From: Planctomycetia bacterium
GTDB lineage: Bacteria; Planctomycetota; Planctomycetia; Gemmatales; HRBIN36
Length of the DNA stretch: 64,000 nucleotides
Assembly: GCA_016795155.1 (NCBI GenBank)
Contig: JAEUIE010000005.1
Coordinates: forward strand, 1 to 64,000
Direction: 5' to 3'
Under the pieces are notes generated by a model. It saw nothing but the letters and a program-made list of their open reading frames with translations, did not search any database and was not told the origin of the DNA. This document shows, one piece after another, positions 1 through 64,000 of the stretch. The translations under genes and the position numbers were made by a program. The first letter of the stretch is position 1. Every line of letters begins with the position of its first letter.

Positions 1-2
1 GG

Positions 3-1727
3 ATCCATAACTCCAAGTCTGGTGGCATCGACTACATCCTCTTCAGAGAGGATCCGAGTCGAGAACTGGAATTAGTTCTCGACGGAACGCTGAGCTCACG
101 CTGGTGCATGAAGGAAGTCCCTTCGGTTGAAACGCTGAAACAACTTGCTGCTGGGTTCCACAACGGCTTGCCATTGACACGAAATGCGGGTAGCCCCCAT
201 CGTCATGAAGGCTGGTTCGTGACAGTGGTGGCAGATCAGTCAATCCAAGCTCTGTATCGGGCAGCTGACTGTGAAACCAAAAGAACTCAAATCGAGAGTG
301 AATTCTTAACCGTAGCCAGACGGATCACCAGTCTGCTGGAAAAAGATGGCGTCACGACAAGACGAGGCCATCAAGCAGAACTCCTCAGTCTTGGAAAGCT
401 GGAACGCATCACACGTGATGGCCGACAGTTGCTTCATTTCCATGCCTATGTGTTCAACTTTGGACGGAGTGTGGAAAGTGGTGAATTCGGTGCCCTCAGT
501 TTTAAGAAGGCCTTTGATTTACAGCGTTACTATCAGAACATCCTGACAAAAGACTTCGCGAACCGCTTGATTACCAAGCTGCACTTCGATATTTACCGAC
601 GGCGGGACAACGGACTTGGGATACGAGGAGTTACCAAAGACTGGATTGCCTCATGGAAAGCTGATTCCAATCAACGTCTGAAGTCGTTTAAGAACACCGT
701 TGGTGTCCGTCGGCAAAAACTCATTGATCAGTTCAACAGGTACTCAAGGGTCGCAAAACAGCAATGGAATCTAGAAGAGCGGTTAGCCACCTGGCGAAAA
801 CAGGGTGAGAAGTTCGGATGGTATTTGAGAAATCTTCCCACCAGAACATTGAGATATCTCAGCGAGAAGCAGGTAGAACGGCTGTCTACACGCTACGTCA
901 AAAGGGCCATCCGGTGGGAATCCAACCATGCCAACCTGGTGCGACCCTCATCACTGGTGGCATCGGCCCTTGTAGAGTCACTTCGTGATGAACGTGTCAA
1001 TGAAGCAAGTATCAAACAAGCCATCACCAAGATGATGAAAAGCCCTAGGAAGTATGGGCTCGATACCTGGAAAGTGAAGGATACTGAGTATCTGATTTTG
1101 TTGCGGAACAGTCAGTTGATGCGACAAGCGATCATGCGTTCTGCGACGATGGGCACACAACAACACCGTCGTCACAAGATTGACAAGAAGGAATTAGCTC
1201 ATCACGCCCTGTATTTGGACCAAGACAACACCGTCACGCTCAACCAATTTGCCACTGGTGAGTATCTCACGTTTGTTCCAGCAGATAGAAAACAGGCACT
1301 GCATGCCATCATGGAGAGTTACGCATCCAGGAAATACCGCACCATCATCGTTTCCAAGTCGCCAAGACTCAGACCGAAAGGGGTCGATGGCGAATTTGTC
1401 ACCGTTGCCAACTTCATCAAGAAGACTCAGCCCAAGAAATTTGCCGAGATCTTCTGGCGAGTCAGGCAGCATCGGTTACGAGGCATACGTCATACAGCCC
1501 AGATGATGGATATGATCCGCCGGCCTGATTGGAAATTGAAGTCACGTACAACGGTGCTGCTAGACCCATCGAACTGCAAAGCAGCAGAACTCAAAGTGAT
1601 GATGGACTACCTACATCGCAAACGTTGCAAAGTCATCATGCTGTCAGATAACCACATCGCAATGCAGATGCAGCATGAACTCAAGCAACAGCAGCAGATG
1701 TCCATGAAAATGGGGATGAAGCTGTGA
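3..1727 (+). CDS. MobF/TrwC-like relaxase, 5' end outside window
   Basis: The reading frame is open to the left edge, so the gene starts outside the window; 574 codons are visible. The first part aligns by eye with the TrwC/TraI relaxase domain: an R-W patch, a GFDLTF-like strand (GWFVTV), then TRRGH, then an H-x-H pair (codons at 435 and 441) in LLHFHAYVFN, followed by GEFGAL. In MobF enzymes three histidines bind the metal; the position expected for the first one reads Glu here (codon at 402). The C-terminal 250 residues resemble a shrunken RecD-like helicase, with a Walker-B-like strand reading VLLDPSN instead of DEA. The expected role is nicking an origin of transfer and leading the strand during conjugation; activity is uncertain. 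It overlaps the next gene by four bases (GTGA). Confidence 0.72.
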   Translation: MHNSKSGGIDYILFREDPSRELELVLDGTLSSRWCMKEVPSVETLKQLAAGFHNGLPLTRNAGSPHRHEGWFVTVVADQSIQALYRAADCETKRTQIESEFLTVARRITSLLEKDGVTTRRGHQAELLSLGKLERITRDGRQLLHFHAYVFNFGRSVESGEFGALSFKKAFDLQRYYQNILTKDFANRLITKLHFDIYRRRDNGLGIRGVTKDWIASWKADSNQRLKSFKNTVGVRRQKLIDQFNRYSRVAKQQWNLEERLATWRKQGEKFGWYLRNLPTRTLRYLSEKQVERLSTRYVKRAIRWESNHANLVRPSSLVASALVESLRDERVNEASIKQAITKMMKSPRKYGLDTWKVKDTEYLILLRNSQLMRQAIMRSATMGTQQHRRHKIDKKELAHHALYLDQDNTVTLNQFATGEYLTFVPADRKQALHAIMESYASRKYRTIIVSKSPRLRPKGVDGEFVTVANFIKKTQPKKFAEIFWRVRQHRLRGIRHTAQMMDMIRRPDWKLKSRTTVLLDPSNCKAAELKVMMDYLHRKRCKVIMLSDNHIAMQMQHELKQQQQMSMKMGMKL

Positions 1728-2284
1728 CCATACGATCTTTCTTGCTGAAAGCGTGGCATGCTGACCGGGAGCGAGCAAACTCCTGGCTGGTCGTACTCGC
1801 ACCATGTCATGTGGTGGTTTCCATTGCTTTGCTGTTCAAGGTACGAGCAGAGCAGATGGGCCTGATGTTCTTACTTTGGGCGTTCCTTGCTCTGATAGCT
1901 GCCTACTGCGTGTTTGTGAATGGATTGAGGAAAGACACCAAGCCAGTTTGGTACATCGTTATCTACTGGGGGTTACCTCTGCTCGCGTTCTCCACGATCT
2001 ATGGCTTCATTGCGGCAAAAACCCAGGGTATCAGTCTGAAAAGTATCAGCGTAACTCAGTTGATGGAAAACAGCCACGAAGGCGATGAAGATAGCTTGCT
2101 TACCCCTGGCTTTCGCTGGGTGGGTGACCAGCACCATGTTGGCGGTACCCTTGGAACGAATCTCAGCATCATAGGTATTGGCATGCTGCGTTTCATGCTG
2201 TCCGTGGTGGTGGAAACACCAGTGTTCATCTATGTGATGTTTGTCTCAACATGGTTGTTTCAAATACGAGGGAGAAGACCATGA
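1724..2284 (+). CDS. Four-helix inner-membrane protein of the transfer operon
   Basis: This 186-residue protein starts with GTG overlapping the relaxase stop, so translation is probably coupled. Four hydrophobic segments are visible at about residues 16-40, 44-65, 72-92 and 145-170, with a hydrophilic loop of about 50 residues before the last one. I do not recognise the family. Its place between relaxase and coupling ATPase suggests that it anchors or assists the coupling protein, which itself lacks an N-terminal membrane segment. That role is inferred from position only. Confidence 0.7.
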   Translation: MTIRSFLLKAWHADRERANSWLVVLAPCHVVVSIALLFKVRAEQMGLMFLLWAFLALIAAYCVFVNGLRKDTKPVWYIVIYWGLPLLAFSTIYGFIAAKTQGISLKSISVTQLMENSHEGDEDSLLTPGFRWVGDQHHVGGTLGTNLSIIGIGMLRFMLSVVVETPVFIYVMFVSTWLFQIRGRRP

Positions 2285-2436
2285 TGCTCGGATTGGTAAT
2301 TTTCATTTTTTGGGTGATTGTCCTAGCAGCGTTGTATTCGTTCGGGCAGGTGCACGAGCCAGAAGACCAAACTCATCTTCGTGGGCAAGAGCTTCAATCT
2401 GATAAGCAGTTGCAAGGGGACATTGATGACAATTGA
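2281..2436 (+). CDS. Small single-helix membrane protein
   Basis: This is a 51-residue ORF. The start ATG at 2281 overlaps the stop of the preceding gene (ATGA), which favours it over the upstream in-frame codon at 2251. Residues 3-20 form one hydrophobic helix and the rest is acidic and polar. It overlaps the following ATPase gene by eleven bases. The tight overlaps on both sides support a real gene. The function is unknown; it may supply the membrane anchor missing from the ATPase. Confidence 0.55.
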   Translation: MMLGLVIFIFWVIVLAALYSFGQVHEPEDQTHLRGQELQSDKQLQGDIDDN

Positions 2437-3640
2437 CCTCGCTTCGATTGCCATTACACCAGAACAGGCAACTCGAAACATCATGATTTCAGGTTTGCCT
2501 GGGAGCGGCAAAACCGTGCTCGTCTGGTTCCTGCTGGATTCTCTGCTGAAAGGGTTTCCAGATGAGGACATTCGTATCCTGCTTACTGATCCCAAGAAAG
2601 AGAATACCCCGATTGTAGCTGGTGCACTTCCACCTTGGGCACCCATCTGGCTCACTCATCCAGACGAAGCCAGGTCTGTTCGAATTGCCTTCGGCAAAAT
2701 CTACAAGACATTCAGTGATGCGGAGCGGCTGTCTCACCACCTTATTCAAGACGAGAAGAACTCCGTTGAAAAGTACTGGCGTAACATCGCTCGTTTGTTG
2801 CTGTCCTACGAAATACTGTGGTACCAGACAAAACATCCTGGCAACTGGACGCTCCATGATCTTGTGACAGCCGGAACCAATTCAGCAGAACTCGAAAGAA
2901 AGCTCGGTCGATTCCCGCCATCGCAGAGTCTGATTCAAGCGACATTTCAAGATCCAGAGCACCGTGGAAAAGTAGTTTCGTCGCTTGGAAGCTATCTTGG
3001 GCAATACCGTGCACTCGCTCAGAACTGGCAGAAGTGCAAGGACGAAATCTCGTTGGAGAACATTCTGTCATCTCGCTGTGTGCTGATGCTCGGGCATGAT
3101 GAACTGTATCCCAGTCAGTTTGCTCGTCTCAACAGCCTGATCATCTCCGAACTGTCAGCCGCCATTCTCTCAAAGCGTGATCAATCCAAGAGGCATTATC
3201 TCATTCTCGATGAGTTTGCCTTGCTGAAGGGCTTTACTGATATCCGTGAACTGCTTCTAAAAGGCAGAGATTCAAACATCTCCGTGGTTCTGACCTTCCA
3301 AGATCCCGCTGCTGTTATCTCGGTGCTTGGAAAAGACAGGTTCATTGAAATAACCTCGATGTGTCAATTCAAAGTTTTCTTGAAACAGGGACCTGAAGCT
3401 TCACGATGGGCATCGGAACAGTGTGGGCAACGCGAGGTGAAAGAAGGGAGTGCCATCAAACAACGTCCAATCATTTTGCCAGATGAATTCATGAACTTGA
3501 GCTTGGCAACTGGACGTACCATAGACGGTTTTATCACCACGCCCTATGGAGCTCCCGCTCGATTCAGTCTCCCCTTTCGTAAACGTTTGATCAGTATCTT
3601 TCAGAAGGCATCTGGACGTGGGTTTATCCCACGATCTTGA
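2426..3640 (+). CDS. TraD/VirD4-like type IV coupling ATPase
   Basis: The predicted 404-residue protein has a Walker A motif GLPGSGKT near residues 23-30 and a Walker B strand YLILDEF near residue 260, followed by a conserved FQDPAA segment and an F-K-V-F-L strand as in TraG/TraD ATPases. Start 2426 is chosen because it follows a GGGG Shine-Dalgarno-like run; the longer frame from 2381 would overlap the previous gene further. Such proteins link the relaxosome to a type IV secretion channel. Unusually there is no N-terminal transmembrane region; the two preceding small membrane proteins may take that part. No other secretion genes are in view, so the element may be mobilisable, or the rest lies left of the window. 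Confidence 0.75.
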   Translation: MTIDLASIAITPEQATRNIMISGLPGSGKTVLVWFLLDSLLKGFPDEDIRILLTDPKKENTPIVAGALPPWAPIWLTHPDEARSVRIAFGKIYKTFSDAERLSHHLIQDEKNSVEKYWRNIARLLLSYEILWYQTKHPGNWTLHDLVTAGTNSAELERKLGRFPPSQSLIQATFQDPEHRGKVVSSLGSYLGQYRALAQNWQKCKDEISLENILSSRCVLMLGHDELYPSQFARLNSLIISELSAAILSKRDQSKRHYLILDEFALLKGFTDIRELLLKGRDSNISVVLTFQDPAAVISVLGKDRFIEITSMCQFKVFLKQGPEASRWASEQCGQREVKEGSAIKQRPIILPDEFMNLSLATGRTIDGFITTPYGAPARFSLPFRKRLISIFQKASGRGFIPRS

Positions 3641-3698
3641 TAAACCGTTTGCCATGGTGGCTGACGGTAGAATGGGAATCTCTTTCAAGGAGAAACCG

Positions 3699-4658
3699 AT
3701 GAGAATGCGAGTGTTCATGCTGGTGACTGCCATGGCTACCAGCTGGTGCGGTTTACATGGCCAGGAACCCGATCCTGCTCTTGCGCTTGGGGCTGCCTAT
3801 AGTAAAGCAGTAGCTGAGAAGGAAGAAACTTACCATCGCGCTATTGAAGAACTGTCGAAGAAACTATCAAAAATGCAAATCCTCTCGCAGGATAGCAAAG
3901 AAGAAACCATTCTTGCTATGAAAAGCATCGTGACTGGCTTGGTAGCTGAAGGAAAAGCAGTCATTGCATCATATGAGAAATACAAAAGTGACTCCAAGGC
4001 CTACATGGCTGCTATGGACCGCATTCCATCTTCAATACCACCGATGGCAGAAATGGCACGCTTCAAGGCACGAAAGTATGCAAACAACCCTATCGGCAGA
4101 CAATACGAGCAGTTTGCAAAAGAAGCGAATGAACTCATAGGGAAGATTTCTCAGCGTCGCCTGGACGTAGAACAGGGTGATGCCCTTATTGCCCAAGCTG
4201 TCAAAGAAACTGAAAATGCTGTTGAGTTCCTTACAGATTACGGAGCATTCCTCGAAGTATTGTCCTTGGGCGACATCACAGCTGCAAGGCAAGCTTTTCG
4301 AGAGAGAATGCATGAATTCATGAGGAACTATCAAAAGTTCGATGGGTTAATGCAGCAGTTCCACGAGAAGCTCAAGTCAACCAGTTCCTCTGACCAAATC
4401 AGGCAGGAGTACCAGTCGAAAAAGGCAAAGAAGGCAGAGGAGCAGGAACAAAGACGTGTTGAATCTTTGAAGGCGACACGAAGAGAAACAGACCCACAGG
4501 ATTGGAGTGCTGAAACTGTACAACCTACACTCGCCTACTCAAGTCCGGCACGAACGGTAACGCAAGGTAACTATCGCCCTGTCAACTATGCGAATGTTGC
4601 CAAAGCTTCGGCCAACGTGCAACGCAACATCAATACCGTTCGGCGGTTCATCAAATAG
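3699..4658 (+). CDS. Secreted coiled-coil protein of the mobile element
   Basis: The ATG at 3699 follows an AAGGAG ribosome site at 3687-3692 and opens a signal peptide (MRMRVFMLVTAMATSWCGLHG), so it is preferred to the in-frame start at 3618. The 319-residue product is rich in Lys, Glu and Ala and is predicted by eye to be mostly helical, with long heptad-like stretches. The tail is a low-complexity linker. I do not recognise a family. Its position directly after the coupling ATPase resembles TrbJ/VirB5-type periplasmic helical proteins of conjugation operons, but this is only an analogy. Confidence 0.62.
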   Translation: MRMRVFMLVTAMATSWCGLHGQEPDPALALGAAYSKAVAEKEETYHRAIEELSKKLSKMQILSQDSKEETILAMKSIVTGLVAEGKAVIASYEKYKSDSKAYMAAMDRIPSSIPPMAEMARFKARKYANNPIGRQYEQFAKEANELIGKISQRRLDVEQGDALIAQAVKETENAVEFLTDYGAFLEVLSLGDITAARQAFRERMHEFMRNYQKFDGLMQQFHEKLKSTSSSDQIRQEYQSKKAKKAEEQEQRRVESLKATRRETDPQDWSAETVQPTLAYSSPARTVTQGNYRPVNYANVAKASANVQRNINTVRRFIK

Positions 4659-4660
4659 CC

Positions 4661-4873
4661 ATGACGACTAATCAAGCACTGGCAATGGATATTGCAGAAT
4701 GCCTCCTGGAGGCGTTGCCGATTCGTTTCGGAACAATTCAAGAGAGGCGATTTATCACCAAGGCTGCTCTCATCATTGCCGAAAAACTTGATGGTTCCAT
4801 CAATCAAAAAAGCCCTCAGGATGAGGGCTTGATGGCAACAACAAATGAGTCTTCATCTGAATACAGTGGGTAA
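4661..4873 (+). CDS. Small protein of unknown function
   Basis: A 70-codon ORF starts two bases after the preceding stop codon. The first 45 residues read like an amphipathic helical domain and the last 20 are low in complexity. The 3' part runs through a hairpin (4811-4829) that works as a terminator for the opposite strand, so the last residues may not be conserved. The function is unknown. Confidence 0.42.
   Translation: MTTNQALAMDIAECLLEALPIRFGTIQERRFITKAALIIAEKLDGSINQKSPQDEGLMATTNESSSEYSG
4804..4829 (-). terminator. Rho-independent terminator of the ietAS operon
   Basis: Read on the minus strand, the stem AGCCCTC/GAGGGCT with a five-base loop is followed at once by a run of six T. No T run follows on the plus strand, so it serves the leftward transcript coming from the AAA-ATPase/subtilase genes. 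Confidence 0.7.
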
Positions 4874-4987
4874 TTTCCAATGGTGATCCAAGTCTTCGGG
4901 TAACAGATCCCAAAGGCTACCTTCCAAGAAATAACGCTTTGATTTCTGGCAGTAGGCTTCTTCGATTTCAATTCCAATCCCAGCAGT
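4853..4987 (-). pseudogene. C-terminal remnant of a DNA methyltransferase
   Basis: A minus-strand frame of 44 codons with no start codon begins right after a stop (4988-4990). It contains GIGIEIEEAYCQKSKRY, which resembles the end of N4/N6 DNA methylases, where G-x-E-I-D/E-x-x-Y-C/F precedes the last helices. The target-recognition and catalytic parts are absent. I read it as a decayed fragment inside the ietAS transcript. The match is short, so identity is moderate. Confidence 0.4.
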
Positions 4988-5013
4988 TTACTTGGTGAAG
5001 GGATTGGTTAGCC

Positions 5014-5256
5014 TTACTTGATATCACTAATTCCAAACTGATCAGCTTCTTCCTTCGTAATGATTTCAATGATCTGATGAGCAACAAGCACAACAATCCT
5101 CAATGGCAGGTGGTTCACTTGGAGAATGACAACTGTCTCTTTTTGAATCTCTACTTTTCTTACCTTGGCCATCGCATCTTCAATGATGGCTTGCTTCTGC
5201 ATGCCCATCAGGATTTTGGCAGCTGGAGAGCATCGAACCTTGTAGATGTTGTCCAT
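5014..5256 (-). CDS. Small protein downstream of the subtilase gene
   Basis: This 80-residue ORF lies 75 bases after the subtilase stop, in the same direction and before the shared terminator. It is charged, with hydrophobic positions spaced as in a small alpha/beta domain (KVRKVEIQ, VVILQVNH, QIIEIITKEEADQFGI). No family is recognised. A plus-strand ORF covers the same stretch but has a less protein-like composition. It could be a third component or regulator of the ATPase-protease pair, or an unrelated passenger. Confidence 0.45.
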   Translation of the reverse strand: MDNIYKVRCSPAAKILMGMQKQAIIEDAMAKVRKVEIQKETVVILQVNHLPLRIVVLVAHQIIEIITKEEADQFGISDIK

Positions 5257-5330
5257 TTCTTGGTTCAGTGAGCAGTTGAGTGTCGTCGTGTTGAAGGTGT
5301 CAAGTGTCTACAGTACTGCCAATCAAAAGC

Positions 5331-7859
5331 TTAGCTGGTCACTTCTATTTCTGTCATCACTTCGGGTTGTGCTGTAATTGCACCATAGAGATCGATCTCA
5401 GCATTGGGTGTTTCAATGGTGATGACGAGGCTATAGCGAGCTTTACTGTTGTATTTGTTGAGATGTGGGCGTTCCTTCCACCATCCGGTCACTGGATAGA
5501 TTGCAATATGGCTGCTTGCTGCCAAAGTTGCAGCATTACCATGCCACCAATCAGAATGAATGCTTCCATGATTTCTTGCTTCTCCTATAAGCCAAGAACG
5601 AGTATCCGGAACAATGGAAGGTCTATTTCCATTTTCCCACTCATGCTTGGTGAGCCTACGTCGAAAAGCTTGCAATGATTCTGTTGGTCTCTTGAGGTCG
5701 AACCTTAACCCGTGAGATTGATATCGGTACTTTCGCCCCCATACCACTCGGCCAGGGCTTGATTCAATGTAGTACGATAAAGTCACGTGCATCTTGATGT
5801 TCAGTTCTCCCAACTGTTGCAACACTTCGATGGGCCAAGGCAAGGCATGAAGATGCATCTCGTTGGTCGAGGGCGGATTCTCAGTAGTATCACCATCCGC
5901 GTTTACTGACACTTTGCGATGATAAGGTTGTAGTTCACCCTGGTAAATCAGGGTTGCAGCGTTTTGTGCACTAAAGAGAGCCTTCTCTAAATCAGGGACA
6001 CCGTAGCCATAGCAGCGAAGTCTCTTCTGAATCACAGATTTGTTGTTGCCTGGAAACCGACGAATCATTGCCGGCGTCCATTGTGCACTGTGAATCATCA
6101 AAGCCCGTACTGTTTCTGGCCAGAATTGAGGATAGTAGCTCCAAATGACAGCAGCCATTCGAGCAGCCGATGCAGCAGCAGGACTGGTATCACGTGTGGT
6201 AGTGAGCAACTGACCTGTTGGCTTAAGGCACGTTGTCAAAAGTGAAAGATCATCGAGATTATCTCTTTCACCGTTTTTCTCAATGTAGTTTCCGCCCTCC
6301 ATCACGATGTCAGGCTTGATAGGCCATTCTTTCTGATTATCTGGTGGCCAAGGCAACGATGTACGACTGGTAGGTGTCAGATCACCGGGCTCGGCAATAA
6401 CTTGCCAGCCATCTTGCAGCGTTTCTCGTTCGATTACTTTCTCCGTGTATGCCCCTACGGTAACGGCATTCCAAGCCTGTGCCGGTTCTTCGATTCCAGC
6501 CTTCTGACAATTCCAATCATGGTAGGAATAAGTTGATGCAAAGAACTCTGTTCCAATGTTTCCAGCGGAAACAAAGACAAGCTTAGGAATAGCTTCAAGT
6601 CCTCCATGACAACAATCATCCAGTGCAGCTGACCATTGTGAAGGAAGCCCATTATCAAGATCATCAGTTGTAATAGTTAGGCAGTACGCTCGATTCCTTT
6701 CTGGTGCGACGGATTCCACTCTTGCAGTTGCTTCTTTGGTAACCGCACCATACACATCTGGTGAGTTTTCACCAGGTGGTGGTGGAATCAACTTCACTGA
6801 TTCCAATCGGTGCTTCAGCCTGATCGGATCAACAGAATCCAAGATGGTGGTGAGGCAGCCATAAAGGGCTATCCCTGCCATCGTGGTTCCGTGCTGATGT
6901 GGATCGTGATCGCTGTTTCCCCATTGGATATCCACAGCATGCAGATCGCTAGGTTCTAATGCTGGGGCCAACAGAAGGTGTCCACGATTGACACCAGTAT
7001 CAAGCAAGCAAACTGCGGGTGCTGTTCTTGCGGGAGGAATTATTCGTTGAGCTGCGTGTTGCACGAAGTCTGCTTGTTCTCGTCCAGATAGCTGTGTGTA
7101 GTGCGATGCAAGCTCTTTGGCTTTGCGCACTTCAGCTACGAGCGTGAGCAGGTCCAAAGACTTTGAAAGCTGAGCAAGTGAGCCAAAGGCTAGCGTCACC
7201 AGTCGTTCAGGAAACTTCACATATCTCGACGTGACTTGAAATCCAAGCATCTGTGCCAGCTGAGCAAATCGCTGATAATTTTGCTCCGGTTGCTCATTGA
7301 ACTGATGAAGCCAAACTTCCAGCCATAAGGTGGCATCTAGACTTGGTATTGGAATGCTGTCAGACCAGAGGTCTTGCACGACTGTCAGTGAGATGGATGA
7401 AATACTCTCAATCAATTCTCGATTATCAGCATTTCCATGGGAGTTATCTCGTCTGGCGTAATTCTCAATCAGTTTCAGAAAGCCGACCACCTTGTTGATT
7501 GGCATCGATATGGTTGCAACATAGATGCCATTTTCGACTCTGGAACTGAGTAGCCTGATTTTCTGACGTACCCGGTCAAGTCTTTCAAGTCTTAATTGGA
7601 ACCCTGGATCACTGCGAAGAGTAAAGGTAATGTACTTGATCTGCCCATCGTCTTGCACGTGCAAGTCTGCCTGTTCTTGACGGAGTCGTTCACTTTCTGC
7701 AACGGCATTTCTGACTTCATCTGCTCTCGCCCGGCCATGCGGAACTCGATCTCGTGGTGGCAACTGAAAAGGTAGAGCATTAACAGGCACTCCTCCAGCA
7801 TAAGAATAGGGCACGGAATCAGGAATTTCCTCAAGATGTAAGTGAGGCTTGTTTCTCAT
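5331..7859 (-). CDS. ietS: IetS-like subtilisin-family serine protease
   Basis: The 842-residue protein has the S8 catalytic triad in order: Asp287 in LLDTGVN, His323 in HGTTMAG and Ser559 in DTSPAAASAA, with an oxyanion Asn in VSAGN. A long N-terminal region of about 270 residues precedes the protease domain and a beta-rich C-terminal region follows it. There is no signal peptide, so it should act in the cytoplasm. It lies 20 bases after an AAA-ATPase gene. This gene order and domain content match IetA/IetS, first described as a stability (toxin-antitoxin-like) system of Agrobacterium plasmid pTiC58 and later counted among antiphage systems. In that model the protease is the harmful component and the ATPase restrains it. 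Confidence 0.82.
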   Translation of the reverse strand: MRNKPHLHLEEIPDSVPYSYAGGVPVNALPFQLPPRDRVPHGRARADEVRNAVAESERLRQEQADLHVQDDGQIKYITFTLRSDPGFQLRLERLDRVRQKIRLLSSRVENGIYVATISMPINKVVGFLKLIENYARRDNSHGNADNRELIESISSISLTVVQDLWSDSIPIPSLDATLWLEVWLHQFNEQPEQNYQRFAQLAQMLGFQVTSRYVKFPERLVTLAFGSLAQLSKSLDLLTLVAEVRKAKELASHYTQLSGREQADFVQHAAQRIIPPARTAPAVCLLDTGVNRGHLLLAPALEPSDLHAVDIQWGNSDHDPHQHGTTMAGIALYGCLTTILDSVDPIRLKHRLESVKLIPPPPGENSPDVYGAVTKEATARVESVAPERNRAYCLTITTDDLDNGLPSQWSAALDDCCHGGLEAIPKLVFVSAGNIGTEFFASTYSYHDWNCQKAGIEEPAQAWNAVTVGAYTEKVIERETLQDGWQVIAEPGDLTPTSRTSLPWPPDNQKEWPIKPDIVMEGGNYIEKNGERDNLDDLSLLTTCLKPTGQLLTTTRDTSPAAASAARMAAVIWSYYPQFWPETVRALMIHSAQWTPAMIRRFPGNNKSVIQKRLRCYGYGVPDLEKALFSAQNAATLIYQGELQPYHRKVSVNADGDTTENPPSTNEMHLHALPWPIEVLQQLGELNIKMHVTLSYYIESSPGRVVWGRKYRYQSHGLRFDLKRPTESLQAFRRRLTKHEWENGNRPSIVPDTRSWLIGEARNHGSIHSDWWHGNAATLAASSHIAIYPVTGWWKERPHLNKYNSKARYSLVITIETPNAEIDLYGAITAQPEVMTEIEVTS

Positions 7860-7879
7860 GAGGCCCGCTCAACTTGTGA

Positions 7880-8875
7880 TTAACCTAATTCGCTCGTTTG
7901 AGGTTTCATTTGTTTTCGAGCACGGAGAGCTTGAATCAATATGCTGCTGTCCATTTCCAAGTTCTTGGAAAGCACCACTCGCCTAGCAGCATCATCACAT
8001 GCACGACACGTTTCTGCGTGGCTCAGTCCAAGAGCAGACTTGATAACAATCTTCCATTTGATCTGACTGAGATCGTACGAACTCAACCGATTTTCGATCA
8101 ATTGTCGAAGCATGGTTGCATTCGGGAGTTCGTATCGAATGACATCGTCAAAACGTCGAAAGAGAGCTTCGTCCAGCATGCCCATGAAATTGGTGGCGGC
8201 GACAATGATGCTGTCAGACTCATCTCGTTCAAGTAGTTGTAGGAATGAGTTCAGAATGCGTCGTATCTCGCCAACATCATTCCCAGCGGTTCGAGTTGAA
8301 CCTATCGCATCAAACTCATCAAACAGATAGACTGCTCGAGTTTCCGTCATTGCCAAGAACAGTTGATGCAACTTCGCTGAAGTCTCGCCCAGGTATTTGG
8401 TGATCAATCCATGCAACTGAACAAACATCAACGGAAGCTGACACTCGGTTGCCAGTGCTGAAGCAGTCATAGTCTTGCCACATCCTGGCGGTCCCACCAG
8501 AAGCAGCTTACGTTTTGGCGTAAGTGCATGCATACGAAGCACTTCACGTTCGCGATTCTGGTGTACGATTTCTTTCAGCTGCAGCATGCTGGCTTCATCA
8601 AGCACCATGTCAGACAGCCGAACGGTTGGATAGGACGATGAGACAAGGCCTACCAAGTCGCTTGGTGGCTTGGTGATGGGAACTGCTCGTGGCGGACTGA
8701 CAGGCCGTTGTTCTCTCCGTGCTTGGTCGATTAGCCTTCTCAGTTCTTCTGCTAACGAGGTGTTTCCCTTCTTTGCACTGTGTGCGGCAATCTGCATGGC
8801 AATAGATCGGAACTCAGCATCATCATGCTCAGTGTGACTTCTAACCAATGCTTTAAGCTGCTCAGCAGTAGCCAT
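7880..8875 (-). CDS. ietA: IetA-like AAA-ATPase
   Basis: The start at 8875 is preceded by GGAAGGGTGAG and gives MATAEQLKALVRSH, a typical N-terminus for this group; an in-frame ATG at 8914 is less likely. The 331-residue product has an N-terminal helical segment (1-75), Walker A GPPGCGKT near residue 127, Walker B YLFDEFD near 183, a sensor-1 VAATN near 225 and an arginine-rich FRRFDD second-region motif. It is thus a classic AAA protein of the FtsH/CDC48-like type without membrane helices. It heads the operon with the subtilase and the small ORF. The expected role is control of the protease partner and stabilisation or defence of the host element. Confidence 0.83.
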   Translation of the reverse strand: MATAEQLKALVRSHTEHDDAEFRSIAMQIAAHSAKKGNTSLAEELRRLIDQARREQRPVSPPRAVPITKPPSDLVGLVSSSYPTVRLSDMVLDEASMLQLKEIVHQNREREVLRMHALTPKRKLLLVGPPGCGKTMTASALATECQLPLMFVQLHGLITKYLGETSAKLHQLFLAMTETRAVYLFDEFDAIGSTRTAGNDVGEIRRILNSFLQLLERDESDSIIVAATNFMGMLDEALFRRFDDVIRYELPNATMLRQLIENRLSSYDLSQIKWKIVIKSALGLSHAETCRACDDAARRVVLSKNLEMDSSILIQALRARKQMKPQTSELG

Positions 8876-9004
8876 CTCACCCTTCCAACACACTCGACCA
8901 TGAGCATCAGTCATGCCGTACGACTATAGCCTATGCCTGTTGGTTATGCTATTCGAGCCTTCTCAACCAAGTGTCTGGTAAACAAAAGACAACGTCGAAA
9001 GTGA

Positions 9005-9019
9005 TGCACGGAACGTGCA
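9005..9019. repeat. 15-bp repeat, left copy
   Basis: TGCACGGAACGTGCA is an inverted repeat (TGCACG/CGTGCA around GAA). A copy with one difference lies at 9258-9272, so the two flank the tRNA attachment scar. It may be a binding site for an integrase or a repressor. Confidence 0.45.
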
Positions 9020-9140
9020 CGGAATACCCTTCCAGGGTGGGTCTTATCGAAGCTTTCGTGCAGTAAACACTAAGTAATCGTCCATCATAAGTCATTAAAC
9101 CAAAAGGTTTTCCGGTAATCGGCGGTAACCCTAATTCTAC

Positions 9141-9182
9141 TTGGGGTGCAAGAGGTCGTGGGTTCAAATCCCGCCAGCCCGA
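9141..9182 (+). tRNA. 3' half of tRNA-Pro(GGG), attachment-site scar (partial)
   Basis: From the anticodon loop (TTGGGGT) onward the sequence is a perfect tRNA 3' half: anticodon stem strand GCAAG, variable loop, T stem GTGGG/CCCGC around TTCAAAT, acceptor strand CAGCCCG and discriminator A. The bases to the left do not supply the pairing strand CTTGC, nor D and acceptor arms. This is what remains at one end when a tyrosine recombinase integrates at a tRNA anticodon loop or T arm. The intact tRNA-Pro gene should lie left of the window at the other end of the element. Confidence 0.8.
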
Positions 9183-9188
9183 CTCAGT

Positions 9189-9220
9189 AAACCTCGATGA
9201 TTTATCGGGGTTTTCTTATT
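9189..9220 (+). terminator. Rho-independent terminator after the tRNA-Pro 3' end
   Basis: The stem AAACCTCGAT/ATCGGGGTTT (one G-T pair, five-base loop) is followed by TTCTTATTTT. It probably belonged to the original tRNA-Pro gene and marks the start of chromosomal flank. Confidence 0.72.
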
Positions 9221-9257
9221 TTATGAAGATGATGAGCGTAGAATTTTGCACCTCCAA

Positions 9258-9272
9258 TGCAGGGAACGTGCA
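9258..9272. repeat. 15-bp repeat, right copy
   Basis: TGCAGGGAACGTGCA differs from the copy at 9005-9019 at one position. It lies 13 bases before the start codon of the integrase remnant. Confidence 0.45.
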
Positions 9273-9284
9273 GTGAATCCGCTC

Positions 9285-9419
9285 ATGCGAACACGCAAGC
9301 CTTGGTATCGTAAACAAAACAACTGCTGGTATGTTGAGATCGACGGTTCTCAATATCTGCTCGCCAAAGGCACGTAGAACAAACAAGAGGTCGAAGTTGA
9401 TTACCAACGCCACATGTAA
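9285..9419 (+). pseudogene. N-terminal remnant of a tyrosine integrase
   Basis: The frame from ATG 9285 reads MRTRKPWYRKQNNCWYVEI, the usual N-terminal arm-binding start of planctomycete site-specific integrases. A TAG at 9375-9377 interrupts it, after which the same frame continues with a matching segment (NKQEVEVDYQRHM) up to TAA at 9417. The core-binding and catalytic domains are missing. It lies just outside the tRNA scar, which suggests an older integration at the same site. Confidence 0.7.
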
Positions 9420-9488
9420 ATCGGCCGGTCATGACCTACCAGATTACTTACAATAGCGTTGATTCGTTCCGGGAAAAGAGACGCCATC

Positions 9489-10148
9489 ATGACTTGGGCT
9501 GTACATATCCCCGATGGTGTACTTTCTCCTGTTGCATTAGGGTTGGGCCTGGTATTGCTGCTCCTTTTGCTTGCTGTAGGGTGCTACCGCCTGCGCGACG
9601 ACGAGGTAGCTAAGACTGGAGTATTTACAGCCATACTTTTTGTAGCATCACTTATTCATCCTCCGATTCCTGGTACTAAAGTACATCTGATCCTGAATGG
9701 GTTAGCCGGGATGTTGCTTGGTAAACGTGTTGGGTTGGCGGTAGTTATCGCCTTGGCATTGCAGGCACTTCTATTAAGTCATGGTGGACTGTATGCGCTG
9801 GGTGTCAACTGCGCCACGATCGGTTTGCCTGGACTGCTGGTTGCTCTGGTTTTTGCATTGATCAAGCGATCTGTGCATCTTCAGTCGCGTTTATCGCGAC
9901 TATTGGCAGGAGGATTTCTCGGGGGCTTGGGACTCGTCAGCACGCTCATACTGTACTACCTGGTGCTCAGGTTTGGTGCAGTTTCCGGTGAGGACCTGCA
10001 GTTACTTGCCACCATTGCATTCGTATGGCATATACCTGTGATAATAATCGAAGTAATCTTTACTGCATTGGTATTCGATTTTCTTTACAGAATCAAGCCA
10101 GAACTGCTGGGATTACAGCGGAGTGCAGTTCGTGTAACTGGACAATAA
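9489..10148 (+). CDS. cbiM: CbiM-type cobalt/nickel transporter subunit
   Basis: Start 9489 gives MTWAVHIPDGVL, placing the HIPDG motif at the extreme N-terminus, as needed for metal binding by CbiM/NikM through the N-terminal histidine region; an in-frame ATG at 9459 would bury it further. The 219-residue product has about six hydrophobic segments. The family is the substrate-binding S component of ECF-type cobalt or nickel importers. No CbiN, CbiQ or CbiO gene follows; the next gene is convergent with a 5-base gap. The protein may work alone or with components coded elsewhere. Metal specificity cannot be told from the sequence. Confidence 0.85.
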   Translation: MTWAVHIPDGVLSPVALGLGLVLLLLLLAVGCYRLRDDEVAKTGVFTAILFVASLIHPPIPGTKVHLILNGLAGMLLGKRVGLAVVIALALQALLLSHGGLYALGVNCATIGLPGLLVALVFALIKRSVHLQSRLSRLLAGGFLGGLGLVSTLILYYLVLRFGAVSGEDLQLLATIAFVWHIPVIIIEVIFTALVFDFLYRIKPELLGLQRSAVRVTGQ

Positions 10149-10153
10149 GCCAC

Positions 10154-11269
10154 TCATCTCGCTCTGGAGACTTCGTTTGCTGTAGTAGTCTTCAGTCGTG
10201 AAACAGAAAAGACCACCCAGGCGGCATATGAAAAACAAATCGTAAGACCGAGCAGGATAGCGGTGCGACCTGCAGGAGTTGATCCTGAAGATAATGAAAC
10301 AATCTGAAAACTGTGAGATATTGAGCAGCCTGCAAGAATGCCGATGGCGGTAATCATGGCGTCGCCGTTGCCTTCGCCTGCCAGGACGATCTGTCTCACG
10401 GGGCAACCACCTGCAAGCACGCCGGTTAAACCGACCAGTGCCATGGCAAGAATGTTCCAAATATGATCACTGTGACTTGCAGGTTGACTGGTGAAGTCGA
10501 GGTTGAATTTCCCGGTGCAGATAGCCAAGATGAAGTACCCACCGATCAGCGCAATCGCAGCCCAGAGCATACGACGTGGTCTGGTATAAATCTGCTTTAC
10601 TGCTGAGATTGCGCAAAACCCTGTCCAGGATAAGATGCTTCCAGCTACGATGGCAATTCCCAGTGACCAGAACCATGGAGCATGTGGTGGTTTGCCGGCA
10701 AGGTCTTCTGGACCGGGGCCAAAAGGCATCCCTCCAGCAAGAAAAAGAATTAACGCAGCAATTGCCAAAATCAGTGCAGGGGTACCTGCAGGAGTAATGA
10801 CAATGGAAGTCTTACCAGAAGTATAGTTACGCATTTCGAAGATTCGCCCGACACCAACACCAATAATAAATCCTGCCAGTCCAACGAGGGCATTCAGATC
10901 GCCTCCCCCCATACGCTGCAGCATTCGAAAGGGGCAACCGAGAAAGACCATGGTTCCAATACCCATCCAGAGTCCGAGGAAAAAACGAGGAGCGGCATGA
11001 GCGCCGGCTCGCCCTTCGATGCGGTTTTGCGCAAGACGGAGGATGAAAGCGCCAAGAATCAACCCAGCTAATTCTGGACGAAAAATACGCGGGCCTTCTC
11101 CGGTAAAAAGTCCCAGGGCGCCAGCAGTGTCTCTCAAGAAACAGGCTCCGCAGATGCCCATGTTTCCCGGGTTTCCCAGGGCGACAAGCACAGCAGCCAA
11201 TGCACCTATCCCTGCACATGCTATCCAGAGCAACCAGAGTTTGGTTCCATGAACTTCTGTCCTCAGCAT
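10154..11269 (-). CDS. yedE: YedE/YeeE-family transporter, selenium-associated type
   Basis: The 371-residue protein has about ten membrane segments in two similar halves, each carrying a conserved cysteine patch (MGICGACFLRDTAGALGLF in the first half, GFCAIS and GGCPVRQ in the second). This pattern matches the YedE family, whose members import thiosulfate or related sulfur species; the NMGICGACFLRD form is typical of the branch linked to selenium metabolism. It is convergent with cbiM. No selenophosphate synthase or other selenium gene is visible here, so the substrate remains inferred. Confidence 0.78.
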   Translation of the reverse strand: MLRTEVHGTKLWLLWIACAGIGALAAVLVALGNPGNMGICGACFLRDTAGALGLFTGEGPRIFRPELAGLILGAFILRLAQNRIEGRAGAHAAPRFFLGLWMGIGTMVFLGCPFRMLQRMGGGDLNALVGLAGFIIGVGVGRIFEMRNYTSGKTSIVITPAGTPALILAIAALILFLAGGMPFGPGPEDLAGKPPHAPWFWSLGIAIVAGSILSWTGFCAISAVKQIYTRPRRMLWAAIALIGGYFILAICTGKFNLDFTSQPASHSDHIWNILAMALVGLTGVLAGGCPVRQIVLAGEGNGDAMITAIGILAGCSISHSFQIVSLSSGSTPAGRTAILLGLTICFSYAAWVVFSVSRLKTTTANEVSRAR

Positions 11270-11633
11270 GGTAATGCACTTCCTTTACTTGCTTCTATAA
11301 AAAGTCTGCTTCTGACAACCTGCATCACATCATCTTGTTGACAGTTTGAAGTGTGCTGAGTTTCAGATCTGTCAGACTATATGGATGAAGCAGTGCAATG
11401 ATACAACGACACCAGAAAATGTGGTGATCACAGATTCAATTGTTGGGAAATCAGTCAAGAAATAATCTTACCTTGTTACACTATTATTTGCCACCTATGA
11501 ACTGGTATTACTGTTTCCAGAACAATGACATGGATCAAGCATGTCTGAAGTGCCTATCAATAGATGGTGTGGAATTATCTGCATCGCAGTGGCGGAGTTG
11601 GATGTTTATTCGTTACTTTACTGGTAGTCCCCG
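11270..11633. other. Intergenic region between divergent yedE and the ECF sigma gene
   Basis: This 364-base AT-richer stretch separates two divergent genes and must hold both promoters. A TTGACA hexamer occurs at about 11338, but no convincing -10 box lies at the right distance. A 65-codon plus-strand ORF (11440-11637) has no ribosome site and an unlikely composition. Confidence 0.5.
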
Positions 11634-12251
11634 ATGAAGATTTCTGAACCGCTTAATATTGTTCAACAACTGAAAATGGCACGGCAGAATGTGCCAGGCG
11701 CTCGAGGCGATCTGTTGGAGAACTATCGCAACTATCTCGAACTGTTAGCCAGGGTTGAAATCGGCAGACTGTTGCAGACGAAACTTGATACGGCAGATGT
11801 GGTACAGGAAACTTTTCTGGAAGCACATCGCCATTTTGATGGATTTCGAGGCAATACGGAAAGTGAACTGGTTGCCTGGCTAAGGAGTATTTTCTCTGCC
11901 AAGCTTTCCAACCTGGTGCGGCATTACCTGGGAACACAGGCCCGTGATATTCGAAGGGAGAACGCCCTCGAATTTAACCTCGACCACTCCAGTCGCATGC
12001 TGGATCGAGGCCTGTTTACGCCTGAAGGCACTCCCAGCCAGCAGGTGGTACAGCGGGAGCAGGGGGTATTGCTGGCGGAAGCGCTGGCGAAATTGCCTGA
12101 CAACTATCGAGAAGTGATAGTGCTTCGCCATCTGGAGGAATTGACATTTCCTGAAGTGGCACAAAGGCTGGAGCGAACGGAGAATAGTGTGCAGAAGATC
12201 TGGGTACGGGCACTAGCCAAGCTTCGCCAATTGATGGGGGCATCAGAATGA
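11634..12251 (+). CDS. ECF sigma factor, planctomycete kinase-linked type
   Basis: The 205-residue product has sigma region 2 (LDTADVVQETFLEAHRHFDGF, region 2.4 WLRSIFSAKL) and region 4 (LPDNYREVIVLRHLEELTFPEVA with the helix-turn-helix in VAQRLERTENSVQKIWVRALAKL). Its 3' end overlaps the start of a Ser/Thr kinase gene by four bases (ATGA), so the two are co-translated. In planctomycetes this linkage is common, with the kinase taken to control the sigma factor by phosphorylation in place of an anti-sigma factor. No anti-sigma gene is adjacent. Confidence 0.9.
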   Translation: MKISEPLNIVQQLKMARQNVPGARGDLLENYRNYLELLARVEIGRLLQTKLDTADVVQETFLEAHRHFDGFRGNTESELVAWLRSIFSAKLSNLVRHYLGTQARDIRRENALEFNLDHSSRMLDRGLFTPEGTPSQQVVQREQGVLLAEALAKLPDNYREVIVLRHLEELTFPEVAQRLERTENSVQKIWVRALAKLRQLMGASE

Positions 12252-14551
12252 GTCGTCAATCGGTTATCAAAAACGATTCAGACGGGGATGCAATCACTGA
12301 TTCCATGATGGATGATCCTCGTGTTCTCGAAGTGGTAAATGCTTATCAGCATGAATTGGATCAGGGCCGTCATCCGGATCGCAAACACTATATTCAGCGC
12401 TATCCAGATGTATCTTCTGCAGTGAAGCAATGTCTCGAAGGACTGGATCTGGTTCGAAGTGGCATACGGCAGTCAAAATCGAAGGCAGGCTCCACGTTCG
12501 TTCCCGGTGCAACTGCTCACGCCGGTGAGTTATCAGCCAGTCCCTTGGGTGATTTTCAGATTGTCAGGGAAATTGCCCGTGGTGGCATGGGTGTGGTGTA
12601 TGAAGCAATTCAATTATCGCTGGGCAGGCGGGTAGCTCTCAAAGTATTGCCTTTTGCTGCGACGATGGATGCAAGGCGTTTGCAGCGATTCAAGAATGAA
12701 GCCCAGGCTGCTGCATTGCTGCACCATACCAACATCGTTCCCATCTATGCGGTTGGTTGTGAACGGGGCGTGCATTTCTATGCCATGCAGTTGATCGAGG
12801 GGCAATCGCTGGCGATTATCATTGAACAACTGCAGCAGCAACAGGTGCAACTCGAACCAGCAAGCCCGTTGCCCAGAGCTGGAGCGACCTTGCCAAGTAC
12901 TGCAAGTCTGCCTGGAACGGAAGCGATGCTGCATCGCACTGAGCAGCAACCAGCAGAGCGAAAACAGAGCAGTACACTGCAGATTTCCGCTGCGGTTACC
13001 AGTGGCGCCAAGCTGGATAGTGAAACATATATCCGAAGAGTAGCCAGGCTAATGGTGCAGGCTGCGGATGCACTGGAGCATGCCCATCAGGCTGGCGTCA
13101 TTCATCGCGATATCAAACCAGGCAACCTTCTTATTGATGCTTCGGCAAATTTGTGGATTACCGATTTCGGGTTAGCCCAGTTACAGGCCGACAATGGCCT
13201 GACACGTTCAGGCGATTTTCTCGGCACGTTCCGATACATGAGTCCTGAGCAGACGGGTGGCAAGCGCACTATGCTCGATCATCGAACCGATATCTACTCA
13301 TTGGGTGCAACTTTTTACGAACTGTTGACACTGCGTCCCGCACTGCCCGGCGAAACTCATCAGGAACTGCTGTATTCCATTCTGCATGTAGAGCCAGCGA
13401 GCCCAAGGCAATGGAATCGTGCCATACCTCCTGAAATGGAAACCATTCTGCTGAAGTCGTTATCCAAGCATCCAGCTGATCGCTACCAGACGGCAGCAGA
13501 ACTCAGTGCAGATGTTCAGCGGTTTCTCGATCACAAGCCGATCACAGCCAGGCCGCCTTCACTGTATGATCATGGACGCAAATGGATCAGAAGGCATCCA
13601 TCCATTGCTGTTGCATGCGTGCTGCTTCTGGCAGTAGTCACTGCTGGGCTTTTCATCAATAACCGGATGATTGCTACTGAACAGCAGAAAACAGCAGATT
13701 CCTTGGAGCGGGAAAAACTGAGGGCTCGTGAAGCAGAAGATAACTTCCAAAAAGCCAGGCAGGCGGTTGATGCCCTGTTTCAGATCAGCCAGGAAGAACT
13801 GGCAGACAGGCCCATGGAAGCCAGTCGTAAGCGCATACTTGAAGTGGTGGTGAACTACTATCAGGATTTCATTGAGCAGAGGCAGGGGGATCCCGCTTCG
13901 CAAGCGGAACTCACCAGGGTACAGAATGAAGTGAAGAATATTCTGAGAGAATTGAATGCGATACAACGCGAAATGCAGTTACGGCTGCTATCAAACAGTG
14001 CTGTTCAAAAGGAATTGAAGTTGACCTCGGAACAGGAAACGCGATTAAAGGAATTCCTTGCTCAGTGGTCGCAGCAGAGACAGTTGTTTTTTGACCGGTC
14101 ACGAAGCCAGAATACCGAATCACGTCGTACGGAACTGCTTGCCAGTGATGTAGAGCGTGAGAAGATGCTTGCATCCATCCTGCAACCATCACAACTTAAG
14201 CGTTATCGTGAAATTGCGATTCAATGTCTCGGTGCGGCGGCGTTTCGGGAGCCTGATATTATCAAAGCCTTGTCGCTAACCTCTCTACAGCGAATGGAAA
14301 TTCGCGACGTGGAAAAAGATGTTTTCATGCGTCCAGTCAATTTTGGCTCAGGAAATCCTCGACCGCCTGCTCCGTTTAATCCCGAACGGCATCGCCAGTT
14401 GCGACATGATGCCATGACCAGGGTGCTGAAAATTCTGACTCCATCGCAGAAGGAAATCTGGCAACAAATCACAGGGCCAGATTTTGAAGAACTGCCTGTC
14501 GGCCCAATGCCTGGAATGATTTTCGGTCCTGCACCTGGTCCGGGAAGATAA
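12248..14551 (+). CDS. Membrane-anchored Ser/Thr protein kinase with extracytoplasmic helical domain
   Basis: The 767-residue protein has an N-terminal zone of 95 residues, a Pkn2/PknB-like kinase domain (glycine loop GGMGVVYE near 112, Lys in VALKVL near 133, HRDIKPGNLL near 286, DFG near 306, APE-like SPEQ near 330) and one membrane helix near 450-470. An insertion of about 75 Q/P/S-rich residues lies in the kinase hinge region (about 195-265). The external part has a coiled coil and, from about 583 to 767, a module with VQKELKLT, LTSLQ and IWQQITGPDF motifs that recurs in the CotH protein coded four genes downstream. It probably signals to the co-translated ECF sigma factor. Confidence 0.9.
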   Translation: MSRQSVIKNDSDGDAITDSMMDDPRVLEVVNAYQHELDQGRHPDRKHYIQRYPDVSSAVKQCLEGLDLVRSGIRQSKSKAGSTFVPGATAHAGELSASPLGDFQIVREIARGGMGVVYEAIQLSLGRRVALKVLPFAATMDARRLQRFKNEAQAAALLHHTNIVPIYAVGCERGVHFYAMQLIEGQSLAIIIEQLQQQQVQLEPASPLPRAGATLPSTASLPGTEAMLHRTEQQPAERKQSSTLQISAAVTSGAKLDSETYIRRVARLMVQAADALEHAHQAGVIHRDIKPGNLLIDASANLWITDFGLAQLQADNGLTRSGDFLGTFRYMSPEQTGGKRTMLDHRTDIYSLGATFYELLTLRPALPGETHQELLYSILHVEPASPRQWNRAIPPEMETILLKSLSKHPADRYQTAAELSADVQRFLDHKPITARPPSLYDHGRKWIRRHPSIAVACVLLLAVVTAGLFINNRMIATEQQKTADSLEREKLRAREAEDNFQKARQAVDALFQISQEELADRPMEASRKRILEVVVNYYQDFIEQRQGDPASQAELTRVQNEVKNILRELNAIQREMQLRLLSNSAVQKELKLTSEQETRLKEFLAQWSQQRQLFFDRSRSQNTESRRTELLASDVEREKMLASILQPSQLKRYREIAIQCLGAAAFREPDIIKALSLTSLQRMEIRDVEKDVFMRPVNFGSGNPRPPAPFNPERHRQLRHDAMTRVLKILTPSQKEIWQQITGPDFEELPVGPMPGMIFGPAPGPGR

Positions 14552-14690
14552 ATGCTGCTGGACACAACTTCGACCGTTTTCAGAAAAATGAAACATATCA
14601 TGGCGGGAATTGTTTCAATACCGTTACTTAATGTGAAGACACGGTAAAGAAACCGTGAAGCTAGTCTCTGATCCTGTATTCGGGAAAAAC

Positions 14691-15458
14691 ATGACTGCAC
14701 CGATCAGACTGACTGTTGCCTCCCTGGAAACGCAATCTCCTTCGTTGAGGCGTTTGCAAGGTGACACGCAGCCAGCCTGTGAACTTAAATTGCTGTTGAG
14801 CGAGGAGCAGGCGCTGGCTGTCGAAGACCGATGCCGGTTGGAACTGTTGCTCGATCCACATTGCACGAACCAGTCAAGCCCTGGCTATCACATCAAATCA
14901 CTCTACTGCGATACACCAGAGTGGGATGTCTTCCATCGGCGAAACCGATTCCGTTTGTTCAAGTTTCGCGTAAGGCAGTACGGCTCCAGCACCCAGGTAT
15001 ATCTCGAACGAAAATCCAAGAAGGGCATCGAAGTTCGCAAAAAGCGATGGTGTATCCCTCTGCAACAGTTAGGGCTGCTGAACGGTGATGCAGAACAGGA
15101 TTGGGAAGGAAGCTGGTTTCATAACCAGTTGATTCGAAACCGCCTGGGCCCTGTATGCCTGATTGAATATGAACGTGTGGCGTACTATGGCTCAAGTGGA
15201 TCGGAGCCAGTTCGATTAACGTTTGACCGTCACATCCGTGGGGGATTGCATCATCCATGGTCGATGACCAGCCAGACATTTTCCATGCCCATTCTGCGAA
15301 ACCAGGTGGTATGTGAATTCAAATTCCGAGGCTTATTGCCACCACTGTTCAAGTCGATCATTCATGAGTTGCAGCTAACAACCAGTGGTGTATCCAAATA
15401 TCGACACTGCATTGATGCCAGTGGAGTTCTGAAGCAGGAGCAAAAGAATTATGCCTGA
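14691..15458 (+). CDS. VTC-domain protein (polyphosphate polymerase-like)
   Basis: The 255-residue product matches the VTC domain fold: LYCDTPEWDVF, KFRVRQYG, VYLERKSKKG, CLIEYERVAYYG, RLTFDRHIRG and a late EFKFRG segment supply the basic and acidic residues of the tunnel that binds nucleotide and polyphosphate. ATG 14691 after GGGAAA is preferred over an in-frame GTG at 14655. The last eight bases overlap the DUF4956 gene. VTC, DUF4956 and CotH genes are often neighbours in bacteria; the joint function is not settled. Membership is clear, but polymerase activity is inferred from the eukaryotic relatives. Confidence 0.87.
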   Translation: MTAPIRLTVASLETQSPSLRRLQGDTQPACELKLLLSEEQALAVEDRCRLELLLDPHCTNQSSPGYHIKSLYCDTPEWDVFHRRNRFRLFKFRVRQYGSSTQVYLERKSKKGIEVRKKRWCIPLQQLGLLNGDAEQDWEGSWFHNQLIRNRLGPVCLIEYERVAYYGSSGSEPVRLTFDRHIRGGLHHPWSMTSQTFSMPILRNQVVCEFKFRGLLPPLFKSIIHELQLTTSGVSKYRHCIDASGVLKQEQKNYA

Positions 15459-16128
15459 TTGGTTATTGCCTTCGGCAGATGGAACGGCAGTAACGGCGAA
15501 CCAGATGTTGGTGCGCCTGGTTCTGGCTTCCATCTTTGGAATTGTGGTGGCCATTATTTACCGGGCTAGCCATGGCAAGCATGATCAACCAGGCGATGCA
15601 TGGACGTTGACGACAACGCTGGTTCTGCTCGCAATCCTGATTGCCATGGTTTCCATGGTCATTGGAGACAGCATAGCACGGGCATTCAGTCTGGTAGGCG
15701 CCTTGTCCATTGTCCGATTTCGCACGGTGGTGGATGATACACGGGATACAGCCTTCGTGATATTTGCAGTGATTGTCGGCATGGCAGCGGGAGCCGGGCA
15801 TTTCATCCTGCCACTGTTAGGGATACCTGTAGTTGGATGCATGGCGGTGCTGCTCAGTCGTGCCAGCAATCCGCAAAGGCTGGTGCATGGCTCTGAACTG
15901 CAACTGAAGGTACGGCTGGGATTAGGGCGTGACCCACGGGAAATGTTGACGCCGATACTGGAAAAGCATCTCAGTCAGTATCGCCAGATTTCTGCATCGA
16001 CCTCGCGAAAAGGCGCTGCCATCGATCTGACTTACATTGTGAAGCTCAAAATTCCCTCGGGAATGACGCACTTAGTGACAGACCTGAATCAATTGGAAGG
16101 CGTGCAGGAAGTTGAACTGCAGCCTTGA
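15451..16128 (+). CDS. DUF4956 membrane protein
   Basis: This 225-residue protein has three to four membrane helices in residues 20-140, including the family signature GALSIVRFRT followed by DTRDTAF, and a soluble C-terminal domain of about 85 residues with a ferredoxin-like alternation of strands and helices. It overlaps the VTC gene and stands before the CotH gene. The family regularly accompanies VTC proteins and probably forms the membrane partner of that complex, but its biochemistry is unknown. Confidence 0.88.
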   Translation: MPDWLLPSADGTAVTANQMLVRLVLASIFGIVVAIIYRASHGKHDQPGDAWTLTTTLVLLAILIAMVSMVIGDSIARAFSLVGALSIVRFRTVVDDTRDTAFVIFAVIVGMAAGAGHFILPLLGIPVVGCMAVLLSRASNPQRLVHGSELQLKVRLGLGRDPREMLTPILEKHLSQYRQISASTSRKGAAIDLTYIVKLKIPSGMTHLVTDLNQLEGVQEVELQP

Positions 16129-16164
16129 GAATGAACCGAGTACAGCTTAATCAGGGTGATAAAC

Positions 16165-18573
16165 ATGACACACGTTAAACCATGGATCATGGGAAGCATC
16201 ATGCTTCTCGTGTTGAACTTCAGTTACACTCAGGAGCCACCACGCAAGGAAGGTCGAGGCTTCGGTGGACAGCCACCGGGCGGGCCGGGACAACCCCCAC
16301 GCATGATGTTCTTCGGCCCTCCCGGTGCGATGCAGAATTCGACCATATCCCTGTTGACTATTCCTGAAGTGCAGAAAGAACTTGCACTGACCGAAGATCA
16401 GGTCAAGCAGGTGGAAAAGGCAAATAGCGAAGTGCAGCAATCAGGATTCGGCTCATTCAACTTCCAGGAGATGGAGAATCTCACACCCGAAGAACGGGAA
16501 AAGAAGATGGCTGAAATGCGTTCCAAGATGGAAACTGCAAGTAAAAAAGCAGATGAAACAGTTCGCAAGTTGCTGAATGCAAAACAATCCGCCAGGCTGG
16601 TACAGTTAAAACTTCAACGTGAGGGAGCCTCTGCCTTGCTGCAAGAAGATATTTCCAGCCAGTTAAAACTAAGTGAAAAACAGCGCGCTCAGATTGATGA
16701 AATTGTTCAGCGCAGTTCCACAGGTATGGGGCGATCATCCTTAACACCCCAGGCAAAAAAGGATTTGTTCGCCATTCTGACGAACGAACAGAAACAGCAG
16801 TGGGAGAAACTGGCCGGGAAAGACTTTACATTTCCAGAACAGCCAGGTGGACCTGGCATGATGATGCGAGGCCCTGGTGGTCCGGGTGGTGGCCCGCCCG
16901 GTGGTGGGCGAGGCGGTCCCGGTGGTCCAGGAGGTATGTTTGGCCAGACTCGCAAGATCGTCGGGCAATTTGATAAAGATGGCAATGGCTGGCTAAATAA
17001 CGATGAACGTAAAGCTGCCCGCGAATCGCTGAGGTCGCAACCCAATGCAGGTGGTCGAGGCGGTCCAGGCGGACGTGGTGGTCGTGGCATGATGATGCCT
17101 GGTGGCAGGCATGAGCCGGGTAAGCCTGGGCCGAAGATCAGTCCTTCTGATGTGAAGACTGTTGCTGGTGATAATCTCTACGATCCGCATGTTATACGCA
17201 CCTTGTTTTTCGAGTTTGAGAATAACGACTGGGAATCGGAACTGGAAGAATTCCGTTCCTCGGATGTCGATGTCACTGCGACGTTGACTGTAGATGGAAA
17301 AACTTATCCAAACGTGGGTGTCCATTTCCGTGGCATGTCGTCTTACGGTATGGTACCTGCGGGTTCCAAGCGATCGCTGAACGTATCGCTCGACCTAGTA
17401 GATTCCAAGCAACGCCTTTATGGCTACAAGACATTGAACCTGCTGAATGCCCATGAAGATCCAACCTTCATGCACTCGGTGCTTTATTCCCAGATTGCAC
17501 GGACTTACATTCCTGCTCCCAAAGTGAACTTTGTCAAAGTGGTGATCAATGGTGAAAGCTGGGGGCTGTATTCCAATGCTCAACAGTTCGACAAGGTTTT
17601 CCTGAAGGAAAACTATCCCAGCGATAAGGGTACACGCTGGAAAGTTACTGGCAGCCCGGGCGGTGGTGGTGGATTGACTTACTCTGGTGACAATGTCGAA
17701 GATTACAAGCGACGGTTTGAAATCAAGTCGGGTGACAATGAAAAAGCATGGAAAGCACTGATCAAGCTCTGTTACACGCTGGATAAAACGCCTGTTGATC
17801 AATTCGAAAAAGCACTGGAACCGATGCTGGATATTGAAGGCACATTGTGGTTCCTGGCACTGGATGTCGCATTAATTAATGGTGATGGTTATTGGGTTCG
17901 GGCCAGCGATTACAGCATCTACCTGGATGAGAAAGGCAAATTCCACATCCTGCCACATGATATGAACGAGGCATTCCAGCCGCCGATGGGCCCAGGCATG
18001 GGTGGGCCTCCGGGTGGCGGACCAGGTATGGGTGGGCCTGGAGGCCGAGGTCGTGGTGGCATGGGGCCAGGCGGTGGTGGACCACCAGATAAACTAGGCG
18101 GTCTTCCCGGAAAACAAGGCGGCCCGCCACCAGGCAAACAGGGTGGCCGAGAGGGAGAATTTGGACCTGGCTCGAAGGATGGTCGGGCTGGCGGCTCAGG
18201 CCGAGGCGGTATGGGAGGCAACTACAATCTTGATCCTTTGGTTGCCATCTACGATGCCTCCAAGCCTTTACGCAGCAAACTTCTGGCAGTGCCCAGCCTG
18301 CGTACACGATACCTGCAGCATGTAAAGACTATTGCAAAAGACTGGCTTGATCCAGAGAAGTTTGGTGCTGTGGTGAATGAGTATCGTGAACTGATTGAGA
18401 AAGAGATTGCAGCTGATACGCGCAAGCTCAGTTCCACCGAAGAGTTCAAGCATGCTGTTGAGGCTCCAGGTGAACGAAGCAACGCCAATGCATCGCGCAG
18501 CAACCTCCTGAAGTTTGCCACGGAACGACGCAAGTATCTGCTCAATCACCCTTCCATCAAGGATTTGCCTTAG
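16165..18573 (+). CDS. CotH-family secreted protein with EF-hand and LTxxQ module
   Basis: ATG 16165 follows AGGGTG and starts a signal peptide; an in-frame GTG lies at 16156. The 802-residue product has, after the signal, a helical module (about 60-230) with [18 protein letters not shown] and [10 protein letters not shown] motifs, a Gly/Pro-rich linker, a canonical EF-hand loop ([12 protein letters not shown], near 272), and a CotH domain from about 330 with [22 protein letters not shown] and, near 600, [10 protein letters not shown] second Gly/Pro-rich block of about 85 residues interrupts the CotH domain after that motif. CotH proteins are atypical kinases acting on secreted proteins. The module at the N-terminus is shared with the kinase at 12248-14551. 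Confidence 0.87.
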
Positions 18574-18866
18574 CCGCCTGCAATGGCACCGATAATGAAG
18601 AAAGGTTCCCTGCCGGAGGCGACAGCTTCCGGCAGCGGCGTTTCAGGCTCTTCGTAGGACCAGTCCTGCTCGCAGACAAAGAAACGAATCAGTGGTCGTC
18701 GCTTAATGCTGCCGTGATCGCGGATGGTGCCTTGCAGCACAGGATAGCGTGCTTCCAATGCGTCGAGTATGGAACGCATGGAGACTGGCCCGACAACATC
18801 GAGTGTGACCTCGCCTGTTACCTGGGCCAGATTGCGGAGGTGGTAGGGAAGAACAACGCGAATCAT
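18570..18866 (-). CDS. MoaD/ThiS-like ubiquitin-fold protein
   Basis: Start 18866 ([16 protein letters not shown]) overlaps the stop of the upstream sialidase-fold gene; a longer frame to 18950 only adds out-of-family residues. The 98-residue product follows the beta-grasp pattern of MoaD (V-x-LP-x-H-L-R-x-L, [17 protein letters not shown], a C-terminal [10 protein letters not shown] ending in Gly-Gly). A C-terminal Gly-Gly is what adenylating enzymes use to make a thiocarboxylate. It overlaps the plus-strand CotH stop by four bases at its own 3' end. The pairing with a BNR-repeat protein recurs in other phyla but has no known function that I can name. Confidence 0.78.
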
Positions 18867-19975
18867 TTCAGCGTTTGCACCTCGACAGAGAGAACCGCAG
18901 GCAGGTCGCGAACTACTGGAGCCCAGTTGTCTCCACCGTCGGGTGAACAATAGACTTGTCCACCGGTGGTGCCGAAGTAAACGCCACAGTCATCGAGGGA
19001 ATCAACTGCCATTGCATCACGGAGTACATTCACATAACAGTTTTCCTGGGGCAGGCCTTTGGTCATAGGCTCCCAGTCGTTGCCACCCGTTTTGCTGCGA
19101 TAGACACGCAGCGCACCATCCATCGGGTAGTGTTCCGAATCACTCTTGATGGGTACCACGTAAATGGTTTCGGGTTCATGGGCATGGACATCAATGCAAA
19201 AGCCGAAATCGGTAGGCAGATTGCCACTGACTTCATGCCAGTTATCGCCAGAGTCATCGGTGCGGAGAACATCCCAGTGTTTCTGCATGTAGAGCGTGTT
19301 GGGTTTGTCCTTGTGCATGCAGATGCGATGCACACAGTGGCCGATTTCGGCAGTGGGGTCTGGAATGTACTGTGAATGCAGACCTTTGGTAATGACTTTC
19401 CAGGTGTTGCCACCATCTTCTGAGCGAAACGCGCCAGCAGCGGAGATGGCAATAAAAATGCGATTCGGGTTATTCTGATCAATCAGAATGGTGTGCAGCC
19501 CCATGCCACCGGCGCCGGGTGCCCACTTGGACCCCTGCTGATCGCGCAAGCCGGGCATCTCTTCCCAGTTCTGTCCGCCATCGGTGCTGCGGAAGAACGC
19601 AGCATCTTCCACGCCAGCATAAACCGTATCTGCATCGGTGACTGACGGTTCAACGTGCCAGACCCGTTTGAATTCCCAGGGGTGAGGCGTTCCATCGTAC
19701 CATTGATGGGTGCCTGGCGTTCCGCTGTAGGCAAATTTGTTTCCGATGGGATTCCAGGTTTTGCCACCGTCATCAGATCGCTGCATCTGCTGGCCGAACC
19801 AACTGCTCGACTGTGATGCATAGATGCGATCCGGGTTTACCGGCGAGCCTTTGAGATGATACATCTCCCAGCCACCAAAAAACGGCCCGGAAACATCCCA
19901 CTTCTTACGGGCAGTATCTGAAGTTATGACGAATGCACCTTTGCGTGTACCAACGAGAAGACGAACGCCTGGCAT
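18863..19975 (-). CDS. Sialidase-fold (BNR/Ycf48-like beta-propeller) protein
   Basis: The 370-residue product has no signal peptide and begins with [13 protein letters not shown]. At least four Asp-box repeats (S-x-D-x-G-x-x-W) are visible: [32 protein letters not shown] and SPDGGDNW near the end. This gives a six- or seven-bladed propeller. Catalytic residues of true sialidases are not evident, so a binding or assembly role is more likely than glycosidase activity. It is co-translated with the MoaD-like protein through an overlapping stop and start. Confidence 0.82.
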
Positions 19976-20082
19976 AAAGAACTCCTTGACATCCAGCAGA
20001 TATCAGTGGCATCGAGATATGACTAACAGCATCGTACACGGCTTGGACAAGTTTAGCCAAGCAGAATTTGAGTGATACGATT

Positions 20083-21459
20083 TCATTTCAAAGACTCAGC
20101 CAACTTGTACACTGTCCGGGTGATTCGGGTTTCAATATCGCCAGCCCATCGCAAGGCCGGCCTGCCGTATTCATATAGATAGGATCCGCCTTCGTAGCCA
20201 CCTTCATCCCAGACACGTCTGGAAGGAATGTAGGCAGCCATGTCGTCGACATATCCCAGCACCCAGGTTTCCTTTCCAAAGTGCGATTTGAATTGCAGTG
20301 CATAGTCGACGACGGTTTCTGCTCCCTGGCCAATCATCCAGAGTTCTCCGAGCCGCCAGACATGAATCGGATAGGGATAGGCAGATGGGAAGGTTTCACC
20401 TCTATCCAACTTTTTAAGCAGTCGTTGTGCCCAACGCTGTTTGATGGCGTTCGAGTCTTTGAGTGAATCCTGCAACTGCTTTCGTGTCACAACCAATTCA
20501 AAAGGCAAATCGACAAACTCAAATGCATAACGCAATTCGGCATCAATGGGTTTCGCTGGTTTCTTGATGGCATCGCCAACGGCTTGGGCGAGCGTCTTGC
20601 CATACTTTTCGCACAGTTCGACTGTTCGGCGGGGCAGGGGATTCTGATCGCCTCCACAGGTATTAACAAACATCGCCATCGCATGGGGATGTTGCTGCTC
20701 AATGGCCAGTTGCGCAAAGCCAGGGTAATCGCCACACCATTGAGTGAAGGAAAGAGTGGTAGGATGACAGGCGTAGCCGAACACGATGGCTTTCAGAGAG
20801 TGATCCGCTCTGGCAACTGTGATCACTGGCACCGTGTGATCGACCGGGCCTTTGAATGGAGATCCCCGCTTTAGCATTTCGGGAACATCAGCTTCACGGT
20901 TGTTGCGTCGATTGACTGCAAAGGTAGCATGGCCTGCATTACTATTGAGATGCGCGGGAGCCAGGTCTTTGAGTGCATCAGCTACCAGTTTCACTATGCG
21001 TTCTTCCATTAGCTTGGTGTACTCTTCGACCAGTTTTTCCTGAGCCGGTTCGACAGGGTAATAATCCACCAGATCGCTTCCCAACCTGGGGCCGCAATGA
21101 TTGTGGGAAAATGTGATCATGACCTGTTGGCGTTCAAGTTGTAACTGTTGCTTGAGTTGCTGGAAGACGCGATCCGACATTTCTTTGGGGATGCCCTGGA
21201 AGTCGCTGGTAATCAGTACCACTTGATGTCCGTATTCATCTTCCAGTGCGAGTGCTTTCATCCAGAGTTCGTGCAGTTTGCCGGTCGGTTCCCGTTTGGT
21301 ACCATATCCAGCCAGCCAGACTTTAGTTTGTGGCGTAATAATGGCTCGTGCGGTGCCCGCTCTCCATGCTTTTCTTGGTGCGGGAGCAGATGAAGGCGTG
21401 TTCGCGTGCAGAAGCAATGTTGTCAGGAACAGTGACAGGATCCAGCGTAAAATTGCCAT
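20083..21459 (-). CDS. Secreted neutral/alkaline ceramidase-like hydrolase
   Basis: Start 21459 gives a clean signal peptide (AILRWILSLFLTTLLLHA); an in-frame ATG lies at 21495. The 458-residue product carries the ceramidase N-domain features: AGTARAIITP, GYGTKREPTGKLHE, SFSHNHCGPRL-like ITFSHNHCGP (zinc His), FGYACHPTTL (second His) and NTCGGDQNP. It lacks the C-terminal Ig-like domain of full ceramidases, as is usual for planctomycete members, whose substrates are unknown. It faces away from the phosphatase operon. Confidence 0.83.
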   Translation of the reverse strand: MAILRWILSLFLTTLLLHANTPSSAPAPRKAWRAGTARAIITPQTKVWLAGYGTKREPTGKLHELWMKALALEDEYGHQVVLITSDFQGIPKEMSDRVFQQLKQQLQLERQQVMITFSHNHCGPRLGSDLVDYYPVEPAQEKLVEEYTKLMEERIVKLVADALKDLAPAHLNSNAGHATFAVNRRNNREADVPEMLKRGSPFKGPVDHTVPVITVARADHSLKAIVFGYACHPTTLSFTQWCGDYPGFAQLAIEQQHPHAMAMFVNTCGGDQNPLPRRTVELCEKYGKTLAQAVGDAIKKPAKPIDAELRYAFEFVDLPFELVVTRKQLQDSLKDSNAIKQRWAQRLLKKLDRGETFPSAYPYPIHVWRLGELWMIGQGAETVVDYALQFKSHFGKETWVLGYVDDMAAYIPSRRVWDEGGYEGGSYLYEYGRPALRWAGDIETRITRTVYKLAESLK

Positions 21460-21589
21460 GCCAGCAGGATACCGTAAATCGTTATCTGTCATCAATATAA
21501 AACTCGCCTAGTCAAAAAATGTGATTTTTGACATAGTCCGGCCAGTCGTCAGCAGGGACGCTGTCGAAGACCAGGGAAGGTCTGTCTTG

Positions 21590-22666
21590 ATGAGTCTGAC
21601 ATCACAAACGGATGGTGCAAACTGCATTCGTAAGCGGGTCATTTATGTCTTGCGTACGACAGTATGTCTTGCAGTTTTTTTTGGCATCATCGAAGTTGTC
21701 CGTCTGTCGCTTGGACCGAACTGGCACACCATCGTCGATGGCGAATTGTATCGTTCAGCTCATTTATCTTCGCAGGAAATACAGACAGCGGTTGATCGCT
21801 TTGGCATCAGGTCCATCATCAACCTGCGTAATTGCTGTCCGTGGGAACCATGGTATCAGGATGAAACCAGTGCAGTGGAAGCATTGAACTTGCACCGGGT
21901 TGATTTCAATTTCTCAGCCTATTTGCCACCAGCACCGGATCAGTTGCAGAAACTCTGGCAGACGCTGGAAACAGCGCCGCGGCCTATTTTGATTCATTGT
22001 CGCCGCGGAGCAGATCGAACCGGCCTGGCCAGCGTGATTGCCTACCTGCATCACCAGGGAGATGGGCCAGTAGAACCAGCCTTGCGGCAACTTTCGATCC
22101 TGCGTGGTCATGTACCGATTGATCGCGTCCTGGAGATGGACAAGGTGGTTAATTATTACATCGATTGGCTAGCCCAGACAGGTCAGTCGCATACCCGTAA
22201 TGCACTCAAGCACTGGATTTTTGAGGAATATCGGCCTGGGCAATGTTGGGGAGAAGTGATTCCCATTCAGGTGCCTGATCGAATAGCCGCTGGTGAACAC
22301 CAGGTAATCAAAGTGAAGCTGCATAACCAGAGTCAGTATCCCTGGCATTTTGACCGTGGTTCGAATGTGGGAGTACATCTACGGGGCTACATCGAACCAG
22401 AGTGGGCAAAACCACCACCCTGGATCAAGGCAGATGATCCGTTGCCACATCGCAAATACCTGGCAGCAGGGTTTATGGGCGTTGTTGTTCAGCCTCAGCA
22501 AACGATTGAGCTGACAGTGGCAATTCCACCACTGCGCGAGCCGGGGAAGTATCGATTGTTTCTGGACATGTACGATGAGCAGCTGCGATGTTATGGCGAT
22601 ATGGTTGGTTCCAAAGCACTCAAAAAAAAACTGGAGATAGTCAGTGCCTCAGTTGCACAACGATAA
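21590..22666 (+). CDS. Membrane-anchored dual-specificity/tyrosine phosphatase-like protein
   Basis: ATG 21590 is about ten bases after AGGGAAGG, so it is preferred to 21521. The 358-residue product has an N-terminal membrane helix (about 20-38), a DSP fold with LYRSAHLSSQEI and INLRNCC, and the cysteine signature HCRRGADRTG near 135-144, which contains the nucleophile Cys and the Arg. After about residue 215 an immunoglobulin-like beta domain follows (HQVIKVKLHNQSQYPW, PGKYRLFLDM). It overlaps the next gene, suggesting a role in a glycolipid or envelope pathway, perhaps on a phosphorylated lipid. Confidence 0.83.
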   Translation: MSLTSQTDGANCIRKRVIYVLRTTVCLAVFFGIIEVVRLSLGPNWHTIVDGELYRSAHLSSQEIQTAVDRFGIRSIINLRNCCPWEPWYQDETSAVEALNLHRVDFNFSAYLPPAPDQLQKLWQTLETAPRPILIHCRRGADRTGLASVIAYLHHQGDGPVEPALRQLSILRGHVPIDRVLEMDKVVNYYIDWLAQTGQSHTRNALKHWIFEEYRPGQCWGEVIPIQVPDRIAAGEHQVIKVKLHNQSQYPWHFDRGSNVGVHLRGYIEPEWAKPPPWIKADDPLPHRKYLAAGFMGVVVQPQQTIELTVAIPPLREPGKYRLFLDMYDEQLRCYGDMVGSKALKKKLEIVSASVAQR

Positions 22667-23672
22667 AGCGAAATATCTGAAACACTGGAAGGTGGCATTG
22701 CGAGTTGTGCTCAGTGTCATCATCGTTGTTTTTCTTGCATTTCAGTTGAAATGGGAATCGCTGCAATCCGTTTTAACTGAGATGAACCACGGTCTGGTAT
22801 TGCTGGCATTTGTCATCATTCAGGTTGGGCAATCTTTCAGCAGTCTGCGCTGGTTGATACTGGCACGTATTGCTGGTTTTCAGTCGTCTTATCACCGGTT
22901 TCGAACGCTGTTTTATGTTGGCACGTTTTTCAACCTGTTTCTACCTACTTCCATTGGAGGCGATGCAGTCCGAGCCTGGAAACTAGCAGCTAATAAAAAG
23001 GAACGACCTGCAGCGTTTGGAACTGTCATTGCAGATAGACTTGCTGGTGTAACGGTCATGCTTATCATGGCCTGCCTGGCTACGATCAATTCCCTGAATG
23101 CCATCGATACATGGATTATTCTGCTACCCTGGGCCTTGCTGGCTGGAATCATTGCAACACTGGTAGTGCTGCCCAGACTTTCAGTCCGATCAGAAAAATA
23201 TCTGGCAATAGTCCAGAATCTGACATGGTCGGCACATAAAACTTCGCCCTGGTCGCAGGCATTGGGGCTGGCATTCATTGTGCAATGCATGGCTACCTGG
23301 CAGGTGATTTTGCTGGGCCAGGCTTTGGGATTGGCAACGCCTTGGTATGCCTACTTTGTGGTAGTGCCGCTGGTGACACTTTTGACCATGCTGCCTGTCA
23401 GTTTCAATGGAATTGGGGTTCGTGAAGGCGGTTTGATCCTGCTCTTTGCACCATATGGTGTCAGCAAGGAGCAGGCGTTGGCTCTGGGAGTTGCCTGGTT
23501 TGCCTTATCCGTTGGTGTCGGGTTAGTAGGCGGTGTGTTTTACCTGTTTTTTGACCGACACGAAGTGTCGGCTACATATCGTACTCTTGTAGAAGAAGGG
23601 AAGGATTCCCATGAATCTCTCGATCGTGGTTCCAATGAAGGACGAGAAAGACAACGTCGAGCGGCTGCATGA
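22644..23672 (+). CDS. UPF0104/AglD-type flippase-like membrane protein
   Basis: The gene starts with GTG inside the phosphatase gene (23-base overlap). The 342-residue product has about eight membrane helices and the family motifs FNLFLPTSIGGDAVRAW and VSFNGIGVREGGLI, as in the membrane part of MprF and in the lysylphosphatidylglycerol synthase TM region family. Members move lipids across the membrane. No catalytic synthetase domain is present. The 3' end overlaps the next gene by 62 bases. Confidence 0.85.
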   Translation: MPQLHNDKAKYLKHWKVALRVVLSVIIVVFLAFQLKWESLQSVLTEMNHGLVLLAFVIIQVGQSFSSLRWLILARIAGFQSSYHRFRTLFYVGTFFNLFLPTSIGGDAVRAWKLAANKKERPAAFGTVIADRLAGVTVMLIMACLATINSLNAIDTWIILLPWALLAGIIATLVVLPRLSVRSEKYLAIVQNLTWSAHKTSPWSQALGLAFIVQCMATWQVILLGQALGLATPWYAYFVVVPLVTLLTMLPVSFNGIGVREGGLILLFAPYGVSKEQALALGVAWFALSVGVGLVGGVFYLFFDRHEVSATYRTLVEEGKDSHESLDRGSNEGRERQRRAAA

Positions 23673-24600
23673 GGCAATCACTCGAGCATTGGATGGAACC
23701 GGCTACGAGTATGAAGCCATTGTGGTTGATGATGGTTCTACGGATGGCACCTTTGAAGCACTGGCCAAGGTGGGAGCCAAAGATCATCGCTTTAAAGTAA
23801 TTCAGTTAAGACGAAATTTCGGTCAAACTCCAGCGCTGCGTGCAGGTATTGATGCAGCACAGGGCGATGTCATCGTTACCATGGATGGCGATTTACAGAA
23901 TGATCCCAGCGATATTCCGATGATGCTGGAAAAACTCAAGGAAGGGTACGATGTTGTTCTGGGTGAGCGGGTAAACCGACAGGATAAACTGGTGGTACGG
24001 AAGATACCAAGTTGGACAGCCAATGCCTTGATCCGCCAAGTGACAGGTACCAAAGTTCGTGACCTGGGCTGTACGTTGCGCGTGATGCGACGTGAAGCAG
24101 CATTAGAATTGCCTTTGTATGGGGAAATGCATCGCTTTATGAGTGTTCTGTCGGAGATCAGCGGGCAGCGTATTTATCAGATGCCGGTCAAACATCACGC
24201 CAGGCAGTTTGGCAAGACGAAGTACAACCTGTCGCGCACCGTACGAGTGGTGCTTGATCTGATCACGGTGAGATTCCTGCAGAGTTATCTGACCCGCCCC
24301 ATGCACATTTTTGGGCTGACCGGTCTGGGCTGTTTTGGCCTGTCTTTTGCGTTTCTGATGACCTGCGTTGTACAAAGGTTGGCATGGAATGAGCGTATGA
24401 ACCGCAATCCACTGCTGCTGCTGAGCGTGCTGCTCACCGTCGTGGGTGTGCAGTTCATTTCGCTGGGTTTGATTGGTGAGGTTTTGTCGAGAACGTACTT
24501 TGAAAGCCAGGGCAAGGCGCCTTATCACATTCGCAGGACATTGAATTTAGACAACGATGTGATCCAGGCAACTCTCGGCTTGGAAAAGAAGGTTGCTTGA
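23611..24600 (+). CDS. Family 2 glycosyltransferase, DPM/GtrB-like
   Basis: The 329-residue enzyme has a GT2 fold: SIVVPMKDEKDNV, VVDDGSTDGT near 33-42, QLRRNFGQTPALRAGI and MDGDLQNDP (DxD site near 91). Two membrane helices in residues 230-295 anchor it, as in polyprenyl-phosphate glycosyltransferases. It starts inside the preceding flippase-like gene, so the phosphatase, flippase-like and transferase genes form one translational unit, probably making and flipping a lipid-linked sugar. Confidence 0.9.
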   Translation: MNLSIVVPMKDEKDNVERLHEAITRALDGTGYEYEAIVVDDGSTDGTFEALAKVGAKDHRFKVIQLRRNFGQTPALRAGIDAAQGDVIVTMDGDLQNDPSDIPMMLEKLKEGYDVVLGERVNRQDKLVVRKIPSWTANALIRQVTGTKVRDLGCTLRVMRREAALELPLYGEMHRFMSVLSEISGQRIYQMPVKHHARQFGKTKYNLSRTVRVVLDLITVRFLQSYLTRPMHIFGLTGLGCFGLSFAFLMTCVVQRLAWNERMNRNPLLLLSVLLTVVGVQFISLGLIGEVLSRTYFESQGKAPYHIRRTLNLDNDVIQATLGLEKKVA

Positions 24601-24602
24601 CG

Positions 24603-26534
24603 TTATCTATCCACAATGTCTTCCAACTTCGGCGGTGGTTCAAACGACTGCCTGAGGCTATCAATGGTTTCGCCTGCCTGTTGAATGCGGCTGGCTTCCA
24701 GATGTCCAAGTCTTCGGCGGGCACCCAGAATCAGGTGCCCGATTTTTTCTGGACGGAATCCCATCAGTCTTGCGCAGGTGCAGTCAACAGCCAGCGGATC
24801 GCTACCCATGATGATGGCACCCATCTGTCGGGCTTTGCCATTGAGTGGGCCATCGCCTTCCATGCCGACGATGCCATCGACAATAGCCAGTTCCGGCGTT
24901 CTGGTTAATGCTATATCGATGATGCTGTTTTCAATGCCTCGATGGTGTAGTTCATTCTTCGGCCAGCCGTAACAGATGCCGGGCAACGTGCCGAAAAGGT
25001 TTTTCAGCGAGAGCGTAACACCAGCCCAATGATGGGTTTTGAACTTCGGCATGGAGATCAGCACGTCTGCTTCAGCAACGGTTGCTGAGTAGTAAATGTG
25101 ATCCATGCCTGTGAGCATACCCAGGTTCAGGCGTTGAGCAATGCGATCACTGTTCACATCGACAAAAGGCACCTGATATTTTGCCAGGACATCGCGCAGG
25201 CCGCTGGCAGTGACCAGATATTCAACATTGCGCCAGTGCCCGGGGCCTTCTGCAACGGTAATTTCCCTGGCACCTTCTTTCAGGCACAAGGCAATCACCG
25301 CACCAATCACTTTAGGATTGGTATTGATGACCCGATCGGGATGGTATTCGACCAGATTGGGTTTGATGACAACTTTTTTATCTTTCAGTGGAACTTTGGC
25401 TCGAAACGATTCGTATTGTTTTGCCACCAAAGAGATCAAATCATCTTCATAGCTTGTGGCTTTGCCGATGTGAACGACGGTGGATTCAGGCAGTGCACGC
25501 AATTGTCCCACTGCTGAAACCATGATGCCTTTGAATGATGCAGCCAGCCGATCTGCAAAACCAGGTTTCTTCGGCTTAATTTTTTCATCAGCAGAGGTTG
25601 TTGTTTCCTTGCCAGTAGGCAACAAGGGGTTCACCTTGTCGACTTGTAAAGCAAGAACGGTCAATGCCTGGCGAATCGTGCTGCGTTTGAAAACACGTTT
25701 GTCCTGCGTCTGTTCTTCGTACAGTTCAAGGATTTTGTCCTGTAAGCTTGGCAATATTGCGGCTGTCGCAGGTTCCTGATTCCAGGCTTCCAGAGCTAAT
25801 CGAATCCAGCAGAGATTTTCCAGGTCAGCGTGATTGGTGATAGAATCGCGTAAGTACTGTCGCGAAGCAGCCAGTTTGGGGTGATCTTCCAGGCCGCTAT
25901 GAGCAAGGAGCAATGAGCAGGTGTTGGCGGGAACAGGTTCGGTCATGGAGCCATATATTCGTCGGTTGCCACAGTTGGCGCCACCTTCGGGATAAACACG
26001 ATCCAGAAGAAGTTTTAGTCCTTCTGAAGTTCTGGGGTGTTGTGCATTGCCAGTCAGACGCAGTGCAAGGATGACCCATGAGGTGGGATCAACCCAGGAG
26101 AAAGTATCTTCGGTCCAACTCCAGCCTACCAGAGAAGTGTCAATTTCAAAATCGCGGGCCAGATCCTCATTCATTTCCTTGGTCTTGGATCGAAGAGATA
26201 ACAGCCAGCCAAGAGCTTTTTTGATGACTGGTGAATCAGGCTCGACAATATGCAGTGCAACGATGGTGATCGCAGTGGGCCAATACGATTTGACAAATGC
26301 ACCTGGAACGCGAATGGCTCCGCTGACATCCTGCAGACCTGCAAGAAAGCGACATGCTTTTTTCAGTGATTCAGAGTTCTGACTGAGGTTACCCAAGGCC
26401 AGTAGACTCATGGCCGTTGGTTCAGGCTGGGAAGGGAGACCTTGTGCATAACCCCAGCCGCCATCTTCATTTTGTGTGGAAAGGAGATAATCTCTGCTTT
26501 GCTGAATAACTTCGGTAGGCGAAAGAGTAAGCAT
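24603..26534 (-). CDS. Squalene-cyclase-like repeat protein fused to DUF362
   Basis: Start 26534 follows GAGAAATTC; the frame also extends to 26564. Residues 1-270 carry alpha/alpha-toroid repeats of the terpene cyclase/prenyltransferase type (STQNEDGGWGYAQG, DPTSWVILAL, GGANCGN). From about residue 375 a DUF362 domain follows (VVIKPNLVEYHPDR, EITVAEGPGHW, ISMPKFKTHHWAGVTLSLKNLFG, DGIVGMEGDGPLNG, ADPLAVDCTCARLMG-like GSDPLAVDCTCARLMG). No DXDD cyclase motif is evident. No signal peptide. DUF362 proteins are often iron-sulfur linked, but the usual CxxC cluster motif is not seen here. The two domains are joined by a lysine-rich linker. Confidence 0.8.
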   Translation of the reverse strand: MLTLSPTEVIQQSRDYLLSTQNEDGGWGYAQGLPSQPEPTAMSLLALGNLSQNSESLKKACRFLAGLQDVSGAIRVPGAFVKSYWPTAITIVALHIVEPDSPVIKKALGWLLSLRSKTKEMNEDLARDFEIDTSLVGWSWTEDTFSWVDPTSWVILALRLTGNAQHPRTSEGLKLLLDRVYPEGGANCGNRRIYGSMTEPVPANTCSLLLAHSGLEDHPKLAASRQYLRDSITNHADLENLCWIRLALEAWNQEPATAAILPSLQDKILELYEEQTQDKRVFKRSTIRQALTVLALQVDKVNPLLPTGKETTTSADEKIKPKKPGFADRLAASFKGIMVSAVGQLRALPESTVVHIGKATSYEDDLISLVAKQYESFRAKVPLKDKKVVIKPNLVEYHPDRVINTNPKVIGAVIALCLKEGAREITVAEGPGHWRNVEYLVTASGLRDVLAKYQVPFVDVNSDRIAQRLNLGMLTGMDHIYYSATVAEADVLISMPKFKTHHWAGVTLSLKNLFGTLPGICYGWPKNELHHRGIENSIIDIALTRTPELAIVDGIVGMEGDGPLNGKARQMGAIIMGSDPLAVDCTCARLMGFRPEKIGHLILGARRRLGHLEASRIQQAGETIDSLRQSFEPPPKLEDIVDR

Positions 26535-26609
26535 GAATTTCTCGGCGTACAGTATGCGTATCAACTGCTTTCATAATATAGTTGCCATTACACTATACCA
26601 CACGCTGAA

Positions 26610-27545
26610 CTAACTATAAGCAGTCGCACGTTTTCGCATGCCCTGCTTGATCAAACCAACACCGGTCAGGGTAAGAATGAGGGCAACCACCGCAGCACCG
26701 GGCACATCTTCCTGGGCAGCCCATGCTCCTAGAATCAAGGCAATGACGGGTGTGATGTAAGCATATGACCCCGCAAGTGCGAGAGAGACATTGGTCAGCA
26801 GAAACTGGAAAATGACAAAGCCGATTAAGGAACCGATGAGCAGGAGATAGAGAAATGCCAGGAGAGCAGACCAGGTAAAAGTGTTCTCGGAAATACGCCA
26901 GGGTTCTCCGAGTATTGTGCTGACAATCATCATGCCAATGCCACCTAGCAGCATCTGGTAACCTGCCACCAGCCAGGTAGGGCCCTTTGGCCGGTTGTAT
27001 TTCGATAATACGGTTCCCAGTGACCAGACCAATGCCGAGGCAGAGGCCAGCAGGAAGCCCCAGTGGTGATCATCATTGGCACCCTGGCTGAGTTTATACC
27101 AGGCTAAGACGGATATGCCGACGAAACCTAAGAGCAACCCGATCCAGCCCCGGCGGGTTAATCGATCGCCATGGGGGATGGCGAGTTCCATCAAGGCCAT
27201 CCAGATGGGGGATGGAGCGATGATGACTGCAGCCAAGCCTGATTCGATATACATCATCGAACAGGTCAAGAGTCCGTTGCCACCACAAAAGAGGAGGGTA
27301 GAGGAGAGTCCACAGCGTAACAGATCAGCATTACTGAGTTGCCATTTGCCAGTTCGGTAGGCGACTATAGCGAGCACGACCAGGCCGGCAATCACCAGGC
27401 GTACACCACCAAAATAGAACGGCGGCATATCATGCACGCCGATGCGTATGGCAAGGTTCGAAGTGCCCCAGGAGAGATAGAGGACGATTAAAGCTGTTGG
27501 AATCACCCAGGGAGAGAGTTGGGTGCGAAGTGACGACGATGACAT
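26610..27545 (-). CDS. EamA/DMT-family transporter
   Basis: The 311-residue product has ten hydrophobic segments in two five-helix halves, with early YLSWGTSNLAIRIGV and a C-terminal SYAYITPVIALILGAW, both typical of EamA (RhaT/YdcZ-like) exporters of metabolites. It stands alone, with gaps on both sides. The substrate is unknown. Confidence 0.88.
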   Translation of the reverse strand: MSSSSLRTQLSPWVIPTALIVLYLSWGTSNLAIRIGVHDMPPFYFGGVRLVIAGLVVLAIVAYRTGKWQLSNADLLRCGLSSTLLFCGGNGLLTCSMMYIESGLAAVIIAPSPIWMALMELAIPHGDRLTRRGWIGLLLGFVGISVLAWYKLSQGANDDHHWGFLLASASALVWSLGTVLSKYNRPKGPTWLVAGYQMLLGGIGMMIVSTILGEPWRISENTFTWSALLAFLYLLLIGSLIGFVIFQFLLTNVSLALAGSYAYITPVIALILGAWAAQEDVPGAAVVALILTLTGVGLIKQGMRKRATAYS

Positions 27546-27602
27546 AAGGCTTTAATACTGACTTGGTGTTCAGTAGCTAGTGGTATCAATCAGACTACGC
27601 AC

Positions 27603-28280
27603 TTATTTGGGAGCTTCGGGATCGAGGGTTTCCCCTTCGATGAAGAAACTGCCCTGCTTGATTTCGAGATGCTTGAAGTGAAAGGAAGGTTCGCGGCGAT
27701 CTGCCTGGAATTTCAAAACCAGCGTAGGATGGCCATCCTTGCGGTACCAGAGTGTTTTAATGTTCTGGCTTCGCAATTGTTCAGCGATTTCTTCATGAAA
27801 GGTTTTGACACCAAAGGGCAAGGCTCCAGCCTGCATGGAAACCATTTCAATTACCAGCGTATTTGGGTCTCGTGGAGCCAGCCAGGCTTTCATGGTGAGT
27901 GAAACAATGGTTTTGAACTTCCCGCTTCCATATCGAAAGCCAAGATGAATCTCGTCGTTGAGGAACTGTACTCGAATGTCGTGAACATGGGCTGGCAGCA
28001 TGCTGGCAGTTTTGGTTTTCAGGAAATCTTCCACGAAATAACTATTGATCTGTTCGTGCGTGCAGGAGAATTTCCACGATTTATTGTAGGTGGCATCGGT
28101 GACGAGATTGATGACCCGCTGCTCAAAATCGCGTGAGGCTTGTTCACGAACTTTGCCCGCTGGCTGCAGGGCATCGCGGTAAAACACGGGTTCAAAGGAG
28201 AGTACTGCATAGGCAGCGCCTCCCAGTCCACCCAGCAGGATGATAGACAATGCCAGCGATATCCACCAACTGCGTTTCAT
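27603..28280 (-). CDS. Membrane-anchored protein of unknown function
   Basis: The 225-residue product has an N-terminal helix (residues 6-28) and a soluble exterior domain with alternating strands. The segment CTHEQINSYFVEDFL recalls lipid-binding-like YpmS/DUF2140 proteins, but this is weak. The start codon abuts the stop of the upstream outer-membrane protein gene (TAAATG), so the two are coupled and probably act together in the envelope. Confidence 0.7.
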   Translation of the reverse strand: MKRSWWISLALSIILLGGLGGAAYAVLSFEPVFYRDALQPAGKVREQASRDFEQRVINLVTDATYNKSWKFSCTHEQINSYFVEDFLKTKTASMLPAHVHDIRVQFLNDEIHLGFRYGSGKFKTIVSLTMKAWLAPRDPNTLVIEMVSMQAGALPFGVKTFHEEIAEQLRSQNIKTLWYRKDGHPTLVLKFQADRREPSFHFKHLEIKQGSFFIEGETLDPEAPK

Positions 28281-29135
28281 TTAAAACTTCCAGATCAAAG
28301 CGACGAAATAGAACAAATCGTTGGGTTCACGTCCTTCAGGTGTACTGTCATAAAGATCCTGAATGCCCAGTTTCAAAGCCAGGTTATATTCCTTGGACAA
28401 CATGGTTTCAAAACCTGCCTGAATCTGTAAACGGTAGTCACTGAAGTTGGTGACATTGGGAATAAAATCGGCAGTGGTGAAGACTTTGGTGTTTTCATTG
28501 AATTTGTGATCGAAATCCATGCCGAAGAGGAGTTCAGGAGTCCAGTCGTCATTGGGGCCGCCAAACTCCCTGCTGACACCAGCACCGGCCCGGCCTTTGA
28601 GCAGCGTCTGGGAATTGTCAATGAACTTGTACGTCACACCAGCGTGGGTGGCGACTCGGTAATCGAAAGCACGGAACTCATCGTATTCGAAGGTGCCATC
28701 GACGAAGAAGCCCCATTGGGTGCCACGGAAGTACCATTCGTCGCGAGCGATGGAGAACCATCGGTTTTGCGTTCGAACATCGTCCATGCTTGCCAGGTTG
28801 TACTGGGTATCGAAGGTGAAGATGTTGTCCTGCGTTTTGTGTCGAACGCCCAGGCCATAGCGAAGGTTAAAGTTCTGACTGTTGCCTTCAGCGCCATTGA
28901 TGCCGAACTCCATGGCACCCGACCAGGGGTTCACGATGGCAACCGGAGGCAGAAATGTTGGAGGACAATCGACCGGAGTGGTTACCACTGACGGCGGTGC
29001 ATCCTTGGGCATTTCCACAAATGGCTTGGGTGCATTGAACATGGTAGGCGCCATGTTCTGACCATGAACGGAGCATTGACCAAGCGACGCTGCAATCAGC
29101 ATTGCAATTGGTAGATAGGTGATATGACGCATCAT
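28281..29135 (-). CDS. DUF481-type outer-membrane beta-barrel protein
   Basis: The 284-residue product has a signal peptide, a proline-rich stretch (about 28-70) and then regular beta strands with aromatic ends, closing with FYFVALIWKF, whose terminal Phe is the outer-membrane barrel signature. WSGAMEFGINGAEGNSQNFNL is typical of DUF481 (YdiY) proteins. The GAGGAG ribosome site ends immediately before the first of two ATG codons, so translation may start at the second (29132). It is co-transcribed with the next gene. Confidence 0.8.
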   Translation of the reverse strand: MMRHITYLPIAMLIAASLGQCSVHGQNMAPTMFNAPKPFVEMPKDAPPSVVTTPVDCPPTFLPPVAIVNPWSGAMEFGINGAEGNSQNFNLRYGLGVRHKTQDNIFTFDTQYNLASMDDVRTQNRWFSIARDEWYFRGTQWGFFVDGTFEYDEFRAFDYRVATHAGVTYKFIDNSQTLLKGRAGAGVSREFGGPNDDWTPELLFGMDFDHKFNENTKVFTTADFIPNVTNFSDYRLQIQAGFETMLSKEYNLALKLGIQDLYDSTPEGREPNDLFYFVALIWKF

Positions 29136-29246
29136 CTCCTCGCTGCCCTGATAAATAGGTGCAAATTATGATAATTCACCGGCAGCGATAGCATTTTCAC
29201 AGAAGTGTCGCAAGGTCAACTGAATCGAACTAAATAGCACAGATTG

Positions 29247-29741
29247 CTACCGAAAAAGAGGTGTCGCAAAGACTTGCACCCAGTAGTATTCCCCTTTTTC
29301 ACTCTTGGCCAGACCGAGACCTATTTCGACATACTCTTCCGAGAGGATATTGTTTCTGTGATCCTCGGATTCCATCCATTTCTTCATAACCAGGCGAACG
29401 CTGCCTGCCTTGTGAGCGATGTTTTCCCCTGCTTCCGAGAAAGCATATCCCTGGGCTTTGATGCGATCGGACATATCTTTGCCATCAAGATGATGATCCA
29501 ATTTCTGCTGCTTTGCCATGTTGGCAGCGTGTTCCCGGGCTGCTTTCATCAATTGGGGATGAACCTTGAGAGCAGGCAGGTTTTTCAAGCGTCTTTCCCT
29601 GTTCGTTAAATCCAACAGGGTCTGCTCTTCCGACGACAGTTTTTCATCAATCGGCCAGGCATCGGCGCTGGTTGCACTACAGAAAAAGACAAGAACCGTT
29701 AGAGCAAGCCGGGTAATGCTATCTGGGTAAGTGCTTGCCAT
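29247..29741 (-). CDS. Secreted CAP-domain (SCP/PR1) protein
   Basis: The 164-residue product has a signal peptide ending near AWP and a bacterial CAP domain: LDLTNRERRLKNLPAL, KAAREHAANMA, AGENIAHK, MESEDHRNNIL and YWVQVFA. The conserved His and Glu residues are present (REHA, GENI, EDHRNN). CAP proteins of bacteria are secreted and of mostly unknown function. It is transcribed away from rluA. Confidence 0.86.
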   Translation of the reverse strand: MASTYPDSITRLALTVLVFFCSATSADAWPIDEKLSSEEQTLLDLTNRERRLKNLPALKVHPQLMKAAREHAANMAKQQKLDHHLDGKDMSDRIKAQGYAFSEAGENIAHKAGSVRLVMKKWMESEDHRNNILSEEYVEIGLGLAKSEKGEYYWVQVFATPLFR

Positions 29742-29840
29742 AAAAATACTCGACAGCAGAGTACCAGCCCATCATAAATCGAAATAGGATAATACGCCAA
29801 GGTAAAGTGATTGTGATTGGCAATAAGGCTGCAACCTTTC

Positions 29841-30704
29841 ATGAAGTTCAAGTTGACATCGCTTGATGCGGAAATGCGGCTGGATCAGGCCTTGCGGAAG
29901 CAGTTTCCTGCCTGGGGTCGGAAAGATATTGGCAGGGCGATCAGCCATCGTGAAATCAGGGTGAACGGCAAAGCGGTTTGGCTGGCATCCTGGAAAGTCA
30001 ACCGGGGCGATGTCATAGAAGCTGAGGTGCCTGCAGAGTTTCGAGCGGAACCGTCTACGGTATTTGATCCGCAATGGCTCATTGCCGATGACGGTGATAT
30101 CGTTGCAGTCAACAAGCCGGCAGGATTGCTTAGTGCGCCATCACGTTCGATCCATGCGGTGAATCTACATGATCTGGCGAAGGCTCACTTTGGCGAGTTG
30201 CTGCTGTTCCATCGATTGGATCGAGATACATCAGGAGTGATTTTGCTCACCAGGCCGGGCAAAATCAACAAGCTGCTGGACAAGGCATTCAAAACCCGCG
30301 AAGTGAAAAAGGAGTATCGGGCTGTGGTAGCATGGCCTCATCGCCTTCAGGAATCAGGAGTGATAGAGGCTCGGCTGGATGTTGATCCGAATCGGCGAGA
30401 TCAGATGGTCGTGGTGGAGAAGGGCGGGCAACATGCAAGCACCAGGTATGAACTGGTTCCTGGTAACCAGGAGCATACACGTCGACAGCAGGTAAGGCTG
30501 TGGCCTGAAACTGGAAGAACACATCAACTCCGAGTGCATCTGGCTCATCTGGGTTCGCCCATACTGGGAGATCGGCTCTATGGGAAAGCTCATTCTGCGA
30601 AACGGCTAATGTTGCATGCGCATCGGTTGGAGTTGCCTGCATTGGGGGAAAAGACAGCGAGAGTGTATGAGGCGATGATGCCGGGAGAGTTTTGCGTTCA
30701 ATAA
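29841..30704 (+). CDS. RluA-family pseudouridine synthase
   Basis: The 287-residue protein begins at ATG 29841 (an in-frame TTG at 29817 is less likely). It has an S4 RNA-binding domain in residues 1-70 (RLDQALRKQFP, ISHREIRVNGK) and the catalytic domain with LLFHRLDRDTSGVILL holding the nucleophilic Asp, then RTHQLRVHLAHLG and ILGDRLYG. It converts uridine to pseudouridine in rRNA or tRNA. The exact site (RluA, C or D type) cannot be told. Confidence 0.88.
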   Translation: MKFKLTSLDAEMRLDQALRKQFPAWGRKDIGRAISHREIRVNGKAVWLASWKVNRGDVIEAEVPAEFRAEPSTVFDPQWLIADDGDIVAVNKPAGLLSAPSRSIHAVNLHDLAKAHFGELLLFHRLDRDTSGVILLTRPGKINKLLDKAFKTREVKKEYRAVVAWPHRLQESGVIEARLDVDPNRRDQMVVVEKGGQHASTRYELVPGNQEHTRRQQVRLWPETGRTHQLRVHLAHLGSPILGDRLYGKAHSAKRLMLHAHRLELPALGEKTARVYEAMMPGEFCVQ

Positions 30705-30742
30705 ATGGATTGCAATGTATGGAGCGTTCATATTCTAATTTC

Positions 30743-31834
30743 ATGAACATCGGCATTCTTGGTGGTGGGCAACTGGGACGCATGCTGGGTTTGGCGGGGT
30801 ATCCGCTGGGCTTCCGCTTTCGCTGTTTCGATACGACTCCTGATGCGGTGGCAGGGCACGTCATGCCGCTGACAGTGGGTTCCTTTGATGATCTGGAAGC
30901 ATTGCAGGCATTTGCTGAAGGATTGGATGTACTTACCTACGAATTTGAAAATGTACCCACCTGGGCAGTGGAGTTTCTGGCAACCCACGTCAACGTGCAT
31001 CCTTCCCCACTGGCGCTCTCCATCTCGCAGGATCGAATCGAAGAGAAGACATTCTTTCAATCGATGGGTGTACCTACTGCTTTGTTTCTTCCGGTGAACA
31101 CGCGAGAAGAATTGGATACCGCAGTCGATCAACTGGGCATGCCTTGCGTTATCAAGACATGCCGACTGGGTTACGATGGCAAAGGACAGTTTGTCATTCG
31201 CTCACGAGACGATGCTGAAGCAGCATGGCAGACGCTACAAGGGAACCCTTTGATATTGGAACAGTATGTAACGTTTGATCGAGAACTGTCCATCATTGCT
31301 GTTCGAAGCACAACCGGTGACAAGAAATTTTATTCACTGGTGCAGAACTTTCACGAAGGGGGGATACTTCGCAAGACTCTGGCACCGGCTTCAAACGTTT
31401 CTGCTGCACTGCAACAACAAGCGGAAGATTTTGCCGACATGGCGATGCATGGGCTCGAATATTCAGGCGTGCTTGCCATCGAGTTTTTCCAGGTGGGTGA
31501 GAAACTGGTTGTCAATGAGATGGCTCCTCGGGTTCACAACAGTGGCCACTGGACTATTGAAGGTGCCTGTACCAGCCAGTTTGAAAATCATTTGCGTGCC
31601 ATTTGTGGTCTGCCTTTGGGAAATACCAGGGTACAAGGCAGTGTGGGGATGATTAACCTGATTGGAAGCGTGCCTGCACTCGAAAAAATCATGAGTGAAC
31701 CATGTTGTCAGAATGAAAAAGTCAGCATTCACCTGTATGGTAAGGAACCAAAGCCAGGCAGAAAAATAGGGCATGTCACGATAGTTTCTGCCCACGACGA
31801 AAAACGAGACGAGATTATGAGGCAAATAGGATAA
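30743..31834 (+). CDS. purK: N5-carboxyaminoimidazole ribonucleotide synthase
   Basis: Start 30743 gives MNIGILGGGQLGRML, the standard PurK N-terminus; the frame extends upstream to 30692, overlapping rluA. The 363-residue ATP-grasp enzyme has TYEFENVP, KTCRLGYDGKGQ, EQYVTFDRELSIIAVR and NEMAPRVHNSGHWTIEGA. It uses ATP and bicarbonate to carboxylate AIR in purine synthesis. PurE is not adjacent. No break or missing residue is seen. Confidence 0.93.
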   Translation: MNIGILGGGQLGRMLGLAGYPLGFRFRCFDTTPDAVAGHVMPLTVGSFDDLEALQAFAEGLDVLTYEFENVPTWAVEFLATHVNVHPSPLALSISQDRIEEKTFFQSMGVPTALFLPVNTREELDTAVDQLGMPCVIKTCRLGYDGKGQFVIRSRDDAEAAWQTLQGNPLILEQYVTFDRELSIIAVRSTTGDKKFYSLVQNFHEGGILRKTLAPASNVSAALQQQAEDFADMAMHGLEYSGVLAIEFFQVGEKLVVNEMAPRVHNSGHWTIEGACTSQFENHLRAICGLPLGNTRVQGSVGMINLIGSVPALEKIMSEPCCQNEKVSIHLYGKEPKPGRKIGHVTIVSAHDEKRDEIMRQIG

Positions 31835-31878
31835 TTTCCTGCATTCTGTGAATTTCCATGAAATGTAAAAATTCAGAG

Positions 31879-31906
31879 TCGACAGGGTAAAGGTTGTCGT
31901 TATAAT
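31879..31906 (+). promoter_or_regulatory. Sigma-70-type promoter of the RRM gene
   Basis: TCGACA (-35, 31879-31884) and a consensus TATAAT (-10, 31901-31906) are separated by 16 bases. Transcription should start near 31913, giving a leader of about 165 bases before the RRM start codon. Confidence 0.65.
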
Positions 31907-31912
31907 GCCGGT

Positions 31913-32079
31913 TAGCCTTCGGTTGCGGAGAGTCAAGCAGGCGGCACGTTAGCGAGAGGTTAGGTTCACTGAAGTAGGTGGACGGTTCGCGGCGACACTT
32001 GTTCGATGCCCTTCTGTTACGTTTCACATCGTTCGATGGGCCTGGTTCCCGAATTACCGAGAGTTGGAGTGTTTGCGTT
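31913..32079 (+). other. Long 5' leader of the RRM gene
   Basis: No ORF is likely here. Long leaders of RRM and cold-shock mRNAs often regulate translation; this one has no standard ribosome site near the start codon (GGAGTGTTTGCGTT precedes the ATG). Confidence 0.4.
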
Positions 32080-32529
32080 ATGAAGCGTTTGTACGTAGGC
32101 AATTTGCCCTACCAGATGACCGATGCAGAATTGAACGAATTGTTCGCTGCTTATGGAGCCGTCGAATCGGCTCAAGTAATTGTTGATCGAGAAACAGGCC
32201 GTTCCAAAGGGTTCGGTTTTGTTCAAATGGGTAACCCTACGGAAGCTGACGCTGCAACGCAAGCCTTGAATGGCCAGCAATTCAAAGGCCGTCCTCTCAC
32301 TGTGAACGAAGCCCGTCCGAAATCAGAATTCGGTGGTGGCGGCGGTGGTGGTGGTGGCGGCGGTCGCGGTGGCTACGGTGGTGGTGGCGGCGGTCGCGGT
32401 GGCTACGGTGGCGGCGGCGGTGGTCGCGGCGGCTACGGTGGTGGCGGCGGCGGCGGTCGAGGTGGCCGAGGCGGTTACGGCGGCGGTGGCCGCGGTGGCG
32501 ACTACGGTGGCGGCGACGGCGGCTACTAA
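32080..32529 (+). CDS. Glycine-rich RRM RNA-binding protein
   Basis: The 149-residue product has one RRM (residues 1-80) with RNP2 LYVGNL and RNP1 KGFGFVQM, followed by a tail of nearly perfect GGGGGGRGGYG-type repeats. It resembles the cold-induced Rbp proteins of cyanobacteria and other bacteria, thought to bind mRNA. The tail is coded by GGT/GGC repeats and is likely to vary in length between strains. A strong promoter and long leader precede it, a strong terminator follows. Confidence 0.9.
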   Translation: MKRLYVGNLPYQMTDAELNELFAAYGAVESAQVIVDRETGRSKGFGFVQMGNPTEADAATQALNGQQFKGRPLTVNEARPKSEFGGGGGGGGGGGRGGYGGGGGGRGGYGGGGGGRGGYGGGGGGGRGGRGGYGGGGRGGDYGGGDGGY

Positions 32530-32550
32530 TCTACTCAGCATTTAATTCAA

Positions 32551-32588
32551 ACAACCCTCGTGACACATCACGAGGGTTGTTCTTTTTA
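32551..32588. terminator. Terminator between the RRM gene and the DUF418 gene
   Basis: A perfect 13-bp stem (ACAACCCTCGTGA with its complement) closes a CACA loop and is followed by TCTTTTTA on the plus strand. The two genes converge here, so it may also stop the opposite transcript. Confidence 0.85.
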
Positions 32589-33887
32589 TCGTCGCATCGG
32601 TTGCAGTTTCCAATAGGTCAACGATCGCCAGACCCATTCGCACGGGCCGAAATGGAAATGCTTGAGCCAGATCGGACTGATGAATAACTGGAAACACCAG
32701 ATGGCAATTACCAGAAGAAAGAGTTGATACCGTTGCCATAAGCCAAACTGTGCCAGGCCCCAGCCGTGAAAGATAGCGGTGCAGATCAGCGTTTGGGACA
32801 AATAGTTGGTGAAGGCCATTCGGCCAACTGCTGCAAGGCGTGATTGAACAGCAGGCAACCATCGTTGCTTCACAGCCAGCATGATGACAGCAAAGTAGCC
32901 TGCTGCCATCAGCAGGGAACCGTAGTAGTCGTACGTGGCCATGGTTCGAATCATGTCCGGCATTTCTTTGGTCTGCAAATGTTGCCAGATTCCCAGGCAG
33001 GTGAGCAGTATCCCAAGCCCCAGACCAATCATGGCCCAGCGCTGATAACGTTGATTCGGCCAGGAACGGTCAAATGCCTGTAGTTGGTAAAGAGCGATGC
33101 CACAGAGCATCAGACCGGTGATGCGCCACAAGACAAACGTCAACAGGCCAAAAATCTGGAATTGAGCGGTTGAAGGCGCCCGCAGCCTTAACATCTCGAC
33201 AAACCCTGCATCACGAACCTGTTTGGATTTCTCTTCCACCATGGCAGGAGTTGGATTGAAGTTTTCCTTCATTTTTCTGATATCTTCCGTCTCCTTCACC
33301 AATTCGGGATGAGATTCCACATAGCTGAACGAGAAGTCAAGAAGTAATGATGCGCCGACGAGAATCAATGAGCCTAAAAGGATCAGGCTCAGACCGAGAA
33401 TCAACTGGTTTCGCGGTTTCCATCTCCGAAACCAATAGACCAGCATTCCCATCAAGGCATAGTAGGTCAGGATATCACCATACCAGAAAACGTAAGCATG
33501 AATGAGTCCGATGATGAGCAGCCAGAATACCCGGCGGAAAAATAACCCACGGCCCGAACCAGGCTTGCCACGACGTTCTTCAACCCGGCTTACCTGAAGA
33601 AAAAGTCCGACGCCAAAGAGCATCGAGAAAAGGGTGACCATCTTGCCTTCGAAGATGACGTGCGTCAAAAGCCAGGTGATAAAATTGATGCCGGTAAAAC
33701 CACCGGCGATGGCAGGATTCTGGTAAGCAGCTTCAACGTGCGCGAAGGCAATGATGTTGACAGGCAGAATACCTAGCAGTGCAAACCCTCGCAGTACATC
33801 GATGGCGTGGATCCGTTCCTGATCCTGTACCGGTTGAGCCGAAATTGGCTTGGCAGGTTCCAAAGACTCTGGTATCTCCTGGCTCAT
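32586..33887 (-). CDS. DUF418 polytopic membrane protein, coupled to the RT gene
   Basis: The 433-residue product has about ten membrane helices and the DUF418/YeiB signatures: RIHAIDVLRGFALLGILPVN near the N-terminus, LFSMLFGVGLFLQ, and in the C-terminal half AVGRMAFTNYLSQTLIC and GPCEWVWRSLTYW. The family is related to membrane acyltransferases but has no firm activity. Its ATG lies one base after the stop of the reverse transcriptase gene, with AGGAAA about 8 bases upstream inside that gene. Such coupling suggests they act together. Alternatively the RT unit has inserted upstream of an ordinary housekeeping gene. Confidence 0.87.
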   Translation of the reverse strand: MSQEIPESLEPAKPISAQPVQDQERIHAIDVLRGFALLGILPVNIIAFAHVEAAYQNPAIAGGFTGINFITWLLTHVIFEGKMVTLFSMLFGVGLFLQVSRVEERRGKPGSGRGLFFRRVFWLLIIGLIHAYVFWYGDILTYYALMGMLVYWFRRWKPRNQLILGLSLILLGSLILVGASLLLDFSFSYVESHPELVKETEDIRKMKENFNPTPAMVEEKSKQVRDAGFVEMLRLRAPSTAQFQIFGLLTFVLWRITGLMLCGIALYQLQAFDRSWPNQRYQRWAMIGLGLGILLTCLGIWQHLQTKEMPDMIRTMATYDYYGSLLMAAGYFAVIMLAVKQRWLPAVQSRLAAVGRMAFTNYLSQTLICTAIFHGWGLAQFGLWQRYQLFLLVIAIWCFQLFISPIWLKHFHFGPCEWVWRSLTYWKLQPMRR

Positions 33888-33888
33888 A

Positions 33889-34845
33889 TCAATTTCCTGT
33901 CGATTGAGTTTGAATCATTTGCTGGTAGGCTTTCCATCCAGCCAGTTGTTCGCGAGTTAGTGTGGCGGATTTACCAGTGTTGAGGTGATGTTCGACGGAA
34001 CGCAACCAGCGACGGGTTGATCGGGGGAGATGTACTTTGCGGTTGACCACCAGGCCTGTAACCACTTGCCTGTTATGTTGGCGCATGACATTCAACTTGG
34101 TTCTGTTGATGGTGTAGCCTGATTCGAACAGAATGCTGACAACACGCCGGATGACGCCACGAATGAACCGACGGTTATCCTGTTCGAATGAAAAGATGAG
34201 ATCATCGGCATAGCGGCTATAGATGGCTTGGCTTTTCCCGGCTAATCCGGCCAGGCGTGCATCCATACGGTAGTTGACGAGGTTGCTGAGTATAGGGCTG
34301 GTTGGGGCTCCCTGTGGGAGGCGATTTTTTCGTGTGCAAATGGCTTGAATAAGCGAAGCGGCTTCATGATTCCAGCCAATCCGGCGAAAGAAATCGTAAA
34401 CCTGATTTCCAGATGTAGAGTGGAAGAAATCTTTGATATCTATTCTGACCACAACCGCTTTGCCAACATGAAGCCTGGCGTGAGTGCAGTTTGATTGTCC
34501 TCGACGGAAGCCTTTGCAGGCTGAATGAACTGCAAGTTTGGCAAATACTTTTCGCAACAGCAGCTTTTGCAACAGCTTCAATCTGGGATTGGGGGAATAC
34601 AGCATTCTGGGTTTGCCAGAACGCTTGGGAATCTTGTGCCACCAGTAACCAAGGGGAATGAGATGTGGTGCCAGTAAATTGGTATCCCTCGGATTGAACC
34701 CCCTTACCGTGTAGATCAGATTGATTTCATTCAGATTCAGTCGACGAAGCAGTTCTTTTTTGTCCCAACGTGGCTCTGGATATTTGAAAACAGAGGGTGG
34801 AAGCGTTCGCCGGAAGAGCTTGGAAATCCAGTTGAATAGACCCAT
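33889..34845 (-). CDS. Retron-type reverse transcriptase
   Basis: The 318-residue length fits retron RTs. Motifs follow in order: KGFRRGQSNCTHARLHVGK, the first catalytic Asp in VVRIDIKDFF, LPQGAPTSPILSNL (motif 4), YSRYADDLIFS with the YADD active site near residue 212, NRTKLNVM, and VVTGLVVN (the VTG signature of retron RTs). No maturase or endonuclease domain is present, which argues against a group II intron. Upstream lies a hairpin-dense non-coding region expected for an msr-msd RNA. ATG 34845 is preceded by TTGGAG. The downstream DUF418 gene is translationally coupled. Confidence 0.85.
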   Translation of the reverse strand: MGLFNWISKLFRRTLPPSVFKYPEPRWDKKELLRRLNLNEINLIYTVRGFNPRDTNLLAPHLIPLGYWWHKIPKRSGKPRMLYSPNPRLKLLQKLLLRKVFAKLAVHSACKGFRRGQSNCTHARLHVGKAVVVRIDIKDFFHSTSGNQVYDFFRRIGWNHEAASLIQAICTRKNRLPQGAPTSPILSNLVNYRMDARLAGLAGKSQAIYSRYADDLIFSFEQDNRRFIRGVIRRVVSILFESGYTINRTKLNVMRQHNRQVVTGLVVNRKVHLPRSTRRWLRSVEHHLNTGKSATLTREQLAGWKAYQQMIQTQSTGN

Positions 34846-34859
34846 GGAAACTCCAAATG

Positions 34860-35048
34860 AAATAGCAGCTCTTGCGAGCTGCTATTTGCCTTGCATAGGT
34901 CAATCTGGCCATATCGCATATGGCCAGTTGTCCTATCCCGCAGTAGCCGATTTTCCAGGCTACCTGAAACAACCCGGCTGACGAAACATCAGCCTATGCC
35001 ACTCCAGTCAAGGGGCATCAAGCCAAGGCAATGGCATCCTAACGGATG
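34860..35048 (-). ncRNA. Candidate retron msr-msd RNA
   Basis: The stretch just upstream of the RT is packed with hairpins, given in plus coordinates: 12-bp perfect stem with GCAA loop (34860-34887), 10-bp perfect stem (34905-34927), 6-bp stem (34943-34963), 6-8-bp stem with TTT-centred loop (34976-34994) and a 5-bp stem (35035-35048). Two distant pairings could be the a1/a2 type closing stem: 34886-34893 with 35024-35031 (8 bp) and 34893-34899 with 34993-34999 (7 bp). No ORF is likely. The exact ends and the branching guanosine cannot be fixed by eye. Confidence 0.6.
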
Positions 35049-35133
35049 TTTCGGCATGGTAAAAGCAAAAACCCGACTTTCAACCGTTATGACCAGATGT
35101 AGACCATGAAGACCTTATGAGAACTGAAAACTG

Positions 35134-35165
35134 AATGGTTTATTTTTCACTTTCAATGGTTTATT
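35134..35165. promoter_or_regulatory. Two 11-bp direct repeats at 21-bp spacing
   Basis: AATGGTTTATT occurs at 35134-35144 and 35155-35165, two helical turns apart, in the space shared by the divergent RT and peptidase genes. This looks like an operator for a regulator binding one face of the DNA. Confidence 0.45.
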
Positions 35166-35241
35166 CTGTCATCATCCTGCTGCGTACCTACCGGCATAAC
35201 ATTCCAGTGAAATCGTCAGGCGTCTTCTGAGAGGTCCCAAC

Positions 35242-38145
35242 ATGTTTTCGCGAATGATTCTTTCCCGCACACTGTGGGGGATTGGTCTTGCAGTTATTTG
35301 TGTATCAGTTCAGGCTGCAGAGCCGGAGAGAGTCAATAAAGCCAATTATCCCAATGCTCAGAAGTTCAGCAGAGACTTCATTCAGCAGTTCAGCTATGAC
35401 ACCAGTGTGACACCGAACTGGATAGGCAAGACGGATAACTTCTGGTACGTCTATCGCACGAGCAAGGGCACCAGCTATTGGAAAGTGTATCCGGCCAATA
35501 AAAGCAAGGAAGCTCTTTTCGATCATACGAAACTGGCCGCAGCCTTGTCTGAAGTGGCCAAGAAACCTATCGAGGCTCATGGCTTGTCGTTGAGCCGCGT
35601 CTCCTTGACTGATGATGGTGCGAAGCTGAAATTCGTGTTTGATGAGTTTCAATACGAGTATGAAATCGTAGCGAATAAATTAACCAAGGGGTCACGTGCT
35701 CCGCGAGCGCCACAAGGTGGGAATATTCCCGGTCTGTCACAGGAAGAACAACAGCGGCGTCAGGAATTGGTGGAAAGGTTCCGCCAGCAACAGGAACAGC
35801 AGCAACAACAAGATCAGCAACAGCAGACACAGGGGCAAACGACGGAACCTGCCAGGCCTAACTTTGATTATCGGAACTTCTCCCCCGACAAGAAACATTA
35901 TGTGTATGCCTACAAGCACAATATTTACGTGTCGGAATCTGAAAAGGAAAAGGATGCCATCCAGCTATCCAAGGATGGTGAAGAGGATTACACCTTTGCA
36001 GGTGGCTTTGGCGGATTTGGTGGAGGCGGTGGACGAGGAGGCGCTGAGACAAGGCCAGTCGATCCTGAACGAAAAAGCAGAGTGAATGTTACTTGGACAC
36101 CTGATTCCAAGGCGTTTTATGTCACCAGGAATGATTCCCGCGGTGTGCAGGAACTCTTTCTGGTTGATTCGATTGCCATGCCTCGCCCCAAGCTGGAAAA
36201 GTACAAATACCCCATGCCGGGTGAAGATAAGATCAGGCGGGTTCAGTTGTATTATGTGAATCTTGACGCCAAGAAACTGGAGCAGGTTACACCACGATTC
36301 AAGGATGAGCGCTATTTCAACATTCACTGGAGCAAGAAGAACAACGAACTCCGGTTTGTACGTCGAGACCGTCTGCAGCGGAATATCGAATTCTGCACAC
36401 TCGATGTGAAAACGGGCAAATGCAAATGCCTGTTTGAGGAGGGACTTGATAACGGTAACATTGAATTCCAGAATGTGCGATACCTGGATGACACTGATGA
36501 AATGATCTGGTGGTCAGAACGATCAGGCTGGGGGCATTTCTACCTGTACGACACCAATGGCACGCTGAAAAATGCCATTACCAGCGGGCCATATCGTGCC
36601 AGTTCCATAGTTGCAGTCGATTCCAAGAATCGCACGCTCTACTTCCGAGGAAACGCACGAGAAGCTGGAGAGAATGTCTATTACCAGCACCTCTACTCAG
36701 TCAGATTAGATGGATCCGGATTGAGATTACTGGATCCAGGCAATGCCAACCATAATTCAATCCTTTCGAGTACCTACCAGGTTCTCGTCGATAATTCTTC
36801 CCGGATCGATCAGGTTCCGACTTCGGTACTGCGTGATTCTTCCGGTGCGAAGATTATGGATCTGGAAACCTGTGATGTCAGCCGACTGAAAGAAACCGGC
36901 TGGAAACTGCCTACTACGTTTGTTGTGAAGGCAGCAGACGGCGTTACCGATCTCTATGGCAACATGTGGACACCATTTGACCTCGATCCCAAAAAGAAGT
37001 ACCCCATTATCGCCCATGTTTATCCCGGGCCACAGACCGAAGGTGTAACCCATACCTACTCTGCCTTCAGCAGTAACATGCAGATGGCTCAGTTAGGTTT
37101 CATCGTCATACAAGTTGGCCATCGTGGCGGCACGCCGACACGTTCCAAGGCCTATCACCGCTACGGCTATTTCAACCTGCGTGATTATGCATTGGAAGAC
37201 AAGAAATCAGCCATCGAACAATTGGCATTGAAGTATCCGTTTATGGATATCGATCGAGTGGGTATTTATGGTCATTCCGGCGGTGGATTCATGTCCGCTG
37301 CTGCCATGCTGCAGAAGCCTTACAACGAGTTCTTCAAGGCAGCGGTCGCTTCAGCCGGTAATCATGATAACAACATTTACAATGATAACTGGTCGGAGCG
37401 TTATCATGGCATGAAGGAAGTGCCCGCAGACCAGGCCGATACCAAGACAGCTGCAACTCAACAGCAGGATGCTGGCGATGTACAGCGCGGTGCTGGCCAG
37501 CGTCGTCGTCGACCTCCCGAAGCAGGTGAGTTCAGTGAGGTGGAATACGATCTCGAAAATGAACCTCAGGATGTTGGCACAAAGGATCGACAGGAGAAGC
37601 TGGATGCCATCAAGAAGGAAGTGGCAGAGATTGCCTCGAAGATGGCAAATGCCAAAGGCGATGAACTGACCAGCCTTGAGAAACAACTCGCTGATGCAAA
37701 AGAAAAACTCGGAAAACTGACCACGGATGCCAAAACAACTGAAACCAGGAAGGAAGTCGAAACCAAAACAGGCGAAGTGAAAAGAGAAACAGACAAGACT
37801 GATTCCAAGAAGGATGAGGAGAAAAAGAAAGAAGAAGAAAAGAAAATGAAGTTCAGCATTGCTGTTCCCACCAATGCTGAGTTGGCTGCCAATCTGAAAG
37901 GTGCATTGTTGCTGGTACATGGTGAAATTGACAACAATGTTCACCCTGCCAACACGATGCGACTGGTAGATGCCCTCGTGAAAGCGAATAAGCGTTTTGA
38001 CATGCTCATTCTACCTGGCCAGCGGCATGGCTTTGGCACCTCGCAGGCTTATTTCAACCAAAGGATGTGGGATTTCTTCTCCGATCATCTGATCGGAGAC
38101 AGGCCTGCTGGAGCTGACATTAACGAGAAGATAAACGGCAAATAG
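35242..38145 (+). CDS. Secreted S9 prolyl-oligopeptidase/DPP IV-like peptidase
   Basis: The 967-residue product has a signal peptide (cleavage after VQA) and an N-terminal propeller region with a Q-rich insertion (about 175-205) and a Gly-rich loop (about 254-268). The hydrolase domain has Ser679 in GHSGGGF, Asp897 in HGEIDNNV and His929 in GQRHGF, a complete triad. Between Ser and Asp, at about 727-870, lies an unusual insertion: a basic RRRRPP patch followed by a Lys/Glu coiled coil. Family members remove dipeptides or cut small peptides. The start ATG at 35242 follows GAGAGG. Confidence 0.88.
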   Translation: MFSRMILSRTLWGIGLAVICVSVQAAEPERVNKANYPNAQKFSRDFIQQFSYDTSVTPNWIGKTDNFWYVYRTSKGTSYWKVYPANKSKEALFDHTKLAAALSEVAKKPIEAHGLSLSRVSLTDDGAKLKFVFDEFQYEYEIVANKLTKGSRAPRAPQGGNIPGLSQEEQQRRQELVERFRQQQEQQQQQDQQQQTQGQTTEPARPNFDYRNFSPDKKHYVYAYKHNIYVSESEKEKDAIQLSKDGEEDYTFAGGFGGFGGGGGRGGAETRPVDPERKSRVNVTWTPDSKAFYVTRNDSRGVQELFLVDSIAMPRPKLEKYKYPMPGEDKIRRVQLYYVNLDAKKLEQVTPRFKDERYFNIHWSKKNNELRFVRRDRLQRNIEFCTLDVKTGKCKCLFEEGLDNGNIEFQNVRYLDDTDEMIWWSERSGWGHFYLYDTNGTLKNAITSGPYRASSIVAVDSKNRTLYFRGNAREAGENVYYQHLYSVRLDGSGLRLLDPGNANHNSILSSTYQVLVDNSSRIDQVPTSVLRDSSGAKIMDLETCDVSRLKETGWKLPTTFVVKAADGVTDLYGNMWTPFDLDPKKKYPIIAHVYPGPQTEGVTHTYSAFSSNMQMAQLGFIVIQVGHRGGTPTRSKAYHRYGYFNLRDYALEDKKSAIEQLALKYPFMDIDRVGIYGHSGGGFMSAAAMLQKPYNEFFKAAVASAGNHDNNIYNDNWSERYHGMKEVPADQADTKTAATQQQDAGDVQRGAGQRRRRPPEAGEFSEVEYDLENEPQDVGTKDRQEKLDAIKKEVAEIASKMANAKGDELTSLEKQLADAKEKLGKLTTDAKTTETRKEVETKTGEVKRETDKTDSKKDEEKKKEEEKKMKFSIAVPTNAELAANLKGALLLVHGEIDNNVHPANTMRLVDALVKANKRFDMLILPGQRHGFGTSQAYFNQRMWDFFSDHLIGDRPAGADINEKINGK

Positions 38146-38169
38146 CAGCCGACAAAGTACCTTTTGTAC

Positions 38170-38197
38170 GCCACAGGCGAAGTAATTTTCCTGTGGC
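38170..38197 (+). terminator. Possible terminator hairpin after the S9 peptidase gene
   Basis: An 8-bp perfect stem (GCCACAGG/CCTGTGGC) has a 12-base loop. No T run follows, so it may act only with Rho or protect the 3' end. Confidence 0.35.
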
Positions 38198-38354
38198 ACT
38201 TACCTTTAAGTGCTTGCAATTAATAAAGTTGCGTCAATTGCTTGTCCTTTTTCAGGAAAATTCTCCATCGAGATGTCACAGTGATGCTTTCTGAGTTGTA
38301 CGAGTCGTGTCAGTGGATCAACAACCACAAACGTCTCAACTCAGGAGTTTTATC

Positions 38355-38984
38355 ATGTTCGCCCGCTTAGCATCCTTGGCACTCGCAACGGTAGCAATGG
38401 GTTCCACCGATGCCTTCGGTCAGGTTTATTATGGTGGTTACAATCTGGGGCCAGATTATGGCCAGATGGCTAACCAGATGATGGCTCAAATGAACAGTAC
38501 GGTCCGCCTGGCAGAACAGCGTGCACAGGATGCAGTGGAAAAGGCCATGCAGGACCCACGCTGCAAAGCGATGCATCAGCAGCACCTGCAACAGGGTGGC
38601 CGCACTTCGCTTCGCGATTTCGCCTACTGGTATGTAGCCACTGCTGGTGGTACGCCGGAAGGCGCTCGTCGTTACATGAACAACGAATTGAACAACCAGT
38701 CAAAAGAGAAAGCTGCTGTTCAGGGGCTGTGGAATGCGCAGCAACAAAGCAAACAGGCCATCGCAGCCTGGCAACAGGGTTATTACCACAACCAGGCTGA
38801 AGCGGGTAACATCTTGTCAGGCAACAAGACCTACACCGATCAGAATGGTCAGCAACATGTGTTGCCTTACCTGCAGCCTGGCTATTATCGGAATCCACAA
38901 ACGGGAGTGTTATTCCATCTCGATCAGTTTGGCAGGTACCACATGCGGGATACCAATGGTTACTGGACTGAACTGAATCGATAA
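38355..38984 (+). CDS. Secreted Q-rich protein, paralogue 1
   Basis: ATG 38355 follows AGGAG (38343-38347) and starts a signal peptide; the frame extends to 38307. The 209-residue product has a helical N-terminal half, a motif YWYVATAGGTPEGARRYMNNE, and a C-terminal Gln/Tyr-rich beta part (HVLPYLQPGYYRNPQTG, FHLDQFGRYHM). The family is unknown to me. It is 138 bases upstream of a paralogue with the same layout, separated by a terminator. Confidence 0.75.
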   Translation: MFARLASLALATVAMGSTDAFGQVYYGGYNLGPDYGQMANQMMAQMNSTVRLAEQRAQDAVEKAMQDPRCKAMHQQHLQQGGRTSLRDFAYWYVATAGGTPEGARRYMNNELNNQSKEKAAVQGLWNAQQQSKQAIAAWQQGYYHNQAEAGNILSGNKTYTDQNGQQHVLPYLQPGYYRNPQTGVLFHLDQFGRYHMRDTNGYWTELNR

Positions 38985-39003
38985 TACCACCTCATGACAG
39001 GTG

Positions 39004-39040
39004 AAACTCCGAGGCTGAAGCTTCGGAGTTTTGTTTTTTT
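39004..39040 (+). terminator. Rho-independent terminator between the two paralogues
   Basis: A 12-bp stem starting AAACTCCGA, with one G-T pair and a TGAA loop, is followed by TTTTGTTTTTTT. Confidence 0.85.
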
Positions 39041-39122
39041 AAAGGCATTGTCACAAACTCACCGCTGATTTGTAGTGGTTTATGACAACGATGACCCAGC
39101 AACACTTAACCGGAGAAAAACC

Positions 39123-39731
39123 ATGTTTGCAAGAAACCTGTCGCTTATTCTGGCATTTTGCTCGACCTCAGCAGCATGTGCCCAGTATGGCTATGGAGGA
39201 TTGATCAGAATGGACTACGGAGACTTATCAGAACTGGAACGTATCGTCCGGCAGGCAGATGCCCGACTGGAAAACACTATCCAGCAGATGATGCGTATGC
39301 CTGAAATACAAAAACGATATCAGGAATTTCGCCAGGCGGGTGGTACCCTGGCATACAAGCCTTATGTGCATTGGCTCGCTCAAACCGCGGGTGGTACGCC
39401 TGAAGGAATCAATCGGTTTCTCAAGTCGGAAAGGAATCGCATCGAGCGCGAGAAATCTGCCTATGCAGATTTAAGCAAAGCTCATCGCGATGCTTCAGAA
39501 TCGATGCAGAGAGGATTTGATAACGCAATGACTCGGAACCGTGAATTTGGGGATGTGATTGCAGGGAATCAGCATTATCTGCTGCCGAACGGCTCGCAGG
39601 TCCAATTGCCGTACACCCGTCCGGGATTCACAGCAGATTCGGCTGGACGAACGTTTTATCTCGATCAATATGGTAATTACTCGTACCTGAATGAATATGG
39701 CTACTGGGTTCCGCTCAGGCCGAAGAACTAG
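39123..39731 (+). CDS. Secreted Q-rich protein, paralogue 2
   Basis: ATG 39123 follows CGGAGAAAAACC and opens a signal peptide nearly identical at the start to paralogue 1 (MFAR). The 202-residue product shares HWLAQTAGGTPEGINRFLKSE in the middle and VIAGNQHYLLPNGS, LPYTRPGF and FYLDQYGNY near the end with the neighbour. The central segment is more charged. The function is unknown. The terminator upstream means it has its own promoter or depends on read-through. Confidence 0.75.
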   Translation: MFARNLSLILAFCSTSAACAQYGYGGLIRMDYGDLSELERIVRQADARLENTIQQMMRMPEIQKRYQEFRQAGGTLAYKPYVHWLAQTAGGTPEGINRFLKSERNRIEREKSAYADLSKAHRDASESMQRGFDNAMTRNREFGDVIAGNQHYLLPNGSQVQLPYTRPGFTADSAGRTFYLDQYGNYSYLNEYGYWVPLRPKN

Positions 39732-39739
39732 CAGTTACT

Positions 39740-40474
39740 TCAAAGTTGCAGCTTTCCACTGGTGGAATAATCGGCTGGCAGAAAGTCTTTGACATGTTCC
39801 AACAGACCCAGTGCAGCCAGTTCATCGAGCACGCGGGCTGGAGAATCTTCCTCCAGCCCGTTTTCAATTTCTTCGACAAGTGCTTGGGCGAGTTTGAACC
39901 TTGCCCGCCGGAGCATCTGCCTGCAGGCATCGGGTTTGACTGTTGTCTGCAAGCGAGCGGAAAGCAGTTCCGCCAGGGTTTCTGAAGTTGCTTCCGGATG
40001 ATCCATCCGGAGTTTGAGCAGCAAGTAGATTGAACCACCCTGATGATCATCGTCGTCGCGACAACTGGCGAGAGCATGATCCAGAACGGTTTTCTGCCAG
40101 GCGCCGAGCCACTCTGCTTCCCGCTGCTCGTCATTTTTCCCAGGTTCCGTGATGAGTGTTTCGGTTTGCCTGCGTCCCTGTTTGGCCCAGTGATTCTGAA
40201 TCATGTTTCTGACAGCAGTCTTCAGAAAATCGCGAAAGCGGCCACGTGTCGGATCTGCCCCGGCAAAGTCACCTCGCATCAGCCGAAGGACTACATCCTG
40301 GGCCAGTTCGTCGGCATCATCGCCGGAACGCACGATGGCGCCCACATATTTGCGAACGGCAGAAGCATAGCGAAGCACCAGCATCTGTCGTGCTTTACTG
40401 GTATCGGGGTGGTTGCCATGCGCCAGTCGCAACAGGCTCCAGCGTGTGGTGATGGCATCGATGCGTTCAGCCAT
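39740..40474 (-). CDS. ECF-like sigma factor downstream of a kinase gene
   Basis: Start 40474 (MAERIDAITTRWSLLRLAHG) lies seven bases after the kinase stop; the frame runs on upstream inside the kinase gene. The 244-residue product has a sigma region 2 (ADELAQDVVLRLMRGDF, FRDFLKTAVRNMIQNHW). A typical region 4 helix-turn-helix is hard to see; the second half holds DACRQMLRRARFKLAQAL, which occupies that place. Planctomycetes hold many such divergent ECF factors paired with kinases. The gene order, kinase first, is opposite to the pair at 11634-14551. Confidence 0.8.
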   Translation of the reverse strand: MAERIDAITTRWSLLRLAHGNHPDTSKARQMLVLRYASAVRKYVGAIVRSGDDADELAQDVVLRLMRGDFAGADPTRGRFRDFLKTAVRNMIQNHWAKQGRRQTETLITEPGKNDEQREAEWLGAWQKTVLDHALASCRDDDDHQGGSIYLLLKLRMDHPEATSETLAELLSARLQTTVKPDACRQMLRRARFKLAQALVEEIENGLEEDSPARVLDELAALGLLEHVKDFLPADYSTSGKLQL

Positions 40475-40481
40475 GGCTTCC

Positions 40482-42620
40482 TCACTGTTGGCGGGATGAC
40501 TCCAGTTTCTGCAGCAGTGCGCGATAGTGTCGTTGCATGCTGGCAATCGAAGTATACTCGGGATGTTCCTCAAGCATTTTGTCCACCATCGTAACGAACG
40601 ATCGAAGTTGAGGAAGACCAATTGTGATATTTCCACGTTCCAGATTCAGTTCGATCAGTTTGCCCTGAATCGACAGGTCATCGTAAAGAAAACTCGAGTT
40701 CAGGGGAAACTGGGTTCGAAGCGATTGCATCACCCTGGATGCCTTCGCGTAAAATTCCTCGGCCGGTTTCCACGCTTGTCGCGAACGGGCAACATCACCG
40801 AAAGATATGTTGAGCAGTGCCTGCTGGTTCAGTTTGTCAGCATCTGGAATCTGTAGCCTGGGTAGTTGTGTTTGAATAGCGAGGAGCAGTTTTTCCGCCT
40901 CATCGAAACGGCGCGTAGCCAGCAGAAAGGTCGCCAGGCTTTTCTGGGAACCCATGAGTAAGGATGCGTTCTGGCCGTCTGGTTCTTCCTGAAAGATAGT
41001 CTTTCTGAATTCGACGATAGACCGATAGTGCTCGAGGGCAGTTTCAAATTTCTGCTCAGCGATTGCATCACCAATCTGGTTGTTCAGCAGATCAATCGAA
41101 AGCTTCAGAAACCGGGTATCGTTTGGAGAAAGTTTCAGGAATTCCTCCAGCATACCCTGTGCCTGCTTTTCAGAGATTTGTGCTTCCGCAGGTTTAGATT
41201 GCCGACGGGCCAGCCAGCCTTGATTAATCAAGTGTTTGATCTGATAGAGTTTTAATTCCGTGTCCTGTGGAAATTGTACCAGCTTGGTTTGAAGCAGTTG
41301 GGTAGTTTCAACGAGTGTGTTTCGGGCATCGTCGTGACGATGGTACAGTACCTGAGTCACGAAATACTGATAAAGTGTTTCCAGTCGTGCCAGTATGGTT
41401 GGGCGATCATCAGGTCGAAGTTTATCGAGCGACCGAAATAATTCAATGACCGGGCGATACGATTCAATGGTCAACTGTTCTGCCTGAGGCAGAGTGCTCA
41501 ATAACTCGGTATTGTTTTTCAGAATGGAGATCAGACTATCGCGAGATAAGGTGTAAGCCTCGGTTGCATTATCTTTGGCGTTGGAAATCTGCTGATTAGC
41601 GTGTTGCATGTAAGCCAATCCTGCAGCCAACGCCATCATCAGTGCCAAAGTAAGAGCAACGGCTGCAGCCTGCCAGGGTCTTCGACGTGCCCATTTCACC
41701 AGTCGTTCCACAGGGCCAACAGGCCTGGCCTGGATGGGTTCACCGCTGAGAAATCGTTCGAGTTCAAGTGCCAGGGCTTCCGCACTTTCAAAACGCTTCT
41801 TCGGCAACTTTTCCAGACATTTCATGCAGATCGTGTTGAGATCGCGAGGCAGCTGAGGCTGCAACTGGCGTGGTGGCAGCGGATCATCACTGAGCACCAT
41901 GAGCATGGTCTGCATCGGATCAGTTCCAAGGAATGGTGGACGGCCTGTGAGACATTCATAAAGAATGGCGCCCAGTGCATAGATATCGGTGGCGGGTGTC
42001 AGTTTGGAAATACCGGATGCCTGTTCAGGTGACATATAACTGGGGCTGCCGAACAGATCGCCCGTTTGGGTGAGTTGAGCATCTTCCAGCATGCGTTTGG
42101 CCAGGCCAAAGTCGGCGATTTTTGGAACGATAGAGTTGTCATTCGTTTTTTCCAGAAGCACATTACCTGGTTTGAGGTCGCGATGCAGAATCCCCTGCGA
42201 ATGGGCGTAATGCATTGCATGCGCAAGCTGAATGATCACGCGGGCTGCTTGCTGTGGAGTCAACACCGCTTCCTTGAGTCGTTGGCTGAGCGTTCCACCA
42301 GCCAGGTATTCCATGCTGTAATAAGGGCGACCCTCAACCTGGCCATTTTCGTATATCTGTGCAATGTGGTGATGTTTCAAGCTGGCTATCGCCAGTATTT
42401 CCTGCTGGAAACGATCTTCAACATGTTGACTGGGTGAAGTGACAACTTTCAAGGCTACCAGCCGGTTCTGCTGAAGATGTAACGCTAGATAGACTTTGCC
42501 CATACCACCCTGACCCAGCACTTTGATCATCTCGTAGCCACTCACGAGTGGAAGCGGATCAACCTGAAGTGGAGGAGAGATTTTCGGTTTTTGAACCAGG
42601 GTTGCATTGGGTTCCGACAT
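40482..42620 (-). CDS. Membrane-anchored Ser/Thr protein kinase with TPR-like region
   Basis: Start 42620 (MSEPNATLVQK) is preferred to the longer frame to 42662. The 712-residue protein has the kinase glycine loop LGQGGMGKVYLA (about 32-43), VALKVV, HRDLKPGNVLL near 146, DFGLAK near 168 and SYMSPEQ. A membrane helix follows near 316-338. The outer part, about 370 residues, is helical with TPR-like repeats (AEKLLLAIQTQLPRL, KPAEEFYAKASRVM). It probably controls the sigma-like factor coded seven bases downstream. Confidence 0.9.
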   Translation of the reverse strand: MSEPNATLVQKPKISPPLQVDPLPLVSGYEMIKVLGQGGMGKVYLALHLQQNRLVALKVVTSPSQHVEDRFQQEILAIASLKHHHIAQIYENGQVEGRPYYSMEYLAGGTLSQRLKEAVLTPQQAARVIIQLAHAMHYAHSQGILHRDLKPGNVLLEKTNDNSIVPKIADFGLAKRMLEDAQLTQTGDLFGSPSYMSPEQASGISKLTPATDIYALGAILYECLTGRPPFLGTDPMQTMLMVLSDDPLPPRQLQPQLPRDLNTICMKCLEKLPKKRFESAEALALELERFLSGEPIQARPVGPVERLVKWARRRPWQAAAVALTLALMMALAAGLAYMQHANQQISNAKDNATEAYTLSRDSLISILKNNTELLSTLPQAEQLTIESYRPVIELFRSLDKLRPDDRPTILARLETLYQYFVTQVLYHRHDDARNTLVETTQLLQTKLVQFPQDTELKLYQIKHLINQGWLARRQSKPAEAQISEKQAQGMLEEFLKLSPNDTRFLKLSIDLLNNQIGDAIAEQKFETALEHYRSIVEFRKTIFQEEPDGQNASLLMGSQKSLATFLLATRRFDEAEKLLLAIQTQLPRLQIPDADKLNQQALLNISFGDVARSRQAWKPAEEFYAKASRVMQSLRTQFPLNSSFLYDDLSIQGKLIELNLERGNITIGLPQLRSFVTMVDKMLEEHPEYTSIASMQRHYRALLQKLESSRQQ

Positions 42621-42710
42621 TATGGTACATCTTCCTGCGATTTCGAATTGGCAGTGTAACAAAGGTTCCGGCAGACAGTCAATTCTCAGGTTTCATTCAG
42701 GATAATTACT

Positions 42711-43193
42711 ATGTCATCGCAAGGCTCTCCATGTTCACTTTGCCAGAAGATCGCTGATTATCAGCAGCGTCATGCAGATGAACTGGTATGGGAGTTTGCC
42801 ACCAGTATGGTGTTCCTGGGGACTTGGCAGTACTACGAAGGCTACTGTGTGGTGACTGCGAAAAGTCATTTCACTGAGCTTTTTGAAGTCTGTCCACAGG
42901 ATCGGCACACCTTGATGGATGAAGTGACACTTACCGCACAGGCCATCCATGCTGTGGTGAAACCTCGGAAAATCAATTACGAATGGTTGGGGAATCAGAT
43001 GCCTCATTTGCACTGGCATCTGTTTCCCCGACAAGAATCAGATCCGAATCATTTGCAGGCGGTCTGGCTGGATATTGCCAAGGCAGAAGCAGATGCTGAA
43101 CTCAAGAAACGATGGCAATCCAGCATTCGGGGACGTACAGCCATCATCAAGGCATTAAAGGAACAGATTCGGAAGTTGATTGGTTCAGCATAA
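42711..43193 (+). CDS. HIT-family nucleotide hydrolase/transferase
   Basis: The 160-residue product has the HIT triad in MPHLHWHLFPR near residue 105, and N-terminal CSLCQKI with two cysteines, as in zinc-binding HIT proteins. FLGTWQYYEGYCVVTAKSH is the usual substrate strand. The likely reaction is cleavage of a dinucleoside polyphosphate or nucleotide conjugate. It is divergent from the kinase gene. Confidence 0.87.
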   Translation: MSSQGSPCSLCQKIADYQQRHADELVWEFATSMVFLGTWQYYEGYCVVTAKSHFTELFEVCPQDRHTLMDEVTLTAQAIHAVVKPRKINYEWLGNQMPHLHWHLFPRQESDPNHLQAVWLDIAKAEADAELKKRWQSSIRGRTAIIKALKEQIRKLIGSA

Positions 43194-43359
43194 GGAACGA
43201 GCTATTTGACTAATAACATGGGGGACGATTTCAAAAAGTCCCGACTGGCACTATTAACAGTTCAATTCTGAAGATGATTGGTTATTATCGGGCAGTCATA
43301 GTGTAGCCTTCCGTCTCTTATGAAATAAGTCGTCAGAAAATTCAAGTTGGAGATAGTAC

Positions 43360-46278
43360 ATGTCACATGCTGGTTGGCACCAATTAATTCCTAAGGATGA
43401 TTACTTAAAAGGTGACTCCGAGTTTCACATCAATGCTTATTCCGAATATATGCCGCCGCCTCGCGTTGGCTGGAAGCCTTATGGCCCGGTACCTATCAAC
43501 AATTATTTGTTTTCGCGAGATGACCCTTATGGATGGAAAGTACATGAGTTTGATGAGGCATTAGAGCTTCAACCTGGTCTTCATCAAATTGCCAGGGATC
43601 TTCTCAGACGACTGAAACGATTACAGGATGGAAACCCAGACACGGGTTTACCCAGGCACATCAGTCGAGAAAACCCCTTTTGGCCTGCCGAGTTAGCTCA
43701 GGCGAATCTCAAGAACGATCCATGTGTTCTGTTATTGCCTATATCTCTTTCACGAACGCAGGATGATAAAGGTCGAGTACGCTGGACACTCTTTGGCAAC
43801 AGCGAACAAGGTCCAAGCAAGGCCTTCTGGAAAAGCTTTTATACAGCACCGGGTGTAGAAGCGCCGGCAGAGGATGGCATTCAATTTTTCTGCCGTTTGT
43901 TGAACTCAGTCTATGGAATATCCGTTTCTGATAGCAATGACTTACGCCAGGCTGGTTTACGAATCCTTACCGATGATAAACCCGATTTCCCATTCTGGAG
44001 TGAAGGGGAATTGCCCTCGTGGACCAAGCCGTTTCAATTTCAGGATGATGAACCAAGCGAGGCAGTGAAGTATCTGGTAACGTTTCGACCATTCGGGCGC
44101 ATGCCTGTCGCAGTGCGTGAAGGCTATCTGAAAGGTCGCCTGGCCTTGCTTCCGTTTCCTGGCAGTCTGGTCTTCTGGGGAGTAGACCGTGCTCGCCGTA
44201 TTTATCCACAGTTGCCGCTTGGTTTACAAATCCCGTTACTGGCTAATGTTGATTATCATGAATCGCCCATAGGCATTCGTGTTCCACAATCTGGCTTGTT
44301 CCATCAGCCCACCAGTGAGCAACCAGAGTACGCTAATACCGCTGGGCATCTGAGAAACACTTTCAAACGAACACACCGCTGGCAGAAGATTCTGCGCGAT
44401 CAGGATCAGATTGAACTGATCGGACAGGAATCCTCCCTTCTGAATGTCTGGTTTAGTACCGTTCCCGAAGATCTGGGATTGTATGGCAAACCTATGGCTC
44501 GCAATGTTCAGATCTGGACTCAGAAGCCGGAATTACTCTTGGACGGCCCCAACGCTTCACCATCTCAAATCAAAAAAACCATACGTGCAGTGAAAGCAGG
44601 CGGAGTGTTCGGCTATCGTTTCCTGTTTCCGGCCATGCGCGTCGGTCATCATGAAGTGTATTGGCATCGGCCACTGGTGGCTTTTCGTAATTCTGCAGGC
44701 GAAACAGCTGTCGTGGACGATGCTCCGTTGGGATATTTTACAGCCTACGATGCGGAGAAACCACGACTGGAAAGAGCCATCGAACTTTGGCCAAGGATGC
44801 AGAAACGCGATGTGCTGATGACAGCTTTGGAAGGCGAGGACTACACCCGTAAGCGACAAGTGCCCATTCAGGTTCGAAATGTTAGAAAACTGACTCATGC
44901 CTATGCACTGTTTGGCGCTAAACCACTGCCTGTCCAATTTGCCCGGCGTATCATGGGGCTTGATCGTGAGGGAGCGGGCAAACGCTGGTTAGCGAAACTG
45001 CCTGAACAGGTGGCGAACCGCATCCGCGAAATAGTCGTGCCCGATCAGTCACCAGAACTGAAAATCAAAGCTGGACGGATTCCTGAATCCCTGACCTATT
45101 CGAATACTGCCAATCGCTCCTTCGAAGTAGATTACTGGAAGACGATAGCCTCGCTGGCTGAATCTCCGCTCATCAACAAGAACAATGCCGATTGTGTGCT
45201 GGATGAGGCAACGCAACAGGTCATACCCTATCACGAGCGCCAGTTGGATCAGTTAGGTGACGATCTTCTGGCGTACTACCAGAAGGCAATCAAGGCAGCC
45301 AGGATGACAGGAAAAGCTCTGGCAGGGGATGTACCTTTCCAATGGCGAACCGATGCTGATTATTCCTGGATGGGTGGCTGGCGTAAAAACGAGAAAACAC
45401 GTGCAGAGCGCAATTTGCTCATCATGATTCCTGGACGTAATTGTTCTGAAGCGGTTATTATGGCCGATCATTACGATACGGCGTTTATGGAGGATAAGTA
45501 CGAAACGGAACGTGGCGGAACTGGAGCGCGCCTGGCGGCATGTGGCGCTGACGATAATTATTCCGCCACTGCATCACTGATGCTGGCTGCCCCGATTTTT
45601 CTCGAAATGAGCCGACAAGGCAAACTGGGATGTGACATCTGGCTTGTCCACCTGACGGGCGAGGAATTTCCAGCCGATTGCCTGGGTGCCAGAGCGCTCG
45701 CTGCCAGGCTTGTCAGTCGTTCGTTAAAGTTACGATTGCCAAATGGCAAGACCAGGGATTTATCCAAAGTCACCGTACGCGGTCTCTATGTCTCAGACAT
45801 GATCGCCTACAACCATGATCATGAACGCGACATCTTTCAGATTTCGCCAGGCAACGAACCCGCTTCGATGTGGTTGGCCTACCAGGCCCATATCGCAAAT
45901 GAGATCTGGAATACTTCCGTACCATATTGGAACAAAAGCCAAAAAAGACTTGGACTGCCACGAAGTCGCCGCAGTCCCCATGGAGCTGCTATTCCCGAAA
46001 TGGCCCCATTTCTTGAGCTGTCCGGTCATGTAAGGGTGCCTTCCGATCCCAAAAGCACGCTCTTCAATACAGACGCACAGATCTTTTCTGATGTAGGCGT
46101 GCCCTGTGTGCTCTTTATGGAGAATTATGACATCAATCGCACGGGTTACCACGACACACACGATACGATGGAGAATATCGATCTGGATTATGGAGCAGCG
46201 GTTTGCGCCATCACTATCGAATCTGTGGCACGGGCGGCAAAACCAGAAACAGTACACTATGATCTGACTACAACATAA
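43360..46278 (+). CDS. Large protein with C-terminal M28-type metallopeptidase domain
   Basis: The 972-residue product starts at ATG 43360 after GGAGA and has no signal peptide. The first 650 residues are of unknown fold. The last 270 match an M28-like zinc peptidase: His and Asp in ADHYDTAF, GADDNYSATASLM, the Glu pair in HLTGEEFPADCLGA, an Asp in YVSDMIAYNHDHERD and the last His in GYHDTHDTMENID. The pattern suggests a two-zinc aminopeptidase. The large extra N-terminal part might be an inhibitory or substrate-selecting domain. Confidence 0.8.
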   Translation: MSHAGWHQLIPKDDYLKGDSEFHINAYSEYMPPPRVGWKPYGPVPINNYLFSRDDPYGWKVHEFDEALELQPGLHQIARDLLRRLKRLQDGNPDTGLPRHISRENPFWPAELAQANLKNDPCVLLLPISLSRTQDDKGRVRWTLFGNSEQGPSKAFWKSFYTAPGVEAPAEDGIQFFCRLLNSVYGISVSDSNDLRQAGLRILTDDKPDFPFWSEGELPSWTKPFQFQDDEPSEAVKYLVTFRPFGRMPVAVREGYLKGRLALLPFPGSLVFWGVDRARRIYPQLPLGLQIPLLANVDYHESPIGIRVPQSGLFHQPTSEQPEYANTAGHLRNTFKRTHRWQKILRDQDQIELIGQESSLLNVWFSTVPEDLGLYGKPMARNVQIWTQKPELLLDGPNASPSQIKKTIRAVKAGGVFGYRFLFPAMRVGHHEVYWHRPLVAFRNSAGETAVVDDAPLGYFTAYDAEKPRLERAIELWPRMQKRDVLMTALEGEDYTRKRQVPIQVRNVRKLTHAYALFGAKPLPVQFARRIMGLDREGAGKRWLAKLPEQVANRIREIVVPDQSPELKIKAGRIPESLTYSNTANRSFEVDYWKTIASLAESPLINKNNADCVLDEATQQVIPYHERQLDQLGDDLLAYYQKAIKAARMTGKALAGDVPFQWRTDADYSWMGGWRKNEKTRAERNLLIMIPGRNCSEAVIMADHYDTAFMEDKYETERGGTGARLAACGADDNYSATASLMLAAPIFLEMSRQGKLGCDIWLVHLTGEEFPADCLGARALAARLVSRSLKLRLPNGKTRDLSKVTVRGLYVSDMIAYNHDHERDIFQISPGNEPASMWLAYQAHIANEIWNTSVPYWNKSQKRLGLPRSRRSPHGAAIPEMAPFLELSGHVRVPSDPKSTLFNTDAQIFSDVGVPCVLFMENYDINRTGYHDTHDTMENIDLDYGAAVCAITIESVARAAKPETVHYDLTTT

Positions 46279-46306
46279 CTAACTACTTGTTTCAGGAGTT
46301 GCATTC

Positions 46307-46777
46307 TTGATTCGTGCCACTGTGCCTGCTGATACGCCAGAATTACTTGCACTTGCAGAAGGTACACTCGTCTTTAAGCCGCATGAGATTGTAGCTTTGA
46401 ACGAGGTGCTTGATGATTACCATGATACCAATCACGCAGAACAGCATCGCTGTGTTACTGTGGAAGAAGATGGACAGATTATCGGCTTTGCCTACTACGC
46501 ACCTGCCGCTATGACTGAACGCACCTGGTATCTCTACTGGATCGCTGTTCGAGTGGATATTCAAACCAAAGGGACTGGCTCGAGGCTCATGGCACATGTC
46601 GAAGAAGACATCCGAAACAAGCAGGGCAGGCTGTTGCTGATAGAAACTTCGTCCCTGCCTCATTATTCGCTGACACGTCGCTTCTACGAGAAGTTGAACT
46701 ATGAAAAAGAAGCGGTGATTCGCGATTTCTACGCAGACCACGACGATCTGGTGGTTTTTCGCAAGCGACTCAATTAA
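46307..46777 (+). CDS. GNAT-family N-acetyltransferase
   Basis: The start is TTG at 46307, eight bases after AGGAG, and there is no usable ATG upstream of residue 67. The 156-residue product has the GNAT core: strand ADTPELLALAEG, a YWIAVRVDIQTKGTGSRLMAHVEEDIR acetyl-CoA loop, and RRFYEKLNYEKEAVIRDFY. It lies 28 bases after the M28 gene and may be co-transcribed. The substrate is unknown. Confidence 0.87.
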   Translation: MIRATVPADTPELLALAEGTLVFKPHEIVALNEVLDDYHDTNHAEQHRCVTVEEDGQIIGFAYYAPAAMTERTWYLYWIAVRVDIQTKGTGSRLMAHVEEDIRNKQGRLLLIETSSLPHYSLTRRFYEKLNYEKEAVIRDFYADHDDLVVFRKRLN

Positions 46778-47040
46778 TTGAGAACTTCATGCAATTTGTT
46801 AAAGAAATCATCAAAAATGGACAGGCAAGAAGTTCAGAGCTGAGTTGATAATTCGTGGTAACCTACATTTGATACCTTCAGCAAGTGTTACCCAGCTTGC
46901 CAGACTTCTCAGGCATGCTGTCTATTCCGTCTGAATAGAAGTAATCAAAGGTGCCGAAATTTACAAAGATGCTGCATGGATGCGTGCATCGGGAGTTCAC
47001 CCCTTCAGCCAGGCAATTGGCATTGTGGTCAGGAGGACCC

Positions 47041-49437
47041 ATGTCTCTGCGCAACAAATCTTCGTTGAAATCAGCAAAATTACTGGCTGTTGTGGGTGCC
47101 ACAAGCTTATGGGCAGGCATCCTGCATGCTCAAGAGGGCAAGCAGGTAGCAGTGGCGCCACCAGAAAAACCAAAAGTGGTTGCCCATCTGCCCGAAGCAG
47201 TGATTTACTTTGACCCCATGGTGGAACGGGTACAGGATGTTGCCCCAGTAGTTCCGGCAGTCCCCACCCAGCCACAATCAACACAAAGCGGATTAGGCTT
47301 ATCAGCCGACATTCAGCAGGCACTGAATGCCAGCCCGCAGAGCAGCACCACCGGTAGCCTGGCTGGTTCCGGCGCCAGTGCTGAGCGTGTATCAGCTGCT
47401 GCTTCGCCTGGTAGCACGGGTGTCATCGGTGGTTCGCAATCACAGTTGTTGGCCAGTACTGATGCAGGTGATTTGCTGGCACGCAGTGGTACCGGTATTG
47501 AAGCACAACGCCGTTCGCCCATTGCCAATGAAGCCCGCATCCGAGGTTACCGATTAGGGCAGATCAACACCTGGGCTGATGGTGGCTTTTGGTTCCCTGC
47601 ACGCAATGATATGGATACATTCCTGAGCAAGATTGATTCAGGCCTCATCCGTGACGTGATTGTGTACAAAGGACCTTACTCAGCTCGATATGGTCCAGGG
47701 TTCGCATTTATTGACATTGAAACCAACGATACGCCCCGCTACCAGAACGGTACGGAATGGCATGGGCGAACTGCTTCAACGTACAAGGATAACGGCGAGC
47801 AGTTCTATGGCAGGCAATCGATCTTCGGCGGTGGATCAGACTGGGGCATGCGGATGAGTTACGGCCACCGAACTGGAAATGATTACACGATGGGTAATGG
47901 TGAACAACTGCCCACCAGTTACAATGCACGCGATGTTGACTTTGTCTATGGCTTCGACCCGACAGCCAATTCAAAAGTGGAATTTGGCTACATCAGGCTG
48001 GATCAGACCGGTCTGGAATTCCCTGGGCAGGTTTTTGATACCAGCCTGCTGATGACCGATGGCTGGCGTGCCCGTTACTTGCTGAGCAATCAACGGTATT
48101 TCGATCAATTGGAAGTTCTTGGATGGTACAATCAGACCAGTTTTAAAGGTAATGCACAGGGTTCAGGAAAGCGTCAACAAATTCCTGAACTCAACGAAAG
48201 TGGCTTTATCGGTTTTACTGATGGCCAGATTTCGACGGGTGGTGTACAGTCTGCAATTACCTGGGGTCGAGCCAACGATGTGCAGTGGACCATTGGTAGC
48301 GATTGGCGTTATCTGAGTCAGCGGCTCAATGAGTATGATCGTCTTTTCGAAATTCCCTGCGATCTGAATTATCCGGTGCCTCGCACCGAACAGACCAATA
48401 CGGCTGGTTTCTTCTTCGAGAATCGAACCCCTGTCAACCAACGCCTGACACTGAAGTTTGGTGGTAGAGTGGACTTCATGAATTCGAATGTAGTTGCAGT
48501 CCCGCCTGGCTTTGGAGAACCAGATTGTGGCTGCGGCTGCGATCATTCAACGGCGATTGCAGACGCTCTGGGAGTAGACAGGCTTGATCGTGACTTCACG
48601 CTGTGGCTGACCTATGCGAATGCTGAATATCTGATGACCGATAACATCACTTTGCTGGGTGGTATTGGTTATTCGATGAGGCCAGGTACTCCCACGGAAC
48701 TCTATGCTGTGGGGCCATTCCTGGCATCGTTGCAACAGGGTTTCACTTCGGTTTTGGGCAACCCGGAACTCGAGCCTGAAAAACTGTTCCAGATTGATAT
48801 AGGATTCAAAGCCAACTATGAACGTTTCCGTGGTGGGTTAAATTTCTTCCACGCATGGGTGAACGACTATGTAACGTTTGCAGCGATTGGAGATGTGCAG
48901 GGGAAAATCGTGCTGGAAGCAAACGATGCCTTGCAGGTTCGCTTTGTAAACACGGGGCTGGCAACCCTGTATGGTGGTGAAGCCTATGCAGAATATGATC
49001 TGAGCGATGTTCTGACACCTTTCGCCACGCTGACATACGTTCGCGGCCAGGATCATACTCGTGGTAATCGAGGCAATCCGCTTCTGGGTTTACCAAATCC
49101 TGATTCAGAACCATTGCCCATGATTACACCTCTTGATTCACGTTTTGGTGTTCGACTGCATGAACCCGGCAAGAATCCAACCTATGGTCTGGATGTAATC
49201 TGGCGTGTGGTCGATAGCCAGAACATGGTGGCTGCTTCGTTGCTGGAGCAGCCTACGGCCAGCTTCCAGGTCTGGGACATGCGGGCCTACTGGCAGATGA
49301 AGGAAGGCGTATTGCTGACTGCCGGTATGGAAAACGCATTTAACGTCTTCTATCGAGAGCATCTCGATCTTCGAACAGGTCTGGGTGTTTTCCAGCCGGG
49401 CCGAACAGTCTATTGTGGATTGGAACTGAGATATTAA
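47041..49437 (+). CDS. TonB-dependent receptor
   Basis: ATG 47041 follows CAGGAGGACCC; the frame continues to 46951. The 798-residue product has a signal peptide, then an Ala/Ser/Pro-rich stretch to about residue 130, a plug domain (ANEARIRGYRLGQINTW, GLIRDVIVYKGPYSARYGPGFAFIDIET) and a beta-barrel that ends with RTVYCGLELRY, whose terminal Tyr fits outer-membrane proteins. No clear TonB box is visible. An external loop holds a cysteine cluster (EPDCGCGCDHS, near 500). Such receptors import siderophores, vitamins or glycans; the ligand cannot be named. Confidence 0.85.
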   Translation: MSLRNKSSLKSAKLLAVVGATSLWAGILHAQEGKQVAVAPPEKPKVVAHLPEAVIYFDPMVERVQDVAPVVPAVPTQPQSTQSGLGLSADIQQALNASPQSSTTGSLAGSGASAERVSAAASPGSTGVIGGSQSQLLASTDAGDLLARSGTGIEAQRRSPIANEARIRGYRLGQINTWADGGFWFPARNDMDTFLSKIDSGLIRDVIVYKGPYSARYGPGFAFIDIETNDTPRYQNGTEWHGRTASTYKDNGEQFYGRQSIFGGGSDWGMRMSYGHRTGNDYTMGNGEQLPTSYNARDVDFVYGFDPTANSKVEFGYIRLDQTGLEFPGQVFDTSLLMTDGWRARYLLSNQRYFDQLEVLGWYNQTSFKGNAQGSGKRQQIPELNESGFIGFTDGQISTGGVQSAITWGRANDVQWTIGSDWRYLSQRLNEYDRLFEIPCDLNYPVPRTEQTNTAGFFFENRTPVNQRLTLKFGGRVDFMNSNVVAVPPGFGEPDCGCGCDHSTAIADALGVDRLDRDFTLWLTYANAEYLMTDNITLLGGIGYSMRPGTPTELYAVGPFLASLQQGFTSVLGNPELEPEKLFQIDIGFKANYERFRGGLNFFHAWVNDYVTFAAIGDVQGKIVLEANDALQVRFVNTGLATLYGGEAYAEYDLSDVLTPFATLTYVRGQDHTRGNRGNPLLGLPNPDSEPLPMITPLDSRFGVRLHEPGKNPTYGLDVIWRVVDSQNMVAASLLEQPTASFQVWDMRAYWQMKEGVLLTAGMENAFNVFYREHLDLRTGLGVFQPGRTVYCGLELRY

Positions 49438-50108
49438 GAGGTTATTGCCGATGGTTCCTTGTTGAACCATCGGCACTGTTGTACTTCCTGTCGGACGAGT
49501 TCCATTACGTCTTCCATGGTAGGCGAAGTGCCCAGCAATTCCTGAAGCGATGTCATACGCACCTGACTGATGCCACATGGTACGATCAGCTTGAAATCAT
49601 CAAGATTGGTTGTCACATTGAGTGCGAAACCGTGGTAGGTCACTCGCTGAGAGACCGCAATACCAATGGAAGCCAGCTTGGCTTCGGTACCATCTCTCAG
49701 AGTTGTCCAGAGACCAGCATAACCAGGGCTGGGCCGAGCTGTAATGCCCAGGTGTTTCACAACTCGCAGCAGCAACTGTTCGAGTTCGCGAAGAAAATCA
49801 CCTACCTTGATGATGAGTGGAATCAGCGGGTAGCCAACTAGTTGTCCGGGGCCATGATAGGTTACATCGCCGCCTCGTTCGATGTGGTGAAATGCAATGC
49901 CTCGTTGGCGATATGCCTCTTCAGTCATTAAGAGGTTTTCTGATTTGGCAGATCGTCCCAGTGTAATGGTTCGCGGGTGTTCGAGCAGGAGTAGGGTAGG
50001 CGGACGATTTCCCGATGCAATTTCACTCAGGTATTTTTTCTGTAGTTGCCAGGCATCCAGGTAGGCAACGCGGCCAAGGCATTCAATGATCAGTGGAGGA
50101 TCAACCAT
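49434..50108 (-). CDS. lipB: Octanoyltransferase LipB
   Basis: The 224-residue enzyme has LLLEHPRTITLGRS, the RGGDVTYHGPGQLVGYP motif with the active-site neighbourhood, KLASIGIAVSQRVTYHGFALNV with the catalytic Lys, and IVPCGI with the nucleophilic Cys. It transfers octanoyl from acyl carrier protein to lipoyl domains. It shares one base with the stop of the preceding LON gene and its 3' end overlaps the TonB receptor stop. LipA is not in view. Confidence 0.93.
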   Translation of the reverse strand: MVDPPLIIECLGRVAYLDAWQLQKKYLSEIASGNRPPTLLLLEHPRTITLGRSAKSENLLMTEEAYRQRGIAFHHIERGGDVTYHGPGQLVGYPLIPLIIKVGDFLRELEQLLLRVVKHLGITARPSPGYAGLWTTLRDGTEAKLASIGIAVSQRVTYHGFALNVTTNLDDFKLIVPCGISQVRMTSLQELLGTSPTMEDVMELVRQEVQQCRWFNKEPSAITS

Positions 50109-50788
50109 TAATTTGTACTGAAATCCGGTGGATTTTTACGAGGATTGGATGTGTTTTGTTTGAATGGTTCGACGGAATGCAACAGTTCGCAGAGTTTTCG
50201 AACCCGATCAGGAACATTGAATATTTCGAGCAATTGCTGCTTCCAATCAGACAGGATGGGTAGGGCGAAGCTGACAACATCGACAATGGTTCCCAGTGGA
50301 GCCTGGCTGTGCATCAACTTGATGAACTGGCTACGCCCTTCACCTTCTTCCGACAACCAGGGAAGTACTTCTTTCTCCAGTTGATTGCGGAGTCTGCCCT
50401 CATCCATCACATGCGGGTCAGGTTGCAACTTGACCTTCGCCTGTCGATAAAGCGTGTGGGTCAGTAGTTCGTGTTCGAGTTCAATGCGGCAAAGACCACG
50501 CAGCAGAATATTGTATCTGCCATCCTCCAGTTTTTCGTGTTCATGGATGGATGCCAGGCAGCCTACCGTGTAAATGGGAAAAGTACCTTCGTAGTCTTTT
50601 TCCCACCCCTGACGGGGGAGCACCATGGCAATCAACTTGTCTTTACTCAGTGAGTCTCTTACCAGTTCCCTGTATCGCGGTTCAAAAATGTGAAAGTTCT
50701 TGAGCACATGAGGCATCATGACAAAATCAGGCAAAGGGAACAGTCGTGCTGTTCCTTCAAAGCCATCAATGTGCAGGATCGGGTTCAT
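50108..50788 (-). CDS. LON substrate-binding domain protein
   Basis: The 226-residue product is a free-standing LON domain (FPLPDFVMMPHVLKNFHIFEPRYRELV, GCLASIHEHEKLEDGRYNILLRGLCRIEL) with a helical C-terminal part; no ATPase or protease domain is attached. It starts inside the lspA stop (ATGA) and ends on the lipB start, so the three genes form one translational chain. Its role is unknown; such proteins may deliver substrates to a protease. Confidence 0.88.
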   Translation of the reverse strand: MNPILHIDGFEGTARLFPLPDFVMMPHVLKNFHIFEPRYRELVRDSLSKDKLIAMVLPRQGWEKDYEGTFPIYTVGCLASIHEHEKLEDGRYNILLRGLCRIELEHELLTHTLYRQAKVKLQPDPHVMDEGRLRNQLEKEVLPWLSEEGEGRSQFIKLMHSQAPLGTIVDVVSFALPILSDWKQQLLEIFNVPDRVRKLCELLHSVEPFKQNTSNPRKNPPDFSTN

Positions 50789-51369
50789 GCAGGTTGAGCA
50801 GTTTTTGTCTCAGGCGTTCCCACAGATTTTACAGGAGCAGGCCAGAGTAAACCATGCAGTAACAGCATAATAGCTCCACCCACCAGGAAACAATCTGCAA
50901 GGTTGAAGACAGGCCAGTTAAACGGGTAATCATTTTCGCCACGTTGATAGTAAACCCAGATCCAATCTCGTACACCACCGTAGAACAGGCGATCCATGCA
51001 ATTTCCCAAAGCTCCAGACAGAATCAATGCCAATACGATGGTGTATAAACTGTTGCGATGGTTGTGAGGCCAGAGAGCCCAGCCAACGATTCCAAGAATA
51101 GCCAGACTGCTGATGGTGATGAAAACCGCGTTGGCAGTCAGTCCCCATTGATTGCCCAGGCTGAAGAGTGCTCCTTTATTCAAGGGAGAGTTTTTCAAAA
51201 GGCTGAACACTGGAGGGATTATGTCTGTCCTGACAATGATGGCGTTTTGCCGTTCCTCATCACTCAAGGTTCCGGAGAAATAATTCTTAGAAGTCCAATC
51301 TGCTAGGAAGCCCAGGGCAGCAATGAGGAAGAAGGTGACTAACCATTTAAAGGAGGGGTATGTTTTCAC
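50785..51369 (-). CDS. lspA: Lipoprotein signal peptidase
   Basis: The gene starts with GTG at 51369. The 194-residue product has four membrane helices and the two aspartate motifs of signal peptidase II: ALGNCMDRLFYGGVRDWI and FNLADCFLVGGA, plus NKGALFSLG, the conserved N-x-G-x-x-F region. It removes signal peptides from prolipoproteins. An extra loop of about 25 residues after helix 1 (SGTLSDEERQNAI) is longer than in E. coli. It heads the lspA-LON-lipB operon. Confidence 0.92.
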   Translation of the reverse strand: MKTYPSFKWLVTFFLIAALGFLADWTSKNYFSGTLSDEERQNAIIVRTDIIPPVFSLLKNSPLNKGALFSLGNQWGLTANAVFITISSLAILGIVGWALWPHNHRNSLYTIVLALILSGALGNCMDRLFYGGVRDWIWVYYQRGENDYPFNWPVFNLADCFLVGGAIMLLLHGLLWPAPVKSVGTPETKTAQPA

Positions 51370-51538
51370 GCTGACGAGTCCTTATCCAGTCATTCTGAAG
51401 AAAGAGGCTATTGCCATAGGGAGGTATGACGTATTCTGGAAGGGCTGGCAAGCTCATTATACCCAATCAAGTATTCAGAAGTTCCTGGCTATCATACCTT
51501 GCCACCAGCAACAGGAACACTGACAATGATAACCTATC

Positions 51539-51610
51539 GGGCGTTTAGCACAGCGGTAGTGCACCTCGCTTACACCGAGGGGGTCACAGGTTCGAATCCT
51601 GTAGCGCCCA
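51539..51610 (+). tRNA. tRNA-Val(TAC)
   Basis: The 72-base sequence folds as a complete cloverleaf: acceptor GGGCGTT/AGCGCCC, D arm with AGCGGTAGT, anticodon stem CCTCG/CGAGG around CTTACAC (anticodon TAC), T arm ACAGG/CCTGT around TTCGAAT, discriminator A. CCA is not encoded. Confidence 0.95.
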
Positions 51611-51683
51611 CTCTTTACCAGTGGCCTGAAACTTCATAAAGTATCAAGCCAATTCCATTTGCATCAATTGCCAGGAAACCGTT

Positions 51684-51923
51684 ATGGGTAAGCGTGGAGA
51701 TCGATTTCGTCTGCGTGCTGTCAAGCAGAAAGAAGCCAAGGCAATCAATGGCCCCCGCAAAGCTGCAGAACGTGTACGTCGCGAAAAGCGGATGATGACC
51801 ATTTTGAATGCAGCCAAACCACCCTATTCCAAAGTGGTACGCAACTGGTTATCCAATCTGCTGGGTAAACCTGAAATGCATATTACCGATGCTGATGTGA
51901 AGGCAGTTCTTGCCAAGAAGTAG
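51684..51923 (+). CDS. Small basic protein of unknown function
   Basis: The 79-residue product starts at ATG 51684. It is strongly basic (GKRGDRFRLRAVKQKEAK, RKAAERVRREKRM) and ends in a short helical domain (PPYSKVVRNWLSNLLGK, ITDADVKAVLAKK). It could bind RNA or the ribosome, but the family is not recognised. It stands between tRNA-Val and a strong terminator. Confidence 0.65.
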   Translation: MGKRGDRFRLRAVKQKEAKAINGPRKAAERVRREKRMMTILNAAKPPYSKVVRNWLSNLLGKPEMHITDADVKAVLAKK

Positions 51924-51943
51924 TATCAGCCATTGAGTAGATT

Positions 51944-51969
51944 GAGCCTGGAGTATCCAGGCTCTTTTT
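51944..51969 (+). terminator. Rho-independent terminator
   Basis: A perfect 8-bp stem GAGCCTGG/CCAGGCTC with an AGTAT loop is followed by TTTTTATTT. It ends the small basic protein transcript and faces the end of the MFS gene. Confidence 0.88.
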
Positions 51970-51977
51970 ATTTGTCA

Positions 51978-53327
51978 TTATTCATTGATGACGGATGTTG
52001 TCGCCGTCGTTGCATCAACTTCTTCCTCGATCAGTTGATGGGCAGGTTGCGTAACTGCACGCAGCCTCCTGTCGTCGCTGAGCGACCAGACGACAACGGC
52101 AATGGCAGCAGCTGAAGCCAGTATTCCTCCAAGAAGTGCATTGACTCCGAAGAGAACAAACAACTGCGTTCCGATCCAGGGCATGATTAATCCACGAATG
52201 CCGTTGAGCCAGAAATGGATGCCGTTGTACATGGGAACATCAGCTGCAGAGGGCGCAAACTGGACCGAGGCCAGTGCCCAGGTTACCTGCCCGCCACCTT
52301 CAGCAACACCACGCAGTACGCTGGCAACGATGATCAAGTGTGGCACAGACCAGACGATACCGGCAAAGTAAAAGAGAAGGTAAATCGTCATGACTGATGC
52401 AATAAAGAAACGTGCCTGTTCGATGCCCATCTGATCCATGAGCCGACCCCAGATCGGGGAGGTAACAGCCAGAAAGGTTTGTGGCACAACTGCAAGCCAG
52501 AGTGCTAATTCCAGCGAGGAAAACCCCAGATCCTCCTTGCACATCACCAGCACCAGATGGACAGACAGGAAGAAAGCTGAGCCAGATAGGAAATATCCAA
52601 GTTGAAATCGTCGATAAGCGTGGTCATTTTTTAGAATCTGTTTGACTGCCCGGTAAGCGCTTCCAAGAGTACTGACTGATTCCTGTACGGCTTGAGGTGG
52701 TTTCACTTTAGCATAGGCCAGGCATGCAACGAATCCGAATAATGCAGCCAGTGGACACAACCAGCGGTAATTCTCTGCACTGTATCCCCGTTCTTCATCG
52801 ACGAGATAGCCGATAGCAATGACCACCAGCACCATGGAAATGAAATTCCAGAACACCAGCCAGCCTAATACACGGCCACGCATGGTGCGCGGATACGTGG
52901 CATGATACAGGCTCGATTGCCCCATTCTCATGGCTGAAAATGCCAACTGGCTGATGGCGATAAATAGTGTGAACCAGTCGGCGGCGGTTCCGCAGGGCAA
53001 ATACTCCACCAATGGCGTTAAGAGTAATGGAACGTTGGCCCAGATAGCCATGCGGAGAACCAGTTTCTGCATGCCCCATCGTGCGCCCAGTCGAGCCCAG
53101 AGCGGGCCGATGAATGCGCCGCATGGGAATGCACAGGTCATGATGGTGATATGCCACTGGTTGGCATGCAGGCTCTTGAGTGCAATGACATGGGCGGCGT
53201 AAAGGATGGTGCCCATGAATACGCCATTGAGCGCATTGAAAATGCACTCCATGCGTAAGTTGTACTTTAATCGTTGCAGTGACGATTCAGAACTTTGGTC
53301 TGCAACCGGTGCGTCATGAGCTGCCAT
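51978..53327 (-). CDS. MFS-type membrane transporter
   Basis: Start 53327 (MAAHDAPVADQ) is chosen; the frame continues to 53396. The 449-residue product has twelve hydrophobic segments, with the inter-helix 2-3 motif seen as GPLWARLGARWGMQKLVL and a matching second-half loop GRLMDQMGIEQARFF. Substrate unknown. It converges on the terminator after the small basic protein gene. Confidence 0.85.
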   Translation of the reverse strand: MAAHDAPVADQSSESSLQRLKYNLRMECIFNALNGVFMGTILYAAHVIALKSLHANQWHITIMTCAFPCGAFIGPLWARLGARWGMQKLVLRMAIWANVPLLLTPLVEYLPCGTAADWFTLFIAISQLAFSAMRMGQSSLYHATYPRTMRGRVLGWLVFWNFISMVLVVIAIGYLVDEERGYSAENYRWLCPLAALFGFVACLAYAKVKPPQAVQESVSTLGSAYRAVKQILKNDHAYRRFQLGYFLSGSAFFLSVHLVLVMCKEDLGFSSLELALWLAVVPQTFLAVTSPIWGRLMDQMGIEQARFFIASVMTIYLLFYFAGIVWSVPHLIIVASVLRGVAEGGGQVTWALASVQFAPSAADVPMYNGIHFWLNGIRGLIMPWIGTQLFVLFGVNALLGGILASAAAIAVVVWSLSDDRRLRAVTQPAHQLIEEEVDATTATTSVINE

Positions 53328-53533
53328 ACGATTTGTTGTATTACAACACCTGACTCGTAGCGTTACATTCAGATGGTGGACTCGTTTCGAAGACACCAGC
53401 CTTCATAGAAGCTTCAACCAGTGCTACTTGGTTTTTCGCTGGTGCACGTATATCATGATACCAAGGTAAGCCATAGTGGGACTCGCTTACCGATGTGACA
53501 AGGAAGCACTCACCATGATAGCGGGATGCTGTA

Positions 53534-54976
53534 ATGGTGCTGACAGGAGCAATCATGCTCTCGCTGTCATCCAGTCAGGCTCGCCCCGCGACATTGCTCA
53601 AGAATGTCAGTGGCCTTAGTCCCGAACGATCTATCAACTATGAAGACTTGATAGTAGCTCCTGCTACGCCGCAAGGGCAGGGTGCCCGGGCCATTCTTCG
53701 CCTCACGGGGAATCACGCCTGGTCTGTTGTCCGTTCGCTGCTGCATCCCAAGGAAGATATCTCAGCGGAAATGGTGCAGGGCAGATTTCCGTCGCAACTC
53801 AGGCTGCCTGATTTCTTCAGCCCTTTGCCAGTGCAGATTCAAGCCTGGCAAGGCCCTTGGACTTACACCGGGCAGGATCTGGTGGAACTGCACCTGGTCA
53901 GCAGCCCACCGCTGGTACAGGCGCTGCTGGATCATCTGCTTGAAATGGGAGCCAGGCTGGCTGAGCCCGGAGAGTTTACGCTGCGAGCCTTCCTTGCTGG
54001 TAAGCTCGATTTAACACAGGTAGAAGCGGTCCATGCACTTTCGACTTCAAGTGATTCGCAGGAACTGCGAACAGCCTTGACTCAACTGGCTGGTGGCTTG
54101 TCCCGGCCTCTGGATGCTCTGCGTGAAGAAATTCTGTTATTGCTGGCGGAAGTGGAAGCTGGCTTGGACTTTGCCGATGAAGACCTCTCCCTGATTGATA
54201 ACGATTCATTGCTGTGGCGAGTGGACGCCTGCAGGTCTGCCCTGATGGATGTTCAGGATCGTCTGCGTGAACAGGGCAAATCTTCAGCCGTGTTTCGAGT
54301 AGTACTTGCGGGAATGCCCAATGCAGGCAAGAGCAGCCTGTTCAATACTCTGGTTGGACAGAACAGTGCATTAGTCAGTGCTCAACCTGGCACTACACGC
54401 GATTACCTGACCCGAACTTTGCAGGTGCAGGGCGTTAGCCTGGAACTGATTGATACAGCAGGTAGTGAACAGGCCACCGGCACTATTGAACAGCAAGCGC
54501 AGGCTCTGCGACACGAACAAATGCATTCTGCTTCGCTTCTGCTCTATTGTTTTGATTCAACCAAAGGCCTTGATGATTCGGAGCACCGATTGATACAACA
54601 ATGGCCTAATGATAAGTTGCTTCTGGTTGCCACCAAAAGTGATCTACCTGGTGAGCCTGCAATATCACAAGCGATACAAACCAGCACGGTAACGGGAGCT
54701 GGGATAGCAACTTTGCGTCTCAAACTGGCAGAGCATGCCAGACTATGCATGATGCCTGCACTGATTTCTCCCAGTCTCCATCGTTGCCAGAAGCATCTGG
54801 AATCAAGTATCAAGAGTCTGGTGCAAGCCGGCGAACTGCTGCATGAGCATCAACATATGGAACTGGTCGCTGCAGAATTACGGACTGCACTGGATCAGAT
54901 TGGGTGCATGGTAGGCGCGGTATATACCGAAGACCTGCTCGGAAGAATCTTCAGTCAGTTCTGTATAGGCAAGTAG
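53534..54976 (+). CDS. mnmE: tRNA modification GTPase MnmE
   Basis: The 480-residue product has the N-terminal folate-binding domain (DLIVAPATPQGQGARAILRLTG, YTGQDLVELH), helical domain, G domain (GMPNAGKSSLFN with the P loop near 258, PGTTRD, DTAGSE, TKSD) and the C-terminal FCIGK with the essential Cys. With MnmG it adds the carboxymethylaminomethyl group at wobble U34. About 35 residues precede the usual family N-terminus, so the true start may be further in; an in-frame ATG at 53555 does not shorten it much. Confidence 0.93.
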   Translation: MVLTGAIMLSLSSSQARPATLLKNVSGLSPERSINYEDLIVAPATPQGQGARAILRLTGNHAWSVVRSLLHPKEDISAEMVQGRFPSQLRLPDFFSPLPVQIQAWQGPWTYTGQDLVELHLVSSPPLVQALLDHLLEMGARLAEPGEFTLRAFLAGKLDLTQVEAVHALSTSSDSQELRTALTQLAGGLSRPLDALREEILLLLAEVEAGLDFADEDLSLIDNDSLLWRVDACRSALMDVQDRLREQGKSSAVFRVVLAGMPNAGKSSLFNTLVGQNSALVSAQPGTTRDYLTRTLQVQGVSLELIDTAGSEQATGTIEQQAQALRHEQMHSASLLLYCFDSTKGLDDSEHRLIQQWPNDKLLLVATKSDLPGEPAISQAIQTSTVTGAGIATLRLKLAEHARLCMMPALISPSLHRCQKHLESSIKSLVQAGELLHEHQHMELVAAELRTALDQIGCMVGAVYTEDLLGRIFSQFCIGK

Positions 54977-54977
54977 A

Positions 54978-57900
54978 TCATCGCTGCTTGATGCGAATCG
55001 AAAGACGCGACGAATCTGTGGCATCCTGAATCTGATTTTCCAGATATGCTTTTGATGGCTTGGCTGTGAATTCTCCAGCTTCCTGGCATACCAGATCAAG
55101 AACGACCCTGAATGACTGTTCTGTTGCCAATTCAGGGATTTCCAACTTCAGCTCAGATCCTTTCATGTTCCAGCGAACGGGCTCAGCAGTGCCTGTTGGC
55201 TTGCTTGCTTTGATGGCTGCATTGATCTGTTTCAAGTTTTCCGGCAATCTAAGCCCAGCTGGGAGGTTGATTTTTACGATAATATTCGGCTGTAAACGCG
55301 AAGTGGTGTTTTGTAACTGGCATTCGAGTTGAACAACGTCATTGATTCGAGCTTCCGGCTGGCGGATTCTGGTTTCCAGAGTCAAAGGTTTCGCTTTGCT
55401 GCTGGTAGCTTTGACGGAAATGTCAATTGTTGAGGCACCCAGGCGACCTGCACCATCAAATCCGAATACATCGAATCGATAAACACCTTCGTTCTCAGGC
55501 AAGTGAACAGGTAGTTCAATTCTTCCCTGCGGGGGAATCATCTGGAAAGGTTTCCAGAACACGGTTTGCGTCCAGGAGGCAAGTCGTTTTCTTGTCAGGC
55601 TTTCCTGGCCCCAGGCGTATTCGCGAACAAAAAAGTTGGCAGCTTTTGCTTCATTATTCTGAGTGTCAACAAAGTCCTGAGCTTCATTTTTCTTGTCAGA
55701 GGTATTGGCACTTTTCTCTTTTCTGCTGGGAGGAGGAACAGTTTTATCCTGCTTGAATCCGCCGATTCCACCAGGAACTATGTCTCGGTTGGCACGTAAA
55801 TTCTCAGCGAGTGAGTCCTTGGCATTCGCGTTTCCAGGTTCGATGGAAAGCTTGCCTGTTGCCCCTTTTTCGAGTGACAAATGGTTGTCGATTGCAGAAG
55901 GCAGTTTCTTGTTCTGCCTGGTGATTTGCACCTTTCCAGGGGCCTGCGGCGGGGCTGTGTCCTTATTCGCAGACCGCATCGAGCTTAATTGAGGAGAGGG
56001 AAGATTATCGGTCTTCATTGCCATTGCCTTTTCCAATTCCTTGCCAGGAACAGCAGCAGGCGGCATGGCAACCGATGGTGCCTGCCTGCGTTCAGCCTGT
56101 TTTTCGCCAGGACCGGCATCGAGAACAGCGTTACCTGATGGTTTTGCTGCACTAACTGCATTGGATGGATTCACCAGTGTAACTGTATTTTCCCCGCTTC
56201 TATCTCCTGCTCCTGTAGCACCACCTGACGCTGTACGAAGCTTGGCAGCCTGTAATACTTCTGTTAATTCCGATCCAGCAGGTGCAGGAGCGGTCGCTTC
56301 TCGGAGTTCATTCGACTTGCCAAGTTCAATAGTTTTGATTTGAACAGGCTCGGCATGATAATTCCAGAGCAACGCTGTGCCTGCAAATCCCAATACGCTT
56401 AAACCACCCAACGTCAGAATAAGATGCCACGGCATAAAGGATCGCTTGATGTAGACAGCGGCAAGACCAGCAAGGCTGGTAATGCCCAGTAGTCCTGCAC
56501 TCAGAATGTGGAACCACGTTGAGAATTGACTCCATTCCTGTTCACGCAGGTACTTCTGCTGCTCAGCTTTCTTGATGGATAATTCCTGATCCTGAAGTGT
56601 TTGTTTGTTCAACAACGTCTGAACATCAAGATCTTTCTTGAGGGAAGATAATCGCTCTTGTGCTGCAGCTAGATCCTTGGACAGGCTCGATTCCTGAACA
56701 CTGGCTCTTGTCCGTAACTTCACCTGGTCAAGCATTTCCTGCCGATTGTCAAAATAATGAATTGGCAGCCTGTTGAAGTTGTTGATTCTGGCAGCCAGTT
56801 CCGGTGCGTTGACTTCTTTGAATCGTCTCCAGCCTTGCACTCCTAAAAGCAGGTCTAAAGCCTGCGATGCACGGGGATGCTGGCTGAGGAAGAAGTCTGC
56901 ATGTTCCAGTTCCTCAGGCTGACGAACTTCCTGAGCCAGAAGGAAATGAGCTGGCAGGCTTCGCTGCGTCGATGTATCAGCCAACTGCAGCAGCGATTGA
57001 TTGACGCCAGCAATTGTGACAAAGGCAGGTACAGGTTGTTGAGCTTCGTTTACAGCATCAATTCCGAGCATCAGCGGTTTGCCAGGCTCTTGACGGGTAC
57101 TCAGCTTCAGGCCGAGATTCTTATCTGGTTGCCTGTAAACGAGGCGTTCTGCCAATGGAATCAGCTGAGGAGGTTCAGTTACTGATGACAACTCAGAAAT
57201 AGTAACGCGGTATACTCCACCGGGTGCTGAAACAGGATCGATTTGTAACACTTGTTTGGCATCAGCTTCCATTTTGTGCTGATCGAGTGCAATCAACACG
57301 CCTCGACAATGCACGGCGACTACCAGTTCACGAGACTTGCCCCGATTGCTTAAATGCAGTTGAAGTGGCGCGTGTGCTGGCAAAACGGATTTTTCAATAT
57401 GCAGTACAGTTCCTGATGCTTTGGCGGCAGGAAGATTCATGGAGACTGCTTGATTGGCGGGCTTCCTGCTGCGTAGTTTGTACGAATCTTGATTCTTGGG
57501 AGTGAATTGAAAACTTCCCATGCCTCGTGAAACTTTGTATTCAGATTCATCGTGAAAGGTACTGAGCGTAGCAACAACCTTATCCTGGCTGTCAAGCAAT
57601 TCTGCCTCGCTGTCAACTGGTTCACCACGATCATTCTTTACTTCGAAGTAAACAAGATTGGTGGTGCCTGCAATCAGATCACCACCTTCAGGATAGCAAT
57701 AAACATGCAGCCGATTCGTTTCAATACGGAAAGGCTGTGTCCAGGTATCGGTGCCCATCGAGTTGGTAAATCGGAATGACAGTGTTCCTTGACCCTGAGT
57801 TACTTTTTCAGGCAAGGTGAATACGAAACGCACTTTACCGAACGCATCGGTCTTTCCTGTGTTTCGATCAGCAGATTTTTTGCCTTGCAGATTATACTGT

Positions 57901-59249
57901 TCACCATCAATGGTTATCTGGCTTTCCATGATGGAGTCTTTTAGTGGTTGATTGCCAGTGGTATTGACCTGGCCGGTAACAATCACCTGTTCGCCAGGTG
58001 AATAAGAAACCCGATCAAACTGAAATGACTTGTTGTACAGAGGTGGTGCAAAGGAGTTTACCAGGAAGGTGGTAACTTGTGGCGGAAAGCGATCATTCTT
58101 TTCAGTCAAGATAAGTTGCGATTCACCAAGAGGCATATTTTCAGGCAGAACGAATGATCCACTGGCAACGCCCTGCAAGGGTTTGCCCTGGAAATCACGA
58201 ACTAACTGCTGCTGATTCGAATCGAACAACTGAGCAGTCTTGTTCCAAGTTGAAAGCACTTTCTGATCTGGCCCGATGAGTTTTACCAGAAACTGCAACT
58301 GTTCCCGACAAGCAGCAAAGTTTGTCTTGTCGAGGGCGACGGCACGGAAGAAGAGTTCCTCGCCTGGTTGATACAACGGCTTATCGAGACACAGATGGGC
58401 AGCGTATTCCGCCTTCAGTATCTCCAGCGGGTGCGTGATCTTCTGCAAGCTGTTGAGAGGCTGAGTATCCTGAAGAACTTCGTTGCTGATCACTTTGCCG
58501 GCATACTGCTGGTAAGCGAGTGAGGGAACCGAAAAATTCAACTTGTTGGAAGCAGCACTTTGACGATTCTGATATTGATAGTTCTGTGCAGACTGTCCGC
58601 TTTCGGTGCCGCGCATGCCAAGTTGAAGTGATGACATTGGGGCTGGCTGGCCGTTGAGAAGATTGTTCAAAACAACCACTGGGGCATCGGTATTGGCTTG
58701 AACCGAAGTAGGGACCAATACCTGTTGATAAGCAGTCTTGGCCATTAAATCTTGTTGCGTTTTGCTTTCCAGATTTGCCAGATTCTTGCTGAGTTCCGCA
58801 ATGTTTTTTTCTTGATCCTTGATTTGCTGTATCAGAAGGAGGCTTTTGTCGGCCACAGGCATGGGTCGGTTGAGTTCATCGAATCGCTCACGAGCCATGG
58901 CTAGCGCCTGACCCTTGGTTGCCTGGCCCCACCAATAGACTCCGCCCATACCGACGAGCAACGCAAATACCAGGCTGGCAATGGATACATACCAGGCTGT
59001 AGCCTGGGATCGAGTGCGCAGAGTTACTGGTTTTGATATTTCGACTTTTGGTGCTGCAAACTGGATGGCGGTTTCAAAACGACTTGCCTGTGCCAGCATC
59101 TTCTGCTGTTGTAGAACCTTCTGGTAAGACTGTTCGCAACTGGCGCACTGAGCCATGTGCTTTTGGATTGCAACAGCCATCTCAGGTCCATCGAGCAGCC
59201 CGTAGACGTACTCGAAAAGCCGTTCTTGACAGCCTTGGCACGTCGTCAT
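54978..59249 (-). CDS. Anti-sigma factor fused to a macroglobulin-like ectodomain
   Basis: The 1423-residue product starts with a zinc-finger anti-sigma domain (CQGCQERLFEYVYGLLDG, then HMAQCASC giving H-x3-C-x2-C) and a membrane helix near 86-107, after which a coiled coil follows. From about 300 there are MG2-like domains (LCLDKPLYQPGEELFFRAV, then FDRVSYSPGEQVIVTGQV). Two further helices occur near 910-960, then a long Pro/Ala/Lys-rich zone and a final block of beta domains (EGVYRFDVFGFDGAGR, ARINDVVQLECQLQN). No thioester GCGEQ motif is seen. It overlaps the ECF sigma gene by four bases and should hold that factor at the membrane. Confidence 0.87.
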   Translation of the reverse strand: MTTCQGCQERLFEYVYGLLDGPEMAVAIQKHMAQCASCEQSYQKVLQQQKMLAQASRFETAIQFAAPKVEISKPVTLRTRSQATAWYVSIASLVFALLVGMGGVYWWGQATKGQALAMARERFDELNRPMPVADKSLLLIQQIKDQEKNIAELSKNLANLESKTQQDLMAKTAYQQVLVPTSVQANTDAPVVVLNNLLNGQPAPMSSLQLGMRGTESGQSAQNYQYQNRQSAASNKLNFSVPSLAYQQYAGKVISNEVLQDTQPLNSLQKITHPLEILKAEYAAHLCLDKPLYQPGEELFFRAVALDKTNFAACREQLQFLVKLIGPDQKVLSTWNKTAQLFDSNQQQLVRDFQGKPLQGVASGSFVLPENMPLGESQLILTEKNDRFPPQVTTFLVNSFAPPLYNKSFQFDRVSYSPGEQVIVTGQVNTTGNQPLKDSIMESQITIDGEQYNLQGKKSADRNTGKTDAFGKVRFVFTLPEKVTQGQGTLSFRFTNSMGTDTWTQPFRIETNRLHVYCYPEGGDLIAGTTNLVYFEVKNDRGEPVDSEAELLDSQDKVVATLSTFHDESEYKVSRGMGSFQFTPKNQDSYKLRSRKPANQAVSMNLPAAKASGTVLHIEKSVLPAHAPLQLHLSNRGKSRELVVAVHCRGVLIALDQHKMEADAKQVLQIDPVSAPGGVYRVTISELSSVTEPPQLIPLAERLVYRQPDKNLGLKLSTRQEPGKPLMLGIDAVNEAQQPVPAFVTIAGVNQSLLQLADTSTQRSLPAHFLLAQEVRQPEELEHADFFLSQHPRASQALDLLLGVQGWRRFKEVNAPELAARINNFNRLPIHYFDNRQEMLDQVKLRTRASVQESSLSKDLAAAQERLSSLKKDLDVQTLLNKQTLQDQELSIKKAEQQKYLREQEWSQFSTWFHILSAGLLGITSLAGLAAVYIKRSFMPWHLILTLGGLSVLGFAGTALLWNYHAEPVQIKTIELGKSNELREATAPAPAGSELTEVLQAAKLRTASGGATGAGDRSGENTVTLVNPSNAVSAAKPSGNAVLDAGPGEKQAERRQAPSVAMPPAAVPGKELEKAMAMKTDNLPSPQLSSMRSANKDTAPPQAPGKVQITRQNKKLPSAIDNHLSLEKGATGKLSIEPGNANAKDSLAENLRANRDIVPGGIGGFKQDKTVPPPSRKEKSANTSDKKNEAQDFVDTQNNEAKAANFFVREYAWGQESLTRKRLASWTQTVFWKPFQMIPPQGRIELPVHLPENEGVYRFDVFGFDGAGRLGASTIDISVKATSSKAKPLTLETRIRQPEARINDVVQLECQLQNTTSRLQPNIIVKINLPAGLRLPENLKQINAAIKASKPTGTAEPVRWNMKGSELKLEIPELATEQSFRVVLDLVCQEAGEFTAKPSKAYLENQIQDATDSSRLSIRIKQR

Positions 59250-59836
59250 GATAATCCTCCCGTGCAGTCTTCCAGCACCTTTCGCAATTTAAGCAGTGCA
59301 GTTCGCATTTGTGTTTTGACAGTTCCCACTGGCACGTTTCTGATCTCGGCAATTTGTTCGTAAGTTAATTCACCATTCTGCCTGAGCAGAAAAATCTCCT
59401 GCTCTTCCTGACGCAGCGTTTTGATGGCATGGCGAAGACGCTCTACCTGTTCATGCTGTTCCATGCGTTCCAGCGATGAGTTGGCAGGAGCGGCGTACAT
59501 GTCTTCCTCACCCATGGGTTTGGCTTTTCGCCGCCATGCACTGCGTCGCATGTCCGTTGCAGTGTTCATGGCAACACGGAATATGAAAGCTCGCAGATTC
59601 TGCACCTGGCCAAGTTCTGCCAGGTTACGCCAACACTTCATGAAGGCTTCCTGGGCGGCATCATGGGCATCTTCCTGGTTGCCCAGAAGATACACCAGGG
59701 TTCCTACCAATTCGCCTCGAGCTTCGTTGAAGGCGCGAACCAGTGCATCCCCCATGCTGCATTCCGGCGGCGCCGGATCAGGCGTGGTGGCAGTCTGAAC
59801 CAACCCCAGATCTGCCTGCATGGCTGATACACTCAT
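59246..59836 (-). CDS. ECF sigma factor with adjacent anti-sigma gene
   Basis: The 196-residue product has region 2 (NQEDAHDAAQEAFMKCWRNL, FIFRVAMNTATDMRR) and region 4 (LRQEEQEIFLLRQNGELTYEQIAEIRNVPVGTVKTQMRTALLKLRKVL). It is RpoE-like. The ATG of the anti-sigma gene sits in its stop region (ATGA-type overlap), the standard pairing for release upon an envelope signal. No own promoter motif is obvious upstream. Confidence 0.93.
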   Translation of the reverse strand: MSVSAMQADLGLVQTATTPDPAPPECSMGDALVRAFNEARGELVGTLVYLLGNQEDAHDAAQEAFMKCWRNLAELGQVQNLRAFIFRVAMNTATDMRRSAWRRKAKPMGEEDMYAAPANSSLERMEQHEQVERLRHAIKTLRQEEQEIFLLRQNGELTYEQIAEIRNVPVGTVKTQMRTALLKLRKVLEDCTGGLS

Positions 59837-59932
59837 ATCCGTCTAACAGAAAAGACGACAAACTACTTCGCATAGTTTGATCGAGGATGTAACTATTTGC
59901 AAGTCTTGGAGATGAGATAATTGACAGGATTG

Positions 59933-61489
59933 TTAGAATCCCGGGATTCTTAATACTGGAAAATCTTCTCCTTCTTTGAGGCCGTCATCGAAATAGTTCC
60001 AGACAGCCAGGCCATCTTCTGAACTTGGCTCAAGCAGAAAACTAGCCAAATTGCCCAGTGGATGGCTGGTTCGCACCAGAATGGAGCCTGCTGGTATTTT
60101 TCTTGTATCTTTTCGAGCAGGTTCCACTTCGAGTGTAACCAGCCGATGTTTCTGATACTCGCTCTGGCTTTTGGTGACTTTGGTGACACGGTAGACTTCA
60201 ACTGGTAATTCCTTCTCGGTCGAGGTAGTTTCAAAGGCGATGCCATGCCGTTTTAGGTTATCGACAACATTGCCGTAACTGGCCGGAATGCAATAAGCAG
60301 CGGGGCGGGCTACTTTGACCGTTGCTTCCACGCCGCCTACATAACTGACGGTATACTCAGCAGGTAAAGTGGTTCGAACCCGTTTGCCATTCTCCTCTTT
60401 TTCTGCAAAGCCCAAAACCGTGTAGCGACCAGGCATGGGTATCAGCTTGGCCCGAAGAGCAACCTCTTGAGTGGCTTCTGCTTGCCGTTTGGCTGCTTCT
60501 GAAAGTGTTTTTATGATCTCCTGGTGATGAGCAGCAGCGTAATCGACAATGACATTCACAAAATCCTTGCTGGCCAAAACTCGGTCACGGTAGGAAGCAT
60601 AGGAGTAAGATTCGCTCAAAATGCCGATACGCTGGCGGAGAGCACAATACTGTACGCTGAAGCGAGGTTGATGGCCGTAGGTTTCCCAAACGGTTTTGTC
60701 TCGATTGAAGTTGCCATAGAAGAAGCCTTTCCATCCACCTTTTTTGTCGAGCCTTTCGTTCAGTTCGGGAATCATCTTCTCGTTGGCCAGCTTGATGATG
60801 GCTGCATCACATGCAGGATGCTTGCTGGTATCATGCGTGATCGTATGCCGGTGTTGGGAACCGTTCGTAGTATGCAAATCAATAATGATGTGGGGATTCC
60901 AGGTATCGAACAGCTTTACCAGACTGCTGATTTCGGGTGAATCGAGCTTGACGAAATCACGATTGAGATCGAGTCCATTGGCGTTAGCTCGGATACCCAT
61001 TCCTTGAGCAGGGCCCTGCTGGCCGGGTCGATTGGTCAACTTGAATCGGTCGTTGCCATCAGCGTTCAGGTTGGGGTAAACGAGGAAGATGACGTTTTTC
61101 AAAGCTGGATGATGTTCTGCCAGGCCAATTTCCCGGGCCAGCATCAGTACGCCTTCTTTGCCATCGCATTCTCCAGCATGAATGTTGGCGAATGCCATCA
61201 CGATGACCTTCCCCGATTTCACTGCTACTTCTGGAGAGGAAAGGGGTGGGTCGGCAATCACCAGCAAAGGCAACTTTTTGCCTTCTACCGTGGTGCCTGA
61301 ATCGACCAGCAACTTGATGTTGGGTGAAGCTTTTGCAAGCCGTTCGCATAAACCAATAACTTCATCGTGCTTGGAGGTGGCTTCGAAATTGGAAGATTCG
61401 GCAACGGTCAGCAGTTCCCTTGGAATATCGATTGCTGAAGCGAACGAGCCGATAAACACAAACGAGATGAGAAGCGAATAAACCTTCAT
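59933..61489 (-). CDS. Secreted M14 zinc carboxypeptidase
   Basis: Start 61489 gives a signal peptide (KVYSLLISFVFIGSFASA); the frame reaches 61507. The 518-residue product has the M14 zinc ligands in NIHAGECDGKEG (H-x-x-E) and IIDLHTTNG, and a catalytic Glu in GILSESYSY. LDLNRDFVKLDSPE supplies the conserved Asn-Arg. About 190 residues of beta-rich tail follow. It removes C-terminal residues from peptides, or acts on peptidoglycan-like substrates. Confidence 0.9.
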   Translation of the reverse strand: MKVYSLLISFVFIGSFASAIDIPRELLTVAESSNFEATSKHDEVIGLCERLAKASPNIKLLVDSGTTVEGKKLPLLVIADPPLSSPEVAVKSGKVIVMAFANIHAGECDGKEGVLMLAREIGLAEHHPALKNVIFLVYPNLNADGNDRFKLTNRPGQQGPAQGMGIRANANGLDLNRDFVKLDSPEISSLVKLFDTWNPHIIIDLHTTNGSQHRHTITHDTSKHPACDAAIIKLANEKMIPELNERLDKKGGWKGFFYGNFNRDKTVWETYGHQPRFSVQYCALRQRIGILSESYSYASYRDRVLASKDFVNVIVDYAAAHHQEIIKTLSEAAKRQAEATQEVALRAKLIPMPGRYTVLGFAEKEENGKRVRTTLPAEYTVSYVGGVEATVKVARPAAYCIPASYGNVVDNLKRHGIAFETTSTEKELPVEVYRVTKVTKSQSEYQKHRLVTLEVEPARKDTRKIPAGSILVRTSHPLGNLASFLLEPSSEDGLAVWNYFDDGLKEGEDFPVLRIPGF

Positions 61490-61601
61490 GTGTGAGGCCT
61501 TGTGCATAAGTTGATTACTTGGCTTTTGTACGAAGTTCCAGAGTGGCTCTCCAGTGATAAGATGAACTCGCCCCGTTCACAGTCACGGAAGATGAAACAG
61601 C

Positions 61602-62306
61602 ATGATGAAGACGAATTCAACATTATTAATCCTCGACCTGGATGGTACTATCGTCAACAGTCTGGACTTTATCATCAAGTGCTTTCAGGATGCGGTTGCC
61701 CCATTGTTAAAACAGATGCCAACAGGCAAGTCTATAGTTGCATCGTTTGGGCCGAGTGAAAATGAGTGCATTGCCAGAGTTCTGAGAGCATCTGAAAAGG
61801 AGAATACGACACTCAATCCAATTGCTGAGCAGGATATAGAGTCTGCAGCGAAACGATTCCACTCCCAGTATCGGCAAGGAGTTGAAAACGGAGCCGTTCA
61901 TCTGTTTAAGGGGATGAAAGAAGTCATGGAAGATGCTCAACAGCGTGATTGGCCAATGGCTATCTTTACCGGAAAGGGTAGGGCATCAGCCATCGAGACA
62001 TTGGAGCAGTTCGATCTGCTCAATGCATTTGGCATCATTACGACCAGCGAAGATGTGCCCGCTAGTAAGCCTGCGCCAGATGGAATCATTCAAACCATGA
62101 AGCAAATGAATGCTCAGCCATCGCAAACGATCATGGTGGGAGATCATCCTGCAGATATCCAGGCAGCCCACTGTGCCGGCGTAACGAGCATTGCCGCACT
62201 GTGGGGAGCATTTGATAAAAGCGCTACGCTTGCAGCCAGGCCGGATCACGCCTTGGAAACGCCAAACGACTTGCGTTTGTTTCTGCAACAGTGGAAGATG
62301 GGCTGA
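61602..62306 (+). CDS. HAD-superfamily phosphatase, phosphoglycolate phosphatase-like
   Basis: The 234-residue product has motif I LLILDLDGTIVNS (nucleophile Asp and the acid Asp two residues on), motif II IFTGKG with Thr, motif III Lys in ASKPAPDG and motif IV MVGDHPADIQAA. The helical cap in residues 20-85 is of type C1. It is followed with a short gap and partial frame overlap by a ceramidase-like gene. The substrate is unknown. Confidence 0.88.
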   Translation: MMKTNSTLLILDLDGTIVNSLDFIIKCFQDAVAPLLKQMPTGKSIVASFGPSENECIARVLRASEKENTTLNPIAEQDIESAAKRFHSQYRQGVENGAVHLFKGMKEVMEDAQQRDWPMAIFTGKGRASAIETLEQFDLLNAFGIITTSEDVPASKPAPDGIIQTMKQMNAQPSQTIMVGDHPADIQAAHCAGVTSIAALWGAFDKSATLAARPDHALETPNDLRLFLQQWKMG

Positions 62307-62323
62307 ATCATCAGGAGAGAATC

Positions 62324-63616
62324 ATGCCTGATACGTTCATGGCAGTGTTTAAGGTCGATGTCACCTGTCCGCTGGAACATCCGTTATGTGGTGGCTGGAT
62401 CAAACCAGCCAGCAAAATTGGCACACCGCTTTACTGCATCGGTTGTGTGCTGCAAGGCCCCGAAGCGCCGGTGGTATTGGCCTGTCTCGATTGGACAGGA
62501 GTATTGAACCAGGCACATGTCGATTTTACGAAGGTAATTGCCAAGGCTGCTCACACCACTCCGGAGCGGGTTGCATTGCACTGTGTCCATCAGCACAATG
62601 CTCCATTTGTCGATACCGTGGCCCAGCAATGGGTCGCTGAGCAGAAAAACCTGCCAGCGAGTGTCGATGTCAAATGGTTCGAACAGATTCAGCAAAAGGT
62701 TGCCAAGACAATCGAAGAAAGTTTGACCAGACTGCAGAAGGTGACTCACATTCAGCATGGCAGCGCCAAAGTGACAAAAGTAGCGAGCAACCGTCGGCTC
62801 ATTGGACCGGATGGAAAGATCAGTGGCTGGCGTGCGAGTTCCTGCAAGGATGAAAAGTTACGCGATGCACCGGAGGGAGAGATTGACCCCTGGCTGCGAA
62901 CTGTCAGCTTCTGGAACGAAGATTCCAAGCTGATTTCGATTCATTATTATGCCGTCCATCCGATGAGCTACTATGGCGATGGCGTGGTGAATGCAGACTT
63001 TGTCGGGCTGGCACGGGAAAAATGTGCTGAAGATGAAGGGGTGCCACACCTCTATTTCACGGGTTGTTCAGGAAATATTGCAGCTGGCAAGTACAACGAT
63101 GGCCAGCCTGAGCGACGAGCAGAACTGGCAGAGCGCATACACAAAACCATGGTCGAATCAGATCATGAGCTGAATCGTGAAGTGTTGACTCACTGGGAAT
63201 GGCGAAGCAAACCGGTTCATTTGCCGCCTCGTGCTGACTTGAACGAAGCGGACATTCGCAAGGTGATCGAGAATGCTAAGGAATCAAACGCCAACCGTAT
63301 CCGTGCTGCGATGCAGTTGTCCTATCTGAAACAACACCAGGCACGGGTTCCGATTTTTCTGAACGGAATGCTGATCAATCGGCACATTCGGTTGATTCAT
63401 CTGCCTGGCGAGTGCTTTATCGAGTACCAGATTTATGCAAGGTATCAACTCGCGGAAGCGATCATCTGCTGTGCAGCCTACGGTGATGGTGGGCCTTGGT
63501 ATATTCCCACTGCAGCAGCATATCCACAGGGTGGATATGAAGTGACTGCAAGCTGGGTATCGCCTGAAAGTGAAGTGATACTGCAGGAAGGGATTAAGCA
63601 TTTTTTGAGGAGGTGA
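62324..63616 (+). CDS. Ceramidase-superfamily protein without signal peptide
   Basis: Start 62324 follows AGGAGAG; the frame extends to 62291 inside the HAD gene. The 430-residue product has FKVDVTCPLEHPLCGGW, CLDWTGV, LHCVHQHNAPFVDT (zinc His pair, as in SHNHCGP of ceramidases), IHYYAVHPMSY (third His) and FTGCSGNIAAGKYNDG (NTCGGDQ counterpart). No signal peptide is seen, unlike the relative at 20083-21459, so it acts in the cytoplasm or is exported otherwise. The true substrate is not known. Confidence 0.78.
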   Translation: MPDTFMAVFKVDVTCPLEHPLCGGWIKPASKIGTPLYCIGCVLQGPEAPVVLACLDWTGVLNQAHVDFTKVIAKAAHTTPERVALHCVHQHNAPFVDTVAQQWVAEQKNLPASVDVKWFEQIQQKVAKTIEESLTRLQKVTHIQHGSAKVTKVASNRRLIGPDGKISGWRASSCKDEKLRDAPEGEIDPWLRTVSFWNEDSKLISIHYYAVHPMSYYGDGVVNADFVGLAREKCAEDEGVPHLYFTGCSGNIAAGKYNDGQPERRAELAERIHKTMVESDHELNREVLTHWEWRSKPVHLPPRADLNEADIRKVIENAKESNANRIRAAMQLSYLKQHQARVPIFLNGMLINRHIRLIHLPGECFIEYQIYARYQLAEAIICCAAYGDGGPWYIPTAAAYPQGGYEVTASWVSPESEVILQEGIKHFLRR

Positions 63617-63693
63617 TGTTTCTTCAATCGAAGATAGCTATCTACCTGTCACTGTTTCACGATTACGTGAAGCAGTTACACGGCACATAGCTG

Positions 63694-64000
63694 ATGGATA
63701 GCAATGCCACCCAGCCTATGGGCGGTGGCCAGTTGCCGCACGTCCACAGCCGGGAGGAAGAAGGCTTCTACGTTCTCGAAGACGAGATCACCGTCAACGG
63801 CGAGCGAGTCGTCGCCACTGCGAGGACGTTCGCCAGCATGCCGGTCGGGACGCTGCACAGCTTCAGTAACGAGAGCGACAGCCCGGCCAAGATCCTGATT
63901 TCGGTTGTCCCTGCCGGCCTGAAACACATTTTCTTCGAGGTCGGGGTACCGCTGGCCGAGGGAGCGACGACTGCCTTACCGTCAACGCATGATGATATCG
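63694..64000 (+). CDS. Cupin-domain protein, N-terminally short, runs off the window
   Basis: From ATG 63694 the frame is open to the window end (102 codons). It has cupin motif 1 (PHVHSREEEGFYVLEDE, with Asp at the usual Gly) and motif 2 (MPVGTLHSFSN), then PAGLKHIFFEVG. Related proteins carry about 25 more residues before motif 1, and an in-frame TAG at 63688-63690 blocks extension. The third codon positions are almost all G or C, unlike any neighbour, so the piece looks recently acquired, with its 5' end cut off. It may be a pseudogene. Confidence 0.68.
   Translation, partial: MDSNATQPMGGGQLPHVHSREEEGFYVLEDEITVNGERVVATARTFASMPVGTLHSFSNESDSPAKILISVVPAGLKHIFFEVGVPLAEGATTALPSTHDDI

Follow-up and report, generated by a model that had tools for sequence, protein, structure and literature searches.

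The window, a 64,000-nucleotide stretch of a Planctomycetia bacterium contig, carries on its minus strand a gene for a retron-type reverse transcriptase (RT) followed by a gene for a DUF418 membrane protein. The two genes and their principal features are as follows.

33889-34845, minus strand: retron-type RT, 318 aa, ATG start
34810-34842, minus strand: amphipathic helix at the RT N terminus (residues 2-12, GLFNWISKLFR), a presumed membrane contact (from the hydrophobic moment)
34201-34212, minus strand: catalytic YADD (within the invariant column set of the RT alignment)
33885-33898, minus strand: RT stop/DUF418 start junction with an AGGA Shine-Dalgarno-like site (from sequence)
32586-33887, minus strand: DUF418/YeiB-like membrane protein, 433 aa, ATG start, a neighbour probably outside the retron

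A sequence-only reading of this DNA had described the RT stop codon as one base from the DUF418 start codon, with the DUF418 ribosome site inside the RT gene, and had proposed DUF418 as the effector of a new retron type. Both structural details were confirmed. At the junction (minus strand, ...CGACAGGAAATTGATATGAGC...), the RT stop TGA occupies 33891-33889 and is separated by the single base 33888 from the DUF418 ATG at 33887-33885, while the Shine-Dalgarno-like AGGA at 33898-33895 falls within the RT gene. No terminator-like site was found at the RT/DUF418 junction. The 1-nt junction and the internal Shine-Dalgarno-like site make co-expression of DUF418 with the RT likely, so a local functional link between the two is possible. 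Window 32080-32529, adjoining the DUF418 gene, encodes an RNA-binding protein of the RRM type whose tail is long and rich in glycine.

The RT matched RVT_1 (1e-23) and, among PADLOC retron RT models, scored best against RT_XIII (1e-75; RT_II-A, 2e-71). RT_XIII also matched all 28 RTs scanned from the planctomycete clade described below, although II-A, III-A and others are close behind it in score for the window RT. DRT and group II models matched it weakly. The nearest solved relative and best fold match was the RT of Ec86 (Retron-Eco1), both by sequence profile (5e-61) and by Foldseek (2.6e-23) with an AlphaFold model of pLDDT 88.5. The YADD core is intact, and residues 262-264 at the C terminus form the VTG with which region Y begins in retrons (PMC6868368). 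Region X reads THARLH, with H replacing the N of NAxxH, where most relatives have NA..H. Since NAxxH is found in 14 of 16 validated retrons, with Ec48 and Mx65 also lacking that asparagine (PMC6868368), the motif is not strictly defining. The window RT also lacks the FFP proline that most relatives keep and has an extra loop (residues 43-60), poorly predicted in the model. A second, unrelated RT with a 518-aa frame lies elsewhere in the same genome (G000:C53:209679-210221, L003), and three genomes of genus g6 in the same order (G009, G020 and G025) hold 8-9 retron-type RT matches each, from other RT clades.

Directly upstream of the RT we found a conserved, covarying msr-like RNA that the sequence-only reading had missed, and which, together with the Ec86 relationship and the intact YADD and VTG, strengthens the retron half of its claim. 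The elements of this RNA and its surroundings are listed below.

35056-35083, minus strand: sigma-70-like promoter preceding the ncRNA, TTGAAA-16-TACCAT (consensus matched at 9 of 12 positions)
~34886-35033, minus strand: retron-type ncRNA (msr-msd), predicted extent (from CM and fold)
35024-35031, minus strand: a1 arm TTGCCTTG, paired with a2 in 18 aligned ncRNAs
34996-35018, minus strand: msr stem-loop SL1 (ATGCC...GGCAT), helix 2 of the 18-ncRNA alignment
34976-34994, minus strand: msr stem-loop SL2, GGCTGATG-TTT-CGTCAGCC, 8-bp stem with UUU loop, presumed RT-binding hairpin (from the alignment)
34905-34927, minus strand: msd-type hairpin CTGGCCATAT-GCG-ATATGGCCAG, a perfect 10-bp inverted repeat, predicted in the fold
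34886-34893, minus strand: a2 arm CAAGGCAA, partner of a1
34860-34887, minus strand: perfect 12-bp hairpin AAATAGCAGCTC-GCAA-GAGCTGCTATTT between a2 and the RT start (from sequence)

The fold of 34880-35034 has a free energy of -67.1 kcal/mol (z = -4.65), and a CM built from the msr module (R1) gave a 60.5-bit match at 35033-34953 that was its sole match in the entire genome. No known RNA family was recognized for the ncRNA; the sole Rfam match in the window was an unrelated tRNA. The promoter is the only promoter-like site in 32400-35300, a weak signal alone (region shuffles give 2.8); across the clade, such a site about 40 nt ahead of the ncRNA scores at least 9 at 21 of 53 loci versus 4% of shuffles. 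By analogy with Ec86, G35023, next after a1 in the context TTGGC, is the presumed priming guanosine. TTGG(C) is conserved at this position, with the G present and AGC absent, and the msd is variable across the clade. The 12-bp hairpin has no T-run behind it. A first a1/a2 candidate, GCATAGG/CCTATGC, was dropped when the alignment gave TTGCCTTG/CAAGGCAA as the conserved pair.

Alignment of 18 complete RNAs resolved three helices. Pairing was kept in 93% of cells in a1/a2, 90% in SL1 and 99.3% in SL2, with compensatory change at 5 of 8, 4 of 6 and 3 pairs, respectively (for example GGCTGATG/CGTCAGCC, GGCCGGCG/CGCCGGCC and GGATGATG/CGTCATCC). Overall, 94.6% of cells were paired versus 84.1 +/- 1.0% in shuffled and at most 53% in slid alignments, and double-change cells numbered 49 against 15.6. 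Of five measures of pairing, four exceeded every shuffle and slid control, and the remaining one, the number of further pair types, exceeded 484 of 500 shuffles. Unaided, RNAalifold recovered the same helices.

The RNA is also specific to one group of RTs. The SL2 hairpin recurs upstream of the closest RT relatives, and its exact 19-mer pattern is present in 4 of the 392 planctomycete genomes searched, always upstream of a clade RT. The CM matched 55 of 56 clade RT loci; because 19 of these had supplied the model, the fair count is 36 of the 37 loci unused for building. Of 23 loci carrying RTs from outside the clade and 8 other loci, it matched none. Throughout the 392 genomes there were 30 CM matches in 28 genomes, all beside a clade RT, and 28 of the 29 genomes with a clade RT were CM-positive (one weak case excepted; Fisher p 6e-42). 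In the RT tree, a branch supported at 100/99 separates the CM-positive members from the other RTs. The closest RTs on viral contigs are just 38-40% identical, and there the CM yields only SL2-sized matches with E of 0.3 or worse. An RT match follows four of these at a distance of about 300 nt, and one is the Ec86 hairpin itself. We read these matches as support for the SL2 assignment, not as clade members. Judged by its RNA and RT, the window locus is a genuine retron for which msDNA formation is predicted.

The DUF418 half of the proposal fared differently. The second protein is assigned to Pfam DUF418 (9.6e-44; 149.6 bits versus a gathering score of 23.6), and it matches a YeiB-like DUF418 model at 4.5e-53, below that model's cut-off; no solved relative was found by sequence. 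DUF418 proteins are transmembrane acyltransferases of ordinary metabolism within the TmAT superfamily, whose core is a 10-TM acyltransferase (PMC12423673), and the window protein shares with that superfamily a DUF418 match above the Pfam threshold. No connection between DUF418 and retrons was found in the literature searched. By tblastn, DUF418 stands beside the RT at 1 of 56 clade loci, that of the window. The genes identified downstream of related RTs elsewhere are unrelated and mostly housekeeping, rather than showing the constant DUF418 coupling that would have supported the claim, and seven of nine other DUF418-bearing genomes, all from relatives, lack an RT match. Two further DUF418 genes, unlinked paralogues, lie away from any RT in the window genome. 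Orphan DUF418 homologues and varied RT neighbours are in substance what the sequence-only reading had named as evidence against itself, save for its wording 'same chromosomal place', synteny not being kept in the family. The window locus itself offered no empty-site comparison, since purK and the S9 peptidase gene are on separate contigs in the nearest relative that has the two; the genus g17 locus described below took its place. With no second case among the 56 loci, DUF418 was rejected as a conserved partner.

The neighbours at clade loci all differ from one another: they encode an FmdB-type zinc ribbon, lamin-tail, DinB, redoxin, URO-D, FAD oxidase or chorismate-binding enzyme and, where convergent, an RF-1-type release factor, nitroreductase or HD protein. 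PADLOC scans of the window DUF418 protein and ten clade neighbours gave no matches, and type XIII partner genes were not found beside the RT. The absence of a conserved partner refers to DUF418 tblastn at all loci and to gene identity at about 20; several neighbours match no Pfam family, and contig ends cut some loci short. At one locus (L087, in G344), also a single case, the RT is followed at 21 nt by a gene for a DUF4011 helicase that carries an MTES_1575 nuclease domain, possibly a defence gene. Whatever gene follows, the RT 3' end is closely packed across the clade, with same-strand gaps of 9, 16, 21, 21 and 29 nt and gaps of 3, 8 and 12 nt to convergent genes. The 1-nt RT-DUF418 spacing is thus weak evidence of partnership by itself. 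In another genus, g17, the genes cysD and redoxin are adjacent without an RT in G059 and have the ncRNA and RT between them in G036 and G046, with a TATAAT-like box kept ahead of redoxin in both arrangements. As this interval exists with and without the insertion, the mobile or losable unit is the ncRNA plus RT.

The RT N termini show a further clade-wide pattern. A TM helix is predicted at the N terminus of about 32 of 54 clade RTs (hydropathy >1.8), and most of the remainder, including the window RT, have an MGLF-like amphipathic start whose moment is high relative to shuffles in most cases. For helix 2-12 of the window RT, which the AlphaFold model contains at low confidence, the hydrophobic moment is 0.77 (shuffle p 0.005). 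Most TM forms fall within one 38-member subclade, where some amphipathic forms also occur; the amphipathic forms are mostly basal. Start codons were picked by rule and single N termini may err, so the evidence is the pattern over many members. These predicted helices suggest membrane-tethered RT-msDNA complexes. The window retron is a deep-branching member of a widespread planctomycete clade of RTs with a membrane-seeking start helix.

We conclude, with a probability of roughly 0.75, that the locus is a solo retron composed of a promoter, an msr-msd RNA and an RT, with no dedicated effector gene and with DUF418 as a chance neighbour. In such a retron, the ncRNA would be transcribed from its own promoter and its a1 and a2 arms would pair. 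Region Y at the RT C terminus would grip the UUU-loop hairpin SL2, a hairpin of the kind (8-bp stem, UUU loop) that the C-terminal fragment of RT-Ec86 binds (PMC6868368). The RT would then prime on the G after a1 and use the variable msd as template for a short branch of DNA, and its N-terminal helix would keep the resulting RT-msDNA complex at the membrane's inner face. DUF418, downstream on the same transcript, might be translated by coupling as a chance neighbour. How the complex acts is more tentative. Our preferred guess, which takes two options jointly and falls somewhat short of even odds, is that the membrane-held complex has a partner effector whose gene lies elsewhere, or that the RT membrane helix is itself the output. 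It is rather doubtful that the whole clade operates without any effector gene, with the membrane-bound RT-msDNA complex, anchored by an amphipathic and later a TM helix, serving as both sensor and output.

The sequence-only proposal can be recast as a two-protein retron, in which this lineage recruited DUF418 as an effector that is co-translated with the RT and restrained by RT-msDNA. The 1-nt junction, the Shine-Dalgarno-like site within the RT gene, the terminator-free junction, the direct adjacency of the two genes and the predicted membrane location of both proteins are what such a retron would display. Against these stand the single occurrence in 56 clade loci, the RT-free DUF418 genes in seven relatives and the unlinked paralogues in the window genome, the metabolic role of the family, the missing PADLOC match and the tight packing usual in the clade, and we hold recruitment to be improbable. 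An RT-DUF418 pairing specific to the lineage may exist in this single genome; most likely, DUF418 is a co-expressed chance neighbour and not the retron's weapon.

Slightly less probable again is decay, whereby RNA and RT persist while a drifted RT makes little or no msDNA. The altered region X, the missing FFP proline and the poorly predicted insert at 43-60 would fit such drift, but the RT frame is open, its YADD and VTG motifs are intact, its model reaches pLDDT 88.5, all ncRNA helices are intact within a strong fold, and the validated retrons Ec48 and Mx65 likewise lack the region-X asparagine. We give very little credence to an RNA-templated RT of non-retron type, DRT-like or domesticated from a group II RT, that puts the RNA to another use. 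Such an RT would accord with the lack of an effector, with msDNA that is only predicted and with the weak DRT and group II matches; retron models and Ec86 nevertheless lead by wide margins, the RNA elements follow the retron order, and the SL2 portion of the CM coincides, though just at E ~1, with the msr hairpin of Ec86 itself (L174).

Comparison with known systems places the window retron closest to Ec86. The order a1-SL1-SL2(UUU)-msd-a2 is common to both RNAs, and a1 ends in CCUUAGC in Ec86 and CCUUGGC in the window. Retrons usually prime at TAGC, CAGC or GAGC; the priming site is TAGC in Ec86 and presumably TGGC here. The window locus further differs from Ec86 by having no adjacent effector, a much shorter msd and an RT with an N-terminal amphipathic helix. 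Retrons without a clear neighbouring effector are a category noted in PMC8867640, which cites Mestre 2020. Like that category, the window clade comprises RNA and RT only; it differs in that its members form one defined clade in planctomycetes, share an msr signature particular to them and have membrane-seeking N termini on their RTs. Searches of the literature for retrons that lack an effector or come from planctomycetes gave no specific result. The clade of effector-less retrons with membrane-helix RTs appears new, and may have been listed earlier.

Retrons are described as an RNA, an RT and a toxic effector. An RNA-RT clade spread over many planctomycete families, with no effector and a membrane-seeking RT, questions this three-part rule and makes the purpose of msDNA testable free of effector confounding. 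It also strikes DUF418, a tempting false candidate, from the list of effectors. The clade msr RNA model provides a tool for finding clade members. Among the loci it matched, L095, L101 and L141, from three genomes, have a single RT preceded by two msr modules in tandem, and at L046:225-300 (-) the retron RNA (52 bits) and its RT are on opposite strands, an inverted arrangement.
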